This document shows positions 1-41,582 of a DNA stretch of 41,582 nt, one piece after another; within the stretch, counting starts at the first letter, position 1, and the number at the start of each line of letters is the position of its first letter. The stretch comes from Alphaproteobacteria bacterium (GTDB taxonomy: Bacteria; Pseudomonadota; Alphaproteobacteria; Rickettsiales; SXRF01). Made by a program: the position numbers and the translations under genes. The notes below the pieces were generated by a model. That model saw only the letters and a program-made list of their open reading frames with translations. It was not told where the DNA came from and ran no database searches. The stretch is from contig JANYBV010000025.1 of NCBI GenBank assembly GCA_025360605.1, forward strand, positions 1 through 41,582. Direction: 5' to 3'.

Positions 1-33
1 ACGCCAGCTTTATCGCAGACGACTTGAACTCAG

Positions 34-758
34 ATGAATAAAACGTCAATTTCTTCTTGGTATTTATATTCTCAGGCATTGGCTCTTAGCTCCTTCAGTA
101 TCGCTCAAGCACACTGTCCGCTAAACTATAGCCACTTCAATATGGCTACCGTGATGATCTCACGTTCGGCAGCAACCTATCCTTGCAACGCGTATCACAA
201 AGCACACAAGGCTCAAGCCGCGCCGACTCCAACTGGGGATTGGGCGACAGTGAATTTTTTATCCGTAAGCGCCTGCTCGAAAGCAATGGTTTTGTCGCTT
301 CGGTGGAGCCGCTTATCAAGTTACCTAGCTTTCAGTCTTCAGGACAAGATACCCCCAAGTTAGGCGCCTCACATGGGGATATCGCACTAGGATTATCCAC
401 AGGTTACGGCTTTTCAGCGTTTCAACTACCCCATTTTATCAATCTCGACACACAGTACCGCTATCGTCTGGGCGCTGCCAAAGACCAGATCAAAATCGCA
501 GCCACTAGCGGTTTTCACGTCAGCAGCGCATGGATGATAATGCCGCAGGCTTTCGTGACCTACCGCACCACTACTCCGCGTCATTCAAATTTCACACAAT
601 CATCGGGGGATGATTATAACCTTGTGCGGTTCCAGCTTTCGGCTGTGTACGCACTCACGGATGCCACCTCATTGCAGTGTGGTGGATTCACGGATATCGA
701 CGGCAAGAATGCCGGACGCGGGAAAGGAGTGCTGCTGGCATTATGGAAGCACCTGTAG
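34..758 (+). pseudogene. Frameshifted outer-membrane beta-barrel protein gene
   Basis: Two reading frames together look like one secreted protein. The frame from ATG 34 begins with a signal-peptide-like stretch (MNKTSISSW, a hydrophobic run, then SIAQA-H). From about 132 the coding quality moves to another frame that has no start near it and reads QYGYRDDLTFGSNLSLQRV, then alternating aromatic and polar strands up to LLALWKHL at 758. One missing base near 138 (in the run cttcaa) would join them into about 241 residues reading NYSHFQYGYRDD across the join. Short amphipathic strands and turn-like Gly/Asn/Asp patches suggest a small outer-membrane barrel; the family is not recognised precisely. 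The 3' end overlaps the start of the glycosyltransferase gene at 743, so the two are probably cotranscribed. It could be a true pseudogene or a one-base sequencing error. Confidence 0.6.
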
Positions 759-2635
759 TCCTACGCGCCCCCGTTTCAGTAGAGCTGCGGACACCACTGG
801 GAACCATCCTCACCACACGCGGCCTGATACTCCGGCATGCGCTGCGCATTCAGCAACGTGACGGTACGCGGCTGGGCGATATACTGATCAGCGAAGGCAT
901 GCTCGGATATTACGGCCTGTATAAAGCAGTCGCTGAATCGTATGGCCTGCCTTTTATCAACCTGCTCAAAGAACCACCCGATGCAACATTGCTGAATGCC
1001 GCCGATGCACAAGCCTACCTGCAATTGCGCCTGATACCATGGCGGCGTGAAGCCGATACTGTCGTAGTTGCTGCTAGTGAAGTCACATTAGACACTATGA
1101 TCTATATCCGCGAATGGTTTGGTGAACACACGCGCATCGTCATCACTTCGCCGTTCGATATCAAGTACGTTGTCGAACAGCATTTCAGTACGCTGATTGA
1201 AGAAGAAAGCCGCTTGTCACTGCGCAACAATCTTCCGGATGCGTCAGCATACCGCACCTTATCCACGCCACAAAAACACTGGCTGGTAGCGCTGTGTATT
1301 CTGTTGCTGGCAGGCGCGCTATTCAATCCGCTGGGCTTGCTGATGGCCTCGCTTTTTTTCTGCCACGCCACGTATGCCATCACCATGCTGTTTAAACATT
1401 TTGTATTTGTCACCGGAAGCCGTAATGCCACTCAACCACAGAATGACGATATCGGGTTGAAAGACCTGCCCACCTATACCATCCTGATCCCGATGTATAA
1501 GGAAGCCGCCAGCCTTCCAGGTATGCTGAAATCCATGCATGGGATGGATTATCCGGCATCGAAACTGGATATCAAGCTGGTGCTGGAAGCTGACGACACC
1601 GAAACACTCGATAAAGCTTACGAACTTAAACCGCGTTATAAATTCGACATCATCCGCGTTCCCGCAGGCGAGCCACGCACCAAACCCAAAGCCTGCAACT
1701 ACGCACTACGTTTTGCGCGCGGCGAGTTCATCACCATATTCGATGCCGACGACCGTCCCGAACCTACGCAACTAAAAAAAGCGGTGTATGCGTTTCGCAC
1801 CTTGCCGTCCGATGTAGTGTGCCTGCAGGCGCGCCTGAACTATTATAATGCGAACGACAATCTGCTGACGCGCTTTTTTGCGCTGGAATATTCCATGCTA
1901 TTTAACGTTATACTGGGCGGGCTGCAGCGGCTTGGTATTCCTATCCCACTCGGCGGCACCAGCAACCACATCGCACTCGAACGTCTGCAACTACTCGGTG
2001 AATGGGACCCATATAATGTCACCGAGGATGCCGACCTTGGTACGCGCCTGTCGGCACGCGGATTCCGCACGGCCATGATCGACTCTTATACCATGGAAGA
2101 AGCACCCAATGAATACGGCGCGTGGATACGCCAGCGTTCACGCTGGATCAAAGGCTATATGCAGACGTGGCTGGTGCATATGCGCCACCCCGTCACCTTG
2201 TGGAATACACTGGGCTGGAAAAGTTTCATCGGATTTCAATGCTTCATCGGGCTTTCCACCTTCACATTTCTCACCGCACCCATTTTATGGGTGGTGGCAC
2301 TATTGTGGTTAGGGCATGTCAGTATTCTGGATCATGCCCCATTCCCGAAAGCGCTGATCTGGCTCACCCTTGCCAACCTCGCCTTTAATATAGTCAGCCA
2401 CTGGTATTACACCGGCTTATGCGTCTGGCGTTACCACACGCACCGCGGCCCCATGGCGCTGGCGGCGCTGGCATTTCCGCTCTATTTGGTCATGCATTCC
2501 ATCGCCAGCTATAAAGCCTTATGGCAACTTATTGTAAAACCTCATTTTTGGGAAAAAACCACGCACGGGCTGACCCATGCGGTGCGACGACAAAGCGCCC
2601 AGATAGCCCCACAGATAGCTGTTTTAGTAAAATAG
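743..2635 (+). CDS. Membrane glycosyltransferase family 2 with N-terminal MshEN/GSPII_E domain
   Basis: A 630-residue inner-membrane processive-type glycosyltransferase. Residues about 25-140 match the N-terminal domain of type II secretion ATPases (MshEN fold: LGDILISEGML, then ESYGLPFINL), which in related proteins binds c-di-GMP or acts as a docking module. A pair of membrane segments follows, then a GT2/cellulose-synthase-like catalytic domain with DADD (D334-D337), GGTSNHI, TEDAD (D429, D431) and QRSRW (Q464, R467, W468). Further membrane segments lie at the C-terminus. The ATG at 743 is preferred over upstream in-frame codons because GGAAAGGAG at 721-729 is a good ribosome binding site. 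The sugar donor and product are unknown. NfrB-like and cellulose-synthase-like enzymes share this architecture. Overlap with the outer-membrane protein gene suggests a polysaccharide synthesis/export pair. Confidence 0.85.
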   Translation: MEAPVVLRAPVSVELRTPLGTILTTRGLILRHALRIQQRDGTRLGDILISEGMLGYYGLYKAVAESYGLPFINLLKEPPDATLLNAADAQAYLQLRLIPWRREADTVVVAASEVTLDTMIYIREWFGEHTRIVITSPFDIKYVVEQHFSTLIEEESRLSLRNNLPDASAYRTLSTPQKHWLVALCILLLAGALFNPLGLLMASLFFCHATYAITMLFKHFVFVTGSRNATQPQNDDIGLKDLPTYTILIPMYKEAASLPGMLKSMHGMDYPASKLDIKLVLEADDTETLDKAYELKPRYKFDIIRVPAGEPRTKPKACNYALRFARGEFITIFDADDRPEPTQLKKAVYAFRTLPSDVVCLQARLNYYNANDNLLTRFFALEYSMLFNVILGGLQRLGIPIPLGGTSNHIALERLQLLGEWDPYNVTEDADLGTRLSARGFRTAMIDSYTMEEAPNEYGAWIRQRSRWIKGYMQTWLVHMRHPVTLWNTLGWKSFIGFQCFIGLSTFTFLTAPILWVVALLWLGHVSILDHAPFPKALIWLTLANLAFNIVSHWYYTGLCVWRYHTHRGPMALAALAFPLYLVMHSIASYKALWQLIVKPHFWEKTTHGLTHAVRRQSAQIAPQIAVLVK

Positions 2636-2648
2636 TGCTTGATTTTAC

Positions 2649-2698
2649 AAATGAGAACCATTATCAATTGCGAATGATTATCAATTGCTGCATACTAT
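2649..2698 (+). promoter_or_regulatory. Fur box and promoter of the iron-uptake operon
   Basis: Two overlapping Fur-like sites lie 40-75 bases before the cupredoxin start: AATGAGAACCATTATCAA (2650-2667) and GAATGATTATCAATTG (2672-2687). ATTATCAATTG is repeated exactly at 2660-2670 and 2677-2687, and the elements resemble the GATAATGATAATCATTATC consensus. A weak sigma-70 promoter (TTGCGA 2668-2673, then CATACT 2691-2696) would be covered by the repressor. Control by iron through Fur is inferred from this resemblance and from the downstream iron transporter genes. Confidence 0.8.
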
Positions 2699-2725
2699 AG
2701 ACACAATAACCATCTGAAGGATTCT

Positions 2726-3079
2726 ATGACATACCAACGCCCACTCGCCCTGCTGTTCGTACTCTCCCTGCTCGCCCCCCTTGGCGCTCTGGCCGAGGAA
2801 CAAGCCGCGAACGATGAAACACAGAATTTTGAAATCGTGATGAAGAATCGTGAATTCTCACCGCTTGAGCTGGTGGTACCGGCTGACCGTAAAATTAAAA
2901 TCACCGTTAAAAACGAAGACCTCTCCCCTATCGAATTTGAAAGCGTTCATCTGAACCGTGAGAAAATTGTCCAGCCACATGGAAAAGTTGATATTTTCTT
3001 TAGCCAGCTTAAAGCAGGAACCTATCGTTACAATGACGATTTTAATCAGGATTCCAAAGGCTACATCACCGTTAAATAA
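2726..3079 (+). CDS. Periplasmic cupredoxin-like protein of an FTR1 iron-uptake operon
   Basis: A 117-residue exported protein: signal peptide of about 23 residues with predicted cleavage LGALA-EEQ, then a single cupredoxin-like domain (EIVMKNREFSPLELVVPA, KITVKNEDLSPIEFES, GTYRYNDDF, GYITVK). This is the EfeO-N/cupredoxin_1 type that accompanies FTR1 permeases. It is thought to bind or oxidise metal in the periplasm before permeation. Two histidines (in ESVHLN and QPHGK) could be ligands, but a classical type 1 copper set with Cys is absent. The ribosome binding site is GAAGG at about 2716. It lies 18 bases before the FTR1 start and directly behind the Fur box, so it is the first gene of the operon. 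Confidence 0.85.
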   Translation: MTYQRPLALLFVLSLLAPLGALAEEQAANDETQNFEIVMKNREFSPLELVVPADRKIKITVKNEDLSPIEFESVHLNREKIVQPHGKVDIFFSQLKAGTYRYNDDFNQDSKGYITVK

Positions 3080-3097
3080 TTATTGGGTATAAAAAAC

Positions 3098-4639
3098 ATG
3101 CTTTCCACCGCTCTCATTATCTTCCGAGAAACCATCGAGATCGCCATGATCCTCGGCGTGGTACTGGCCGCAACCCGTAATCTGCCAAACCGCTTCCCAT
3201 GGATTATCGGAGGCTTTGCCTCGGGTGTATGCGGTGCCGGACTGGTGGCACTGTTTACACAAACCATCTCCAACGCGGTATCCGGTATCGGTCAGGAGTT
3301 ATTCAACGCCGCTATATTACTGGTTGCAGCACTCATGATTGGCTGGACGGTATTATGGATGCGCAAGCATGCTCGAGAAATGAGCGCTCACCTCAAACAG
3401 GTAGGGCAAGATGTAACGGCCGGCACCTTGCCTCTATACTCACTCTCCCTAATTATTGGCCTGTCCATGCTGCGCGAGGGCTCCGAAATAGTGATGTTTA
3501 TTTACGGCATGTTGTTGTCGGGACAAAACGGTTCATCGATTGTCAGTGGCACTATCGCTGGCCTTGTGCTGGGTGTTACGGTCGGTGTCATGCTTTATTA
3601 TGGATTATTGAAAATACCTGCGCGCCATGCGCTCAAAGTTACTAGCTGGGTTTTGGTTCTTTTGGTGGCGGGGCTCATGTCACAATCCGCTGGCTATCTA
3701 TCAGCAGCAGGATATTTCTCCGGCCTGTCCACACCGTTATGGGATACGTCATGGTTGCTGTCCGAAGAAGGTATCACCGGAAAAACCCTGCATAGCCTGA
3801 TTGGCTACACCGCCACTCCTACTGCCATTCAGCTGATCGGTTATCTGGGAACCTTGCTATTGCTGTGTATATTAATGCTGCATGGCCACAAGCGGAACCT
3901 GCGCACAGTGGCTGCCGCATCAGTGCTAGCACTGTTTGCACTTGTGAAACCGTCTAGTGCATCGGCTGTAGACCATGTCTATGAGCCTATCGTGACCAAA
4001 GGTGAAGCGTCTGTGGAATATGTAGGTAACCGTACGTTTGATTCGCATGCCGATAAAAACAATGTGCAAGGTCAGCAAGTGGAGTTTGAATACGGGGTCA
4101 CCGATCACTGGAAGGCTATTGTATCAGGCAGCTTTGCCAAGAACCCCTCCGAAAGCCTCAAGATGGAAGCCACCGAATTCGAAAGTGTGTTCCAGTTTGG
4201 CGAACAGGGTGAACACTGGGTCGATAGCGGTCTGCTGGCTGCCTATCATATATCCACCCAGAGCCACGAACCTGATTCCATCGAAGCCAAGTTACTATTG
4301 CAAAAAGATGTCGGCGACTTCACCCATACCGCTAATATCGGTGCAGAAAAAACCATCGGTCACTATTCTGAAGGTACGGGTGGCCCCTCCTATAGCCTGA
4401 TCGCTAATAGCCGCTACCGCCTTGGGGAATATCTGCAACCCGGCATTGAACTGCAAAGTGATTTTGGCAAGGGCCGCACACTTGGTAATTACAACAAACA
4501 GGAACATTATATAGGGCCATCTGCCTATGGACGCCTGTTTGGAAAAATCCGCTATCAAGCCGCGTTATATGCAGGTATCAGCGATGCCGCGTCCCAAGGC
4601 GCTGCACGCTTCCTGCTCGAATACGAGATGCATTTCTAA
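3098..4639 (+). CDS. FTR1 family iron permease fused to a C-terminal outer-membrane beta-barrel domain
   Basis: A continuous 513-residue frame with two unlike halves. Residues 1 to about 265 are an FTR1-type permease: RETIE at 10-14 and REGSE at 126-130 are the two iron-binding REXXE motifs, with about seven membrane helices. FTR1 proteins import ferric iron across the inner membrane. After a basic loop (HGHKRNLR) comes a signal-peptide-like segment (TVAAASVLALFALV, then SSASA with predicted cleavage before V291). About 220 residues of beta-strand pattern follow and end in LLEYEMHF, the terminal Phe typical of BAM substrates. The ATG at 3098 is preferred over the TTG at 3083. Either the product is cut by signal peptidase, or a second start (ATG 3875, MLHGHKRN) makes the barrel separately. 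Family assignment of the permease is secure; the barrel family is not recognised. Confidence 0.85.
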   Translation: MLSTALIIFRETIEIAMILGVVLAATRNLPNRFPWIIGGFASGVCGAGLVALFTQTISNAVSGIGQELFNAAILLVAALMIGWTVLWMRKHAREMSAHLKQVGQDVTAGTLPLYSLSLIIGLSMLREGSEIVMFIYGMLLSGQNGSSIVSGTIAGLVLGVTVGVMLYYGLLKIPARHALKVTSWVLVLLVAGLMSQSAGYLSAAGYFSGLSTPLWDTSWLLSEEGITGKTLHSLIGYTATPTAIQLIGYLGTLLLLCILMLHGHKRNLRTVAAASVLALFALVKPSSASAVDHVYEPIVTKGEASVEYVGNRTFDSHADKNNVQGQQVEFEYGVTDHWKAIVSGSFAKNPSESLKMEATEFESVFQFGEQGEHWVDSGLLAAYHISTQSHEPDSIEAKLLLQKDVGDFTHTANIGAEKTIGHYSEGTGGPSYSLIANSRYRLGEYLQPGIELQSDFGKGRTLGNYNKQEHYIGPSAYGRLFGKIRYQAALYAGISDAASQGAARFLLEYEMHF

Positions 4640-4680
4640 CGTATATACCATCTTTATCCTCAAAACACGCCTGTTTCAAA

Positions 4681-4723
4681 CCTGATGCACCTACCGTATC
4701 AGGTGCGTCAGGCTCTGCGTTTT
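4681..4723 (+). terminator. Probable terminator after the iron-uptake operon
   Basis: A 12-bp stem (4681-4692 with 4701-4712, one G-U pair, 8-base loop) lies 42 bases past the FTR1 stop. A short T-run at 4720-4723 follows after seven bases. The stem is strong but the T-tract is short and displaced, so factor-independent termination is likely rather than certain. The rest of 4640-4938 is AT-rich with no convincing gene. Confidence 0.55.
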
Positions 4724-4907
4724 ATAGAGAAATCCATCTGATTTCAATATCATCTCCATTTCTCAAATCGTAATACGCAACAATTGTACCGATCATCTTC
4801 TGTCTTAAGCGACAGATAGGAAGCATTTGAGTCAAATGCCTCCCTTACTTTATGTATTATATATTGATATATAAGAATAATTTCTTTCTTTATTACATTA
4901 AAAAGCG

Positions 4908-4913
4908 TATAAT
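4908..4913 (+). promoter_or_regulatory. Perfect -10 box before the prepilin-like gene
   Basis: TATAAT at 4908-4913 lies 25 bases before the ATG at 4939. A poor -35 match (TTTCTT, 4885-4890) is present at 17-base spacing. This would give a leader of about 20 bases. It is the only promoter-like element seen in the AT-rich stretch 4724-4938. Confidence 0.45.
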
Positions 4914-4938
4914 AGTTACGTAACCAGATGTTTGAATT

Positions 4939-5766
4939 ATGAAAGAAAAACACTCCCAGCAGCAAGGCTTTACGCTACTCGAGCTTGCGATAGTGCTGGT
5001 TATTATCGGCCTTATTGTGGGAGGGATTCTGGTCGGACAGGATTTAATCAAGGCAGCCGAAATCAGGGCAACGATTGCTCAGGTCGAAAAATACAACACT
5101 GCCGTCAACACCTTCCGTAGTAAATATGCTTCCATCCCGGGAGATATGATGCAAAGTAGTGCCGCCAATTTCGGATTTTTACAACTCACGTCAAGCCCCG
5201 CTACCGGTCAAGGCGATGGGAATGGATTAATTGAAGGTGGTGCAACGGGGGCAACCTTTGCTGTCGGTGAAACTCTTGCTTTCTGGCGACACCTGTCGGA
5301 TGCCAGCCTCATCGACGGATCCCTTGGAACCATCAATAATAGCGCCATCATTGCCAGCAGCGGTTTACTCACAGGTAACGTGACCGCTGTAGCACAATCG
5401 CTGCCTGTTTCTAAAATCACACCGGTGCAATATTTTGTCGTGTATTCAGCGGCAGGGTATAACTACTACCAGCTCATGCCCATCAACGGCATCACCGCCG
5501 CCACAGGTGCTTATAGCTTCGGCACAACCGGACTTACGCCCATACAGGTGGCCAATATGGATACTAAACTCGATGACGGCCAGCCCTCCACGGGCGTGGT
5601 GGTAGCACGCGGCACCAGTGGCGTAAACACCTCGCCCAGCGTCAACGCCGCATCTGCACCCAATACCTGTACGATTGGCACCGGTAGCGCTACTGACACC
5701 TACAATCTCCAGCTCTATAACGGCGGATCGGATACATCATGCTCAGTGCGCTTCCGGTTTAACTAG
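4939..5766 (+). CDS. Type IV prepilin-like protein with N-terminal methylation motif
   Basis: A 275-residue protein starting with a short basic leader, MKEKHSQQQG, then FTLLELAIVLVIIGLIVGG. This is the prepilin peptidase site (G10-F11) with Glu at position 5 of the mature protein, followed by the hydrophobic alpha-1 helix. The remaining 220 residues are a large Gly/Ala/Ser/Thr-rich globular part with two Cys near the end (APNTCTIG and SDTSCSV) that could form a disulphide. Such proteins are pilins, minor pilins or pseudopilins assembled in the periplasm. No other pilus or type II secretion gene is in the window, so its machine is unknown. The gene ends at 5766, overlapping the 3' end of the convergent motB-like gene by 8 bases. 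Confidence 0.85.
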   Translation: MKEKHSQQQGFTLLELAIVLVIIGLIVGGILVGQDLIKAAEIRATIAQVEKYNTAVNTFRSKYASIPGDMMQSSAANFGFLQLTSSPATGQGDGNGLIEGGATGATFAVGETLAFWRHLSDASLIDGSLGTINNSAIIASSGLLTGNVTAVAQSLPVSKITPVQYFVVYSAAGYNYYQLMPINGITAATGAYSFGTTGLTPIQVANMDTKLDDGQPSTGVVVARGTSGVNTSPSVNAASAPNTCTIGTGSATDTYNLQLYNGGSDTSCSVRFRFN

Positions 5767-6469
5767 CACTTTCCATACGGATCACCATGCGCTGGTTGCG
5801 CTGGTTGTTTTCAAGAATACGATTCCCCGCTGCATCCTGATTCGGAACCAACGGCCTTGCTCCGGCATAGCTGGTGGCACGCAGGGATGACATAGGGATA
5901 CCTGCTTCTTGCAACAACTCGACGATACGTGCAGAACGTAATGCCGCCAATTTCCAGCCACTGACGATTTCACCGTCGCGGGTGGTAACATCACCATCCG
6001 TATGTCCTTCCACCTCAATAGTGGCATCTTCCGGCATCTGCGCCTTCAGCACTTTGGCTAAGGCCTTTAGCTTTGGAAGCTGCGCTAACGGAATCTCAGC
6101 AGAACCTGCATCAAAAAACTCGATAGCAGAAATATCCAGCGCAATGCCACGTTTATTTTTTTCCAGCGCAATGCTTTGGTCTTCGTGATGGCTCATCACA
6201 AAACCATTGAGTATGCGGTAGGCTTCATCGAACGGCGTTCCGAGTTCCAGTGTTCCGGATTTATGCTGGCCTACCGGATGTTCAGGCTCGCCCATGGTAA
6301 CGCTGGGTGAATGGTTCTGTCTGGATACCGACACCGAAATAAAAATGACAAACAACATGAATAACAGTGTAATAAGATCGGCGTAGCTCATCAGCCACGC
6401 ATCCACATGGTCGATCTGGCCTTTGGTATGACGCACGCGGGACGACTTTGGAAACATGCCCTTGTTCAT
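5759..6469 (-). CDS. motB: MotB-like stator protein with OmpA-type peptidoglycan-binding domain
   Basis: A 236-residue protein. The N-terminus has the MotB plug/helix signature WLMSYADLITLLFMLFVIF, in which the Asp of SYADL is the ion-carrying residue. The C-terminal half is an OmpA/MotB peptidoglycan-binding domain (IEVEGHTDGDV, LRSARIVELL, SYAGARPL, NQRNQRMVIRM). The ATG at 6469 lies one base beyond the motA stop, implying translational coupling; an upstream in-frame ATG at 6487 would overlap motA. With MotA it would form an ion-driven stator anchored to the cell wall. No flagellar genes flank it, so a role in flagellar rotation is likely but not shown here. TolR/ExbD-like use is less likely given the OmpA domain. 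Confidence 0.88.
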   Translation of the reverse strand: MNKGMFPKSSRVRHTKGQIDHVDAWLMSYADLITLLFMLFVIFISVSVSRQNHSPSVTMGEPEHPVGQHKSGTLELGTPFDEAYRILNGFVMSHHEDQSIALEKNKRGIALDISAIEFFDAGSAEIPLAQLPKLKALAKVLKAQMPEDATIEVEGHTDGDVTTRDGEIVSGWKLAALRSARIVELLQEAGIPMSSLRATSYAGARPLVPNQDAAGNRILENNQRNQRMVIRMESAS

Positions 6470-6470
6470 A

Positions 6471-7307
6471 CTAAGCCGCCACCGCATAGCGTTTCACAAA
6501 CGCTGAATGCATGTAATCGCTTAGATCAAGATGTTTGGAAGGCTCAAGGAAACTATTGAGGCGGTCCTGCATAAAGAACGGGCGCTTCTTTTCTGCCAGC
6601 ATAGCCAGCCCCTCGCTGATCATATAATGACGGAAATGCAGCTTTTCTTCCCGTTGCAGTAATTTATCGGCCGCCGGAAGGCAAATAAGCCGCGCCACCA
6701 GAATACCGTAGAGCGTTGAAAGCATTGCAACCCCAAGTCCACCTTCAATACCCGCCAGATCGCTGCCAGCATTTTTGAGCAGCACTACCATTCCCACCAG
6801 CGTACCTACCATGCCAAACGCCGGAGCCGTTGCCGCCATATTTCGCAATACAGTCACCGGTGTGCAGCGACGCTCGAATTCCGCCTCGGCAGCGGTGTGC
6901 ATCATCATACGAACATTGTCAGCGGTGTACCCACTTAACACAAGATCCAGACCATAACGCATCAGCGGGTCATGGGTTTTTCTGGCACTCTCTTTCTCTA
7001 ACCCTACGAGATCCTTCTGCTGCACCACGTACGACCACATAATCATCTGCATAATATCAAGATGGAGGTGCTGCATAGCGGACTCGGTTTTTTTTAACAT
7101 GTCTCTGATAGTATCAAACGCCCTCGTCACATCCTGCCGTTGGTAGCTTAAAAAAGCATTCGCGATACTGCCCCCCACGACAATCAATAGCCCCTCGAGA
7201 TTCAGGAATGCCCCATATCCAAGCGCCATGGTGACCACGGCAACGCCGCCCGCTATCCCTGCAACCAACAGTAATGGCCTTTTGAATTGTAATTGTAATT
7301 TGCGCAC
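6471..7307 (-). CDS. motA: MotA-like stator/proton channel protein
   Basis: A 278-residue inner-membrane protein of the MotA/TolQ/ExbB superfamily. Helices 1-2 are RPLLLVAGIAGGVAVVTMAL and LEGLLIVVGGSIANAF. A cytoplasmic domain follows. The conserved pair of channel helices contains ATAPAFGMVGTLVGMVVLL and LSTLYGILVARLICLPAADK, carrying the prolines conserved in MotA. The GTG at 7307 is chosen as start because GGAGGG sits four bases before it; a longer frame reaches 7364 without such a site. It is followed directly by the MotB-like gene and divergent from the response regulator at 7459, with about 150 bases between. Length and motifs fit MotA (usually 250-295 residues). Confidence 0.87.
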   Translation of the reverse strand: MRKLQLQFKRPLLLVAGIAGGVAVVTMALGYGAFLNLEGLLIVVGGSIANAFLSYQRQDVTRAFDTIRDMLKKTESAMQHLHLDIMQMIMWSYVVQQKDLVGLEKESARKTHDPLMRYGLDLVLSGYTADNVRMMMHTAAEAEFERRCTPVTVLRNMAATAPAFGMVGTLVGMVVLLKNAGSDLAGIEGGLGVAMLSTLYGILVARLICLPAADKLLQREEKLHFRHYMISEGLAMLAEKKRPFFMQDRLNSFLEPSKHLDLSDYMHSAFVKRYAVAA

Positions 7308-7405
7308 AGGACCCTCCACTCTATGTATATTAGTTAACCATAAGCAATATCCGTGCCTATACAAGCCCCTTACATTCCCATTTTAAGGCTTATTACTATT
7401 TATAT

Positions 7406-7434
7406 TTGCAATCAATAGTTGCGTAGTATATAGT
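7406..7434 (+). promoter_or_regulatory. Sigma-70-type promoter of the two-component operon
   Basis: TTGCAA (7406-7411) and TATAGT (7429-7434) are separated by 17 bases, a near-consensus promoter. Transcription would start near 7441, just before the GAGGAA ribosome binding site (7451-7456) of the response regulator. Confidence 0.6.
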
Positions 7435-7458
7435 AACCAAACCTATTGATGAGGAACT

Positions 7459-7887
7459 ATGTTTGAAAACAAGCTAATGATCATAGAAGACGATGAAAAA
7501 ATCGCCGATCTCGTCCGTCGGGTCGCCTTCGAGGCTGGATTCGAAACGCGAATTTCACATAATAATCTATCCTTCATTCCTATGTTTGAAGAATTCAAAC
7601 CCGATATTCTGGTGCTCGACATTATCATGCCCGGGATGGATGGGTTCGAAGTCATCCAGTTTCTCCACGGACGCGGCAGCAAGGTGCGTGTCATTATCCT
7701 AAGCGGCGATGAGTATTTCCGCGAGATGGCGGCAAAGTTTGGCGATGGGCTCGGACTAAACATAGATATCGCGCTTGCCAAGCCATTTAGAGTCCATGAA
7801 CTCCGGCTTGCGCTTCAGGAAATACAATATTCGCTGCCAAGCGCAGAAAAAACAATGCTATCCGAGATCAGAAATATCAAATTATGA
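7459..7887 (+). CDS. Single-domain response regulator
   Basis: A 142-residue CheY-like receiver without an output domain. The acidic cluster is IIEDDEK (E10-D12). The phosphoacceptor is D54 in DILVLDIIMPGMDG, and the conserved Lys is K108 in LAKPF. The SGD of IILSGDEYF holds the Ser/Thr switch position. It overlaps the hybrid kinase start by four bases (ATGA), so the two are made together. As a stand-alone receiver it probably relays phosphate or binds a partner protein directly. Which kinase or target it serves is inferred only from adjacency. Confidence 0.9.
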   Translation: MFENKLMIIEDDEKIADLVRRVAFEAGFETRISHNNLSFIPMFEEFKPDILVLDIIMPGMDGFEVIQFLHGRGSKVRVIILSGDEYFREMAAKFGDGLGLNIDIALAKPFRVHELRLALQEIQYSLPSAEKTMLSEIRNIKL

Positions 7888-9845
7888 GTTCTGAGCCTAA
7901 ATCCTCGAATCGCTTTACAGATCGTGAACATTTTGGTGGCCAGATCTCCGATCGTGTAAGTGATTACGCGATGCTTTCATTAGATGTGAATGGAATTATC
8001 ACCCACTGCAATTCCATCAGCGGGCCGTTCAGAGGATACAGCCTTCAGGAGATTATCGGCAAACACTATTCTTTTTTGCATACGGCAGAAGAAAACGCCA
8101 AAGGAAAGCCACAGCAAAACTTGGTCAAATCCATTATCCATGGGTATTATGAAGAAACGGCATATAGATTGCGCAAGGATGGGTCGAGCTTTCTGGCGCA
8201 TGTTATTATTAATCCAATTATTGACCCACAGGGTAAACTTCACGGTTTTTGTAAAGTAACCCATGATATCACCGACAAAATACTCGCCGAACAGCGTTTG
8301 CAGGAAAGCGAAAAGCGATTATCCAGCCTTGTTAACACGGTACTGGATACCATTGTCGACGGGGTGATAACCATTAATGCCAAAGGGCAGATTCAATCTT
8401 ATAACAAAGCATGTTTTGAGCTTTTCGGTTATAAGGCGGAAGAAGTGATCGGACAAAATATCCGTATGCTAATGCCATTGCCTTATCGCCGTGAACATGA
8501 CAGCTACCTCGAAAATTATGAAAAAACCGGAAAAGCAAAAATTATTGGTATAGGCCGTGAAGTTAGTGGCCAGCGCAAAGACGGCAGTGTGTTTCCCATG
8601 GAGCTGGCCGTGGGGCAAACCAACCAGAATGTTGAACATGCCTATGTGGGAATTATCCGCGATATTTCAGAAAGACGCGAAGCAGAAAAAGCACGCGAAC
8701 AGTTGCGGCAATCTCAAAAAATGGAAGCGCTCGGTCAACTAACATCCGGTATCGCCCATGATTTCAATAATTTGCTGGCCGTCATTCTCGGCAATCTGGA
8801 TTTCCTGAAAGAAAAAACAGAAGAAAACAGTCCGTTACAGGATCATATCACCCCAGCTATTGAAGCCACCGAGCATGGCGCCGTGCTTACAAGGCAACTT
8901 CTGGCTTTCGGCCGCAAGCAAAGCTTGCAGCCCAAAACCATATCACTGAATGATCTGCTGACACATTTTTCACAGATGGTCCAACGTACTCTCAATGAGC
9001 GCATCGAGATAGTTCTCAAGCTGGATACCGAGGCCGGAAATGTGCATGTCGATCCTTCCATGCTCGAAAACACTCTGCTTAATCTCGCTATCAATGCAAG
9101 GGATGCCATGACTGACGGCGGAAAGTTGATTTTTGAAACCAAAAACATTTACCTCAACAGGGACTACGCCGATAGCAATATTGATGTCGTGGCCGGTGAT
9201 TATGTGATGATCAAAGTCAGTGATACCGGATCGGGAATGACCAAAGAGGTACTGGAAAAAGCCTTTGAACCTTTTTTCACTACCAAAGGAACAGGACTCG
9301 GCACAGGACTGGGCTTAAGCATGGTGTATGGATTTGTTAAACAAAGTTCCGGGCATATCAAACTTTCCAGCGAAGCAACGCAAGGAACTTCGGTAAAAAT
9401 ATACCTGCCTAAAGTCGAGGGGCATGTTACACCCGATACCAGTAAAGAACAGGTACGCATCCTGTCGCGTGATCCCAAACAGAAAACCGTACTGGTGGTC
9501 GAGGACAATAAAAATGTTCTCAAACTCACCTCATCCATCGTCGAGAATCTTGGCTACACAGTAATCAGTGCTATAAACGGCGATGATGCCTATAAAATTC
9601 TGGAAACCAGAGATGATATCAGCTTACTACTCACCGATGTTATGCTTCCGGGTAAAATCAATGGCCCCGAGCTAGCCAAACTGGCTGTGGAAAAATACCC
9701 TGCTATTAAAATCGTATTTAATTCCGGATATACAGAAAACACCATTCTTCACAATGGAATGCTCGATCATGGGGCGGTACTTATTTCCAAACCGTTTCGA
9801 ATCCAGCAACTGGCAAGCACGCTATTGGAATTACTGAATCAATAG
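7884..9845 (+). CDS. Hybrid sensor histidine kinase with two PAS domains, the second FixL-like
   Basis: A 653-residue soluble kinase with no membrane segment. PAS 1 spans about 25-135 and PAS 2 about 150-270. The HisKA domain has phosphoacceptor H292 in SGIAHDFNNLL, and the ATPase domain has NLAINARDAM, DTGSGM and TGLGTGLGLSMVYGF. The C-terminal receiver is about 530-653, with D585 (LLLTDVMLPG) and K636 (ISKPF). PAS 2 reads EHDSYLENYEKTGKAKIIGI GR, close to the FixL haem pocket. H205 aligns with the FixL proximal haem His and R225 with the distal Arg that contacts oxygen. Two other pocket residues differ (N211 for Arg, K219 for His). Haem-based oxygen or redox sensing is therefore possible but unproven. 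It is cotranscribed with the receiver gene at 7459. Confidence 0.9.
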   Translation: MSSEPKSSNRFTDREHFGGQISDRVSDYAMLSLDVNGIITHCNSISGPFRGYSLQEIIGKHYSFLHTAEENAKGKPQQNLVKSIIHGYYEETAYRLRKDGSSFLAHVIINPIIDPQGKLHGFCKVTHDITDKILAEQRLQESEKRLSSLVNTVLDTIVDGVITINAKGQIQSYNKACFELFGYKAEEVIGQNIRMLMPLPYRREHDSYLENYEKTGKAKIIGIGREVSGQRKDGSVFPMELAVGQTNQNVEHAYVGIIRDISERREAEKAREQLRQSQKMEALGQLTSGIAHDFNNLLAVILGNLDFLKEKTEENSPLQDHITPAIEATEHGAVLTRQLLAFGRKQSLQPKTISLNDLLTHFSQMVQRTLNERIEIVLKLDTEAGNVHVDPSMLENTLLNLAINARDAMTDGGKLIFETKNIYLNRDYADSNIDVVAGDYVMIKVSDTGSGMTKEVLEKAFEPFFTTKGTGLGTGLGLSMVYGFVKQSSGHIKLSSEATQGTSVKIYLPKVEGHVTPDTSKEQVRILSRDPKQKTVLVVEDNKNVLKLTSSIVENLGYTVISAINGDDAYKILETRDDISLLLTDVMLPGKINGPELAKLAVEKYPAIKIVFNSGYTENTILHNGMLDHGAVLISKPFRIQQLASTLLELLNQ

Positions 9846-10117
9846 GCGTCACCCTCCGTTACCTCCCCTGCCCTGTGAGGCCATTAATTAATGGCTATTG
9901 GCAATAAGATTGGTTAATTTTTTCATATAATTTTTACTGCCGAATTTTTGGTTTATTGTTAATATGCTGCTATATATCAACAAAATTTCATTCTTTTACC
10001 TATGAGTAATGATTTCAAATTAACTTATTTAACATTTTTGTCACATAATTCCTTATAATTGTTAACCTTTTGCCGCCATAATTTGAGGGTAATGGCTGGT
10101 CTAAGGGTTTGAATACC
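9846..10117 (+). other. AT-rich intergenic region with a 16-bp palindrome
   Basis: No gene is seen here. GCCATTAATTAATGGC at 9880-9895 is a perfect palindrome that could be a protein-binding site; it lacks a T-tract, so it is not a typical terminator. TATAAT occurs at 9926-9931 and at 10054-10059, but neither has a well-spaced -35 partner. AAGGG at 10103-10107 is a possible ribosome binding site for the gene at 10118. Confidence 0.4.
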
Positions 10118-11920
10118 ATGGGTAGTAGTAACAACCAACGTAATACCGACAAGAAAGAACTCCGGAACTTTGAGAGCAAGTCCGGTATACTTTCTGATAT
10201 CCAGTCCATGGCAGCCGGACTTGTTGGCGCGCAAAAGCCCAGTGACGCTAAAAAGATAAAAGGGCAAATTCAGGGGATGGCTGCCTTGGCGGGGGGGTCA
10301 GCCGCTGCCCAGCTTGCCATTGCCGCTGCTATCATGAGTGCCAATAGCGCGATCGACAGACTGGAACAGGAAGAGCGCGAAACCACCTACCAGCGCATCA
10401 TGGAAAGTAGATTTCTGGATGCCGATATCAAAAACTTATATCAAGGCATCGAAGAACACTTGTCGCCGGAAGAGCGTAAGTACCTTAAGGATATCGATCC
10501 GGAACAGGATTATCAGGTGCATGTCTTCGATAAGCAAGGCAACACCATCGGCACACGCACCGTCAAAGGTTGGGAATTACAAGAAGCCTTCATCATAACG
10601 AAGGCAGAAGAAAAAAAAGCTGTATTGAACTTCTCCCAGCAGCAATCATTGAACCGCAAATTGTATGATAATCCATTGGGACCACAAAATGCTGCCGATG
10701 TCCAGAAAGGTGCTGAACGCTTAGCTAATTTCAAAGATATGATCCGTGAACCAATAACGCTCAGTGGGGTGGACAAAGATTCGAATAGTTTATCAACCTA
10801 TGACGCATTACTCGGTCGCGCGCCTGCCAAAAAGACGGAAGAAAAAACATCATCGCTCGGTACTTTATTTGCTACGAATGCTTCCTACAGTACGTTATCG
10901 AATATGTCGCCTGACGGGGTCGTATATGTTACCACCTCCAAGACCGAAGCACTGAACAAAATTACGGAAAGGGTCAATCGTGACATAGCGATACTGGATC
11001 AGGTCAGTGCGCTGCAAGAAACCGGAACGCCCATGAGCTCTCAAGATAGAAAAAAACTGACAACAGAGCTTGAAAAAATCCTTCAGGGCAATGATCTGGC
11101 TGAATTAGAAGCCCCCCAAATAGCGGATGCAAAAGAAAAAAAGGCCCCTGTTGCTCCGATAATCACCGCAGATGGAAAAACTCCTGAGGTGCTACTGAAT
11201 ATGCCCCGTGTAGATGCCAACAACGAAAAGGCCATCGCCGATGGTTTTCTTGCCACACAAAAACCTGCTGCCACAGCGGTAGCAGGAACACCTGCACCCG
11301 TTATAGCTGATGCCCCGACGTTGCAGCCACCAGCTATTTTGCCGCCGCCTAAAGCAAAAACACCACCCGTTCCTGTTGTGAACTCAGTTAATCCACCAGT
11401 GATGACGGCGGCCGCGCCTGTGATTAGCGATACCCCTACCGTCAAACCTGCTACCGCTTCGGCTTCCGCGATGAAACCAGCCCCCAACACACCGGCACCT
11501 GCCACCGGAAATCCCGCCGCCGCAGCAACCACACCTACCATTAGCGATACTCCTACCGTAAAAGCTATCATTCCGGCACAGACCATAAATGAACCCAATA
11601 TGCTGGATAAGACCAGCATGCTGGCATTTTTAAACGAAGGTTTAGACGAGTTGCCAATAACCCGCTCCCCTCAATCCCCCACAGAAGCATTAGTTCCTAC
11701 GGCCACGCCAAAACTGGCTCCCATCAGCAATTCGCCTGTCAACACTGCACCTGTGACTTCCCCCGCGGTTCCCACCAGCACAGGTACCCCGCCTCCCCCT
11801 CCACCGGCTACGGTTGCCCCTGTCATAAAGCTCGATACAGCACCTACCACTATTACGTTCCCAACAGGCGGTCTTGGGGTCAATGTTCCACAAAGGCCTG
11901 CTAGTCCCAACCGGCAGTAA
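10118..11920 (+). CDS. Unrecognised protein with helical N-terminus and Pro/Ala-rich repeat tail
   Basis: A 600-residue protein of no recognised family. Residues about 45-75 include an Ala/Gly-rich hydrophobic stretch (MAALAGGSAAAQLAIAAAIM) that could be a membrane or membrane-active helix. Residues 75-340 are charged and probably helical (RLEQEERETTYQRIM, HLSPEERKYLKDIDPEQDYQ). From about 345 the chain is low-complexity Pro/Ala/Thr with a degenerate repeat of about 39-40 residues: IADAPTLQ at 396, ISDTPTVK at 436 and again at 475. A poly-proline run lies near 560. There is no standard signal peptide. The ATG at 10118 is preferred to a TTG at 10109, which abuts the AAGGG. The next gene (12040) has a similar Lys/Pro-rich style, so they may be related in function. 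Confidence 0.75.
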   Translation: MGSSNNQRNTDKKELRNFESKSGILSDIQSMAAGLVGAQKPSDAKKIKGQIQGMAALAGGSAAAQLAIAAAIMSANSAIDRLEQEERETTYQRIMESRFLDADIKNLYQGIEEHLSPEERKYLKDIDPEQDYQVHVFDKQGNTIGTRTVKGWELQEAFIITKAEEKKAVLNFSQQQSLNRKLYDNPLGPQNAADVQKGAERLANFKDMIREPITLSGVDKDSNSLSTYDALLGRAPAKKTEEKTSSLGTLFATNASYSTLSNMSPDGVVYVTTSKTEALNKITERVNRDIAILDQVSALQETGTPMSSQDRKKLTTELEKILQGNDLAELEAPQIADAKEKKAPVAPIITADGKTPEVLLNMPRVDANNEKAIADGFLATQKPAATAVAGTPAPVIADAPTLQPPAILPPPKAKTPPVPVVNSVNPPVMTAAAPVISDTPTVKPATASASAMKPAPNTPAPATGNPAAAATTPTISDTPTVKAIIPAQTINEPNMLDKTSMLAFLNEGLDELPITRSPQSPTEALVPTATPKLAPISNSPVNTAPVTSPAVPTSTGTPPPPPPATVAPVIKLDTAPTTITFPTGGLGVNVPQRPASPNRQ

Positions 11921-11969
11921 GCCCCTCAAAAAAGCCAATAATCGTTAATTTATAAGAACAAAACCGTGA

Positions 11970-11998
11970 TTGACTAATGCCTCTTAGTCGGCTATAAG
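11970..11998 (+). promoter_or_regulatory. Strong sigma-70-type promoter before the gene at 12040
   Basis: TTGACT (11970-11975) and TATAAG (11993-11998) with exactly 17 bases between them are each one base from consensus. Transcription would start near 12005, giving a leader of about 35 bases with a GGAGGG ribosome binding site at 12030-12035. The spacer also contains a small inverted repeat (GACTAA / TTAGTC, 11972-11989). Confidence 0.7.
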
Positions 11999-12039
11999 CC
12001 TTATCCAATAGCTAACAAATAGTTAATTTGGAGGGTTCT

Positions 12040-12963
12040 ATGGGTGATAAGCCAGAAGAAAAAAAACCAGCGGATAAGCCAACGGATAAAAAAGCGGATA
12101 AAAAAGTGAACTATGATCCGGTTTTAGAAAAAAACAGGCCCGCGCCAGAAAATCTGACCGATGATCAAAAAAAAGAAAGAAATGAAAAAGCGAAGACAAT
12201 CGCGAATGGTTTGCTCTCCATAAAAGCATGGGATTGGGATGAACATAGAAATAATGTTGCGCTCTTCACTAACTACGGACCCAAAGATACAGTGAAAATC
12301 CTGCGCTTTAATGGCGTAAAAAAGGAATTCTTTCCCAAAGAAGATCCGAACAGTTACTACACCATTTCCGGTTCGGAATACCGCTACGCAATGGCATTAT
12401 CCTTCGGATTAGGCAGCATCAGAAAACTGGATCCTGTACCTCAGAAGATGCTTTCTAAGGAAATTTTCGGTCAGGAAACAGTCCCTTCTGAAGAATCGGA
12501 TGAGTATCTCGCCGGATGCGTCAAAGCGGTTAAATTAAGGTATATTCTTCATGGTGAATCGGCGGCGCGCAGAGCTGCGGAAGACTTGAAAACGGAAGCC
12601 TTGAAAAAAGAAGGCACTGAGAAAAAAGAAGGCGCTGAAAAACCTCCTATTATCGGTGAAAACCCACCCGTCGGCGATAAGCCGCCTGTTCCCGTTGAAA
12701 AGCCGCCCATCTTCGAAAAATCAGGCGATATGTCGATGTTCAACGATGAGACGCTCGATAAGCTGGTTGCCGAAGTTGAAAGAGCAACCGCTGCCAGAAA
12801 CAGTAAGATGCGTGCTGATCTCGGACTGCCGGACCATATCGGTGATGCGCTCAGCAGTGCCAATCTTCAGGTGTCGGGCGTTTCGATGAATACCCCCGCT
12901 CCTAAGCTGGCATTTAAAACAGCCAAAGTGGAAAAAACCAAAGAACCATCCCTCGTCGCTTAA
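12040..12963 (+). CDS. Unrecognised Lys/Glu/Pro-rich cytoplasmic protein
   Basis: A 307-residue protein of unknown family. Residues 1-50 are very Lys/Asp/Pro-rich (KPADKPTDKKADKK). A folded-looking middle (about 55-185) contains IKAWDWDEHRNNVALFTNYG and YYTISGSEYRYAMALSFGLG. A second low-complexity linker (about 187-235: EKKEG repeats, then PPVGDKPPVPVEKPP) leads to a C-terminal helical segment (MFNDETLDKLVAEVERATAA). No signal peptide or membrane segment is seen. ATG 12040 is chosen for its GGAGGG ribosome binding site; an in-frame TTG at 12028 lies inside that site. It has its own strong promoter and ends before a strong terminator, so it is a single-gene unit, possibly also read through from the gene at 10118. 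Function is not inferable. Confidence 0.75.
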   Translation: MGDKPEEKKPADKPTDKKADKKVNYDPVLEKNRPAPENLTDDQKKERNEKAKTIANGLLSIKAWDWDEHRNNVALFTNYGPKDTVKILRFNGVKKEFFPKEDPNSYYTISGSEYRYAMALSFGLGSIRKLDPVPQKMLSKEIFGQETVPSEESDEYLAGCVKAVKLRYILHGESAARRAAEDLKTEALKKEGTEKKEGAEKPPIIGENPPVGDKPPVPVEKPPIFEKSGDMSMFNDETLDKLVAEVERATAARNSKMRADLGLPDHIGDALSSANLQVSGVSMNTPAPKLAFKTAKVEKTKEPSLVA

Positions 12964-13005
12964 TTGCGTCATTGGTTCTAAAAAATACAATGGCCTAAAA
13001 ATATA

Positions 13006-13044
13006 ATGGCCTGAGAGATCGAATGGATCCCTCAGGCCATTTTT
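13006..13044. terminator. Bidirectional intrinsic terminator between convergent genes
   Basis: ATGGCCTGAG (13006-13015) pairs with CTCAGGCCAT (13031-13040), extended inward by GATC/GATC. Five T's follow on the plus strand, and A-rich sequence precedes the stem so that it also works on the minus strand. It serves the gene ending at 12963 (plus) and the lipoprotein gene ending at 13058 (minus). Confidence 0.9.
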
Positions 13045-13057
13045 GTATGCGTAGTTA

Positions 13058-13810
13058 TTAGCCCGCTTTGGCGTGATCTATATAAGGGCTGAAGTTATGG
13101 GCCATTTTACTTTCAAGGTCGCCATTGATGGTATCAATCAGGCGCGATAGCATGCTATTGAGTGCTGCCTTGTGCATATCCGCACCGGCCGCACCGTTGA
13201 CATCCATAGCTTGCTGGGCTGAAATACTGGACACACTCGCCAGTACCGTGCCATCGCGGCTACAGATGCGCATTTCAATCGCAAGCCTTGCATCATAGTG
13301 TTTGTTGCCGTTCAGGCTGGCATTCTGGATAGGCGCGTCCTTAATCACCACCTGCAATTTATTCAAACCACCGGTCGGACGGAGGCGGTTGGCCCAGCTA
13401 TGGACCGCATCCGATGTATCCACCGGCAGATGCTCACGGTAATCCATCGAGATCGGCGCCTTATACTGGTCGATTACCTCGACGCTATATACTTTGAAAT
13501 AGAGCGACTGGTAACGGTCGAACGTCACGTTACCAAGCGTATCGGCCTGCGCATACTGCACCGGCGTTTTATCCAGCGCCGGACGGATACCATGTCGGTA
13601 ACGGTCCATAGCGACAATTTCTTTGGTGTCGGCCCACATTTCATCGGCAATATCCTGATAGGCCTGTGTAATGGATGCGGTGGGAGGAGCGCTTACCGTG
13701 GATTTATAGTACATTCCGGGAATAGGCTGATCGCAGCCGCTTAACACACCGGCGAGCGAAAAAGCCACTATAAACTTCAGGGCTTGGCGTAGATGCTGGA
13801 ACTTCTTCAT
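13058..13810 (-). CDS. Putative lipoprotein of unknown function
   Basis: A 250-residue protein with a lipoprotein signal: MKKFQHLRQALK, a hydrophobic core, then the lipobox LSGC with the modified Cys at about position 26. Asp follows the Cys, which in enteric bacteria would favour retention in the inner membrane; this rule is uncertain in alphaproteobacteria. The mature domain has mixed strands and helices (RYQSLYFKVYSVEVIDQYK, LNKLQVVIKDA, MRICSRDGTVLASVSSI) and resembles no family I can name. The start at 13810 has a GGAGG site; an upstream in-frame ATG at 13849 lacks one. It stands alone between a terminator and a 245-base AT-rich gap. Confidence 0.75.
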   Translation of the reverse strand: MKKFQHLRQALKFIVAFSLAGVLSGCDQPIPGMYYKSTVSAPPTASITQAYQDIADEMWADTKEIVAMDRYRHGIRPALDKTPVQYAQADTLGNVTFDRYQSLYFKVYSVEVIDQYKAPISMDYREHLPVDTSDAVHSWANRLRPTGGLNKLQVVIKDAPIQNASLNGNKHYDARLAIEMRICSRDGTVLASVSSISAQQAMDVNGAAGADMHKAALNSMLSRLIDTINGDLESKMAHNFSPYIDHAKAG

Positions 13811-14055
13811 GACGATCCTCCACTGTCTGATATGTTCAGGATATCGCAACAGCGTAAATAAATCGTTTCAGTTCCGGATTTATTTAGGAAACACCTATAT
13901 TATATCGGTATTTTATAGATAAAATTTATGATAAAAAATAACCTTTTGTTTACGATTGAATTAATGCCAAAAACCGCCCGCAAACCGTGATCCACCCTTG
14001 GTTTGGTGCTGCGAGGGCAAAAAAGGCTAATCTATTGGCAAAAATGATTTTTCGC

Positions 14056-14454
14056 TCAAAACACCGCCTGCGCCAGATTGACAACGGACAAGATGACAAG
14101 CGAAACAAATGTCAGCACCATGCCACGGCTGCGGCTGCCATAGGTCTGGTGTTTAGGCTCTTCATATAACAAGCCATAGGCATGTAAGACCCGCCCCGCC
14201 CAGATGCTGACGCCCAACAGGTTGATAAGCAATACACTCCCGCCACCGTTTTCATAAAACGCCAGCAGAATCAGCAGTAATGGCACATATTCAGCAAAAT
14301 TCGCATGCGTGCGTACAGCACGGTTGAGGTCTTCCCTACCACCATCGGAAAAGGCAATGCGCTCGCGGCGGCGGATACGGATAACAAAAAAGCACAGCAC
14401 CATGAAATGCAACCCCAGAATCGATGCGTATATGGGTGTGTAATGGAGTGTCAT
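14056..14454 (-). CDS. MAPEG family membrane protein
   Basis: A 132-residue integral membrane protein with four helices. The RTHANFAEYVPLLLILLAF segment is the hallmark of the MAPEG family (membrane-associated proteins in eicosanoid and glutathione metabolism). YGLLYEEPKHQTYGSRSRGM in the third loop also fits. Eukaryotic members are glutathione transferases or leukotriene synthases; the bacterial substrate is unknown. AAGGG lies just before the ATG, and the start is only 14 bases past the stop of the coiled-coil gene, so they form an operon. Confidence 0.87.
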   Translation of the reverse strand: MTLHYTPIYASILGLHFMVLCFFVIRIRRRERIAFSDGGREDLNRAVRTHANFAEYVPLLLILLAFYENGGGSVLLINLLGVSIWAGRVLHAYGLLYEEPKHQTYGSRSRGMVLTFVSLVILSVVNLAQAVF

Positions 14455-14468
14455 AGAACCCTTACCTA

Positions 14469-14768
14469 TTATTCTTCAATAATTTGCGTCAGGCGCTTGA
14501 TGGAATCGTCCAATTTGCCGTAAATCGTGGAGGCCACCCTGTGCAACTCGTTATACTGGCGCTGGAGATGGGCAATCGAGCTGTTAAGCTTTTCGCGCTC
14601 TTGCTTGAGGGCGTGGTTTTCATGCTCAAAATAGATGATTTTTTCCTGCTGATCTTCTCCCCCATCGTGCTGAGCCGCCATCTGCTTCAGATTGCCTTCC
14701 AGCCGGTCAAGCGCCTTCACCAGCCGCCTGGTTGCAACGTACAGAGGGTGCGTGGGGGTGTCGGTCAT
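14469..14768 (-). CDS. Small coiled-coil protein upstream of tkt (DUF4164-like)
   Basis: A 99-residue, mostly helical, charged protein (IIYFEHENHALKQEREKLN, HLQRQYNELHRVASTIYGKL, then DDSIKRLTQII) with heptad-like spacing. A short coiled-coil gene, often annotated DUF4164 and near zapA, sits divergently beside tkt-gap-pgk in many alphaproteobacteria, and this looks like that gene. A role in cell division is a guess from that neighbourhood. No clear ribosome binding site precedes the ATG at 14768. Confidence 0.7.
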   Translation of the reverse strand: MTDTPTHPLYVATRRLVKALDRLEGNLKQMAAQHDGGEDQQEKIIYFEHENHALKQEREKLNSSIAHLQRQYNELHRVASTIYGKLDDSIKRLTQIIEE

Positions 14769-14803
14769 CGTCGAAATATCTACTTTTTTAAGTCTGACCG
14801 CCC

Positions 14804-14829
14804 AGAATCCACACTTTTGGATTCTTTTT
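14804..14829 (+). terminator. Small hairpin with T-run in the intergenic region before tkt
   Basis: AGAATCC (14804-14810) and GGATTCT (14819-14825) form a 7-bp stem followed by T's to 14829. It has terminator form on the plus strand, but no plus-strand gene lies upstream. It may end an unseen small transcript or be accidental. Confidence 0.35.
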
Positions 14830-14979
14830 GGTTGAGAAGTTCATTATCGTATGCTTGATACATATTCAATAAGACCACGCGTGGCAACCAGATTGATCGT
14901 AACTTATTCAGCGTACTTCCGGCGAGCATAGCATGGCATCAACAAAGTTAAAGTGTGATTTTTTGGAAAAACAGTCCTT

Positions 14980-17007
14980 ATGCAGCAACCCATGACCTCA
15001 GCAAAAGCAAACCCATCCGTCAAACCCAAGGTGAATGAATTTGACATGGCGAACGCGATACGCGCCCTATCCATGGATGCGGTTGAACAGGCCAATTCCG
15101 GACATCCGGGGATGCCGATGGGCATGGCCGATGTGGCCACCGTTTTATTTTCCGAATTTCTGCGCTTTGATCCTCAACATCCGCTCTGGCCCAACCGCGA
15201 CCGCTTTATACTGTCCGCCGGTCATGGCTCGATGCTGCAATACGCCCTGCTCTACCTCACCGGCTATGAGGATATGACGCTGGATGAAATCAAACACTTC
15301 CGCCAGTGGGGCGCTAAAACCGCTGGTCATCCGGAATTCGGTCATGCGTCCGGTATCGAAACTACCACCGGCCCGCTGGGTCAGGGTGTGGCTAACGGTG
15401 TAGGCATGGCACTGGCCGAGCGCCTACTTGCCGCGCGTTTTGGTGATACGCTGGTCGACCACAAGACCTATGTTATCGCCGGTGACGGCTGCCTGATGGA
15501 AGGTATTTCACAAGAAGCGATATCGCTCGCGGGACATCTAAAACTCGGCAAGCTGGTGCTGTTGTGGGATGACAATAAAATCAGCATCGACGGCCCTACC
15601 AGCCTGACCACCTCCGAAGATACGCTGAAGCGCTTTGAAGCATGCGGCTGGAATGTGCAGGCCATTGACGGCCACGACCATAACGCCATCCGCAAAGCCC
15701 TTGCGAACGTACAAAAGAGTGACCGCCCATCAATGATCGCCTGCCGCACCACCATTGGTTTTGGCGCACCTACTAAAGCGGGCAGTGAAAAATGCCACGG
15801 TTCACCACTGGGTAAAGCGGAAATCGAAGGCGCAAAAGCAAAGCTGGGTTGGGCACATGGTGCTTTTGAAATTCCTTCGGATATCCTCGCCAGCTGGCGT
15901 GATGCCGGTAAGCGCGGAGCTGGCGATTACACCCAATGGACTAACACCTATGCTGCCGCTGATGCGGGCAAGCGCGCTGAATTTGAACGCCTGATGCAAC
16001 GCGAACTTCCTGCGGCTTGGAACGACACGCTCCAAAATTTCAAAAAGAAATTGGCGGAATCCAAACCGACCGAAGCCACCCGCAAATCATCTGAAAACGT
16101 GCTGGAAGCATTGGTCCCTGTCATTCCCGAATTGCTCGGCGGTTCCGCAGATTTAACCGGATCGAACTACACCAAAACCAAAGCCATGAAGCCAGTGTCG
16201 GCCACCGACTTTTCCGGCAGCTACCTCTATTACGGTGTGCGCGAACACGCGATGGGCGCCATCATGAACGGCCTCGCCCTGCATGGTGGTTTTATTCCGT
16301 ACGGTGGCACGTTCTTGGTATTCACCGATTATTGCCGTCCGGCTATCCGCCTGTCAGCACTCATGCAGCAGCGCGTGATCTATGTCATGACGCATGACTC
16401 CATCGGCCTCGGAGAAGACGGCCCGACCCACCAGCCGGTAGAACACTTGGCCGCGCTTCGTATCATCCCTAACCTGAATGTGTTCCGCCCTTGCGATGCT
16501 ATGGAAACCGCCGAGTGCTGGGCATTAGCACTGACGCAAACCACGACTCCTTCGGTGCTTTCGCTGGCACGCCAGAATACGCCGAGCCTGCGAACCGAGT
16601 ATACACCTGACAATCTGTGCGCGCGAGGTGGCTACATCATCTCGCCTGCCAAGAGTGCTGCAAAGGTAACGATCATGGCTACCGGTTCGGAAGTATCCAT
16701 CGCGGTCGAAGCGCAGAAGAAACTGGCGGAAAAAAATATCGCAGCGGATGTCGTATCCATGCCCTGCATGGAACTGTTTGATGCACAACCGCAGACCTAC
16801 AAAGACAGCGTGCTGGGTAAGAACACCTTGAAGGTCGCGGTCGAAGCCGCACTGTCATTCGGCTGGGAACGTTACATCGGTGAAAACGGTGTATTCATCG
16901 GCATGAAGGGCTTTGGCGCTTCGGCTCCGGCACCGGAGCTGTACAAACATTTCGGCATTACCGCTGAACATATTGTTAAATCGGTTGAGAATAGATTGAA
17001 CCCATGA
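14980..17007 (+). CDS. tkt: Transketolase
   Basis: A 675-residue transketolase (family usual length about 660-670). It transfers two-carbon units between sugar phosphates with thiamine diphosphate in the pentose phosphate pathway. Visible signatures: DAVEQANSGHPGMPMGMADV near the N-terminus; the ThDP motif GDGCLMEGISQEA with DDNKISIDG; the pyrimidine-domain start LLGGSADLTGSN; REHAMGAIMNG with the catalytic Glu region; and HDSIGLGEDGPTHQP. No good ribosome binding site precedes ATG 14980, and ATG 14992 is an alternative start. It begins the tkt-gap-pgk operon and overlaps gap by four bases. Confidence 0.96.
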   Translation: MQQPMTSAKANPSVKPKVNEFDMANAIRALSMDAVEQANSGHPGMPMGMADVATVLFSEFLRFDPQHPLWPNRDRFILSAGHGSMLQYALLYLTGYEDMTLDEIKHFRQWGAKTAGHPEFGHASGIETTTGPLGQGVANGVGMALAERLLAARFGDTLVDHKTYVIAGDGCLMEGISQEAISLAGHLKLGKLVLLWDDNKISIDGPTSLTTSEDTLKRFEACGWNVQAIDGHDHNAIRKALANVQKSDRPSMIACRTTIGFGAPTKAGSEKCHGSPLGKAEIEGAKAKLGWAHGAFEIPSDILASWRDAGKRGAGDYTQWTNTYAAADAGKRAEFERLMQRELPAAWNDTLQNFKKKLAESKPTEATRKSSENVLEALVPVIPELLGGSADLTGSNYTKTKAMKPVSATDFSGSYLYYGVREHAMGAIMNGLALHGGFIPYGGTFLVFTDYCRPAIRLSALMQQRVIYVMTHDSIGLGEDGPTHQPVEHLAALRIIPNLNVFRPCDAMETAECWALALTQTTTPSVLSLARQNTPSLRTEYTPDNLCARGGYIISPAKSAAKVTIMATGSEVSIAVEAQKKLAEKNIAADVVSMPCMELFDAQPQTYKDSVLGKNTLKVAVEAALSFGWERYIGENGVFIGMKGFGASAPAPELYKHFGITAEHIVKSVENRLNP

Positions 17008-18005
17008 CGATTAAAGTTGGTATTAATGGACTCGGGCGCATTGGCCGTTGCGTGTTGCGCGCGCTCTATGAATCCGAAAGCAAAGATTTAGAACTGATCG
17101 CCGTTAACGGCCCTGCCGCTGTTGCAACCCACGCGCACCTTCTCAAATATGATTCGGTGCATGGACGTTTTTACGGCGAAGTTTCTGTCGAAGGCGAGAA
17201 CCTTAATATTAACGGCAAGACCATCAAAGTATTCCACCAGAAAGACCCGAAACAAATCCCGTGGGGACAGCTTGGTGTCGATGTGGTGTTTGAATGCACA
17301 GGTAAATTTAACAAGAAAGCCGACGCAGCGCAGCATCTGGAATCGGGTGCCAAAAAAGTGGTAATATCCGCTCCGGCGGATGGCGTGGATGCCACGATTG
17401 TGTACGGCGTAAATAACGCCGCGCTGCATAAAGACCATCAGGTTATCTCGGTAGGCTCCTGCACCACCAACGGGTTAGCCCCTGTTGTTAAAGTGCTGAA
17501 CGACCTCGTGGGCATCGAAGCGGGCTTCATGACCACTATCCATTCGTATACGGGCGACCAGAATCTCGTCGATAACAGCCACAAGGATTTGCGGCGCGCG
17601 CGCTCGGCGGCGTTGTCGATGATTCCGACTTCCACCGGTGCTGCCAAAACCATCGGCCTGATTTTGCCCGAGCTTAAAGGCAAGCTGGATGGCACCTCGA
17701 TTCGCGTTCCTACCCCGAACGTATCGCTGATCGATCTGACCATTACGGCGGGGCGCGATACCACTGCGGAAGAAATCAACGCAGCGCTGCAAAAAGCATC
17801 GACGGGGACCCTCAAAGGTGTGCTCGGCGTATCAGCGGAACCCTTAGTGTCAATTGATTACACGCATACTACTTTAAGCAGCATCGTTGACCTTGCTGGT
17901 ACCTATGTGATGGGCAAGCGCCTCGTGCGCGTGGCCAGCTGGTATGATAACGAATGGGCATTTTCCAACCGTATGCTTGATGTGGCAAGGTTATTCATGT
18001 CATGA
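17004..18005 (+). CDS. gap: Glyceraldehyde-3-phosphate dehydrogenase, type I
   Basis: A 333-residue GAPDH catalysing the phosphorylating oxidation of glyceraldehyde 3-phosphate in glycolysis/gluconeogenesis. The dinucleotide fold begins KVGINGLGRIGR. The catalytic Cys is C153 in SCTTN and the general base H180 in TTIHSYTGDQ. ASWYDNEWAFSNRM ends the catalytic domain. At the end of strand beta-2, where NAD-dependent enzymes usually have Asn-Asp, this protein has N35-G36 (AVNGPA). Loss of that Asp may relax cofactor choice toward NADP. Start and stop each overlap the neighbours by an ATGA, indicating coupled translation with tkt and pgk. Confidence 0.96.
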   Translation: MTIKVGINGLGRIGRCVLRALYESESKDLELIAVNGPAAVATHAHLLKYDSVHGRFYGEVSVEGENLNINGKTIKVFHQKDPKQIPWGQLGVDVVFECTGKFNKKADAAQHLESGAKKVVISAPADGVDATIVYGVNNAALHKDHQVISVGSCTTNGLAPVVKVLNDLVGIEAGFMTTIHSYTGDQNLVDNSHKDLRRARSAALSMIPTSTGAAKTIGLILPELKGKLDGTSIRVPTPNVSLIDLTITAGRDTTAEEINAALQKASTGTLKGVLGVSAEPLVSIDYTHTTLSSIVDLAGTYVMGKRLVRVASWYDNEWAFSNRMLDVARLFMS

Positions 18006-19237
18006 AATTTCCACGGCTTGAGGATGTTGATCTGGCGGGTAAAACGGTACTGGTGCGTACCGATTTGAACGTACCGATGCAAGGCGGCAAGGTAACTAAT
18101 AATAACCGCATCGTGCGTTTGCTGCCGACACTAGAGTATCTGATGAAGAAGAAATGCCGCATTGTCCTGCTGTCGCATTTTGACCGCCCGAAAGGCAAAT
18201 TCGTTCCCTCCATGTCGTTAGCACCGCTGGTGGATGCGGTATCGGAAGCGATGGACGGTAAAGAAATCCAGTTCGGTGTTGATTGCATCGGCCCTGCTGC
18301 ACGTGATGCGGTGGCTAAGCTTAAGGCTGGCGAAATCGTGCTGTTGGAAAATTTGCGCTTCCATCCGGAAGAAGAAGCTGGTGATGCCAACTTCGCACGC
18401 GAGCTGGCAAGCCTTGGTGATGTCTTTATCAACGATGCGTTCTCTGCCTCGCACCGTGCCCATGCCTCGATCACCGGTATCGCTGCTTATCTCCCAATTG
18501 CAGCCGGAAGGCTGATGGAAGAAGAGCTGGCATCCATCTACAGTATTTTCTCGAATGCAAAAAAACCAATCACCGCTATTGTCGGCGGTTCGAAAATATC
18601 GACCAAACTGGAACTGCTGGAAAACCTCGTGGCGAAAGTCGATAACGTGGTGATTGGCGGGGCAATGGCGAATACATTTTTGCTAAGCCAAGGCCATTCG
18701 GTGGGCAAATCACTGGTAGAAACCAACCTGAAAGCGACAGCCAAACGCATTCTGGAAACTGCCAAGAAAAAGAAATGCAACATCATCCTGCCGGTGGATG
18801 TGGTGGTAGGTCAACCGGACGCTACAAGCAACGCCTGTGTAGGCATTGAGCATATTCCCGCCGACCAGATGGCACTTGATATAGGCAACGAAACTATCCG
18901 CGCCATTTCCGACTGCCTCGCCACCTCTAAAACCGTGATATGGAATGGCCCGATGGGCTTGTTTGAAACGCGCCCGTTCGATGTGTCAACCATGATGGTC
19001 GCGCGTGAAATCGCCCGCCTTACCACCAGCGGAACGATTAAAAGTATTGCCGGTGGTGGCGATACAGTTGCCGCTCTTGCCATCGCCGGCCTTGGTGGTT
19101 CGTTCAGCTACCTGTCAACCGCAGGCGGTGCGTTCCTAGAATACCTCGAAGGCAAAACCTTGCCGGGTATCACCACCTTGCTGGAAGCCAAAAATAGCAA
19201 ACCCCATTCCGGCGGCAAAATCAAAGCAAATGCCTGA
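18002..19237 (+). CDS. pgk: Phosphoglycerate kinase
   Basis: A 411-residue phosphoglycerate kinase, interconverting 1,3-bisphosphoglycerate and 3-phosphoglycerate with ATP. Signatures: VLVRTDLNVPMQGGKV (usually RVDFNVP), LLSHFDRPKG (usually HFGRPKG), LLENLRFHPEEE, IVGGSKISTKLELLENL, WNGPMGLFE and the nucleotide loop IAGGGDTVAAL. The small changes in the first two motifs are uncommon but conservative in position. Third gene of the coupled tkt-gap-pgk operon; fba and pyk do not follow. Ends 86 bases before the aminopeptidase gene. Confidence 0.96.
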   Translation: MKFPRLEDVDLAGKTVLVRTDLNVPMQGGKVTNNNRIVRLLPTLEYLMKKKCRIVLLSHFDRPKGKFVPSMSLAPLVDAVSEAMDGKEIQFGVDCIGPAARDAVAKLKAGEIVLLENLRFHPEEEAGDANFARELASLGDVFINDAFSASHRAHASITGIAAYLPIAAGRLMEEELASIYSIFSNAKKPITAIVGGSKISTKLELLENLVAKVDNVVIGGAMANTFLLSQGHSVGKSLVETNLKATAKRILETAKKKKCNIILPVDVVVGQPDATSNACVGIEHIPADQMALDIGNETIRAISDCLATSKTVIWNGPMGLFETRPFDVSTMMVAREIARLTTSGTIKSIAGGGDTVAALAIAGLGGSFSYLSTAGGAFLEYLEGKTLPGITTLLEAKNSKPHSGGKIKANA

Positions 19238-19323
19238 TATATACTAACGGTTGCAAAGCTACGTGATTCGGCGTGACGATAATTTTTTCTTGAATCATTT
19301 CGCAACAGGAATATATTCAGGAG

Positions 19324-20715
19324 ATGATGTACACACTCCCCATCACCACTACCAAACCCAAAGCAGCAACTATTCCTATTTATCTGCTGCGCACGGCCCA
19401 ACTTGCCGCGTGGCTGAAGTCGCAACCGGCACAGACAAAACACTGGCTGGAGGCGAATAAATTCAAAGGGGATGCCGGAAGCTTCTGTTTACTGCCCGAT
19501 AAAAATGGCACAATAGCTGCTGTGGCGTGCGGCATCGGCGAAACGCCCGACACATGGAGCATTGCCCACCTCACCACTGCATTGCCTGCTAAAACCTACC
19601 ATCTTGAAGGGACACTGAGCGCGGATCAGGCCACACAACTAACGCTAGGCTGGGCACTCGCCGGATACCGTTTTACCCGTTACAAAAAAAACACCTCCGC
19701 GTTGCCGGTGCTGGTTGTTCCTAAAGGCTGTGACACGGCCTATGTAAAATCTCTCGGTACCAGCATGTTCTGGGCACGTGACCTGATCAATACCCCCGCT
19801 AACGACATGAACCCGCAGGCGCTGGCACAGGAAGCAATCGACTGGGCAAGCACTAACAAAGCCAAAGTGACTGTGATTAAAGGTGAAGCGCTACTAAAAG
19901 CAAATTATCCGATGGTGTATGCGGTAGGTAAAGCGGCGACTGTGCCACCGCATTTTGTTGATATCTGTTTTGCGAAAAAAGGCGCACCGAAATTAACGCT
20001 CGTTGGCAAAGGTGTGTGTTTTGATTCCGGCGGGCTGGATATTAAATCCACCGGCAATATGAAAATGATGAAAAAAGACATGGGCGGTGCCGCGTGTGTG
20101 CTTGCTCTTGCCAAGACCATTATCGAATTGAAACTACCAGTACAGTTGCGCGTGCTGTTGCCGATTGTGGAAAACGCCATTGCCGGTAACGCCATGCGCC
20201 CGCTCGATATTGTCCCCACCCGTAAAGGCATCACGGTTGAAATAGGCAACACCGACGCCGAAGGCCGCCTCATCCTGTGCGACGCGTTGTTCGAGGGGGA
20301 TTCTGAAAAGCCTGACCTGCTAATTGACTGCGCCACCCTGACTGGTGCAGCGCGGGCGGCACTGGGCACCGAAATTCCCGCTTTTTTTACGAATGACGAC
20401 CAGCTGGCACACGCCTTAACAGACCATTCCGCCCGCGAAAACGATCCGCTATGGCGCTTGCCACTATGGAAAAATTATAGAAAACAATTAGATACAGCAA
20501 ATGCAGATTTAAGCAACGACCCCGATAGCGCTTATGGCGGCGCTATTCTTGCGGCCTTGTATTTACAAGAATTTGTTAGTAAAACCACCCCATGGCTTCA
20601 CATTGACATGATGGCGTGGAACGTGGGTACAAAACCAGGGCGGCCCCAAGGCGGGGAAGCAATGGCAGTACGGGCACTCTATGCATTAGTAAAGGATCGT
20701 TATGGTACAAGTTAA
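19324..20715 (+). CDS. Leucyl aminopeptidase, M17 family
   Basis: A 463-residue cytosolic metallo-aminopeptidase that removes N-terminal residues from peptides. The catalytic domain shows VGKGVCFDSGGLDIK, MKMMKKDMGGAA, the M17 signature NTDAEGRL at 309-316 and DCATLTGAARAALG, which together hold the two-metal site and catalytic Lys/Arg. At about 460 residues with a shorter N-terminal domain it fits the common alphaproteobacterial M17 type rather than PepA proper. Start: ATG 19324 or 19327, with AGGAG immediately before. The 3' end overlaps the MarR-type gene by 14 bases, so the two are cotranscribed. Confidence 0.93.
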   Translation: MMYTLPITTTKPKAATIPIYLLRTAQLAAWLKSQPAQTKHWLEANKFKGDAGSFCLLPDKNGTIAAVACGIGETPDTWSIAHLTTALPAKTYHLEGTLSADQATQLTLGWALAGYRFTRYKKNTSALPVLVVPKGCDTAYVKSLGTSMFWARDLINTPANDMNPQALAQEAIDWASTNKAKVTVIKGEALLKANYPMVYAVGKAATVPPHFVDICFAKKGAPKLTLVGKGVCFDSGGLDIKSTGNMKMMKKDMGGAACVLALAKTIIELKLPVQLRVLLPIVENAIAGNAMRPLDIVPTRKGITVEIGNTDAEGRLILCDALFEGDSEKPDLLIDCATLTGAARAALGTEIPAFFTNDDQLAHALTDHSARENDPLWRLPLWKNYRKQLDTANADLSNDPDSAYGGAILAALYLQEFVSKTTPWLHIDMMAWNVGTKPGRPQGGEAMAVRALYALVKDRYGTS

Positions 20716-21073
20716 AGAAGAAAAAGTAGTAGGCTCATCAAAAATTATCCGCGCATTGTCGTTCTGGCATGGCGTCACATCGACCGCTCTGAAGCAAATG
20801 CCTATCGACCTTTCGGCACGCCAGACAGCGATCCTGCTCAACGTCTATCTCATGCCGCCGCCACACAGCATCAAAAGCCTCGCGGATGACCTGATGATTT
20901 CGAAGCCTGCTATCTGCCGCGCTATTGATGCTTTGGAAAAAGGCAAGCTGGTGAAACGTATCCGCGACAAACAGGACAAACGTAACGTCCTGATCCAGCG
21001 TACGGTCAAAGGCTCGGTATACTTAAGCGAATTTGCTGACATCATCCTCAGCCTGTCGAAAGAAGCTGCGTAA
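20702..21073 (+). CDS. MarR-type winged-helix regulator
   Basis: A 123-residue DNA-binding protein with the MarR winged-helix core: IKSLADDLMISKPAICRAID forms the helix-turn-helix, and LVKRIRDKQDKRNVLIQRT the wing with the typical DKRN turn. It probably acts as a dimer. A ribosome binding site AAGGA at about 20692 lies inside the aminopeptidase gene, whose end it overlaps by 14 bases. The target is unknown; adjacency suggests but does not show a link to peptide metabolism. It converges on the AsmA-like gene with a 44-base gap and no clear terminator. Confidence 0.88.
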   Translation: MVQVKEEKVVGSSKIIRALSFWHGVTSTALKQMPIDLSARQTAILLNVYLMPPPHSIKSLADDLMISKPAICRAIDALEKGKLVKRIRDKQDKRNVLIQRTVKGSVYLSEFADIILSLSKEAA

Positions 21074-21117
21074 CCCTAGCTATCTTTACAGTAAGGACGA
21101 CGCTGGAATATTAGAGA

Positions 21118-24100
21118 TTATTGCTCATCGTCATCGTCTTTTCTGGGTTTATCCAACACATCAAACAAGCCGCGCAGAAATCCGGGGGTGAGGATCGACA
21201 ACGGGTTCACCGACACATCCGGATTGTTCTGCGTGCCCTTGATGGAGTAGCGCGCAGCAAATACCCCCTGCCCATCACCGCCGGTAAACACCTTGCCAAT
21301 CAATGGTACATTCCCCAACACATTGTTGAGGGAATAGGATGGAACCAGTGTGCCCTGAATATCCAATGCTACTTTCGGGAAGGTGACGGTTCCCTCTGCC
21401 GTTAAACCTATGGCATCGCCGTGAGTTTTGGCATTCTCCAGTGTCAGCACATCATTACTGAGGGTAAACGGAGCGCTGAGGCGCATAAAGTGAATACCAT
21501 TACCCTGCAATGTGTCAAAGAAACCGGTGAGTGATGCCAGCGAAAGAATTTTTGCAAGCACCGACGCATTCTTAACCGTATGTTCGTTGATATCCATGCG
21601 GCCACGCAACGAACGTGGTTTATTGCCGTTAGCATCTGAATAGTTACCGGTAATGGTAAGATCGCCACCTTCCATGCCGTCAAATATATTGAGTGCCTTA
21701 ACAAAAGCACCCGCACTTTCGGCATGAAGCGACAGCTGCCGCCGGCCTTTAGGATTGCGAAGAATACGGAAATTGAACGGTTTTTTGTCAAGCGTAGTTC
21801 CAGAAATATTGGCGCTTTCACAAAGCTCCGCATCACAATTAACAGCGCCTTTAACCGCCAACAGCTCCCTTCCCTCGCCGAACATGACGCGCGCCACATC
21901 GGTTTTAAATGCCAGCGATGGGAAATGCTCAAACGAAAAAGTACTCTCTTCTTTGCTGTCCTTGTTGCCAAACCAACTGCTTAGATCAATAGCATTGCCG
22001 CGCGCTTCGATAATATGTCCCGTATCCGTGCGTTCATAGAGAAACTGTTCAAGATTCGTGCTGCCAAGTTGCAAATGTTCCATGCTGACACGGCGGATAC
22101 CCGACATATCCTTGGCAAGCTCGGCCGAACCTTTGGCCTGCATGTTGGTGCTGGTAAAATTAAAAGCGGAAATGGTGGCGACATCGTCTTTTTTCTCGGC
22201 AGTAAGCGTAAGAGTAGCTGCTTGCTTGTTTGGTTTCTGGATGTGCAGGTTAGGCAAAGAAATAGCAGCATTGGTAAGATCCAGCGTAGCCTGCGTATAT
22301 TCTGCCGCCTTCCCTTCTTTCAGGCTGGCTTTAACACCGATTGATCCTTTTAAAAACTCAAACGCCGGATAGCCAAAGCGCGGCAACACTTCAACCGGCG
22401 CCGTGGCAGTGGCATCAATAAAGGTGTCGTACCCTTTGTCAGGCGTAAACAGGTATTTAACATCTGCGTCCGATACGCTGGCACCATTGATGTTCCCAGT
22501 ACCCTTAAATTCCAGAGCATTGTTGTCAATCGCCAGCGAACCATCAATGCCCTTACCATCGAATTTTTTCATGAAACCCGCCTGCGATACGCCGGCAAGT
22601 TCTGCCTTGATATCGAAATCCACATCCGGCGTGCTATCGCTATGTTGCTTGTCTTTATGCTCGGCAAAAAATTTAAAGCCAAGCACGGCGCTGCCTTTTA
22701 CTTTGCCTTCAGCCTGATCGGCCAGAAGGTTCAGGCGTTGTGCATGTTTCAGTGGCGGCAATTCGAGCAAGTGGATAACATCCTTGGCGGTGCTTTCCGC
22801 AGCAAGGCTGATCTTGATATAGGGATTATCCGGATTGAGATCGGCAATCAGCACCTTGCCATTGGAAAGTTTGGTATTCTGCATATAGCTGGCGGAATCA
22901 ATCGTGGCCTCAAGGCTCAATCCGTCCACATGCACTTTACCGTTCACCGCAGTGATTGCCGGATGCTCGGGCAGATAATGAATGGTTGCTCCTTCCAGCA
23001 TAATTGTGGCGTCCACATCTTCTTTCGGCAATGTCGGTTTTGCAAGGTCTCCTGACGCAATATTAATCTCGGCTTTGGCCTCTGGCACCGTGCCTTCAGT
23101 GATATTGGCGGTCACCCATTCGCGCGATATGGGCGCAAGGCTAGGTGGCCAGAAAAGATGGATATCACCCGCCGTAATATGCTTGGCAACCACGCTGGCA
23201 TGCACCTGCGGATCATTTTTGTCCAGCACCACCGTACCTTGGCCATCCAGTAATGTTCCACCCAAATCCATATTCAATCGAGTGATATCGATAGTACTGA
23301 CCTTGGTGTTGGCATCATGGCCAAGATTACCTTCGACATGAAATTTTTTAACCGGCAATGAACCGTCCAGCTTATCCGTCTCCAGCGAACCTTCGCCACC
23401 TTCGGCAATAAAGGTCATTTTCTGAAGATCTCCATCCATGTCTGCGACGATATTAGCCTTGCCGGTCAGCGGAAATTTCATCGTTCCCAGCAGGCTGTTT
23501 TCAGCAAACAGATCGGCGAGCGTTCCAGGCATGAGCTTACTGACGGTAATTTCGCCTTCAACTATGGAGCTGTCATTTTTTTTAGTGAATTCTGCCGAAA
23601 GCAATGACTGGTAGTTATCATAGGAAATTCGGGTAGTGGCAATCGCCTGTAACCCGTGACGGTTACGCCGGAACGCAAAATCCGCACCATTCGTTTTGAA
23701 AAATACGCCTTTTTGCTTGTTGCTGATGGTCACGTCGGCATTAACAATAGAGACGAGGCGAAGTGCGCGCAGATTGCCGGCATTATCAGGATTGATGAAA
23801 GGTGCCATGATCGCCGCGAACGGAACGGCAGGTGTTTCCGCTGCATCAGCCGGTTTATCCGCATTAGCATCAGCAGAGGATTCTTCCGGCTCAAGGCCGT
23901 AGCTGATAGAGTGGTCTTCGTTCTGGTACAGGCTGATCACCGGATGGGTAATGGTGAGCGATGTAGGCAACATCTGGCCGCGCACCAATCCGAATAAATC
24001 AATACCAAGTGAAATTTCCGGCAGGCGTGAATAGGTGTGGCGCTGGTTGGTAAATATTTTGATGTTACGAATGCGGATGTCAATCGGGTGTTTCCAACCA

Positions 24101-24318
24101 TCCCAGATGAGCCATGTGCTGCCTACGCTCACCGAGTATTTATGATCGGGTGGCTCGAACATCAACTCGATATAAGGAGACAACACATCTAATGAGCGCG
24201 GCCCCGTGGCCACCCATGCCAGCAAAATGTTGAACGCGCTCAGCCCCGCAATCGCCAATCCGATAAAGATGCCGAATACAAGTTTAATTACTGATCTACG
24301 CAGGCTACGAAAATTCAT
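21118..24318 (-). CDS. Large AsmA/YhdP-like envelope protein (DUF3971-type)
   Basis: A 1066-residue protein with one N-terminal membrane anchor (RRSVIKLVFGIFIGLAIAGL, residues about 8-40) and a very long periplasmic part of repeated beta-strand units. The pattern is that of the YhdP/AsmA/TamB group, whose members form hydrophobic grooves between the membranes and help move phospholipid. Typical pieces are LTITHPVISLYQNEDHSISY near the N-terminus, repeated VxGxL and LxGxG strands, and near the C-terminus LSAPFTLSNDVLTLENAKTH and ALDIQGTLVPSYSLNNVLG, a well-known AsmA-C/YhdP ending. ATG 24318 is used; the codon before it is TTG. No clear ribosome binding site. Divergent from glnE with a gap of nearly 200 bases. 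Confidence 0.87.
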   Translation of the reverse strand: MNFRSLRRSVIKLVFGIFIGLAIAGLSAFNILLAWVATGPRSLDVLSPYIELMFEPPDHKYSVSVGSTWLIWDGWKHPIDIRIRNIKIFTNQRHTYSRLPEISLGIDLFGLVRGQMLPTSLTITHPVISLYQNEDHSISYGLEPEESSADANADKPADAAETPAVPFAAIMAPFINPDNAGNLRALRLVSIVNADVTISNKQKGVFFKTNGADFAFRRNRHGLQAIATTRISYDNYQSLLSAEFTKKNDSSIVEGEITVSKLMPGTLADLFAENSLLGTMKFPLTGKANIVADMDGDLQKMTFIAEGGEGSLETDKLDGSLPVKKFHVEGNLGHDANTKVSTIDITRLNMDLGGTLLDGQGTVVLDKNDPQVHASVVAKHITAGDIHLFWPPSLAPISREWVTANITEGTVPEAKAEINIASGDLAKPTLPKEDVDATIMLEGATIHYLPEHPAITAVNGKVHVDGLSLEATIDSASYMQNTKLSNGKVLIADLNPDNPYIKISLAAESTAKDVIHLLELPPLKHAQRLNLLADQAEGKVKGSAVLGFKFFAEHKDKQHSDSTPDVDFDIKAELAGVSQAGFMKKFDGKGIDGSLAIDNNALEFKGTGNINGASVSDADVKYLFTPDKGYDTFIDATATAPVEVLPRFGYPAFEFLKGSIGVKASLKEGKAAEYTQATLDLTNAAISLPNLHIQKPNKQAATLTLTAEKKDDVATISAFNFTSTNMQAKGSAELAKDMSGIRRVSMEHLQLGSTNLEQFLYERTDTGHIIEARGNAIDLSSWFGNKDSKEESTFSFEHFPSLAFKTDVARVMFGEGRELLAVKGAVNCDAELCESANISGTTLDKKPFNFRILRNPKGRRQLSLHAESAGAFVKALNIFDGMEGGDLTITGNYSDANGNKPRSLRGRMDINEHTVKNASVLAKILSLASLTGFFDTLQGNGIHFMRLSAPFTLSNDVLTLENAKTHGDAIGLTAEGTVTFPKVALDIQGTLVPSYSLNNVLGNVPLIGKVFTGGDGQGVFAARYSIKGTQNNPDVSVNPLSILTPGFLRGLFDVLDKPRKDDDDEQ

Positions 24319-24511
24319 CAAAATAGAGTGTGAAACAGGTGGTTTCTAGTGTCCGTACAAAACCGAAATATTAAACGCCATAATCCCCCCCTTGGCAAGT
24401 GTGCTGATCATTGCGTAGCACTGAAGGTAATGGCTGTATAAATGCTGGCGATTAGGATTGCCAACGCCTATATTCTACCGAAGCATAACACTTATTTCAT
24501 ACCACACGCTA

Positions 24512-27460
24512 ATGGAATCACCCTCCTTCCAACTCAATGCTGGCATGTTACCAGAACCTTTCCGGCAAAAAGACGTGCAACTCGGGTTGCAACGTTGGGA
24601 AGAGTCTGCCGTACACACCGAAGACACAGAGCTAGCGGCATGGATGCGCAGCGTTTCCACACCACAACATCCCGCCCATGCGCTACTGGCGTCGGTTTTT
24701 GGCAATTCACCTTATCTTTCCCGCCTGTTACTGCTCTATCCGCAAACGCTGCGTGAGGTGACCGCATCGGGAATAGATAAGGCATGGGACAAACTACTGG
24801 CAGAACTGGATTACGACCTGCCTGAGTCCAATGACTACAGTGAGTTAATGAAGCATTTGCGTGTTGCCAAGGGTAAAGCCGCCCTCATGATCGCGCTTGC
24901 CGACCTTGCGAAATGGTGGACGCTGCCGATGGTAACACAGGCACTATCGCTGATTGCCGAACGCACCCTCACGCTGGCACTGGATAAACTGTTGATGATG
25001 GCACATAAACGCGGGGAAATTGAATTGAAAGACCTGCATTCGCCCTCACTGGACAGCGGTATTATTGTGCTGGGTATGGGTAAACTCGGCGGGCGCGAAC
25101 TGAACTATTCCAGCGATATCGATCTGATCGTTTTTTTCGAACCTGAACGCATGACATATAAAGGGCGCTTAAGCGAACCCAAATTCATGACGCGCTTATG
25201 CCATGACATCGTTACACTCATGCAGGAGCGCACCCCGCAAGGTTATGTATTCCGCACCGATCTGCGCCTGCGCCCCGACCCCGCCTCCACCCCGCCCGCC
25301 ATCAGCACCGAAGCCGCATACTACTACTATGAAAGCGTGGGGCAAAACTGGGAACGCGCCGCCATGATTAAAGCGCGGCCTGTAGCAGGCGATATCGCCG
25401 CCGGTGAACGCTTCTTAAAAGGTCTCGCCCCGTTCATGTGGCGGCGTAACCTCGATTTCGCTTCCATCATCGACATCCACTCCATTAAACGCCAGATGGA
25501 CAGCCGCCTGAATAAAGACATCCAGCTGGCCGGACATAATATCAAACTCGGTCAGGGTGGTATCCGCGAGATTGAATTTTTTGCCCAGATCCACCAACTC
25601 ATCTGGGGCGGACGCGAGCCGGTGCTGCGTAGCCGTGCCACTTGCGATACATTGGTAAAACTCAGCGAATACGGACTGATTGACGAATCCAAAGAACAGT
25701 TGCTGCAAAAAGCCTATAATTATTTCCGCATACTCGAGCATCGGCTGCAAATGGTCGATGACGCGCAAACCCACAGCCTGCCGCAAACAGCAGAAGGCAT
25801 CGCCCACATCGCCTGCTTCATGGGATATAAGGACACGGAAAGCTTCGAACGCGAGCTGATGCCTTTGCTTCGCTGCGTGCATGAGATTTATTCCTCATCG
25901 TTCAAAAGCGAGGAAGACAACGTCCTCGGGGATGAAGGAAATCTTGTATTTACCGGAGTCAGCCACGATCCCGATACTCTCGACACACTGACGCGAATGG
26001 GGTATCAGCATCCGGAAACTGTGTCAGAAATTGTCATGGGGTGGCATCACGGATCGAAGCGCGCCACGCGTACCAAACGCGCCCGCGAACTGCTCACCGA
26101 AATGATGCCACTACTCTTAAAACGTCTCAGCGAAACCGCGAATCCCGACACCGCTTTTCTCAAATTCAACGAATTCCTCACCAACCTGCCTTCGGGCGTG
26201 CAGCTCTTCTCGCTGTTTAATGCCAACCCGCAGTTGCTCGGGCTGGTCGCCGATATCATGGGCAGTGCGCCGACACTGGCAGATTCATTAAGCAAAAGCC
26301 CTGAACTACTCGATGCCGTACTCTATGATGATTTTTATGAAGCCCTTCCATCACAAGCCGTTCTTTTCAGTCAGCTCAACGAGTATCTCAAAGATTTGAG
26401 TGACGTTGAAACCTACATTGAGCGTATCCGCTATTTCCGTAACGAAAAACAATTTCAGGCGGGTGTACAACTGCTACGCGGCATGATCACCGCACAAACC
26501 GCCAGCAGCTTCCTGTCGCGACTGGCCGAACTGACTATCCAAAAGACATTTACTATCGTACAGGACGAATTTATTAAAACCTACGGTGCCATCAGTGACA
26601 GCCACTTCGCCGTTATCGGACTTGGTAAACTCGGCAGCGGCGAGCTGACCTTCAGTTCCGATATTGATCTGGTGTTTGTCTATGAGGCTCCCGATTTTGA
26701 GAAATTATCCGACGGTGACAAAGAACTCAGCCCCAGCGTGTATTTCAACCGCCTCGCCCAACGCTATGTCGGTGCGCTGACCGCCATGGGAAAAGCCGGC
26801 AGACTCTATGAGGTGGATACACGCCTTCGGCCCTCGGGCGCACAGGGATTGCTGGCCGTCAGCACCAAGGCTATCCAGCATTATTTTGACGAGCTGGCAT
26901 GGACCTTTGAATACATGGCGTTCACCAAGGCCCGCGTCATCATCGGCGAGCCACGCGTAAAGTCACTGCTCAATGACTTTATCCGGCAACAGATCAATAA
27001 ACCACGTGATACCGATAAGCTCAGGGGCGATGTCGACGACATGCGCCAGCGCATTGAAAAAAATCACGCAACGGCCAATATATGGGACATTAAATACGTG
27101 CGCGGCGGGCTGATGGAGATTGATTTTATAGCCCAGTACCTTATGTTGCTCCACGCCCCGAACACGCAAGGATCGCATTCGGGAAGTGCTGAATCTATAT
27201 TGCTGTGGTTATTGCGTGAAGGCAGGATAGATGCTGGGGCCTGTGATTCACTAATCACCTCATATCATTTTTTAACTATATTATTCAATATGTTGAGATT
27301 ATGTTCCAATGGATCGCTGGATGAGGCGAGCGCCCCGCAGGGACTCAAAAAACTGCTGGCGCAATCCGCCGGAGAGCCGGATTTTGAAAGCGTCAAAGCC
27401 CACCTGATACATGTTGAACAAACCGTGTTTGAACACTATATTGGTTACCTCAAAATCTAA
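24512..27460 (+). CDS. glnE: Bifunctional glutamine synthetase adenylyltransferase/adenylyl-removing enzyme
   Basis: A 982-residue GlnE with both nucleotidyltransferase domains intact. The N-terminal deadenylylating site has GMGKLGGRELNYSSDIDLI (D202, D204). The C-terminal adenylylating site has GLGKLGSGELTFSSDIDLV (D717, D719). GQGGIREIEFFAQ and RGGLMEIDFIAQY are the paired GlnE/UR motifs after each catalytic domain. It adds or removes AMP on glutamine synthetase in response to PII, adjusting ammonia assimilation. ATG 24512 (MESPSFQLNAGM) is preferred to an upstream TTG at 24458, although neither has a good ribosome binding site. It precedes bcp by 15 bases, a neighbourhood common in alphaproteobacteria. 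Confidence 0.95.
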   Translation: MESPSFQLNAGMLPEPFRQKDVQLGLQRWEESAVHTEDTELAAWMRSVSTPQHPAHALLASVFGNSPYLSRLLLLYPQTLREVTASGIDKAWDKLLAELDYDLPESNDYSELMKHLRVAKGKAALMIALADLAKWWTLPMVTQALSLIAERTLTLALDKLLMMAHKRGEIELKDLHSPSLDSGIIVLGMGKLGGRELNYSSDIDLIVFFEPERMTYKGRLSEPKFMTRLCHDIVTLMQERTPQGYVFRTDLRLRPDPASTPPAISTEAAYYYYESVGQNWERAAMIKARPVAGDIAAGERFLKGLAPFMWRRNLDFASIIDIHSIKRQMDSRLNKDIQLAGHNIKLGQGGIREIEFFAQIHQLIWGGREPVLRSRATCDTLVKLSEYGLIDESKEQLLQKAYNYFRILEHRLQMVDDAQTHSLPQTAEGIAHIACFMGYKDTESFERELMPLLRCVHEIYSSSFKSEEDNVLGDEGNLVFTGVSHDPDTLDTLTRMGYQHPETVSEIVMGWHHGSKRATRTKRARELLTEMMPLLLKRLSETANPDTAFLKFNEFLTNLPSGVQLFSLFNANPQLLGLVADIMGSAPTLADSLSKSPELLDAVLYDDFYEALPSQAVLFSQLNEYLKDLSDVETYIERIRYFRNEKQFQAGVQLLRGMITAQTASSFLSRLAELTIQKTFTIVQDEFIKTYGAISDSHFAVIGLGKLGSGELTFSSDIDLVFVYEAPDFEKLSDGDKELSPSVYFNRLAQRYVGALTAMGKAGRLYEVDTRLRPSGAQGLLAVSTKAIQHYFDELAWTFEYMAFTKARVIIGEPRVKSLLNDFIRQQINKPRDTDKLRGDVDDMRQRIEKNHATANIWDIKYVRGGLMEIDFIAQYLMLLHAPNTQGSHSGSAESILLWLLREGRIDAGACDSLITSYHFLTILFNMLRLCSNGSLDEASAPQGLKKLLAQSAGEPDFESVKAHLIHVEQTVFEHYIGYLKI

Positions 27461-27475
27461 CCGTGTGGAGGACCT

Positions 27476-27970
27476 ATGAGTAAAAGTGCAGCCCAGACGA
27501 AACTGACCGAGCTTTCCATTGGTGATAAAGCCCCTGACTTTGCCGTCGCCTTTGCCAGTCATGAAGAAATCACCAGCGAAAGCCTCAAGGGCAAAGCCAA
27601 GGTGATTTATTTTTACCCCAAGGACGATACCCCCGGTTGCACCATCGAAGCAAAAGATTTCCGCGATTATATCGATGCCTTCACCAAAGCCGGTGCCGTC
27701 GTGATCGGCGTATCGAAAGACTCGGTAAAAAGCCACGATAAATTCAAGGAAAAATTCTGCCTTCCCTTCCCGCTCGCATCCGATGTAGAAGGAACCATGT
27801 GCGAGGATTATGGCGTGTGGGTTGAAAAAAGCATGTACGGCAAAACGTACATGGGCATCGAACGCGCTACCTTCCTTGTCGATAAAAACGGCATTATCCG
27901 CAACATCTGGCGCAAGGTCAAAGTCGATGGCCATGTAAAAGAAGTGCTGGATGCTCTCAACAGACTCTGA
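27476..27970 (+). CDS. bcp: Thioredoxin-dependent thiol peroxidase (bacterioferritin comigratory protein)
   Basis: A 164-residue peroxiredoxin of the BCP/PrxQ class that reduces hydrogen peroxide and organic peroxides in the cytoplasm. The peroxidatic Cys is C55 in YPKDDTPGCTIEAKDF. The Cys five residues later, present in Escherichia coli BCP, is Lys here; the next Cys, C95 in KFCLPFPLASD, is placed like the resolving Cys of the Xanthomonas-type enzymes. A GGAGG ribosome binding site precedes the ATG, and the gene follows glnE in an operon. Confidence 0.94.
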   Translation: MSKSAAQTKLTELSIGDKAPDFAVAFASHEEITSESLKGKAKVIYFYPKDDTPGCTIEAKDFRDYIDAFTKAGAVVIGVSKDSVKSHDKFKEKFCLPFPLASDVEGTMCEDYGVWVEKSMYGKTYMGIERATFLVDKNGIIRNIWRKVKVDGHVKEVLDALNRL

Positions 27971-28009
27971 TTACTAACACCCAACCCCCTTTCCGATATT
28001 CATGCCGTT

Positions 28010-28711
28010 ATGGACACTTCCGAGACACTAAAACAGGCGGCATCAAGCTGGGCTGGCCTGCGCACACGCGTGATTTCGGGCGTAGTGATGGCAGTGATGA
28101 TGCTCGGGGCATTATGGCTGGGTGGATGGGTTTTTATCCTGCTGGTCGTAGCCGCCGCATTGCAGATGATTCGTGAGTGGGACGCACTCACCGCTAAAGA
28201 TCCCTATTACTGCAAAGCGGCGGGCGTTGCCTATGTTGCCGTGCCATCCGCCTCGCTGGTCTGGTTGCGGGAATTACAGTTCGCTGATCACCCGCATGGC
28301 GGCGCAGCATTGGTGCTGTATGCTCTTTTGGTGGTATGGGCGACGGATATCGGTGCTTTTTTTGCCGGACGTCGTATCGGCGGGCCTAAACTCGCTCCGG
28401 TCATCAGCCCCAACAAAACATGGGCGGGACTGGGTGGTGGTATGGTAGCAGCTGCCATTGTCGGCGGCATTTGCTCGAACTTCACCCCCTACCCGCCGTC
28501 TTGGATTGCCGCCATGGATCTGGGCGTGGTGCTGGCGGTCATTTCACAAGCCGGTGATTTATTCGAATCATGGCTCAAGCGCCGCGTGGGTGCGAAAGAC
28601 AGCGGCACGCTGATTCCGGGGCACGGCGGATTACTTGACCGCGTCGACGGGTTAGTATTCACCTTGCCACTCTTTGCATTGCTCTTATCGCTTTACGGGA
28701 GCGCGTCATGA
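28010..28711 (+). CDS. cdsA: Phosphatidate cytidylyltransferase
   Basis: A 233-residue inner-membrane enzyme making CDP-diacylglycerol from phosphatidic acid and CTP, the branch point of phospholipid synthesis. About six membrane helices are visible. The CDS family signature runs through LFESWLKRRVGAKDSGTLIP and then GHGGLLDRVDG, and SPNKTWAGLGGG is a second conserved loop. It is somewhat short (usually 260-285), with a reduced N-terminal part. It overlaps dxr by four bases (ATGA) but is preceded by bcp rather than the usual frr-uppS. Confidence 0.93.
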   Translation: MDTSETLKQAASSWAGLRTRVISGVVMAVMMLGALWLGGWVFILLVVAAALQMIREWDALTAKDPYYCKAAGVAYVAVPSASLVWLRELQFADHPHGGAALVLYALLVVWATDIGAFFAGRRIGGPKLAPVISPNKTWAGLGGGMVAAAIVGGICSNFTPYPPSWIAAMDLGVVLAVISQAGDLFESWLKRRVGAKDSGTLIPGHGGLLDRVDGLVFTLPLFALLLSLYGSAS

Positions 28712-29904
28712 GCGTGACTTCCATCACTATGGCAGTAAAGCCTTCCGGCGTACCCGCTACGCGCAAAAAATCGGTAACGATACTCGGCTCCACCGGAACC
28801 ATCGGACAAAACACCCTGAAGATGATTGATGCCGGTGCGGATAATTTCCAGATTCTTGCGCTGACTGCGGGCAACAATGTGGCATTGCTTACCGAACAGG
28901 CTAAACGCTACCGCCCGAAACTTGCCGTGATTGCCGATGCGTCCCTATATAATGAACTGAAAGAAAATCTCAGCGGCCTTGGTATTGAAGTAGCCGCCGG
29001 AGAACATGCCGTTACGGAAGCCGCCGCCATCCCGACCGATATTGTCATGTCGGCCATTGTCGGTGCGGCAGGCCTGAAACCAACCCTGTCGGCCATCCGC
29101 ACCGGAACAACCGTGGCACTCGCCAATAAAGAATGTTTGGTATGTGCCGGTGAACTGGTGATGAAAGAAGTGGCACGCCATAATGCCACACTCATTCCGG
29201 TTGACTCCGAACACAGCGCTATTTTTCAGTTGCTCGATAAGGTCGATATGGAATCGGTAGAAGATGTCACCATCACCGCGTCCGGTGGGCCGTTCCGCAC
29301 GTGGACGACCGAACAGATGCGTGATGTCACGCCACAACAGGCCATCAAACATCCCAACTGGAATATGGGTGCGAAAATCTCGGTCGATTCGGCTACGCTC
29401 ATGAACAAGGGCATTGAACTGATCGAAGCATTCCATTTGTTCCCGTTTACCGCCGAGCAACTCAAAGTGCTGATCCACCCGCAATCCATTATCCACTGCC
29501 TCGTCACCATTATTGACGGTTCGGTGCTGGCACAACTGAGTACACCCGACATGGGCGCTCCGATTGCCCACGCGCTGGCATGGCCTGCACGCATGCTTAC
29601 ACCGGTGAAAAGACTCGACCTCGCTGCTCTCGGCCAGCTTGAATTTGCTGCTCCCGATACCGGACGTTTTCCGGCGCTACGGCTTGCCCGCGAGGCATTG
29701 GTGGCAGGCGGTTGTGCACCCACCGTGCTGAATGCCGCCAACGAAATTGCCGTTCACCGTTTTCTTAAAGGTGACATCGGTTTCCTTGATATCGTCAGGG
29801 TGATTGAACAGACGTTAGCTAGCGTCACCAACACTCCTTTTTCAACACTTGAAGACGTTCTCGCCTGCGACCAGCAAGCACGTCGAACCGCGGAGATACA
29901 ATAA
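28708..29904 (+). CDS. dxr: 1-Deoxy-D-xylulose 5-phosphate reductoisomerase
   Basis: A 398-residue enzyme of the MEP isoprenoid pathway converting DXP to MEP with NADPH and a divalent metal. The N-terminal Rossmann motif is ILGSTGTIGQNTL. ALANKECLVCAGELV, PVDSEHSAIFQ (metal-binding Asp/Glu), TASGGPF and GAKISVDSATLMNKGIELIE are the catalytic motifs, and LNAANEIAV lies in the C-terminal helical domain. Translation is coupled to cdsA (ATGA) and the stop touches the rseP start, so the three genes form one unit. Confidence 0.95.
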   Translation: MSVTSITMAVKPSGVPATRKKSVTILGSTGTIGQNTLKMIDAGADNFQILALTAGNNVALLTEQAKRYRPKLAVIADASLYNELKENLSGLGIEVAAGEHAVTEAAAIPTDIVMSAIVGAAGLKPTLSAIRTGTTVALANKECLVCAGELVMKEVARHNATLIPVDSEHSAIFQLLDKVDMESVEDVTITASGGPFRTWTTEQMRDVTPQQAIKHPNWNMGAKISVDSATLMNKGIELIEAFHLFPFTAEQLKVLIHPQSIIHCLVTIIDGSVLAQLSTPDMGAPIAHALAWPARMLTPVKRLDLAALGQLEFAAPDTGRFPALRLAREALVAGGCAPTVLNAANEIAVHRFLKGDIGFLDIVRVIEQTLASVTNTPFSTLEDVLACDQQARRTAEIQ

Positions 29905-31011
29905 ATGGACTTTGTGTTGCATTTTTTCCATAGCATGTGGTCGTTCTTTATCGTCATTAGTGTCATTGTGTTCAGTCATGAATTTGGCCATTACATCGTA
30001 GCCAAATGGTGCGGCGTAAAAATCACGGCATTTTCCCTCGGTTTTGGAAAAGAACTCATCGGGTGGAACGACAAATCCGGCACGCGCTGGAAAATCGCTA
30101 TGCTGCCTTTCGGCGGGTATGTGAAGATGTTCGGTGATGCCTCGGCCGCCAGCACCGCCGATGCGGATGCCCTTGAACAAATGAGCGAGGCTGATAAAAA
30201 CCTAACCTTCCATTTTAAACCACTCCACAAAAAAGCGGCGATTGTCGCCGCAGGCCCTGTCGCAAATTTTATCCTCACCATCGTCATTTTTACTTATTTT
30301 ATTATGACCGTTGGACTCCCCTCCGCCGAACCACTGGTTGGGGAAGTGATGCCTGATTCACCGGCTGCTGTCGCAGGACTGGTTTCGGGTGACCGCATTC
30401 TCAAGATTAACGAGGATAAGGTGAATAGCTTTAACGACATTCCCTATCTGGTGGCGACCAACCTCGGCACGCCGGTAACACTGCTGGTGCAGCGCAAGGA
30501 CAAGGAATTTTCCGTTGTGCTGACTCCTAAGGAAGTGGAAGACGATGATGGTCTTGGCAATAAAATCAAGCACCCTGTCATAGGCATCAAAAGCACCGAT
30601 ATCAAATATCATGATGTTGGCTTTTTTAAAGCGCTCGACGAATCCGTTCACCGTACCTATATGATCTGCGAGTCGACACTGCGCGTGATCGGGCAAATGG
30701 TCACAGGAAAACGTGGCGCGGGCGATTTGAAAGGCCCTGTAGGCATTGCCCAGCTTTCCGGTCAGGCAACGGGCAAAGATTTTCATACGGCATTGTGGCT
30801 GATTGCCATGCTGTCTGCCAATCTCGGGCTGGTGAACCTGTTTCCTATTCCGGTACTCGATGGCGGCCACCTTGCATACTATGCCGCTGAAGCCATGAGC
30901 GGCAGGCCAATGGCGCAAAAAGTGCAGGATTATGGTTTCAGGGTAGGTTTTGTTATCCTGTTTGCATTGATGTCGTTTACCATCCTCAACGATCTGCAAA
31001 AATTACTCTGA
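29905..31011 (+). CDS. rseP: RIP metalloprotease RseP (site-2 protease)
   Basis: A 368-residue intramembrane zinc protease that cuts membrane-bound regulators such as anti-sigma factors after a first periplasmic cut. The zinc motif HEFGH is at 25-29 in the first helix, with FGGYVKMFGD after it. One PDZ domain lies at about 125-205 (VMPDSPAAVAGLVSGDRI). The third metal ligand region NLFPIPVLDGGHL is in the C-terminal membrane part. It starts immediately after the dxr stop with GGAG nearby. A strong bidirectional hairpin follows, separating it from the inserted minus-strand genes before bamA. Confidence 0.95.
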   Translation: MDFVLHFFHSMWSFFIVISVIVFSHEFGHYIVAKWCGVKITAFSLGFGKELIGWNDKSGTRWKIAMLPFGGYVKMFGDASAASTADADALEQMSEADKNLTFHFKPLHKKAAIVAAGPVANFILTIVIFTYFIMTVGLPSAEPLVGEVMPDSPAAVAGLVSGDRILKINEDKVNSFNDIPYLVATNLGTPVTLLVQRKDKEFSVVLTPKEVEDDDGLGNKIKHPVIGIKSTDIKYHDVGFFKALDESVHRTYMICESTLRVIGQMVTGKRGAGDLKGPVGIAQLSGQATGKDFHTALWLIAMLSANLGLVNLFPIPVLDGGHLAYYAAEAMSGRPMAQKVQDYGFRVGFVILFALMSFTILNDLQKLL

Positions 31012-31039
31012 CACATACTTCAGGAGAGCGTTAAACGCA

Positions 31040-31084
31040 AAAGACCACCTTGATTCCCCGATTGGGGAGGTGGTCTTTCTTTGC
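31040..31084. terminator. Bidirectional terminator after rseP
   Basis: AAAGACCACC (31040-31049) pairs with GGTGGTCTTT (31069-31078), with an inner CCCC/GGGG stem. TTTCTTT follows on the plus strand and TTTT on the minus strand. It ends the cdsA-dxr-rseP unit and, from the other side, the small gene at 31102-31308. Confidence 0.87.
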
Positions 31085-31101
31085 TTGGGACAGATGCTGC
31101 G

Positions 31102-31308
31102 TTAGCGAAAAAAATTGACGTAATAAAAATACGCAGCAATCGTCCACGATACCAGTATCGCCAGTGCCGCCTCCTGCCGTTTATCGCGGATGGGGTGGTC
31201 TTTGGGATACTTTTTCTTACCACCGATGAGCGTTTTCAACCCGTACCATAGTGTCAGAAGAACATTCCACACACCATACAGGAAGAACGCGGCGCACACC
31301 CAAAACAT
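31102..31308 (-). CDS. Small membrane protein of unknown function
   Basis: A 68-residue protein with two hydrophobic segments (FWVCAAFFLYGVWNVLLTLW and AALAILVSWTIAAYFYYVNF) joined by a basic loop (GGKKKYPKDHPIRDKR), which puts both termini on the periplasmic side by the positive-inside rule. GGAG lies six bases before the ATG, supporting expression. No family is recognised. It is the last of three minus-strand genes between rseP and bamA. Confidence 0.6.
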   Translation of the reverse strand: MFWVCAAFFLYGVWNVLLTLWYGLKTLIGGKKKYPKDHPIRDKRQEAALAILVSWTIAAYFYYVNFFR

Positions 31309-31409
31309 GGGAAACTCCGTGGGGAAAATCGGGAACTCGGATTGCTCCGAGTGTGGCTTTTTGATGATGTCAAAAGCTAGGGATGCGCGGATTATAGATG
31401 AATACTAAA

Positions 31410-31424
31410 CAGGCTTCAAGCCTG
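31410..31424 (-). terminator. Weak hairpin at the end of the unknown gene
   Basis: A perfect inverted repeat, CAGGCTT-C-AAGCCTG, overlaps the stop codon of the minus-strand gene ending at 31416 and is followed on that strand by TTTAG. The loop is very tight and the T-run short, so it is a weak terminator or an mRNA end protector. Confidence 0.3.
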
Positions 31425-32255
31425 AGCATCTTTAGGGTCGACATCGGGCTTTGGCTTGGCACCAGGCTTTGGTTTGCCTTTAACATGACGGCCAAGCGCC
31501 ACCTTGGCAGTAAAATATCCTTTATTTTCCTGCGTTTCCTTATCTGCTACCGGAAGTTTCTTTCCTTTATTCGCAGCCGCCTGCCGCAACTCTTTCGGCA
31601 TATTTTCTTTGCATTCAATAAGATAGCTTGCATCTGGCTGGAGCTTGATTTTTAGAATGTGTTTTACCATCCGTTCTTTCGCAGGGCGATCAGAGCAGTA
31701 AATCATAATAAACAGCTTCCCCATGTTGGGAATGGTAACGCGCGGGAAATGCTCGTGCAGTAAATTCAGTTCTGCCTGCGCCTCTTCCAGTGTTTTGTAA
31801 TGCTTGCCTTTGCGGATACTACGCAACACCGGATGTCCCCAGTTTGGATTATCGCGCTTGATTTGTGCGCGCTGCGGATGCGTGTTGGCAGGGGATTCCA
31901 GTTTCATGGCATATAACTGCCATTTGGTCACGGAAGTATCTTCGCTTTTTTTATAGGAAATCAGGGCAAAATTGCCAATAATACCTTTGGTTTCTTCTTC
32001 TGCCGGCACCTCGAATCCCTTGATCCACAGATGAATGGACGGCGTGGCATTATTCTGTAACTGACGTGTGGAAATAATAAAATGCGACCGGATCAACTCT
32101 AGTTTTTCACGTGCTAATTCCTCGGTCGGCAGGCAAAATAACTGGTGCACCACCGCACTGATCGTTGGATTTTTTACACTGGCATATCGTTTATCTTGCT
32201 GACCCATAAAGGCATTATTCCAGATTTTCCTGAAAATACCATTAACACCCCCCAT
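31416..32255 (-). CDS. Unrecognised protein encoded behind a VirB2-like pilin gene
   Basis: A 279-residue soluble, basic protein of no family known to me. Visible pieces: ISAVVHQLFCLPTEELAREK (amphipathic helix), a central mixed region with IIGNFALISYKK and KWQLYAMKLES, PNMGKLFIMIYCSD (a buried strand), and a low-complexity Lys/Pro/Asp C-terminus (KPKPGAKPKPDVDPKD). No signal peptide. The ATG at 32255 lies 10 bases after the stop of the pilin gene and lacks a ribosome binding site, so translation is probably coupled; an internal ATG at 32207 is another possible start. Tight linkage suggests it works with the pilin or is regulated with it. Confidence 0.7.
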   Translation of the reverse strand: MGGVNGIFRKIWNNAFMGQQDKRYASVKNPTISAVVHQLFCLPTEELAREKLELIRSHFIISTRQLQNNATPSIHLWIKGFEVPAEEETKGIIGNFALISYKKSEDTSVTKWQLYAMKLESPANTHPQRAQIKRDNPNWGHPVLRSIRKGKHYKTLEEAQAELNLLHEHFPRVTIPNMGKLFIMIYCSDRPAKERMVKHILKIKLQPDASYLIECKENMPKELRQAAANKGKKLPVADKETQENKGYFTAKVALGRHVKGKPKPGAKPKPDVDPKDAQA

Positions 32256-32265
32256 AAGCCGGCGA

Positions 32266-32610
32266 TCAGGTGCAATTGGTCGTCCCCACACCACCAACAG
32301 CACTCAGCGTACCACCTAGTAGCCTGACCAGTGCCGTAGCGCCAAATACCACGGAAATTCCGACACCTACCATCATTGCCATCCCCCATGACACCTTGCC
32401 TAACAGGGCCCCGATACCAAACGCCGACACAGCAATCGTGGCCCGTGCGCGGGCACTATCACCTGTGATCCATTCGGCAGCAATGCACAGGGCATTGCTC
32501 ATCGGCGAAGCCTTGGTCACCGTTGACGCAAAGGCCAGCTGCGGCAGCGTAAGTAATATAACACTCACCATCAGCAACAGGCATATATGCAAACTTTGCT
32601 CTAATTGCAT
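32266..32610 (-). CDS. VirB2/TrbC-type conjugative pilin-like protein
   Basis: A 114-residue small membrane protein with the VirB2/TrbC pattern. It has a long signal peptide (LLLMVSVILLTLPQLAFA, cleavage likely before STVT), a short polar segment with ALCIAAEWITG, then two hydrophobic helices around ATIAVSAFGIGALLGKVSWG and MAMMVGVGISVVFGATALV. The GxGALLGxxSWG turn between them is the characteristic spot of TrbC/VirB2 proteins. These are the major pilin subunits of type IV secretion systems. No other T4SS gene is in the window. ATG 32610 is used; a GTG directly before it is possible. First gene of a two-gene minus-strand unit lying between rseP and bamA. Confidence 0.82.
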   Translation of the reverse strand: MQLEQSLHICLLLMVSVILLTLPQLAFASTVTKASPMSNALCIAAEWITGDSARARATIAVSAFGIGALLGKVSWGMAMMVGVGISVVFGATALVRLLGGTLSAVGGVGTTNCT

Positions 32611-32790
32611 CACATGAACACAGGAATTTCCTTACTTAAAGGTTAATTATGGCACATTACAATTAATATATCGTTAGGGTTTACAGGTAGACTGGTGAGT
32701 ATTATTTATAAAAATGCGGTTTTCAGGCAAAAAAATAACCGTATTAACCCGATGGATAGCCCATTAATTACGCTTGATTTAAAACTATTT

Positions 32791-32820
32791 TTGCCTCATG
32801 ACTACTAACGTAATTATACA
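32791..32820 (+). promoter_or_regulatory. Candidate promoter of bamA
   Basis: TTGCCT (32791-32796) and TATACA (32815-32820) with 18 bases between lie 35 bases before the bamA ATG. Four of six bases match at each box. A promoter is expected here because the inserted minus-strand genes and a terminator cut bamA off from rseP. Nothing else is seen in 32611-32854. Confidence 0.45.
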
Positions 32821-32854
32821 ATGACATTGTGAATAATGGGCAGATGACTGGATT

Positions 32855-35185
32855 ATGATACAAAGCCGTTCGATCTTATCCGTAGCCGTATGGGGGCTGT
32901 TACTTTCAGGAGGAATCAGCTCACCGCTATGGGCCCAAACCTCTGCTGATTCCGCTCCCGATACCACCGCAGGTTCCGACATTCCTTCCGGCGGAAAAAT
33001 TGGTGCCATTAAGGTCGAAGGCCTCCAGCGCATCGAAAGCGGCACTGTTATTACCTATCTCGGCCTTAAAGTTGGTGATAATTTCAGCACGGTCGAAATC
33101 AGTAACGGCCTTAAAAACCTCTTTGCCACCGGATTTTTTGCCGACGTCAAATTACTTCGTCAGGGCAATACACTCGTCGTCAACGTCATTGAAAACCCCG
33201 TTATCAGCAAGGTCATTTTCGAGGGTAATGATCGCATTGAAGCCAGCGATCTTGAAAAGGAAATAGAGCTGAAGCCACGTTCTATTTACTCTCGCGACAA
33301 GGTGCAGACCGATGTAAAGCGCATCCTCGACATCTACCGCCGCAGCGGGCGTTATAACGCAGCTGTTGAGCCCAAAATCATTAAGCAGGACCAGAACCGC
33401 GTCAATCTGGTGTATGAAGTTACCGAAGGCCCCATAGCCAAAGTCGACAAGATCCGCTTTATCGGTAATGAGCATTATGATACGGAAACGCTGCGTAAAG
33501 CCATCCGCACAGAAGAAACACGCTGGTATAAATTTTTATCCGATAATGATAAATATGATCCTGACCGCCTCCAGTTCGACCAAGAATTGCTGCGCCGTTT
33601 TTACACTAATGAAGGCTATGCTGACTTTCAGGTAAAGTCTGCCAATGCCGAGCTATCCGAAAAACATGATGCATTTTATCTGACCTTTGTAGTTGAAGAA
33701 GGCCCGCAATACACCTTCGGCGAAGTCAAGGTAGTGAATGAAATCCAAGGCAAAGAAAAGCTCGACCTTGATTCTCTTATCTCCACCCAAAAAGGTGATA
33801 GCTACGATGCGAGCAAGGTAGAATCTTCCGTAGACACACTTATCAAAGAGCTTGGAAATCACGGCTATGCGTTCGTGGACATCCAGCCAAAACTGGAACG
33901 CGATAAAGAAAAGAAAATCGCAACCCTGACCTATGTCATCAAACCCGGTCCGCGCGTGTATGTGGAACGTATTAATGTAACCGGAAACGTCCGCACACTG
34001 GATGATGTGGTGCGTCGTGAATTCCGCCTTAAAGAAGGCGACCCTTACAACAACGCCCTACTCCAGCGCAGCGAACAGCGCATCAATAACCTTGGTTTTT
34101 TTGAAAAAGTACAGGTTAAAAATGAGCCCGGAAGCGCGCCTGATAAAACCGTTGTAAACGTGGATGTAAAAGAAAAATCCACTGGCGAAATCAATCTCGG
34201 TGCGGGGTACTCGACCACCGACGGTGTGTTGGCCAACTTTGGCGTGAGCGAACATAACTTGCTGGGACAAGGTCAGGATTTACGCACCAACTTTACACTC
34301 GCAGCGCGCCGCAGGGCCGCTGAACTTGGCTTTACCGAACCCTATTTTCTTGACCGCGAACTCTCAGCCGGTTTCGATGTCTACCGTACCTATGAAGACT
34401 TTACCCGTGAGAGTTCGTACGTCAGCGACGTACAGGGTGTAAACCTGCGCATGAGCTACGCGTTGCAGGAAAAGCTTCAGCACTCCTTCTACTATACCAT
34501 TCATAAAAACACTATTTCCGAGGTTCCTACAACCGCATCTGCTTATATTCAGGGGCAGTCCGGAACCAACGTGACTTCCGCTGTCGGCCAGTCTCTGGCG
34601 TATGATGAACGCGATAATAAATTCAGCCCGACAAAAGGATATTTCGTCAGCATTTCCCAAGAAGTGGCCGGTGTTGGCGGGGATTCACGTTATTTGAAAC
34701 ATGAAGCCAAAGGTAGCTATTATTATCCAATCGCGGCTAAATGGACCGCAGGTTTGTTAGGTTCCGGTGGCTATATTTATGGCTTCGGCAATAACGCTAT
34801 CCGCATCAATGAACGCTTCTTCTTAGGCGGAGATGATCTCCGCGGATTCCAGAACGCCGGTGTGGGCCCACGCGATATCACTACCCGTGATGCGCTTGGC
34901 GGCAATGAATATTACTCCGGCACGGCAGAGGTTAAATTCCCGCTCGGCCTTCCTGAAGAACTCGGCGTGTCCGGTGCGGTCTTCAGCGATGTAGGCAGCT
35001 TGTGGAACTCTGATGACAAGGGCACTAACGTATTTGATACGAATTCTATTCGTATCTCGGCGGGTGCGGGTGTGTTGTGGTCGTCACCGTTTGGACCTAT
35101 CCGCGTTGACTTTGCGCACGCCCTGAAGAAGGAAGCACCTGACCGGACCGAAACGTTCCGCTTTAGCTTTGGTACGCGGTTCTAA
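32855..35185 (+). CDS. bamA: Outer-membrane protein assembly factor BamA
   Basis: A 776-residue Omp85 protein that folds beta-barrels into the outer membrane. The signal peptide is about 27 residues (cleavage after PLWA). Five POTRA domains span about 48-440; the first starts IGAIKVEGLQRIESGTVITY and the last covers VYVERINVTGNVRTLDDVVR. The 16-strand barrel runs from about 440 (INLGAGYSTTDG) to the final Phe in FRFSFGTRF. The conserved loop-6 motif is DLRGFQ (R663-G664-F665), equivalent to VRGF. It heads the skp-lpxD-fabZ-lpxA-lpxI-lpxB series, with skp 48 bases downstream. Confidence 0.96.
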   Translation: MIQSRSILSVAVWGLLLSGGISSPLWAQTSADSAPDTTAGSDIPSGGKIGAIKVEGLQRIESGTVITYLGLKVGDNFSTVEISNGLKNLFATGFFADVKLLRQGNTLVVNVIENPVISKVIFEGNDRIEASDLEKEIELKPRSIYSRDKVQTDVKRILDIYRRSGRYNAAVEPKIIKQDQNRVNLVYEVTEGPIAKVDKIRFIGNEHYDTETLRKAIRTEETRWYKFLSDNDKYDPDRLQFDQELLRRFYTNEGYADFQVKSANAELSEKHDAFYLTFVVEEGPQYTFGEVKVVNEIQGKEKLDLDSLISTQKGDSYDASKVESSVDTLIKELGNHGYAFVDIQPKLERDKEKKIATLTYVIKPGPRVYVERINVTGNVRTLDDVVRREFRLKEGDPYNNALLQRSEQRINNLGFFEKVQVKNEPGSAPDKTVVNVDVKEKSTGEINLGAGYSTTDGVLANFGVSEHNLLGQGQDLRTNFTLAARRRAAELGFTEPYFLDRELSAGFDVYRTYEDFTRESSYVSDVQGVNLRMSYALQEKLQHSFYYTIHKNTISEVPTTASAYIQGQSGTNVTSAVGQSLAYDERDNKFSPTKGYFVSISQEVAGVGGDSRYLKHEAKGSYYYPIAAKWTAGLLGSGGYIYGFGNNAIRINERFFLGGDDLRGFQNAGVGPRDITTRDALGGNEYYSGTAEVKFPLGLPEELGVSGAVFSDVGSLWNSDDKGTNVFDTNSIRISAGAGVLWSSPFGPIRVDFAHALKKEAPDRTETFRFSFGTRF

Positions 35186-35233
35186 ACACCATTATTATCT
35201 CAACGAAAATTGCCTGAAAGGAATCTTGATTGT

Positions 35234-35893
35234 ATGAAAAAGAATTATTTGTATTGTGCCGTTGCCGCAATCGCCCTCACCTACGCACTGCCCGTAAATG
35301 CTGCCGATGCACCAGCAGCTGTAAGCACCGCCATTGTCAATATCCAACAGATCATGCGTGATTCCACCGCTGCCCAGAATGTCCGCCAGCAGTTGGAAGA
35401 AAAATCCAAAGGTTTTCAGTCCGAGATTTCCAAAAAACAGGAACAGCTCCAGAAAGAAGAGCAGGAACTAGGAAAGCAACGCAGTGTTCTGTCTAAAACC
35501 GCATTTGATGAAAAAGCCCGTGCCTTCGGTAAAAAAGCAACGGATGCACAGAAAGAAGCGCAGTCGAAAAAAGCACTTCTTGATAACGCATTTGAACATG
35601 CACTGAATGATATCCAGAAAGCCGTCACTGATATCATTGCTGACATGGCGAAAGAAAAAGGATTTGCCATCGCTTTGCCATCTTCCCAGACACTCTATTA
35701 TGATCCCAAACTGGATATCACCACCGACGCTCTGACGCGCCTTAACCAGAAACTTCCTAAGCTGGACGTGAAATTTGATGCGGAGCCGGCAGCTACTGCA
35801 CCAGCACCCGCCAGCGACACCAGCGCTGAAACCTCGGATAAAAGTGACTCCGAAAAGGGAAGCTCCGATAAAAAAAGCAAAAAAGGCAAGTAG
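35234..35893 (+). CDS. skp: OmpH/Skp family periplasmic chaperone
   Basis: A 219-residue protein with a signal peptide (MKKNYLYCAVAAIALTYA, then LPVNA, cleavage before ADAP), a small association domain (STAIVNIQQIMRDSTAAQNV) and two long charged helices forming the tentacle coiled coil (QSEISKKQEQLQKEEQELGK; KKATDAQKEAQSKKALLDNA). The C-terminal 35 residues are a Ser/Asp/Lys-rich tail (SDKSDSEKGSSDKKSKKGK) beyond the usual Skp end. Skp holds unfolded outer-membrane proteins for BamA. The ATG at 35234 fits the signal peptide and a GAAAGGA site; an upstream in-frame TTG at 35210 is rejected. Confidence 0.92.
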   Translation: MKKNYLYCAVAAIALTYALPVNAADAPAAVSTAIVNIQQIMRDSTAAQNVRQQLEEKSKGFQSEISKKQEQLQKEEQELGKQRSVLSKTAFDEKARAFGKKATDAQKEAQSKKALLDNAFEHALNDIQKAVTDIIADMAKEKGFAIALPSSQTLYYDPKLDITTDALTRLNQKLPKLDVKFDAEPAATAPAPASDTSAETSDKSDSEKGSSDKKSKKGK

Positions 35894-35932
35894 TATCCGC
35901 TAACATCGGGGCACCACATCAGTCGTAGTACC

Positions 35933-36964
35933 ATGGTTGACAGCCGCTTTTTTCCCATTGCCGCACCGGTTGAATTACAAGCGATCGCATCGCTGACCGG
36001 TGCGGTACTGTCCACACCTGCCGGGGGAGCTATTGATAAAACGCTCACCTTTAATAATGTGGCAGCACTGGATAAAGCAGGCGGCAAAGACATAAGCTTC
36101 CTCGACAACGTCAAATATATTGACCTGTTTGCGAGCAGTAAGGCAGGGGCGTGTTTTGTCCGCCAAAAATTTGCCGCACGCGCACCTGAAGGGATGATCC
36201 TGCTGGTTACTGACACGCCCTATTATGCCTATGCGCTGGCCACACACCATTTCTACCCCGAAACAGCCATTGCCGCCGTCATCTCCCCTTCAGCGCATGT
36301 CGCCAAAAGCGCTACGATAGGGAAGAATGTCCGGATTGATGCAGGGGCAGTTATCGGGGAAAAGGTTGTATTGGGAGATGGAAGCTGGATTGGAGCGAAC
36401 ACCGTAATCGACCATGGCGTAGAAATCGGTAGCAACACGCGCATCGGCGCGTTATGTGCCCTAAGTCATACCCTAATCGGCAACCGCGTGATCATCCACC
36501 GCGGGGTACATATCGGGCAGGACGGGTTCGGGTTTGCCCCCTCGCCTGTAGGGATTTTGAAGGTTCCTCAAATGGGGCGCGTTATTATCGGCGATGACGT
36601 AGAAATTGGCTCTGGTACTTGCATAGACCGTGGTGCGGGACCAGATACCATCATTGGCAATTTCAGCAAGATTGATAACCTCGTGCAAATAGCCCATAAT
36701 GTGCAGATTGGTAAATACGTGATTATCGCTGCACAATGTGGTATTGCCGGTAGCACGCATGTCGGTGATGGAGTAATGATTGGTGGTCAGGTAGGCTTGG
36801 CCGGCCACATTCATATTGGTACAAAGGCTAAGGTTGCCGCGCAGTCTGGCGTGATGAACGATATACCCGTGGGTGAATCCTATGGTGGCTCTCCGGCCAT
36901 GCCGATTAAAGATTGGCACAGGCAGACAGTTGCAATAGCAAAATTGAATAAAAAAGAGAGTTGA
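35933..36964 (+). CDS. lpxD: UDP-3-O-(3-hydroxyacyl)glucosamine N-acyltransferase
   Basis: A 343-residue lipid A enzyme adding the second acyl chain, on nitrogen, from acyl-ACP. The N-terminal uridine-binding domain includes [20 protein letters not shown]. Next comes a left-handed beta-helix of hexapeptide repeats from about 115 ([20 protein letters not shown], and so on) with the active-site region [20 protein letters not shown]. The C-terminal helix ([15 protein letters not shown]) matches LpxD. It follows skp by 39 bases and precedes fabZ by 3. Confidence 0.95.
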
Positions 36965-36967
36965 TCG

Positions 36968-37468
36968 ATGAGTAAGGTAATTAATATGGACAATAAACAA
37001 GATCAAGCTGGAGGCAAGTCGGGAACTAAAGAACCAGTGGTATCCGTTGAACGCATCATGGAGATGATCCCGCATCGCTACCCATTCCTGATGATTGATA
37101 AAATTATCGAGATGGTAGATGGTGAATATGCCGTTGGCGTAAAAAATGTCAGCATCAACGAACAGCATTTCATTGGTCATTTCCCAGGAAAACCGGTGAT
37201 GCCAGGTGTGCTGATTATCGAAGCGATGGCGCAAACTTCTGCGATATTAGTCGTACATACGCTAGGCAAGGAAGCTGAAGGCAAACTGGTCTATTTCATG
37301 TCAATCGACGAGGCGCGTTTTCGTAAACCCGTCATCCCTGGAGATAGTCTGCACATCCGTGTCGATAAGCAGCAAAGCCGCAGAAACGTATGGAAATTTG
37401 CCTGCGTTGCCACCGTCGATGGTGTAAAGGTGGCCGATGCCGTCATTTGTGCCATGATTGTGGATTGA
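36968..37468 (+). CDS. fabZ: 3-Hydroxyacyl-ACP dehydratase FabZ
   Basis: A 166-residue hot-dog-fold enzyme that dehydrates 3-hydroxyacyl-ACP in fatty acid synthesis, competing with LpxA and LpxD for substrate. Motifs: MIPHRYPFLMIDKI and GHFPGKPVMPGVLIIEAMAQ, holding the catalytic His and Glu. A polar N-terminal extension of about 25 residues (DNKQDQAGGKSGTKEP) precedes the usual start; ATG 36986 is an alternative start inside it. It is translated just behind lpxD and just before the unknown gene at 37476. Confidence 0.95.
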   Translation: MSKVINMDNKQDQAGGKSGTKEPVVSVERIMEMIPHRYPFLMIDKIIEMVDGEYAVGVKNVSINEQHFIGHFPGKPVMPGVLIIEAMAQTSAILVVHTLGKEAEGKLVYFMSIDEARFRKPVIPGDSLHIRVDKQQSRRNVWKFACVATVDGVKVADAVICAMIVD

Positions 37469-37475
37469 GCGCGAT

Positions 37476-37919
37476 ATGTCCCCCTCCGACGCTCCTAAAG
37501 CCGCCGCGCGTCAAGCTGTGGAAGCACAGCTTGACGAATGGGGAATTGATACTACCCAGAATGCGCGTATCCATCAGCATTTGATTGGCCATTCGATTGG
37601 AATTTTAACATGGCTGGATATAGGCGGACGAGATAAAGTTGAAACATTTGCTGCGGCAGGTGATTGTAACGTTAGTTTCATGACACCGGAAGTAGCCCAG
37701 AAAATTTCGCAGGCACTGGATGATTATTATACGACGGATGCCCTTGATAAGACAAAAAATAATTCCCATCATCCAATTATTGAACAGTTGGGTTTTACCT
37801 CTATACTCGAGGCAGTTGATAAAAATCTGGTAGGATTTCTCAAAAAATTGGCTGCGAAAACAGCACTGGATAACATGCATACCCATGATGGTCCGCCTAC
37901 TAACAAACGGATAAGGTAA
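37476..37919 (+). CDS. Unrecognised protein inside the lipid A operon
   Basis: A 147-residue soluble protein, mostly helical, of no family known to me. The N-terminus is Ala-rich helix (DAPKAAARQAVEAQLDEWGI), the middle contains IHQHLIGHSIGILTWLDIGG and CNVSFMTPEVAQKISQALDD, and the end is EAVDKNLVGFLKKLAAKTAL plus a polar tail. No signal peptide or membrane segment. ATG 37476 is 7 bases after the fabZ stop, and the gene ends 5 bases before lpxA, so it is tightly embedded. Most bacteria have fabZ and lpxA adjacent. Function is not inferable; a regulator or partner of lipid A enzymes is a guess from location. Confidence 0.75.
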   Translation: MSPSDAPKAAARQAVEAQLDEWGIDTTQNARIHQHLIGHSIGILTWLDIGGRDKVETFAAAGDCNVSFMTPEVAQKISQALDDYYTTDALDKTKNNSHHPIIEQLGFTSILEAVDKNLVGFLKKLAAKTALDNMHTHDGPPTNKRIR

Positions 37920-37924
37920 ATATA

Positions 37925-38746
37925 ATGCAAAATGTCCACCCTACAGCGATTGTCGCCCCTGCCGCCATCATCGCTCCCGATGCGTTCATCGGACCTTACT
38001 GCGTGGTTGATAGCAATGTCGTCATTGGCGCTGGGACCAGACTGGTATCGCATATCTCGGTCAGCGGGAACACGACCATCGGCAAGAATTGCACCATCTA
38101 CCCCTTCTCCTCGCTCGGGCATCCGCCACAGGATTTAAAATTCAAAGGCGAAGCCTCAAAACTCGTCATCGGCGACAATAACGTCATCCGTGAGCAAGTG
38201 ACCATGAACCCAGGTACGGAAGGTGGGGGCTTGCTGACCTCTGTGGGCAATAACTGCCTGTTTATGGTGGGCGCACATGTGGCGCATGACTGCCGCGTCG
38301 GCAACCGTGTCATCATGGCCAACAACGCCACGCTTGGTGGCCATGTCGAAGTAGGTGACTTTGCCATTATCGGCGGACTTGCTGCAGTGCATCAATTTGT
38401 CCGCATTGGCATACACGCCATCATCGGTGGCATGTCAGGTGTTGAACATGATGTCATTCCATTTGGCTCAGTAATGGGTGAACGCGCCAATCTGGCTGGC
38501 CTGAATCTGGTCGGGCTAAAGCGCGGAGGATTTGACCGCGACACCATCCACGCCCTGCGTAATGCCTACAAAATGCTGTTTGAACAGGAAGAAGGCACAC
38601 TGGTTGAACGCGCTGGCAAAACGCGTGAACATTACAGTGCATTTCCTGAGGTGATGCAGATTCTTTCCTTCGTGGACGATAAGGGCTCGCGCTCGCTATG
38701 CGTGCCTAAAACATGCGCCCGTCAGGACACCCCGCAGGCAGCATGA
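37925..38746 (+). CDS. lpxA: UDP-N-acetylglucosamine O-acyltransferase
   Basis: A 273-residue first enzyme of lipid A synthesis, moving a 3-hydroxyacyl chain from ACP to UDP-GlcNAc. Hexapeptide repeats start at once (VHPTAIVAPAAIIAPDAFIG). MVGAHVAHDCRVGNRVIMAN contains the catalytic His of the AHDC motif. HQFVRIGIHAIIGGMSGVEH and NLVGLKRGGF match LpxA rather than LpxD. The C-terminal helical domain ends with a polar tail. It overlaps lpxI by four bases (ATGA at 38743). Confidence 0.96.
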   Translation: MQNVHPTAIVAPAAIIAPDAFIGPYCVVDSNVVIGAGTRLVSHISVSGNTTIGKNCTIYPFSSLGHPPQDLKFKGEASKLVIGDNNVIREQVTMNPGTEGGGLLTSVGNNCLFMVGAHVAHDCRVGNRVIMANNATLGGHVEVGDFAIIGGLAAVHQFVRIGIHAIIGGMSGVEHDVIPFGSVMGERANLAGLNLVGLKRGGFDRDTIHALRNAYKMLFEQEEGTLVERAGKTREHYSAFPEVMQILSFVDDKGSRSLCVPKTCARQDTPQAA

Positions 38747-39579
38747 GTAACGCCTTACCCACGCTTGGCATCATCGCTGGCAGTGGCCGCCTTCCTTTGC
38801 AATTAATTGAAGCATGCCAGTCCAGCGGACGATGTTTTTTTGTACTCGCATTGCAGGATTTCGCTGACCTGATTGCTTTAAAAGACGCTCCGCATGCGGT
38901 TGTCAGGCTTGGTGCCGTAGGTGAGGCCATTTCCCATCTCAGAGAGGCTGGTGCCACGGAATTAGTGCTGGCCGGCAGGGTACAGCGCCCCAGCATTGGC
39001 TCGCTACGCCCCGATATGACAGGCACCAAATTACTGGCACGCATGGGAGCAGCATTTCTTTCCGGTGACGATGCTATGCTGCGCAGTGTAATTGCCTTTT
39101 TAGAAGATGAAGGCTTCACTGTCGTGGGCTCCAATCAGGTACTGCAAGATCTGGTTACGCCCTTGGGACAACTCGGACACATAGCACCCGACATCCGCGC
39201 ACAAGCCGATATTGCAATGGGCATCAAAGTGGCTATGGCCCTTGGTAAACTCGACGTCGGACAAGCAGTCATTGTCGAGCATGGATACGTGCTGGGAGTA
39301 GAAGCCGCGGAAGGTACCGACGCACTGATACAACGTTGCCAATGGCTCAAACGGGAAGCTAAAGGCGGCGTACTTGTGAAGGCGCGCAAGCCCGGACAGG
39401 AAGAACGTGCTGACCTTCCCACTATTGGCCCTGCAACCGTGGAAAGGGTTGCGGCCTGCGGATTTTCAGGCATTGCCATACAGGCTAACGCCAGCCTTAT
39501 TCTGGATAAAAAAGCAGTGATCGCCAAGGCCGATGAACTGGGATTATTTGTAGTAGGAGTCGACTATGCAGCCACGTAA
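38743..39579 (+). CDS. lpxI: UDP-2,3-diacylglucosamine pyrophosphatase LpxI
   Basis: A 278-residue member of the LpxI (DUF1009) family, which hydrolyses UDP-2,3-diacylglucosamine to lipid X in alphaproteobacteria, replacing LpxH. Visible: GIIAGSGRLPLQLIEA at the N-terminus, LVLAGRVQRPSIGSLRPD, EHGYVLGVEAAEGTDALIQR and KARKPGQEERADLPTIGPAT with the conserved catalytic Asp of the RADLP motif. The start at 38743, overlapping the lpxA stop, is preferred to an upstream in-frame ATG at 38713 because it begins directly with the family's first strand. It overlaps lpxB by 14 bases. Confidence 0.94.
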   Translation: MSNALPTLGIIAGSGRLPLQLIEACQSSGRCFFVLALQDFADLIALKDAPHAVVRLGAVGEAISHLREAGATELVLAGRVQRPSIGSLRPDMTGTKLLARMGAAFLSGDDAMLRSVIAFLEDEGFTVVGSNQVLQDLVTPLGQLGHIAPDIRAQADIAMGIKVAMALGKLDVGQAVIVEHGYVLGVEAAEGTDALIQRCQWLKREAKGGVLVKARKPGQEERADLPTIGPATVERVAACGFSGIAIQANASLILDKKAVIAKADELGLFVVGVDYAAT

Positions 39580-40753
39580 GGTAGCAACAGAAACCACGGG
39601 CATACTTCGTGTCTATCTCGTTGCTGGTGAAGCCTCAGGCGACTTGATCGGCGCACACCTCATGCGCAGCCTCAAAATTCAGACTGATGGCAAGGTGGTT
39701 TTTTATGGTGTCGGCGGCCCCAAAATGACTGAACAGGGGCTGGAAAGCCTCTTCCCTTTTTATGAACTTTCTATGCTCGGCGCCGTCGAAATTTTACCCT
39801 ATTTATTCAATATTTCTGCCCGTATCCGACACACGGTCGATGATGTGATCGCCAAGAATCCCGACGTCGTTATCACCATTGATTCCCCTGGTTTTTGCTT
39901 CCGTGTGGTCGAGCGCCTGCGTGAGGACAAAACTAAACTCCGCTGCAAATTTGTCCACTATGTTGCCCCTACCGTATGGGTCTATAAACCCGAGCGCGCA
40001 GAGCTGTGCGCGAAGCTGTATGATCATATGCTGGTGCTACTCCCGTTTGAACCTCCTTATTTCGAAAAAGCAGGCCTCGCATGCACGTGGGTTGGCCATC
40101 CTGCCGTTGTTGAAACAAGCACAGGCGATGGCGCAGCATTCCGGAAAAAATTTGATATCCCTAATGACTCTCCCCTCTTCTGCATGCTCCCTGGCAGCCG
40201 TAAGGGTGAAGTGGAGCGCCACATGCCCATTTTTGGTAAAGCCATAGCGTTACTGGCAACCCAATATCCGCAACTTGCCATGGTGGTGGCTGTGCCACCG
40301 AATATTATACCATTTATTACCCCGTTTTTTGCCGGATGCCCTTTCCGCGCTGTCGTAACATCGAACGACGAGGACAAGCGAAACGCCATCGCCGCCAGCC
40401 AGATCGCCATCGTCAAGTCCGGCACCGTTGCACTTGAAGTAGCAATGGCCAATGTCCCCATGATCGTTACTTACCGTGTACATCCTTTATCAGCTTACTA
40501 TCTGCGTCGAAAATTACTGATAAAAAATGCAAATTTAATCAACATCTTGTTGGGGGAAGAAGTGATTCCGGAGCTGCTACAAGAGCTTTGCGATCCGGTG
40601 ATGATCGCAACCGCATGCGCTGAATTACTCAGCGACCAAGCACGCCAGAAAAATCAAAAAAGCAAGGAAAAAATTGCCCTTGAAATGCTTATTCCATCTA
40701 ATGGAAAAATGCCCAGCGACATCGCAGCACACACGATTCTTTCCATACTGTAA
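39566..40753 (+). CDS. lpxB: Lipid-A-disaccharide synthase
   Basis: A 395-residue GT19 glycosyltransferase condensing lipid X with UDP-2,3-diacylglucosamine to the tetraacyl disaccharide. Motifs: YLVAGEASGDLIGAHLMRSL, TIDSPGFCFRVVERL, HYVAPTVWVYKPERAE, FCMLPGSRKGEVERHMPIF and KSGTVALEVAMANVPMIVTY, followed by the lipid-interacting ending NLINILLGEEVIPELLQ. AGGAG lies just before the ATG. It is the last gene of the operon; no obvious terminator is seen in the 190 bases after it. Confidence 0.96.
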   Translation: MQPRKVATETTGILRVYLVAGEASGDLIGAHLMRSLKIQTDGKVVFYGVGGPKMTEQGLESLFPFYELSMLGAVEILPYLFNISARIRHTVDDVIAKNPDVVITIDSPGFCFRVVERLREDKTKLRCKFVHYVAPTVWVYKPERAELCAKLYDHMLVLLPFEPPYFEKAGLACTWVGHPAVVETSTGDGAAFRKKFDIPNDSPLFCMLPGSRKGEVERHMPIFGKAIALLATQYPQLAMVVAVPPNIIPFITPFFAGCPFRAVVTSNDEDKRNAIAASQIAIVKSGTVALEVAMANVPMIVTYRVHPLSAYYLRRKLLIKNANLINILLGEEVIPELLQELCDPVMIATACAELLSDQARQKNQKSKEKIALEMLIPSNGKMPSDIAAHTILSIL

Positions 40754-40945
40754 TCATCTGTTTACTCATTATTAACTTTCAACGTCACGATTCAAAACTT
40801 TGTCGCATTGAACTGCGGTCAAGAGATAAAACTCGCTTGCCTTAGCACCCCAAAATACACTAAAATAAAATTGGTGATGATTTGATACAAATTGCGGTGA
40901 ATTTTCTGTGCTCGAACGGCGAACCTCTTGGCTATACCCTAAAAA

Positions 40946-41582
40946 ATGAAACAAAAGCGTAATAAAAACAATAAATTGAAGGCGCTTAACCGGAATTGGT
41001 CAGTCTTTTTGCTGACCTCCTATTTGTCGACGGCATCCAGCCAAACAGAACTCACAGAAATCAAGCCTTATAATGCCTTGGAAACCAAGGGATATGAACC
41101 TAATTTACTGAACAAAGCCCAGTATGGGCTTAATACGATGCCAATCGGCCAGATTTTCAAAGAATTCTTTTCTCTGGATGATCTGCTGATAGCCGATGCC
41201 AATGCCATGCAGGTAGTTGTTCCTGTAGCAGAATCCGCTCCAGAATCAGCGCCACCATCACCTCCTGTGGTAGAATCCGCTCCTGAATCACCACCTGAAT
41301 CACCACCTAAATCACCACCACGTTCACCCGCACCACCCGCGCCACCTGTACCGCCTGTACCACCTGCGCCGCCGGCACCACCATCACCGCCCGCTTCACC
41401 GCCTCATTCGCCACCAGGGTCACCACCCGCTTCACCGCCTCATTCGCCTCCAGGGTCACCACCGGGATCGCCACCAGGATCACCACCAGGATCACCACCA
41501 GGATCACCACCAGGATCACCACCAGGATCACCACCAGGATCACCACCAGGATCACCACCAGGATCACCACCAGGATCACCAC
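40946..41582 (+). CDS. 5' part of a proline-rich repeat protein, cut by the window end
   Basis: An open frame starts at ATG 40946 (MKQKRNKNNKLKALNRNW) and has no stop before the window ends, giving at least 212 residues. Residues 18-34 are moderately hydrophobic (WSVFLLTSYLSTASS) and could be a signal or anchor. A short folded segment follows (YGLNTMPIGQIFKEFFSLDD, then LLIADANAM). From about residue 93 it is Pro-rich: VESAPESPPESPPKSPP, then APPVPPVPPAPP, and from about 41459 near-perfect PPGS tetrapeptides. The style suggests a large surface or secreted protein with a flexible stalk. It is a separate transcription unit from lpxB. Product length and C-terminal domains cannot be known here. 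Confidence 0.7.
   Translation, partial: MKQKRNKNNKLKALNRNWSVFLLTSYLSTASSQTELTEIKPYNALETKGYEPNLLNKAQYGLNTMPIGQIFKEFFSLDDLLIADANAMQVVVPVAESAPESAPPSPPVVESAPESPPESPPKSPPRSPAPPAPPVPPVPPAPPAPPSPPASPPHSPPGSPPASPPHSPPGSPPGSPPGSPPGSPPGSPPGSPPGSPPGSPPGSPPGSPPGSP
41471..41582 (+). repeat. 12-bp tandem repeat encoding PPGS units
   Basis: CCACCAGGATCA is repeated without change for about 9.3 copies up to the end of the window, preceded by diverged copies from about 41420. Being a multiple of three it keeps the reading frame and encodes Pro-Pro-Gly-Ser. The identical copies suggest recent expansion and length variation between strains. Confidence 0.93.

Follow-up and report, generated by a model that had tools for sequence, protein, structure and literature searches.

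A recurrent single reading frame joins an FTR1 iron permease to a predicted outer-membrane barrel through an internal signal-peptide-like segment

Channels of the inner and of the outer membrane are normally encoded by separate genes. A case in which one gene specifies two envelope proteins is FbcH of Bradyrhizobium (cytochrome b/c1), where the frame of a polytopic inner-membrane protein continues into an internal signal peptide and then into another protein; signal peptidase cleaves the chain and both products remain in one inner-membrane complex. Among the iron systems, FtrABCD of Brucella and Bordetella places an FTR1 permease beside the cupredoxin FtrB, in which E84, E86 and E93 bind an iron mimic and D118 and H121 are the predicted copper ligands; the accessible part of the description names no dedicated outer-membrane partner (PMC11966278). 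The COG4313 channels of the outer membrane are thought, according to the accessible part of their description, to take up hydrophobic molecules (PMC4493636).

The locus studied here lies in a stretch of 41,582 nucleotides, called the window below. It holds a single open reading frame in which an FTR1 permease, a basic loop with a signal-peptide-like helix and a C-terminal domain modelled as a barrel follow one another (Table 1). An earlier note, made from the sequence alone, had described this frame as uninterrupted, and indeed the translation of 3098-4639 runs through 513 residues free of stops. The permease part matches PF03239 (FTR1) over residues 1-261 with an E-value of 4.6e-36 and 125 bits against a Pfam cut-off of 25.3, and both REXXE motifs lie where the note had placed them. 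Their residues R10, E11, E14, R126, E127 and E130 are invariant in an alignment of 22 fused proteins, from which L103 was left out as a near copy of L100. Seven transmembrane helices are predicted from the structure model, and the positive-inside count places the C-terminus inside. More specifically, with helix limits set by hand from the full-length model, the predicted cytoplasmic loops contain 2, 2, 2 and 2 Lys or Arg residues and the predicted periplasmic loops 0, 0, 0 and 1. FTR1 should thus end on the cytoplasmic side, with the segment 263-290 oriented correctly for export, which supports the topology that the note had proposed. The full-length model (mean pLDDT 80.2, pTM 0.46) comprises the FTR1 helices, a helix at 268-282 and the barrel. 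A MshEN-glycosyltransferase gene (677-2635) and a pilin-like gene (4939-5766) flank the operon of the window; a Pfam search of the genes around nine chosen fused loci gave housekeeping or mixed functions and no additional iron partner.

Table 1. Features of the FTR1-barrel locus (positions in the window) and of two related reading frames with another C-terminal part
Feature	Position	Strand	Remarks
Fur-box-like site 1 (TGAGAACCATTATCA)	2652..2666	+	2 mismatches to 7-1-7 consensus
Fur-box-like site 2 (TGCGAATGATTATCA)	2669..2683	+	2 mismatches
FtrB/EfeO-type cupredoxin, signal-peptide-like N-terminus (by eye)	2726..3079	+	PF13473 E 2.5e-25; PDB 8VUK E 8.6e-8
One ORF with FTR1 permease, predicted internal signal peptide and modelled 12-stranded barrel	3098..4639	+	513 aa plus stop
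FTR1 permease domain (residues 1-262); prediction: seven TM helices, cytoplasmic C-terminus	3098..3883	+	
REXXE motif 1 (RETIE, residues 10-14), TM1	3125..3139	+	
REXXE motif 2 (REGSE, residues 126-130), TM4	3473..3487	+	
Internal in-frame ATG (M260), possible non-conserved start for barrel alone	3875..3877	+	
Junction (residues 263-290): basic loop, then signal-peptide-like helix with A288-S-A290 at its end	3884..3967	+	
Predicted signal peptidase I cleavage A290/V291	3965..3970	+	A290 invariant, A288 at least 90% conserved; cleavage inferred
Predicted 12-stranded outer-membrane barrel, residues 291-513	3968..4636	+	pLDDT 96.6; 4rl8 Z 21.0, 5o65 Z 21.4
L086 (G547), L087 (G439)			ORFs with FTR1, 389 and 391 aa long

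The fused arrangement is found well beyond the genome of the window. An initial search of 55 related genomes with the window protein gave five more full-length matches in a single frame, together with several adjacent separate pairs. A profile made from six fused proteins was then run on three partly overlapping sets of genomes, from the order (343), the class (385) and the phylum (398). Both domains share one stop-free frame in at least 23 ORFs from 23 genomes, window included, a number that is a lower bound since the profile was built from fused proteins and the figures come from the matches listed. Seven of the 23 belong to the order of the window (families f1, f17, f22 and f8), five more to the same class and a further 11 to f214, a family in another class of the same phylum. 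The count includes L108, which runs into a contig end. It leaves out an additional fused frame ended by a contig boundary in G922, found in a search of 74 f214 genomes, as well as the locus of G1006 (L109), which spans both domains in two ORFs. At the latter locus (1447-3060) a single stop codon separates FTR1 from the adjacent barrel, with both in the same frame. The same single frame in 22 other genomes places the fused layout far beyond chance, and the idea that a stop codon had been lost in this assembly only, which the earlier note had held against itself, is contradicted by the same homologues.

Homologues of the barrel also exist as separate genes adjoining FTR1, an arrangement that the note had suggested looking for. 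In several relatives (L016, L020, L023 and L040) the order is cupredoxin-barrel-FTR1, the opposite of the fused order. Among the plasmid records, two of the 34 matches cover at least 80% of the query; both are from Hydrogenophaga and have separate genes. In L132 (G738) a single in-frame stop codon breaks up the separate barrel gene beside FTR1 (2971-3801), and the plasmid carrying this type of locus has two such places.

The part behind the junction was modelled with AlphaFold2 from an alignment of 59 of the 62 barrels (L103, L108 and L119 were left out). The mean pLDDT for residues 291-513 was 96.6, with 12 strands, the last of which ends one residue short of the C-terminal Phe. The note had read some 220 residues of strand pattern ending in Phe as a beta-barrel and had named structure prediction as the check; the 223 residues concerned do return a confident barrel fold. 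The family carries no annotation in the collections searched: residues 291-513 have no Pfam match at E up to 1 and only a chance-level hit to smpB in NCBIfam (E 0.14), and the 59 barrels together give zero NCBIfam matches at E up to 0.01. With E up to 0.1 as the limit, eight of the 59 match PF13557, the best at 3.4e-08; the L022 barrel lies barely above the cut-off of that family (23.2 against 22 bits). The nearest solved folds are FapF (5o65, Z 21.4, 12% identity) and the COG4313 channel 4rl8 (Z 21.0, 9% identity). Comparison of the FTR1-barrel and barrel profiles with the sequences of solved structures yielded nothing meaningful. A Foldseek search with the full-length model listed 50 matches, which were barrel proteins by title plus some artificial metalloprotein entries, and no FTR1-like structure was among these 50. 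In the predicted lumen, where residues were assigned by a strand parity inferred from sequence, acidic residues outnumber basic ones in 53 of the 59 barrels (means 17.6 and 8.7); such a lumen would be better suited to cations.

The genomic context provides a link between the barrel and iron. An FtrB-like cupredoxin gene lies upstream in all 22 fused operons for which that sequence is available, L106 having a contig end at this place. The iron-site residues corresponding to E84/E86/E93 are kept in 20 of the 22 when a strict motif is applied, and the position of the predicted copper ligand H121 is occupied by Asn in 17 and by His in five. In the cupredoxin of the window the iron-site motif EFESxxLxxE is kept and the predicted copper ligand is changed from His to Asn, a combination of residues with which the protein may bind iron yet not serve as a copper oxidase.

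The two Fur-box-like sites of the window were scored against the Fur 7-1-7 consensus. Their starts are 17 bases apart and they lie 43-74 bases ahead of the cupredoxin start; the number of such matches in the 41.6 kb is not above chance (4 against 2.0 expected, equalled in 15 of 100 shuffles). Over the whole set, a site matching at least 12 of 14 bases was found near the cupredoxin start, as assumed by a simple rule for gene starts, in 17 of the 22 fused operons, with six perfect sites; random windows of equal length from 20 fused-operon loci contained such a site in 44 of 2000 cases. In three of these 17 (L101, L104 and L107) the site coincides with the assumed start codon or follows it closely, so that the true start must be further in. 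When judged against mononucleotide shuffles (p up to 0.05), 20 of the 22 fused operons pass, all but L011 and L098, versus 15 of the 47 separate ones. Barrel genes without a cupredoxin or FTR1 gene nearby have Fur-like sites by the same measure in eight of 20 cases, two of them perfect. Perfect or near-perfect sites precede such genes in L129, L130, L126 and L128. In L138 and L141 (G800 and G742) a fur gene adjoins the cupredoxin-FTR1-barrel operon. A Fur gene is present in 21 of the 23 fused genomes and in all 14 of the near-complete ones.

These associations bear on the possibility that the fusion is real but that other solutes, small or hydrophobic, pass through the barrel, a COG4313-like channel merely travelling with FTR1. 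The fold comparison is in its favour, the closest structures being FapF and 4rl8, as are the PF13557 matches among the barrels and the hydrophobic substrates proposed for COG4313 (accessible part of PMC4493636). It accounts poorly, however, for the Fur-box-like sites in front of stand-alone barrel genes, for the cupredoxin-FTR1 company in every readable fused operon and for the excess of acid over base in most predicted lumens. Moreover, no TonB-dependent receptor barrel was detected in G000, G008 and G658. We therefore regard this explanation as unlikely and iron as the more probable substrate. PF00593, the TonB-dependent receptor barrel, was detected in 17 of the 23 fused genomes, so the barrel cannot be the sole iron route in most of them; it was not found in the window genome (listed as 100% complete), in G008 and G658 (both at least 95%) and in three less complete genomes.

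The junction between the two domains has the features of a signal peptide. The helix that the earlier note had recognised behind a basic loop is present and ends in SASA. In the alignment of 22 fused proteins A290 is invariant and A288 is at least 90% conserved. When the best candidate in a stretch of 10 residues is taken as the cleavage site, Ala occupies -1 in 23 of 23 fused proteins and -3 in 21. A hydrophobic core precedes the predicted site in all 23, and 22 have at least one Lys or Arg ahead of the core. The same rule applied to the separate barrel genes, which start with N-terminal signal peptides, gives Ala at -1 in 39 of 39 and at -3 in 33 of 39. The best 10-residue Kyte-Doolittle mean of the junction helix is 2.72 in the window, and the median of the 23 is 2.72 as well. 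Residues 266-290 have a pLDDT below 50 in the full-length model. Over the 23 fused proteins the junction is conserved in kind and not in letters. In the six pairs of fused genes compared, both domains diverge most at third codon positions, while the junction is less constrained and differs in length by 0 to 5 codons with the frame still open.

The barrel could also be produced separately. According to this alternative it would come mainly from internal initiation at the ATG at 3875, and the open frame would be incidental or serve translational coupling. The codon that the note had pointed out does exist in the window, where M260 would begin a good 31-residue signal peptide, and the predicted Shine-Dalgarno pairing of the internal candidates is no worse than that of separate barrel genes: the means are -4.8 for both, compared with -3.4 for the coding background (p 0.35 against the separate starts and 0.08 against the FTR1 starts). 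The candidates also pair better than the coding background (p 0.002), a comparison that is biased since the best of several was taken. What fails is conservation. An ATG between -36 and -20 occurs in eight of the 23 fused genes and any start codon in the n-region in 15, against 35.8% and 70.9% of 9264 control windows of equal length within the same ORFs; an ATG at the control rate is not a kept feature. Moreover, L083 and L105 lack any of the codons ATG, GTG and TTG between -42 and -20, the sole candidate in L006 is a TTG at -42, within TM7, and none of the 23 junctions contains a stop codon despite their varying lengths. Internal starts at chance frequency favour one chain cleaved by signal peptidase I, the gene for which was found in 20 of the 23 fused genomes and in 14 of the 14 near-complete ones. 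Judged from these sequences, a start of the barrel alone at this ATG is thus less likely than a single cleaved chain, and the two-product explanation, most plausible for single genes such as that of the window, appears decidedly unlikely as a whole.

The phylogenies indicate repeated changes between the fused and separate states. On the barrel tree (62 rows) the careful method gave 13 changes between the labels fused and separate and the quick method 11, with at least nine forced by well-supported branches in either case; on the FTR1 tree (79 rows, quick method) there were 11 changes, at least six of them forced. Long branches occur in four rows of the barrel tree and two of the FTR1 tree, and counts of this kind cannot tell gain from loss. 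For the barrels the AU test rejects a single fused clade (p 2.85e-7), and the FTR1 tree does not show one, so fusion or fission has recurred. The neighbour of the window on the FTR1 tree, L002, has an FTR1 that ends after TM7 and no barrel downstream; its neighbourhood is like that of the window, with a glycosyltransferase upstream and a pilin downstream. G001, of the same genus as the window, has two cupredoxin-barrel-FTR1 sets elsewhere in its genome.

The genus g231 adds a change of cargo. In G713 the order is FTR1, signal peptide and barrel, whereas in G439 and G547 the FTR1 and signal-peptide part, 74% identical to that of G713 (query residues 1-316 of 376), is followed by a different small domain. 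This alternative cargo of about 78 residues contains four Cys, comes in frame after the signal-peptide-like stretch and has no Pfam match. The barrel of G439 is a separate gene some 3.8 kb further on. Among the 56 separate FTR1 rows only those of G439 and G547 have tails of at least 60 residues. A swap of cargo just where cleavage is predicted supports the view that both sides are made together and then parted.

The swap also weighs against an uncleaved chain, in which the segment 268-285 would span the inner membrane as an eighth helix and anchor the barrel domain there. The segment is hydrophobic enough for this, with its Kyte-Doolittle mean of 2.72. Against it stand the Ala at -1 in every fused protein, the plain N-terminal signal peptide of the same barrel in separate genes, the switch of cargo at this very site and the distance from the end of the helix to strand 1 (residue 303), which at about 17-20 residues would be too short to span the periplasm; we consider such a chain highly improbable. 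Finally, the loss of a stop codon through an error of sequencing or assembly, conceivable for a fragmented draft of 57 contigs, is ruled out by the same continuous frame in 23 genomes, besides the label changes forced on the barrel tree and the codon-position bias on both sides of the junction.

Taken together, we think it probable that the locus is a Fur-regulated iron-uptake operon in which one pre-protein supplies the channels of both the inner and the outer membrane and the barrel is released by cleavage. Under iron starvation the promoter with the Fur boxes would drive expression of a periplasmic FtrB-like cupredoxin and of one pre-protein carrying both membrane channels. The FTR1 part would enter the inner membrane with its seven helices and leave the C-terminus in the cytoplasm, and the segment that follows, 263-290, would work like an ordinary Sec signal peptide although it lies within the chain. 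Cleavage after A290 by signal peptidase I would free the barrel into the periplasm, from where the Bam machinery would presumably insert it into the outer membrane, so that the two channels would be produced in a ratio of 1:1. The mature 12-stranded barrel, with its mostly acidic lumen, would then most likely provide a passage for iron across the outer membrane; the cupredoxin would bind the incoming iron and FTR1 would move it inward.

A broader proposal is more tentative and, taken as a whole, somewhat unlikely: that FTR1 is a recurrent N-terminal carrier with exchangeable cargo, in which an internal signal peptide and the envelope protein behind it can be added to the final cytoplasmic loop. 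The paired 1:1 channels, perhaps connected through the cupredoxin, would then form a TonB-independent iron path spanning the envelope, which would be a main route of iron entry in lineages where no TonB-dependent receptor is detected, as for instance in the window genome. Leaving the broader proposal aside, the recurrent single-chain form offers a natural system for studying how a signal peptide functions inside a polytopic protein, and it allows one to ask what is gained by a fixed stoichiometry across two membranes. As separate and fused forms coexist, this question is directly testable. In addition, FTR1 permeases gain a candidate partner in the outer membrane, namely the unannotated family of 12-stranded barrels.

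How does the locus relate to the systems that have been described? With the FTR1/EfeU permeases the window protein shares both REXXE motifs, the seven predicted helices and a PF03239 score above the cut-off; it scores below the NCBIfam cut-offs for EfeU (NF041756, 132.9 against 255) and TIGR00145 (103.6 against 303.8), and it differs by the predicted signal peptide and barrel at its C-terminus. The resemblance to FtrABCD lies in the FTR1 permease beside an FtrB-like cupredoxin, with the iron site E84/E86/E93 kept in that of the window (residues as numbered in the accessible part of PMC11966278). The fused operons differ from it by the addition of what is modelled as an outer-membrane barrel, and the window cupredoxin by Asn in place of H121. 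P19/FtrA (PF10634) was found in none of the 23 fused genomes, and among 14 control genomes only Haloferax matched. The barrel itself, modelled with 12 strands, comes close to COG4313/PF13557 and FapF by its Z-scores, yet the identity is only 9-12% and PF13557 does not match the window barrel; its 223 residues compare with a stated 270-320 for COG4313 (accessible part of PMC4493636). Furthermore, the barrel is linked to iron genes and encoded behind FTR1. That its nearest solved folds are not iron channels, FapF being an exporter of amyloid, is a point against iron as the substrate.

In the limited open-licence literature examined, judged by title and the start of the abstract, no FTR1-barrel protein is described, nor does the accessible part of PMC3827258 describe a fusion; the combination of an iron permease with a predicted outer-membrane barrel thus has no counterpart in that literature. 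The processing logic does appear to have one in the FbcH type. Common to both are the single frame, a membrane protein with its C-terminus inside, a basic loop, a hydrophobic core and an A-x-A site, features that in the window protein are in part predicted. The difference lies in the second product, which in the window gene would be a barrel destined for the outer membrane.
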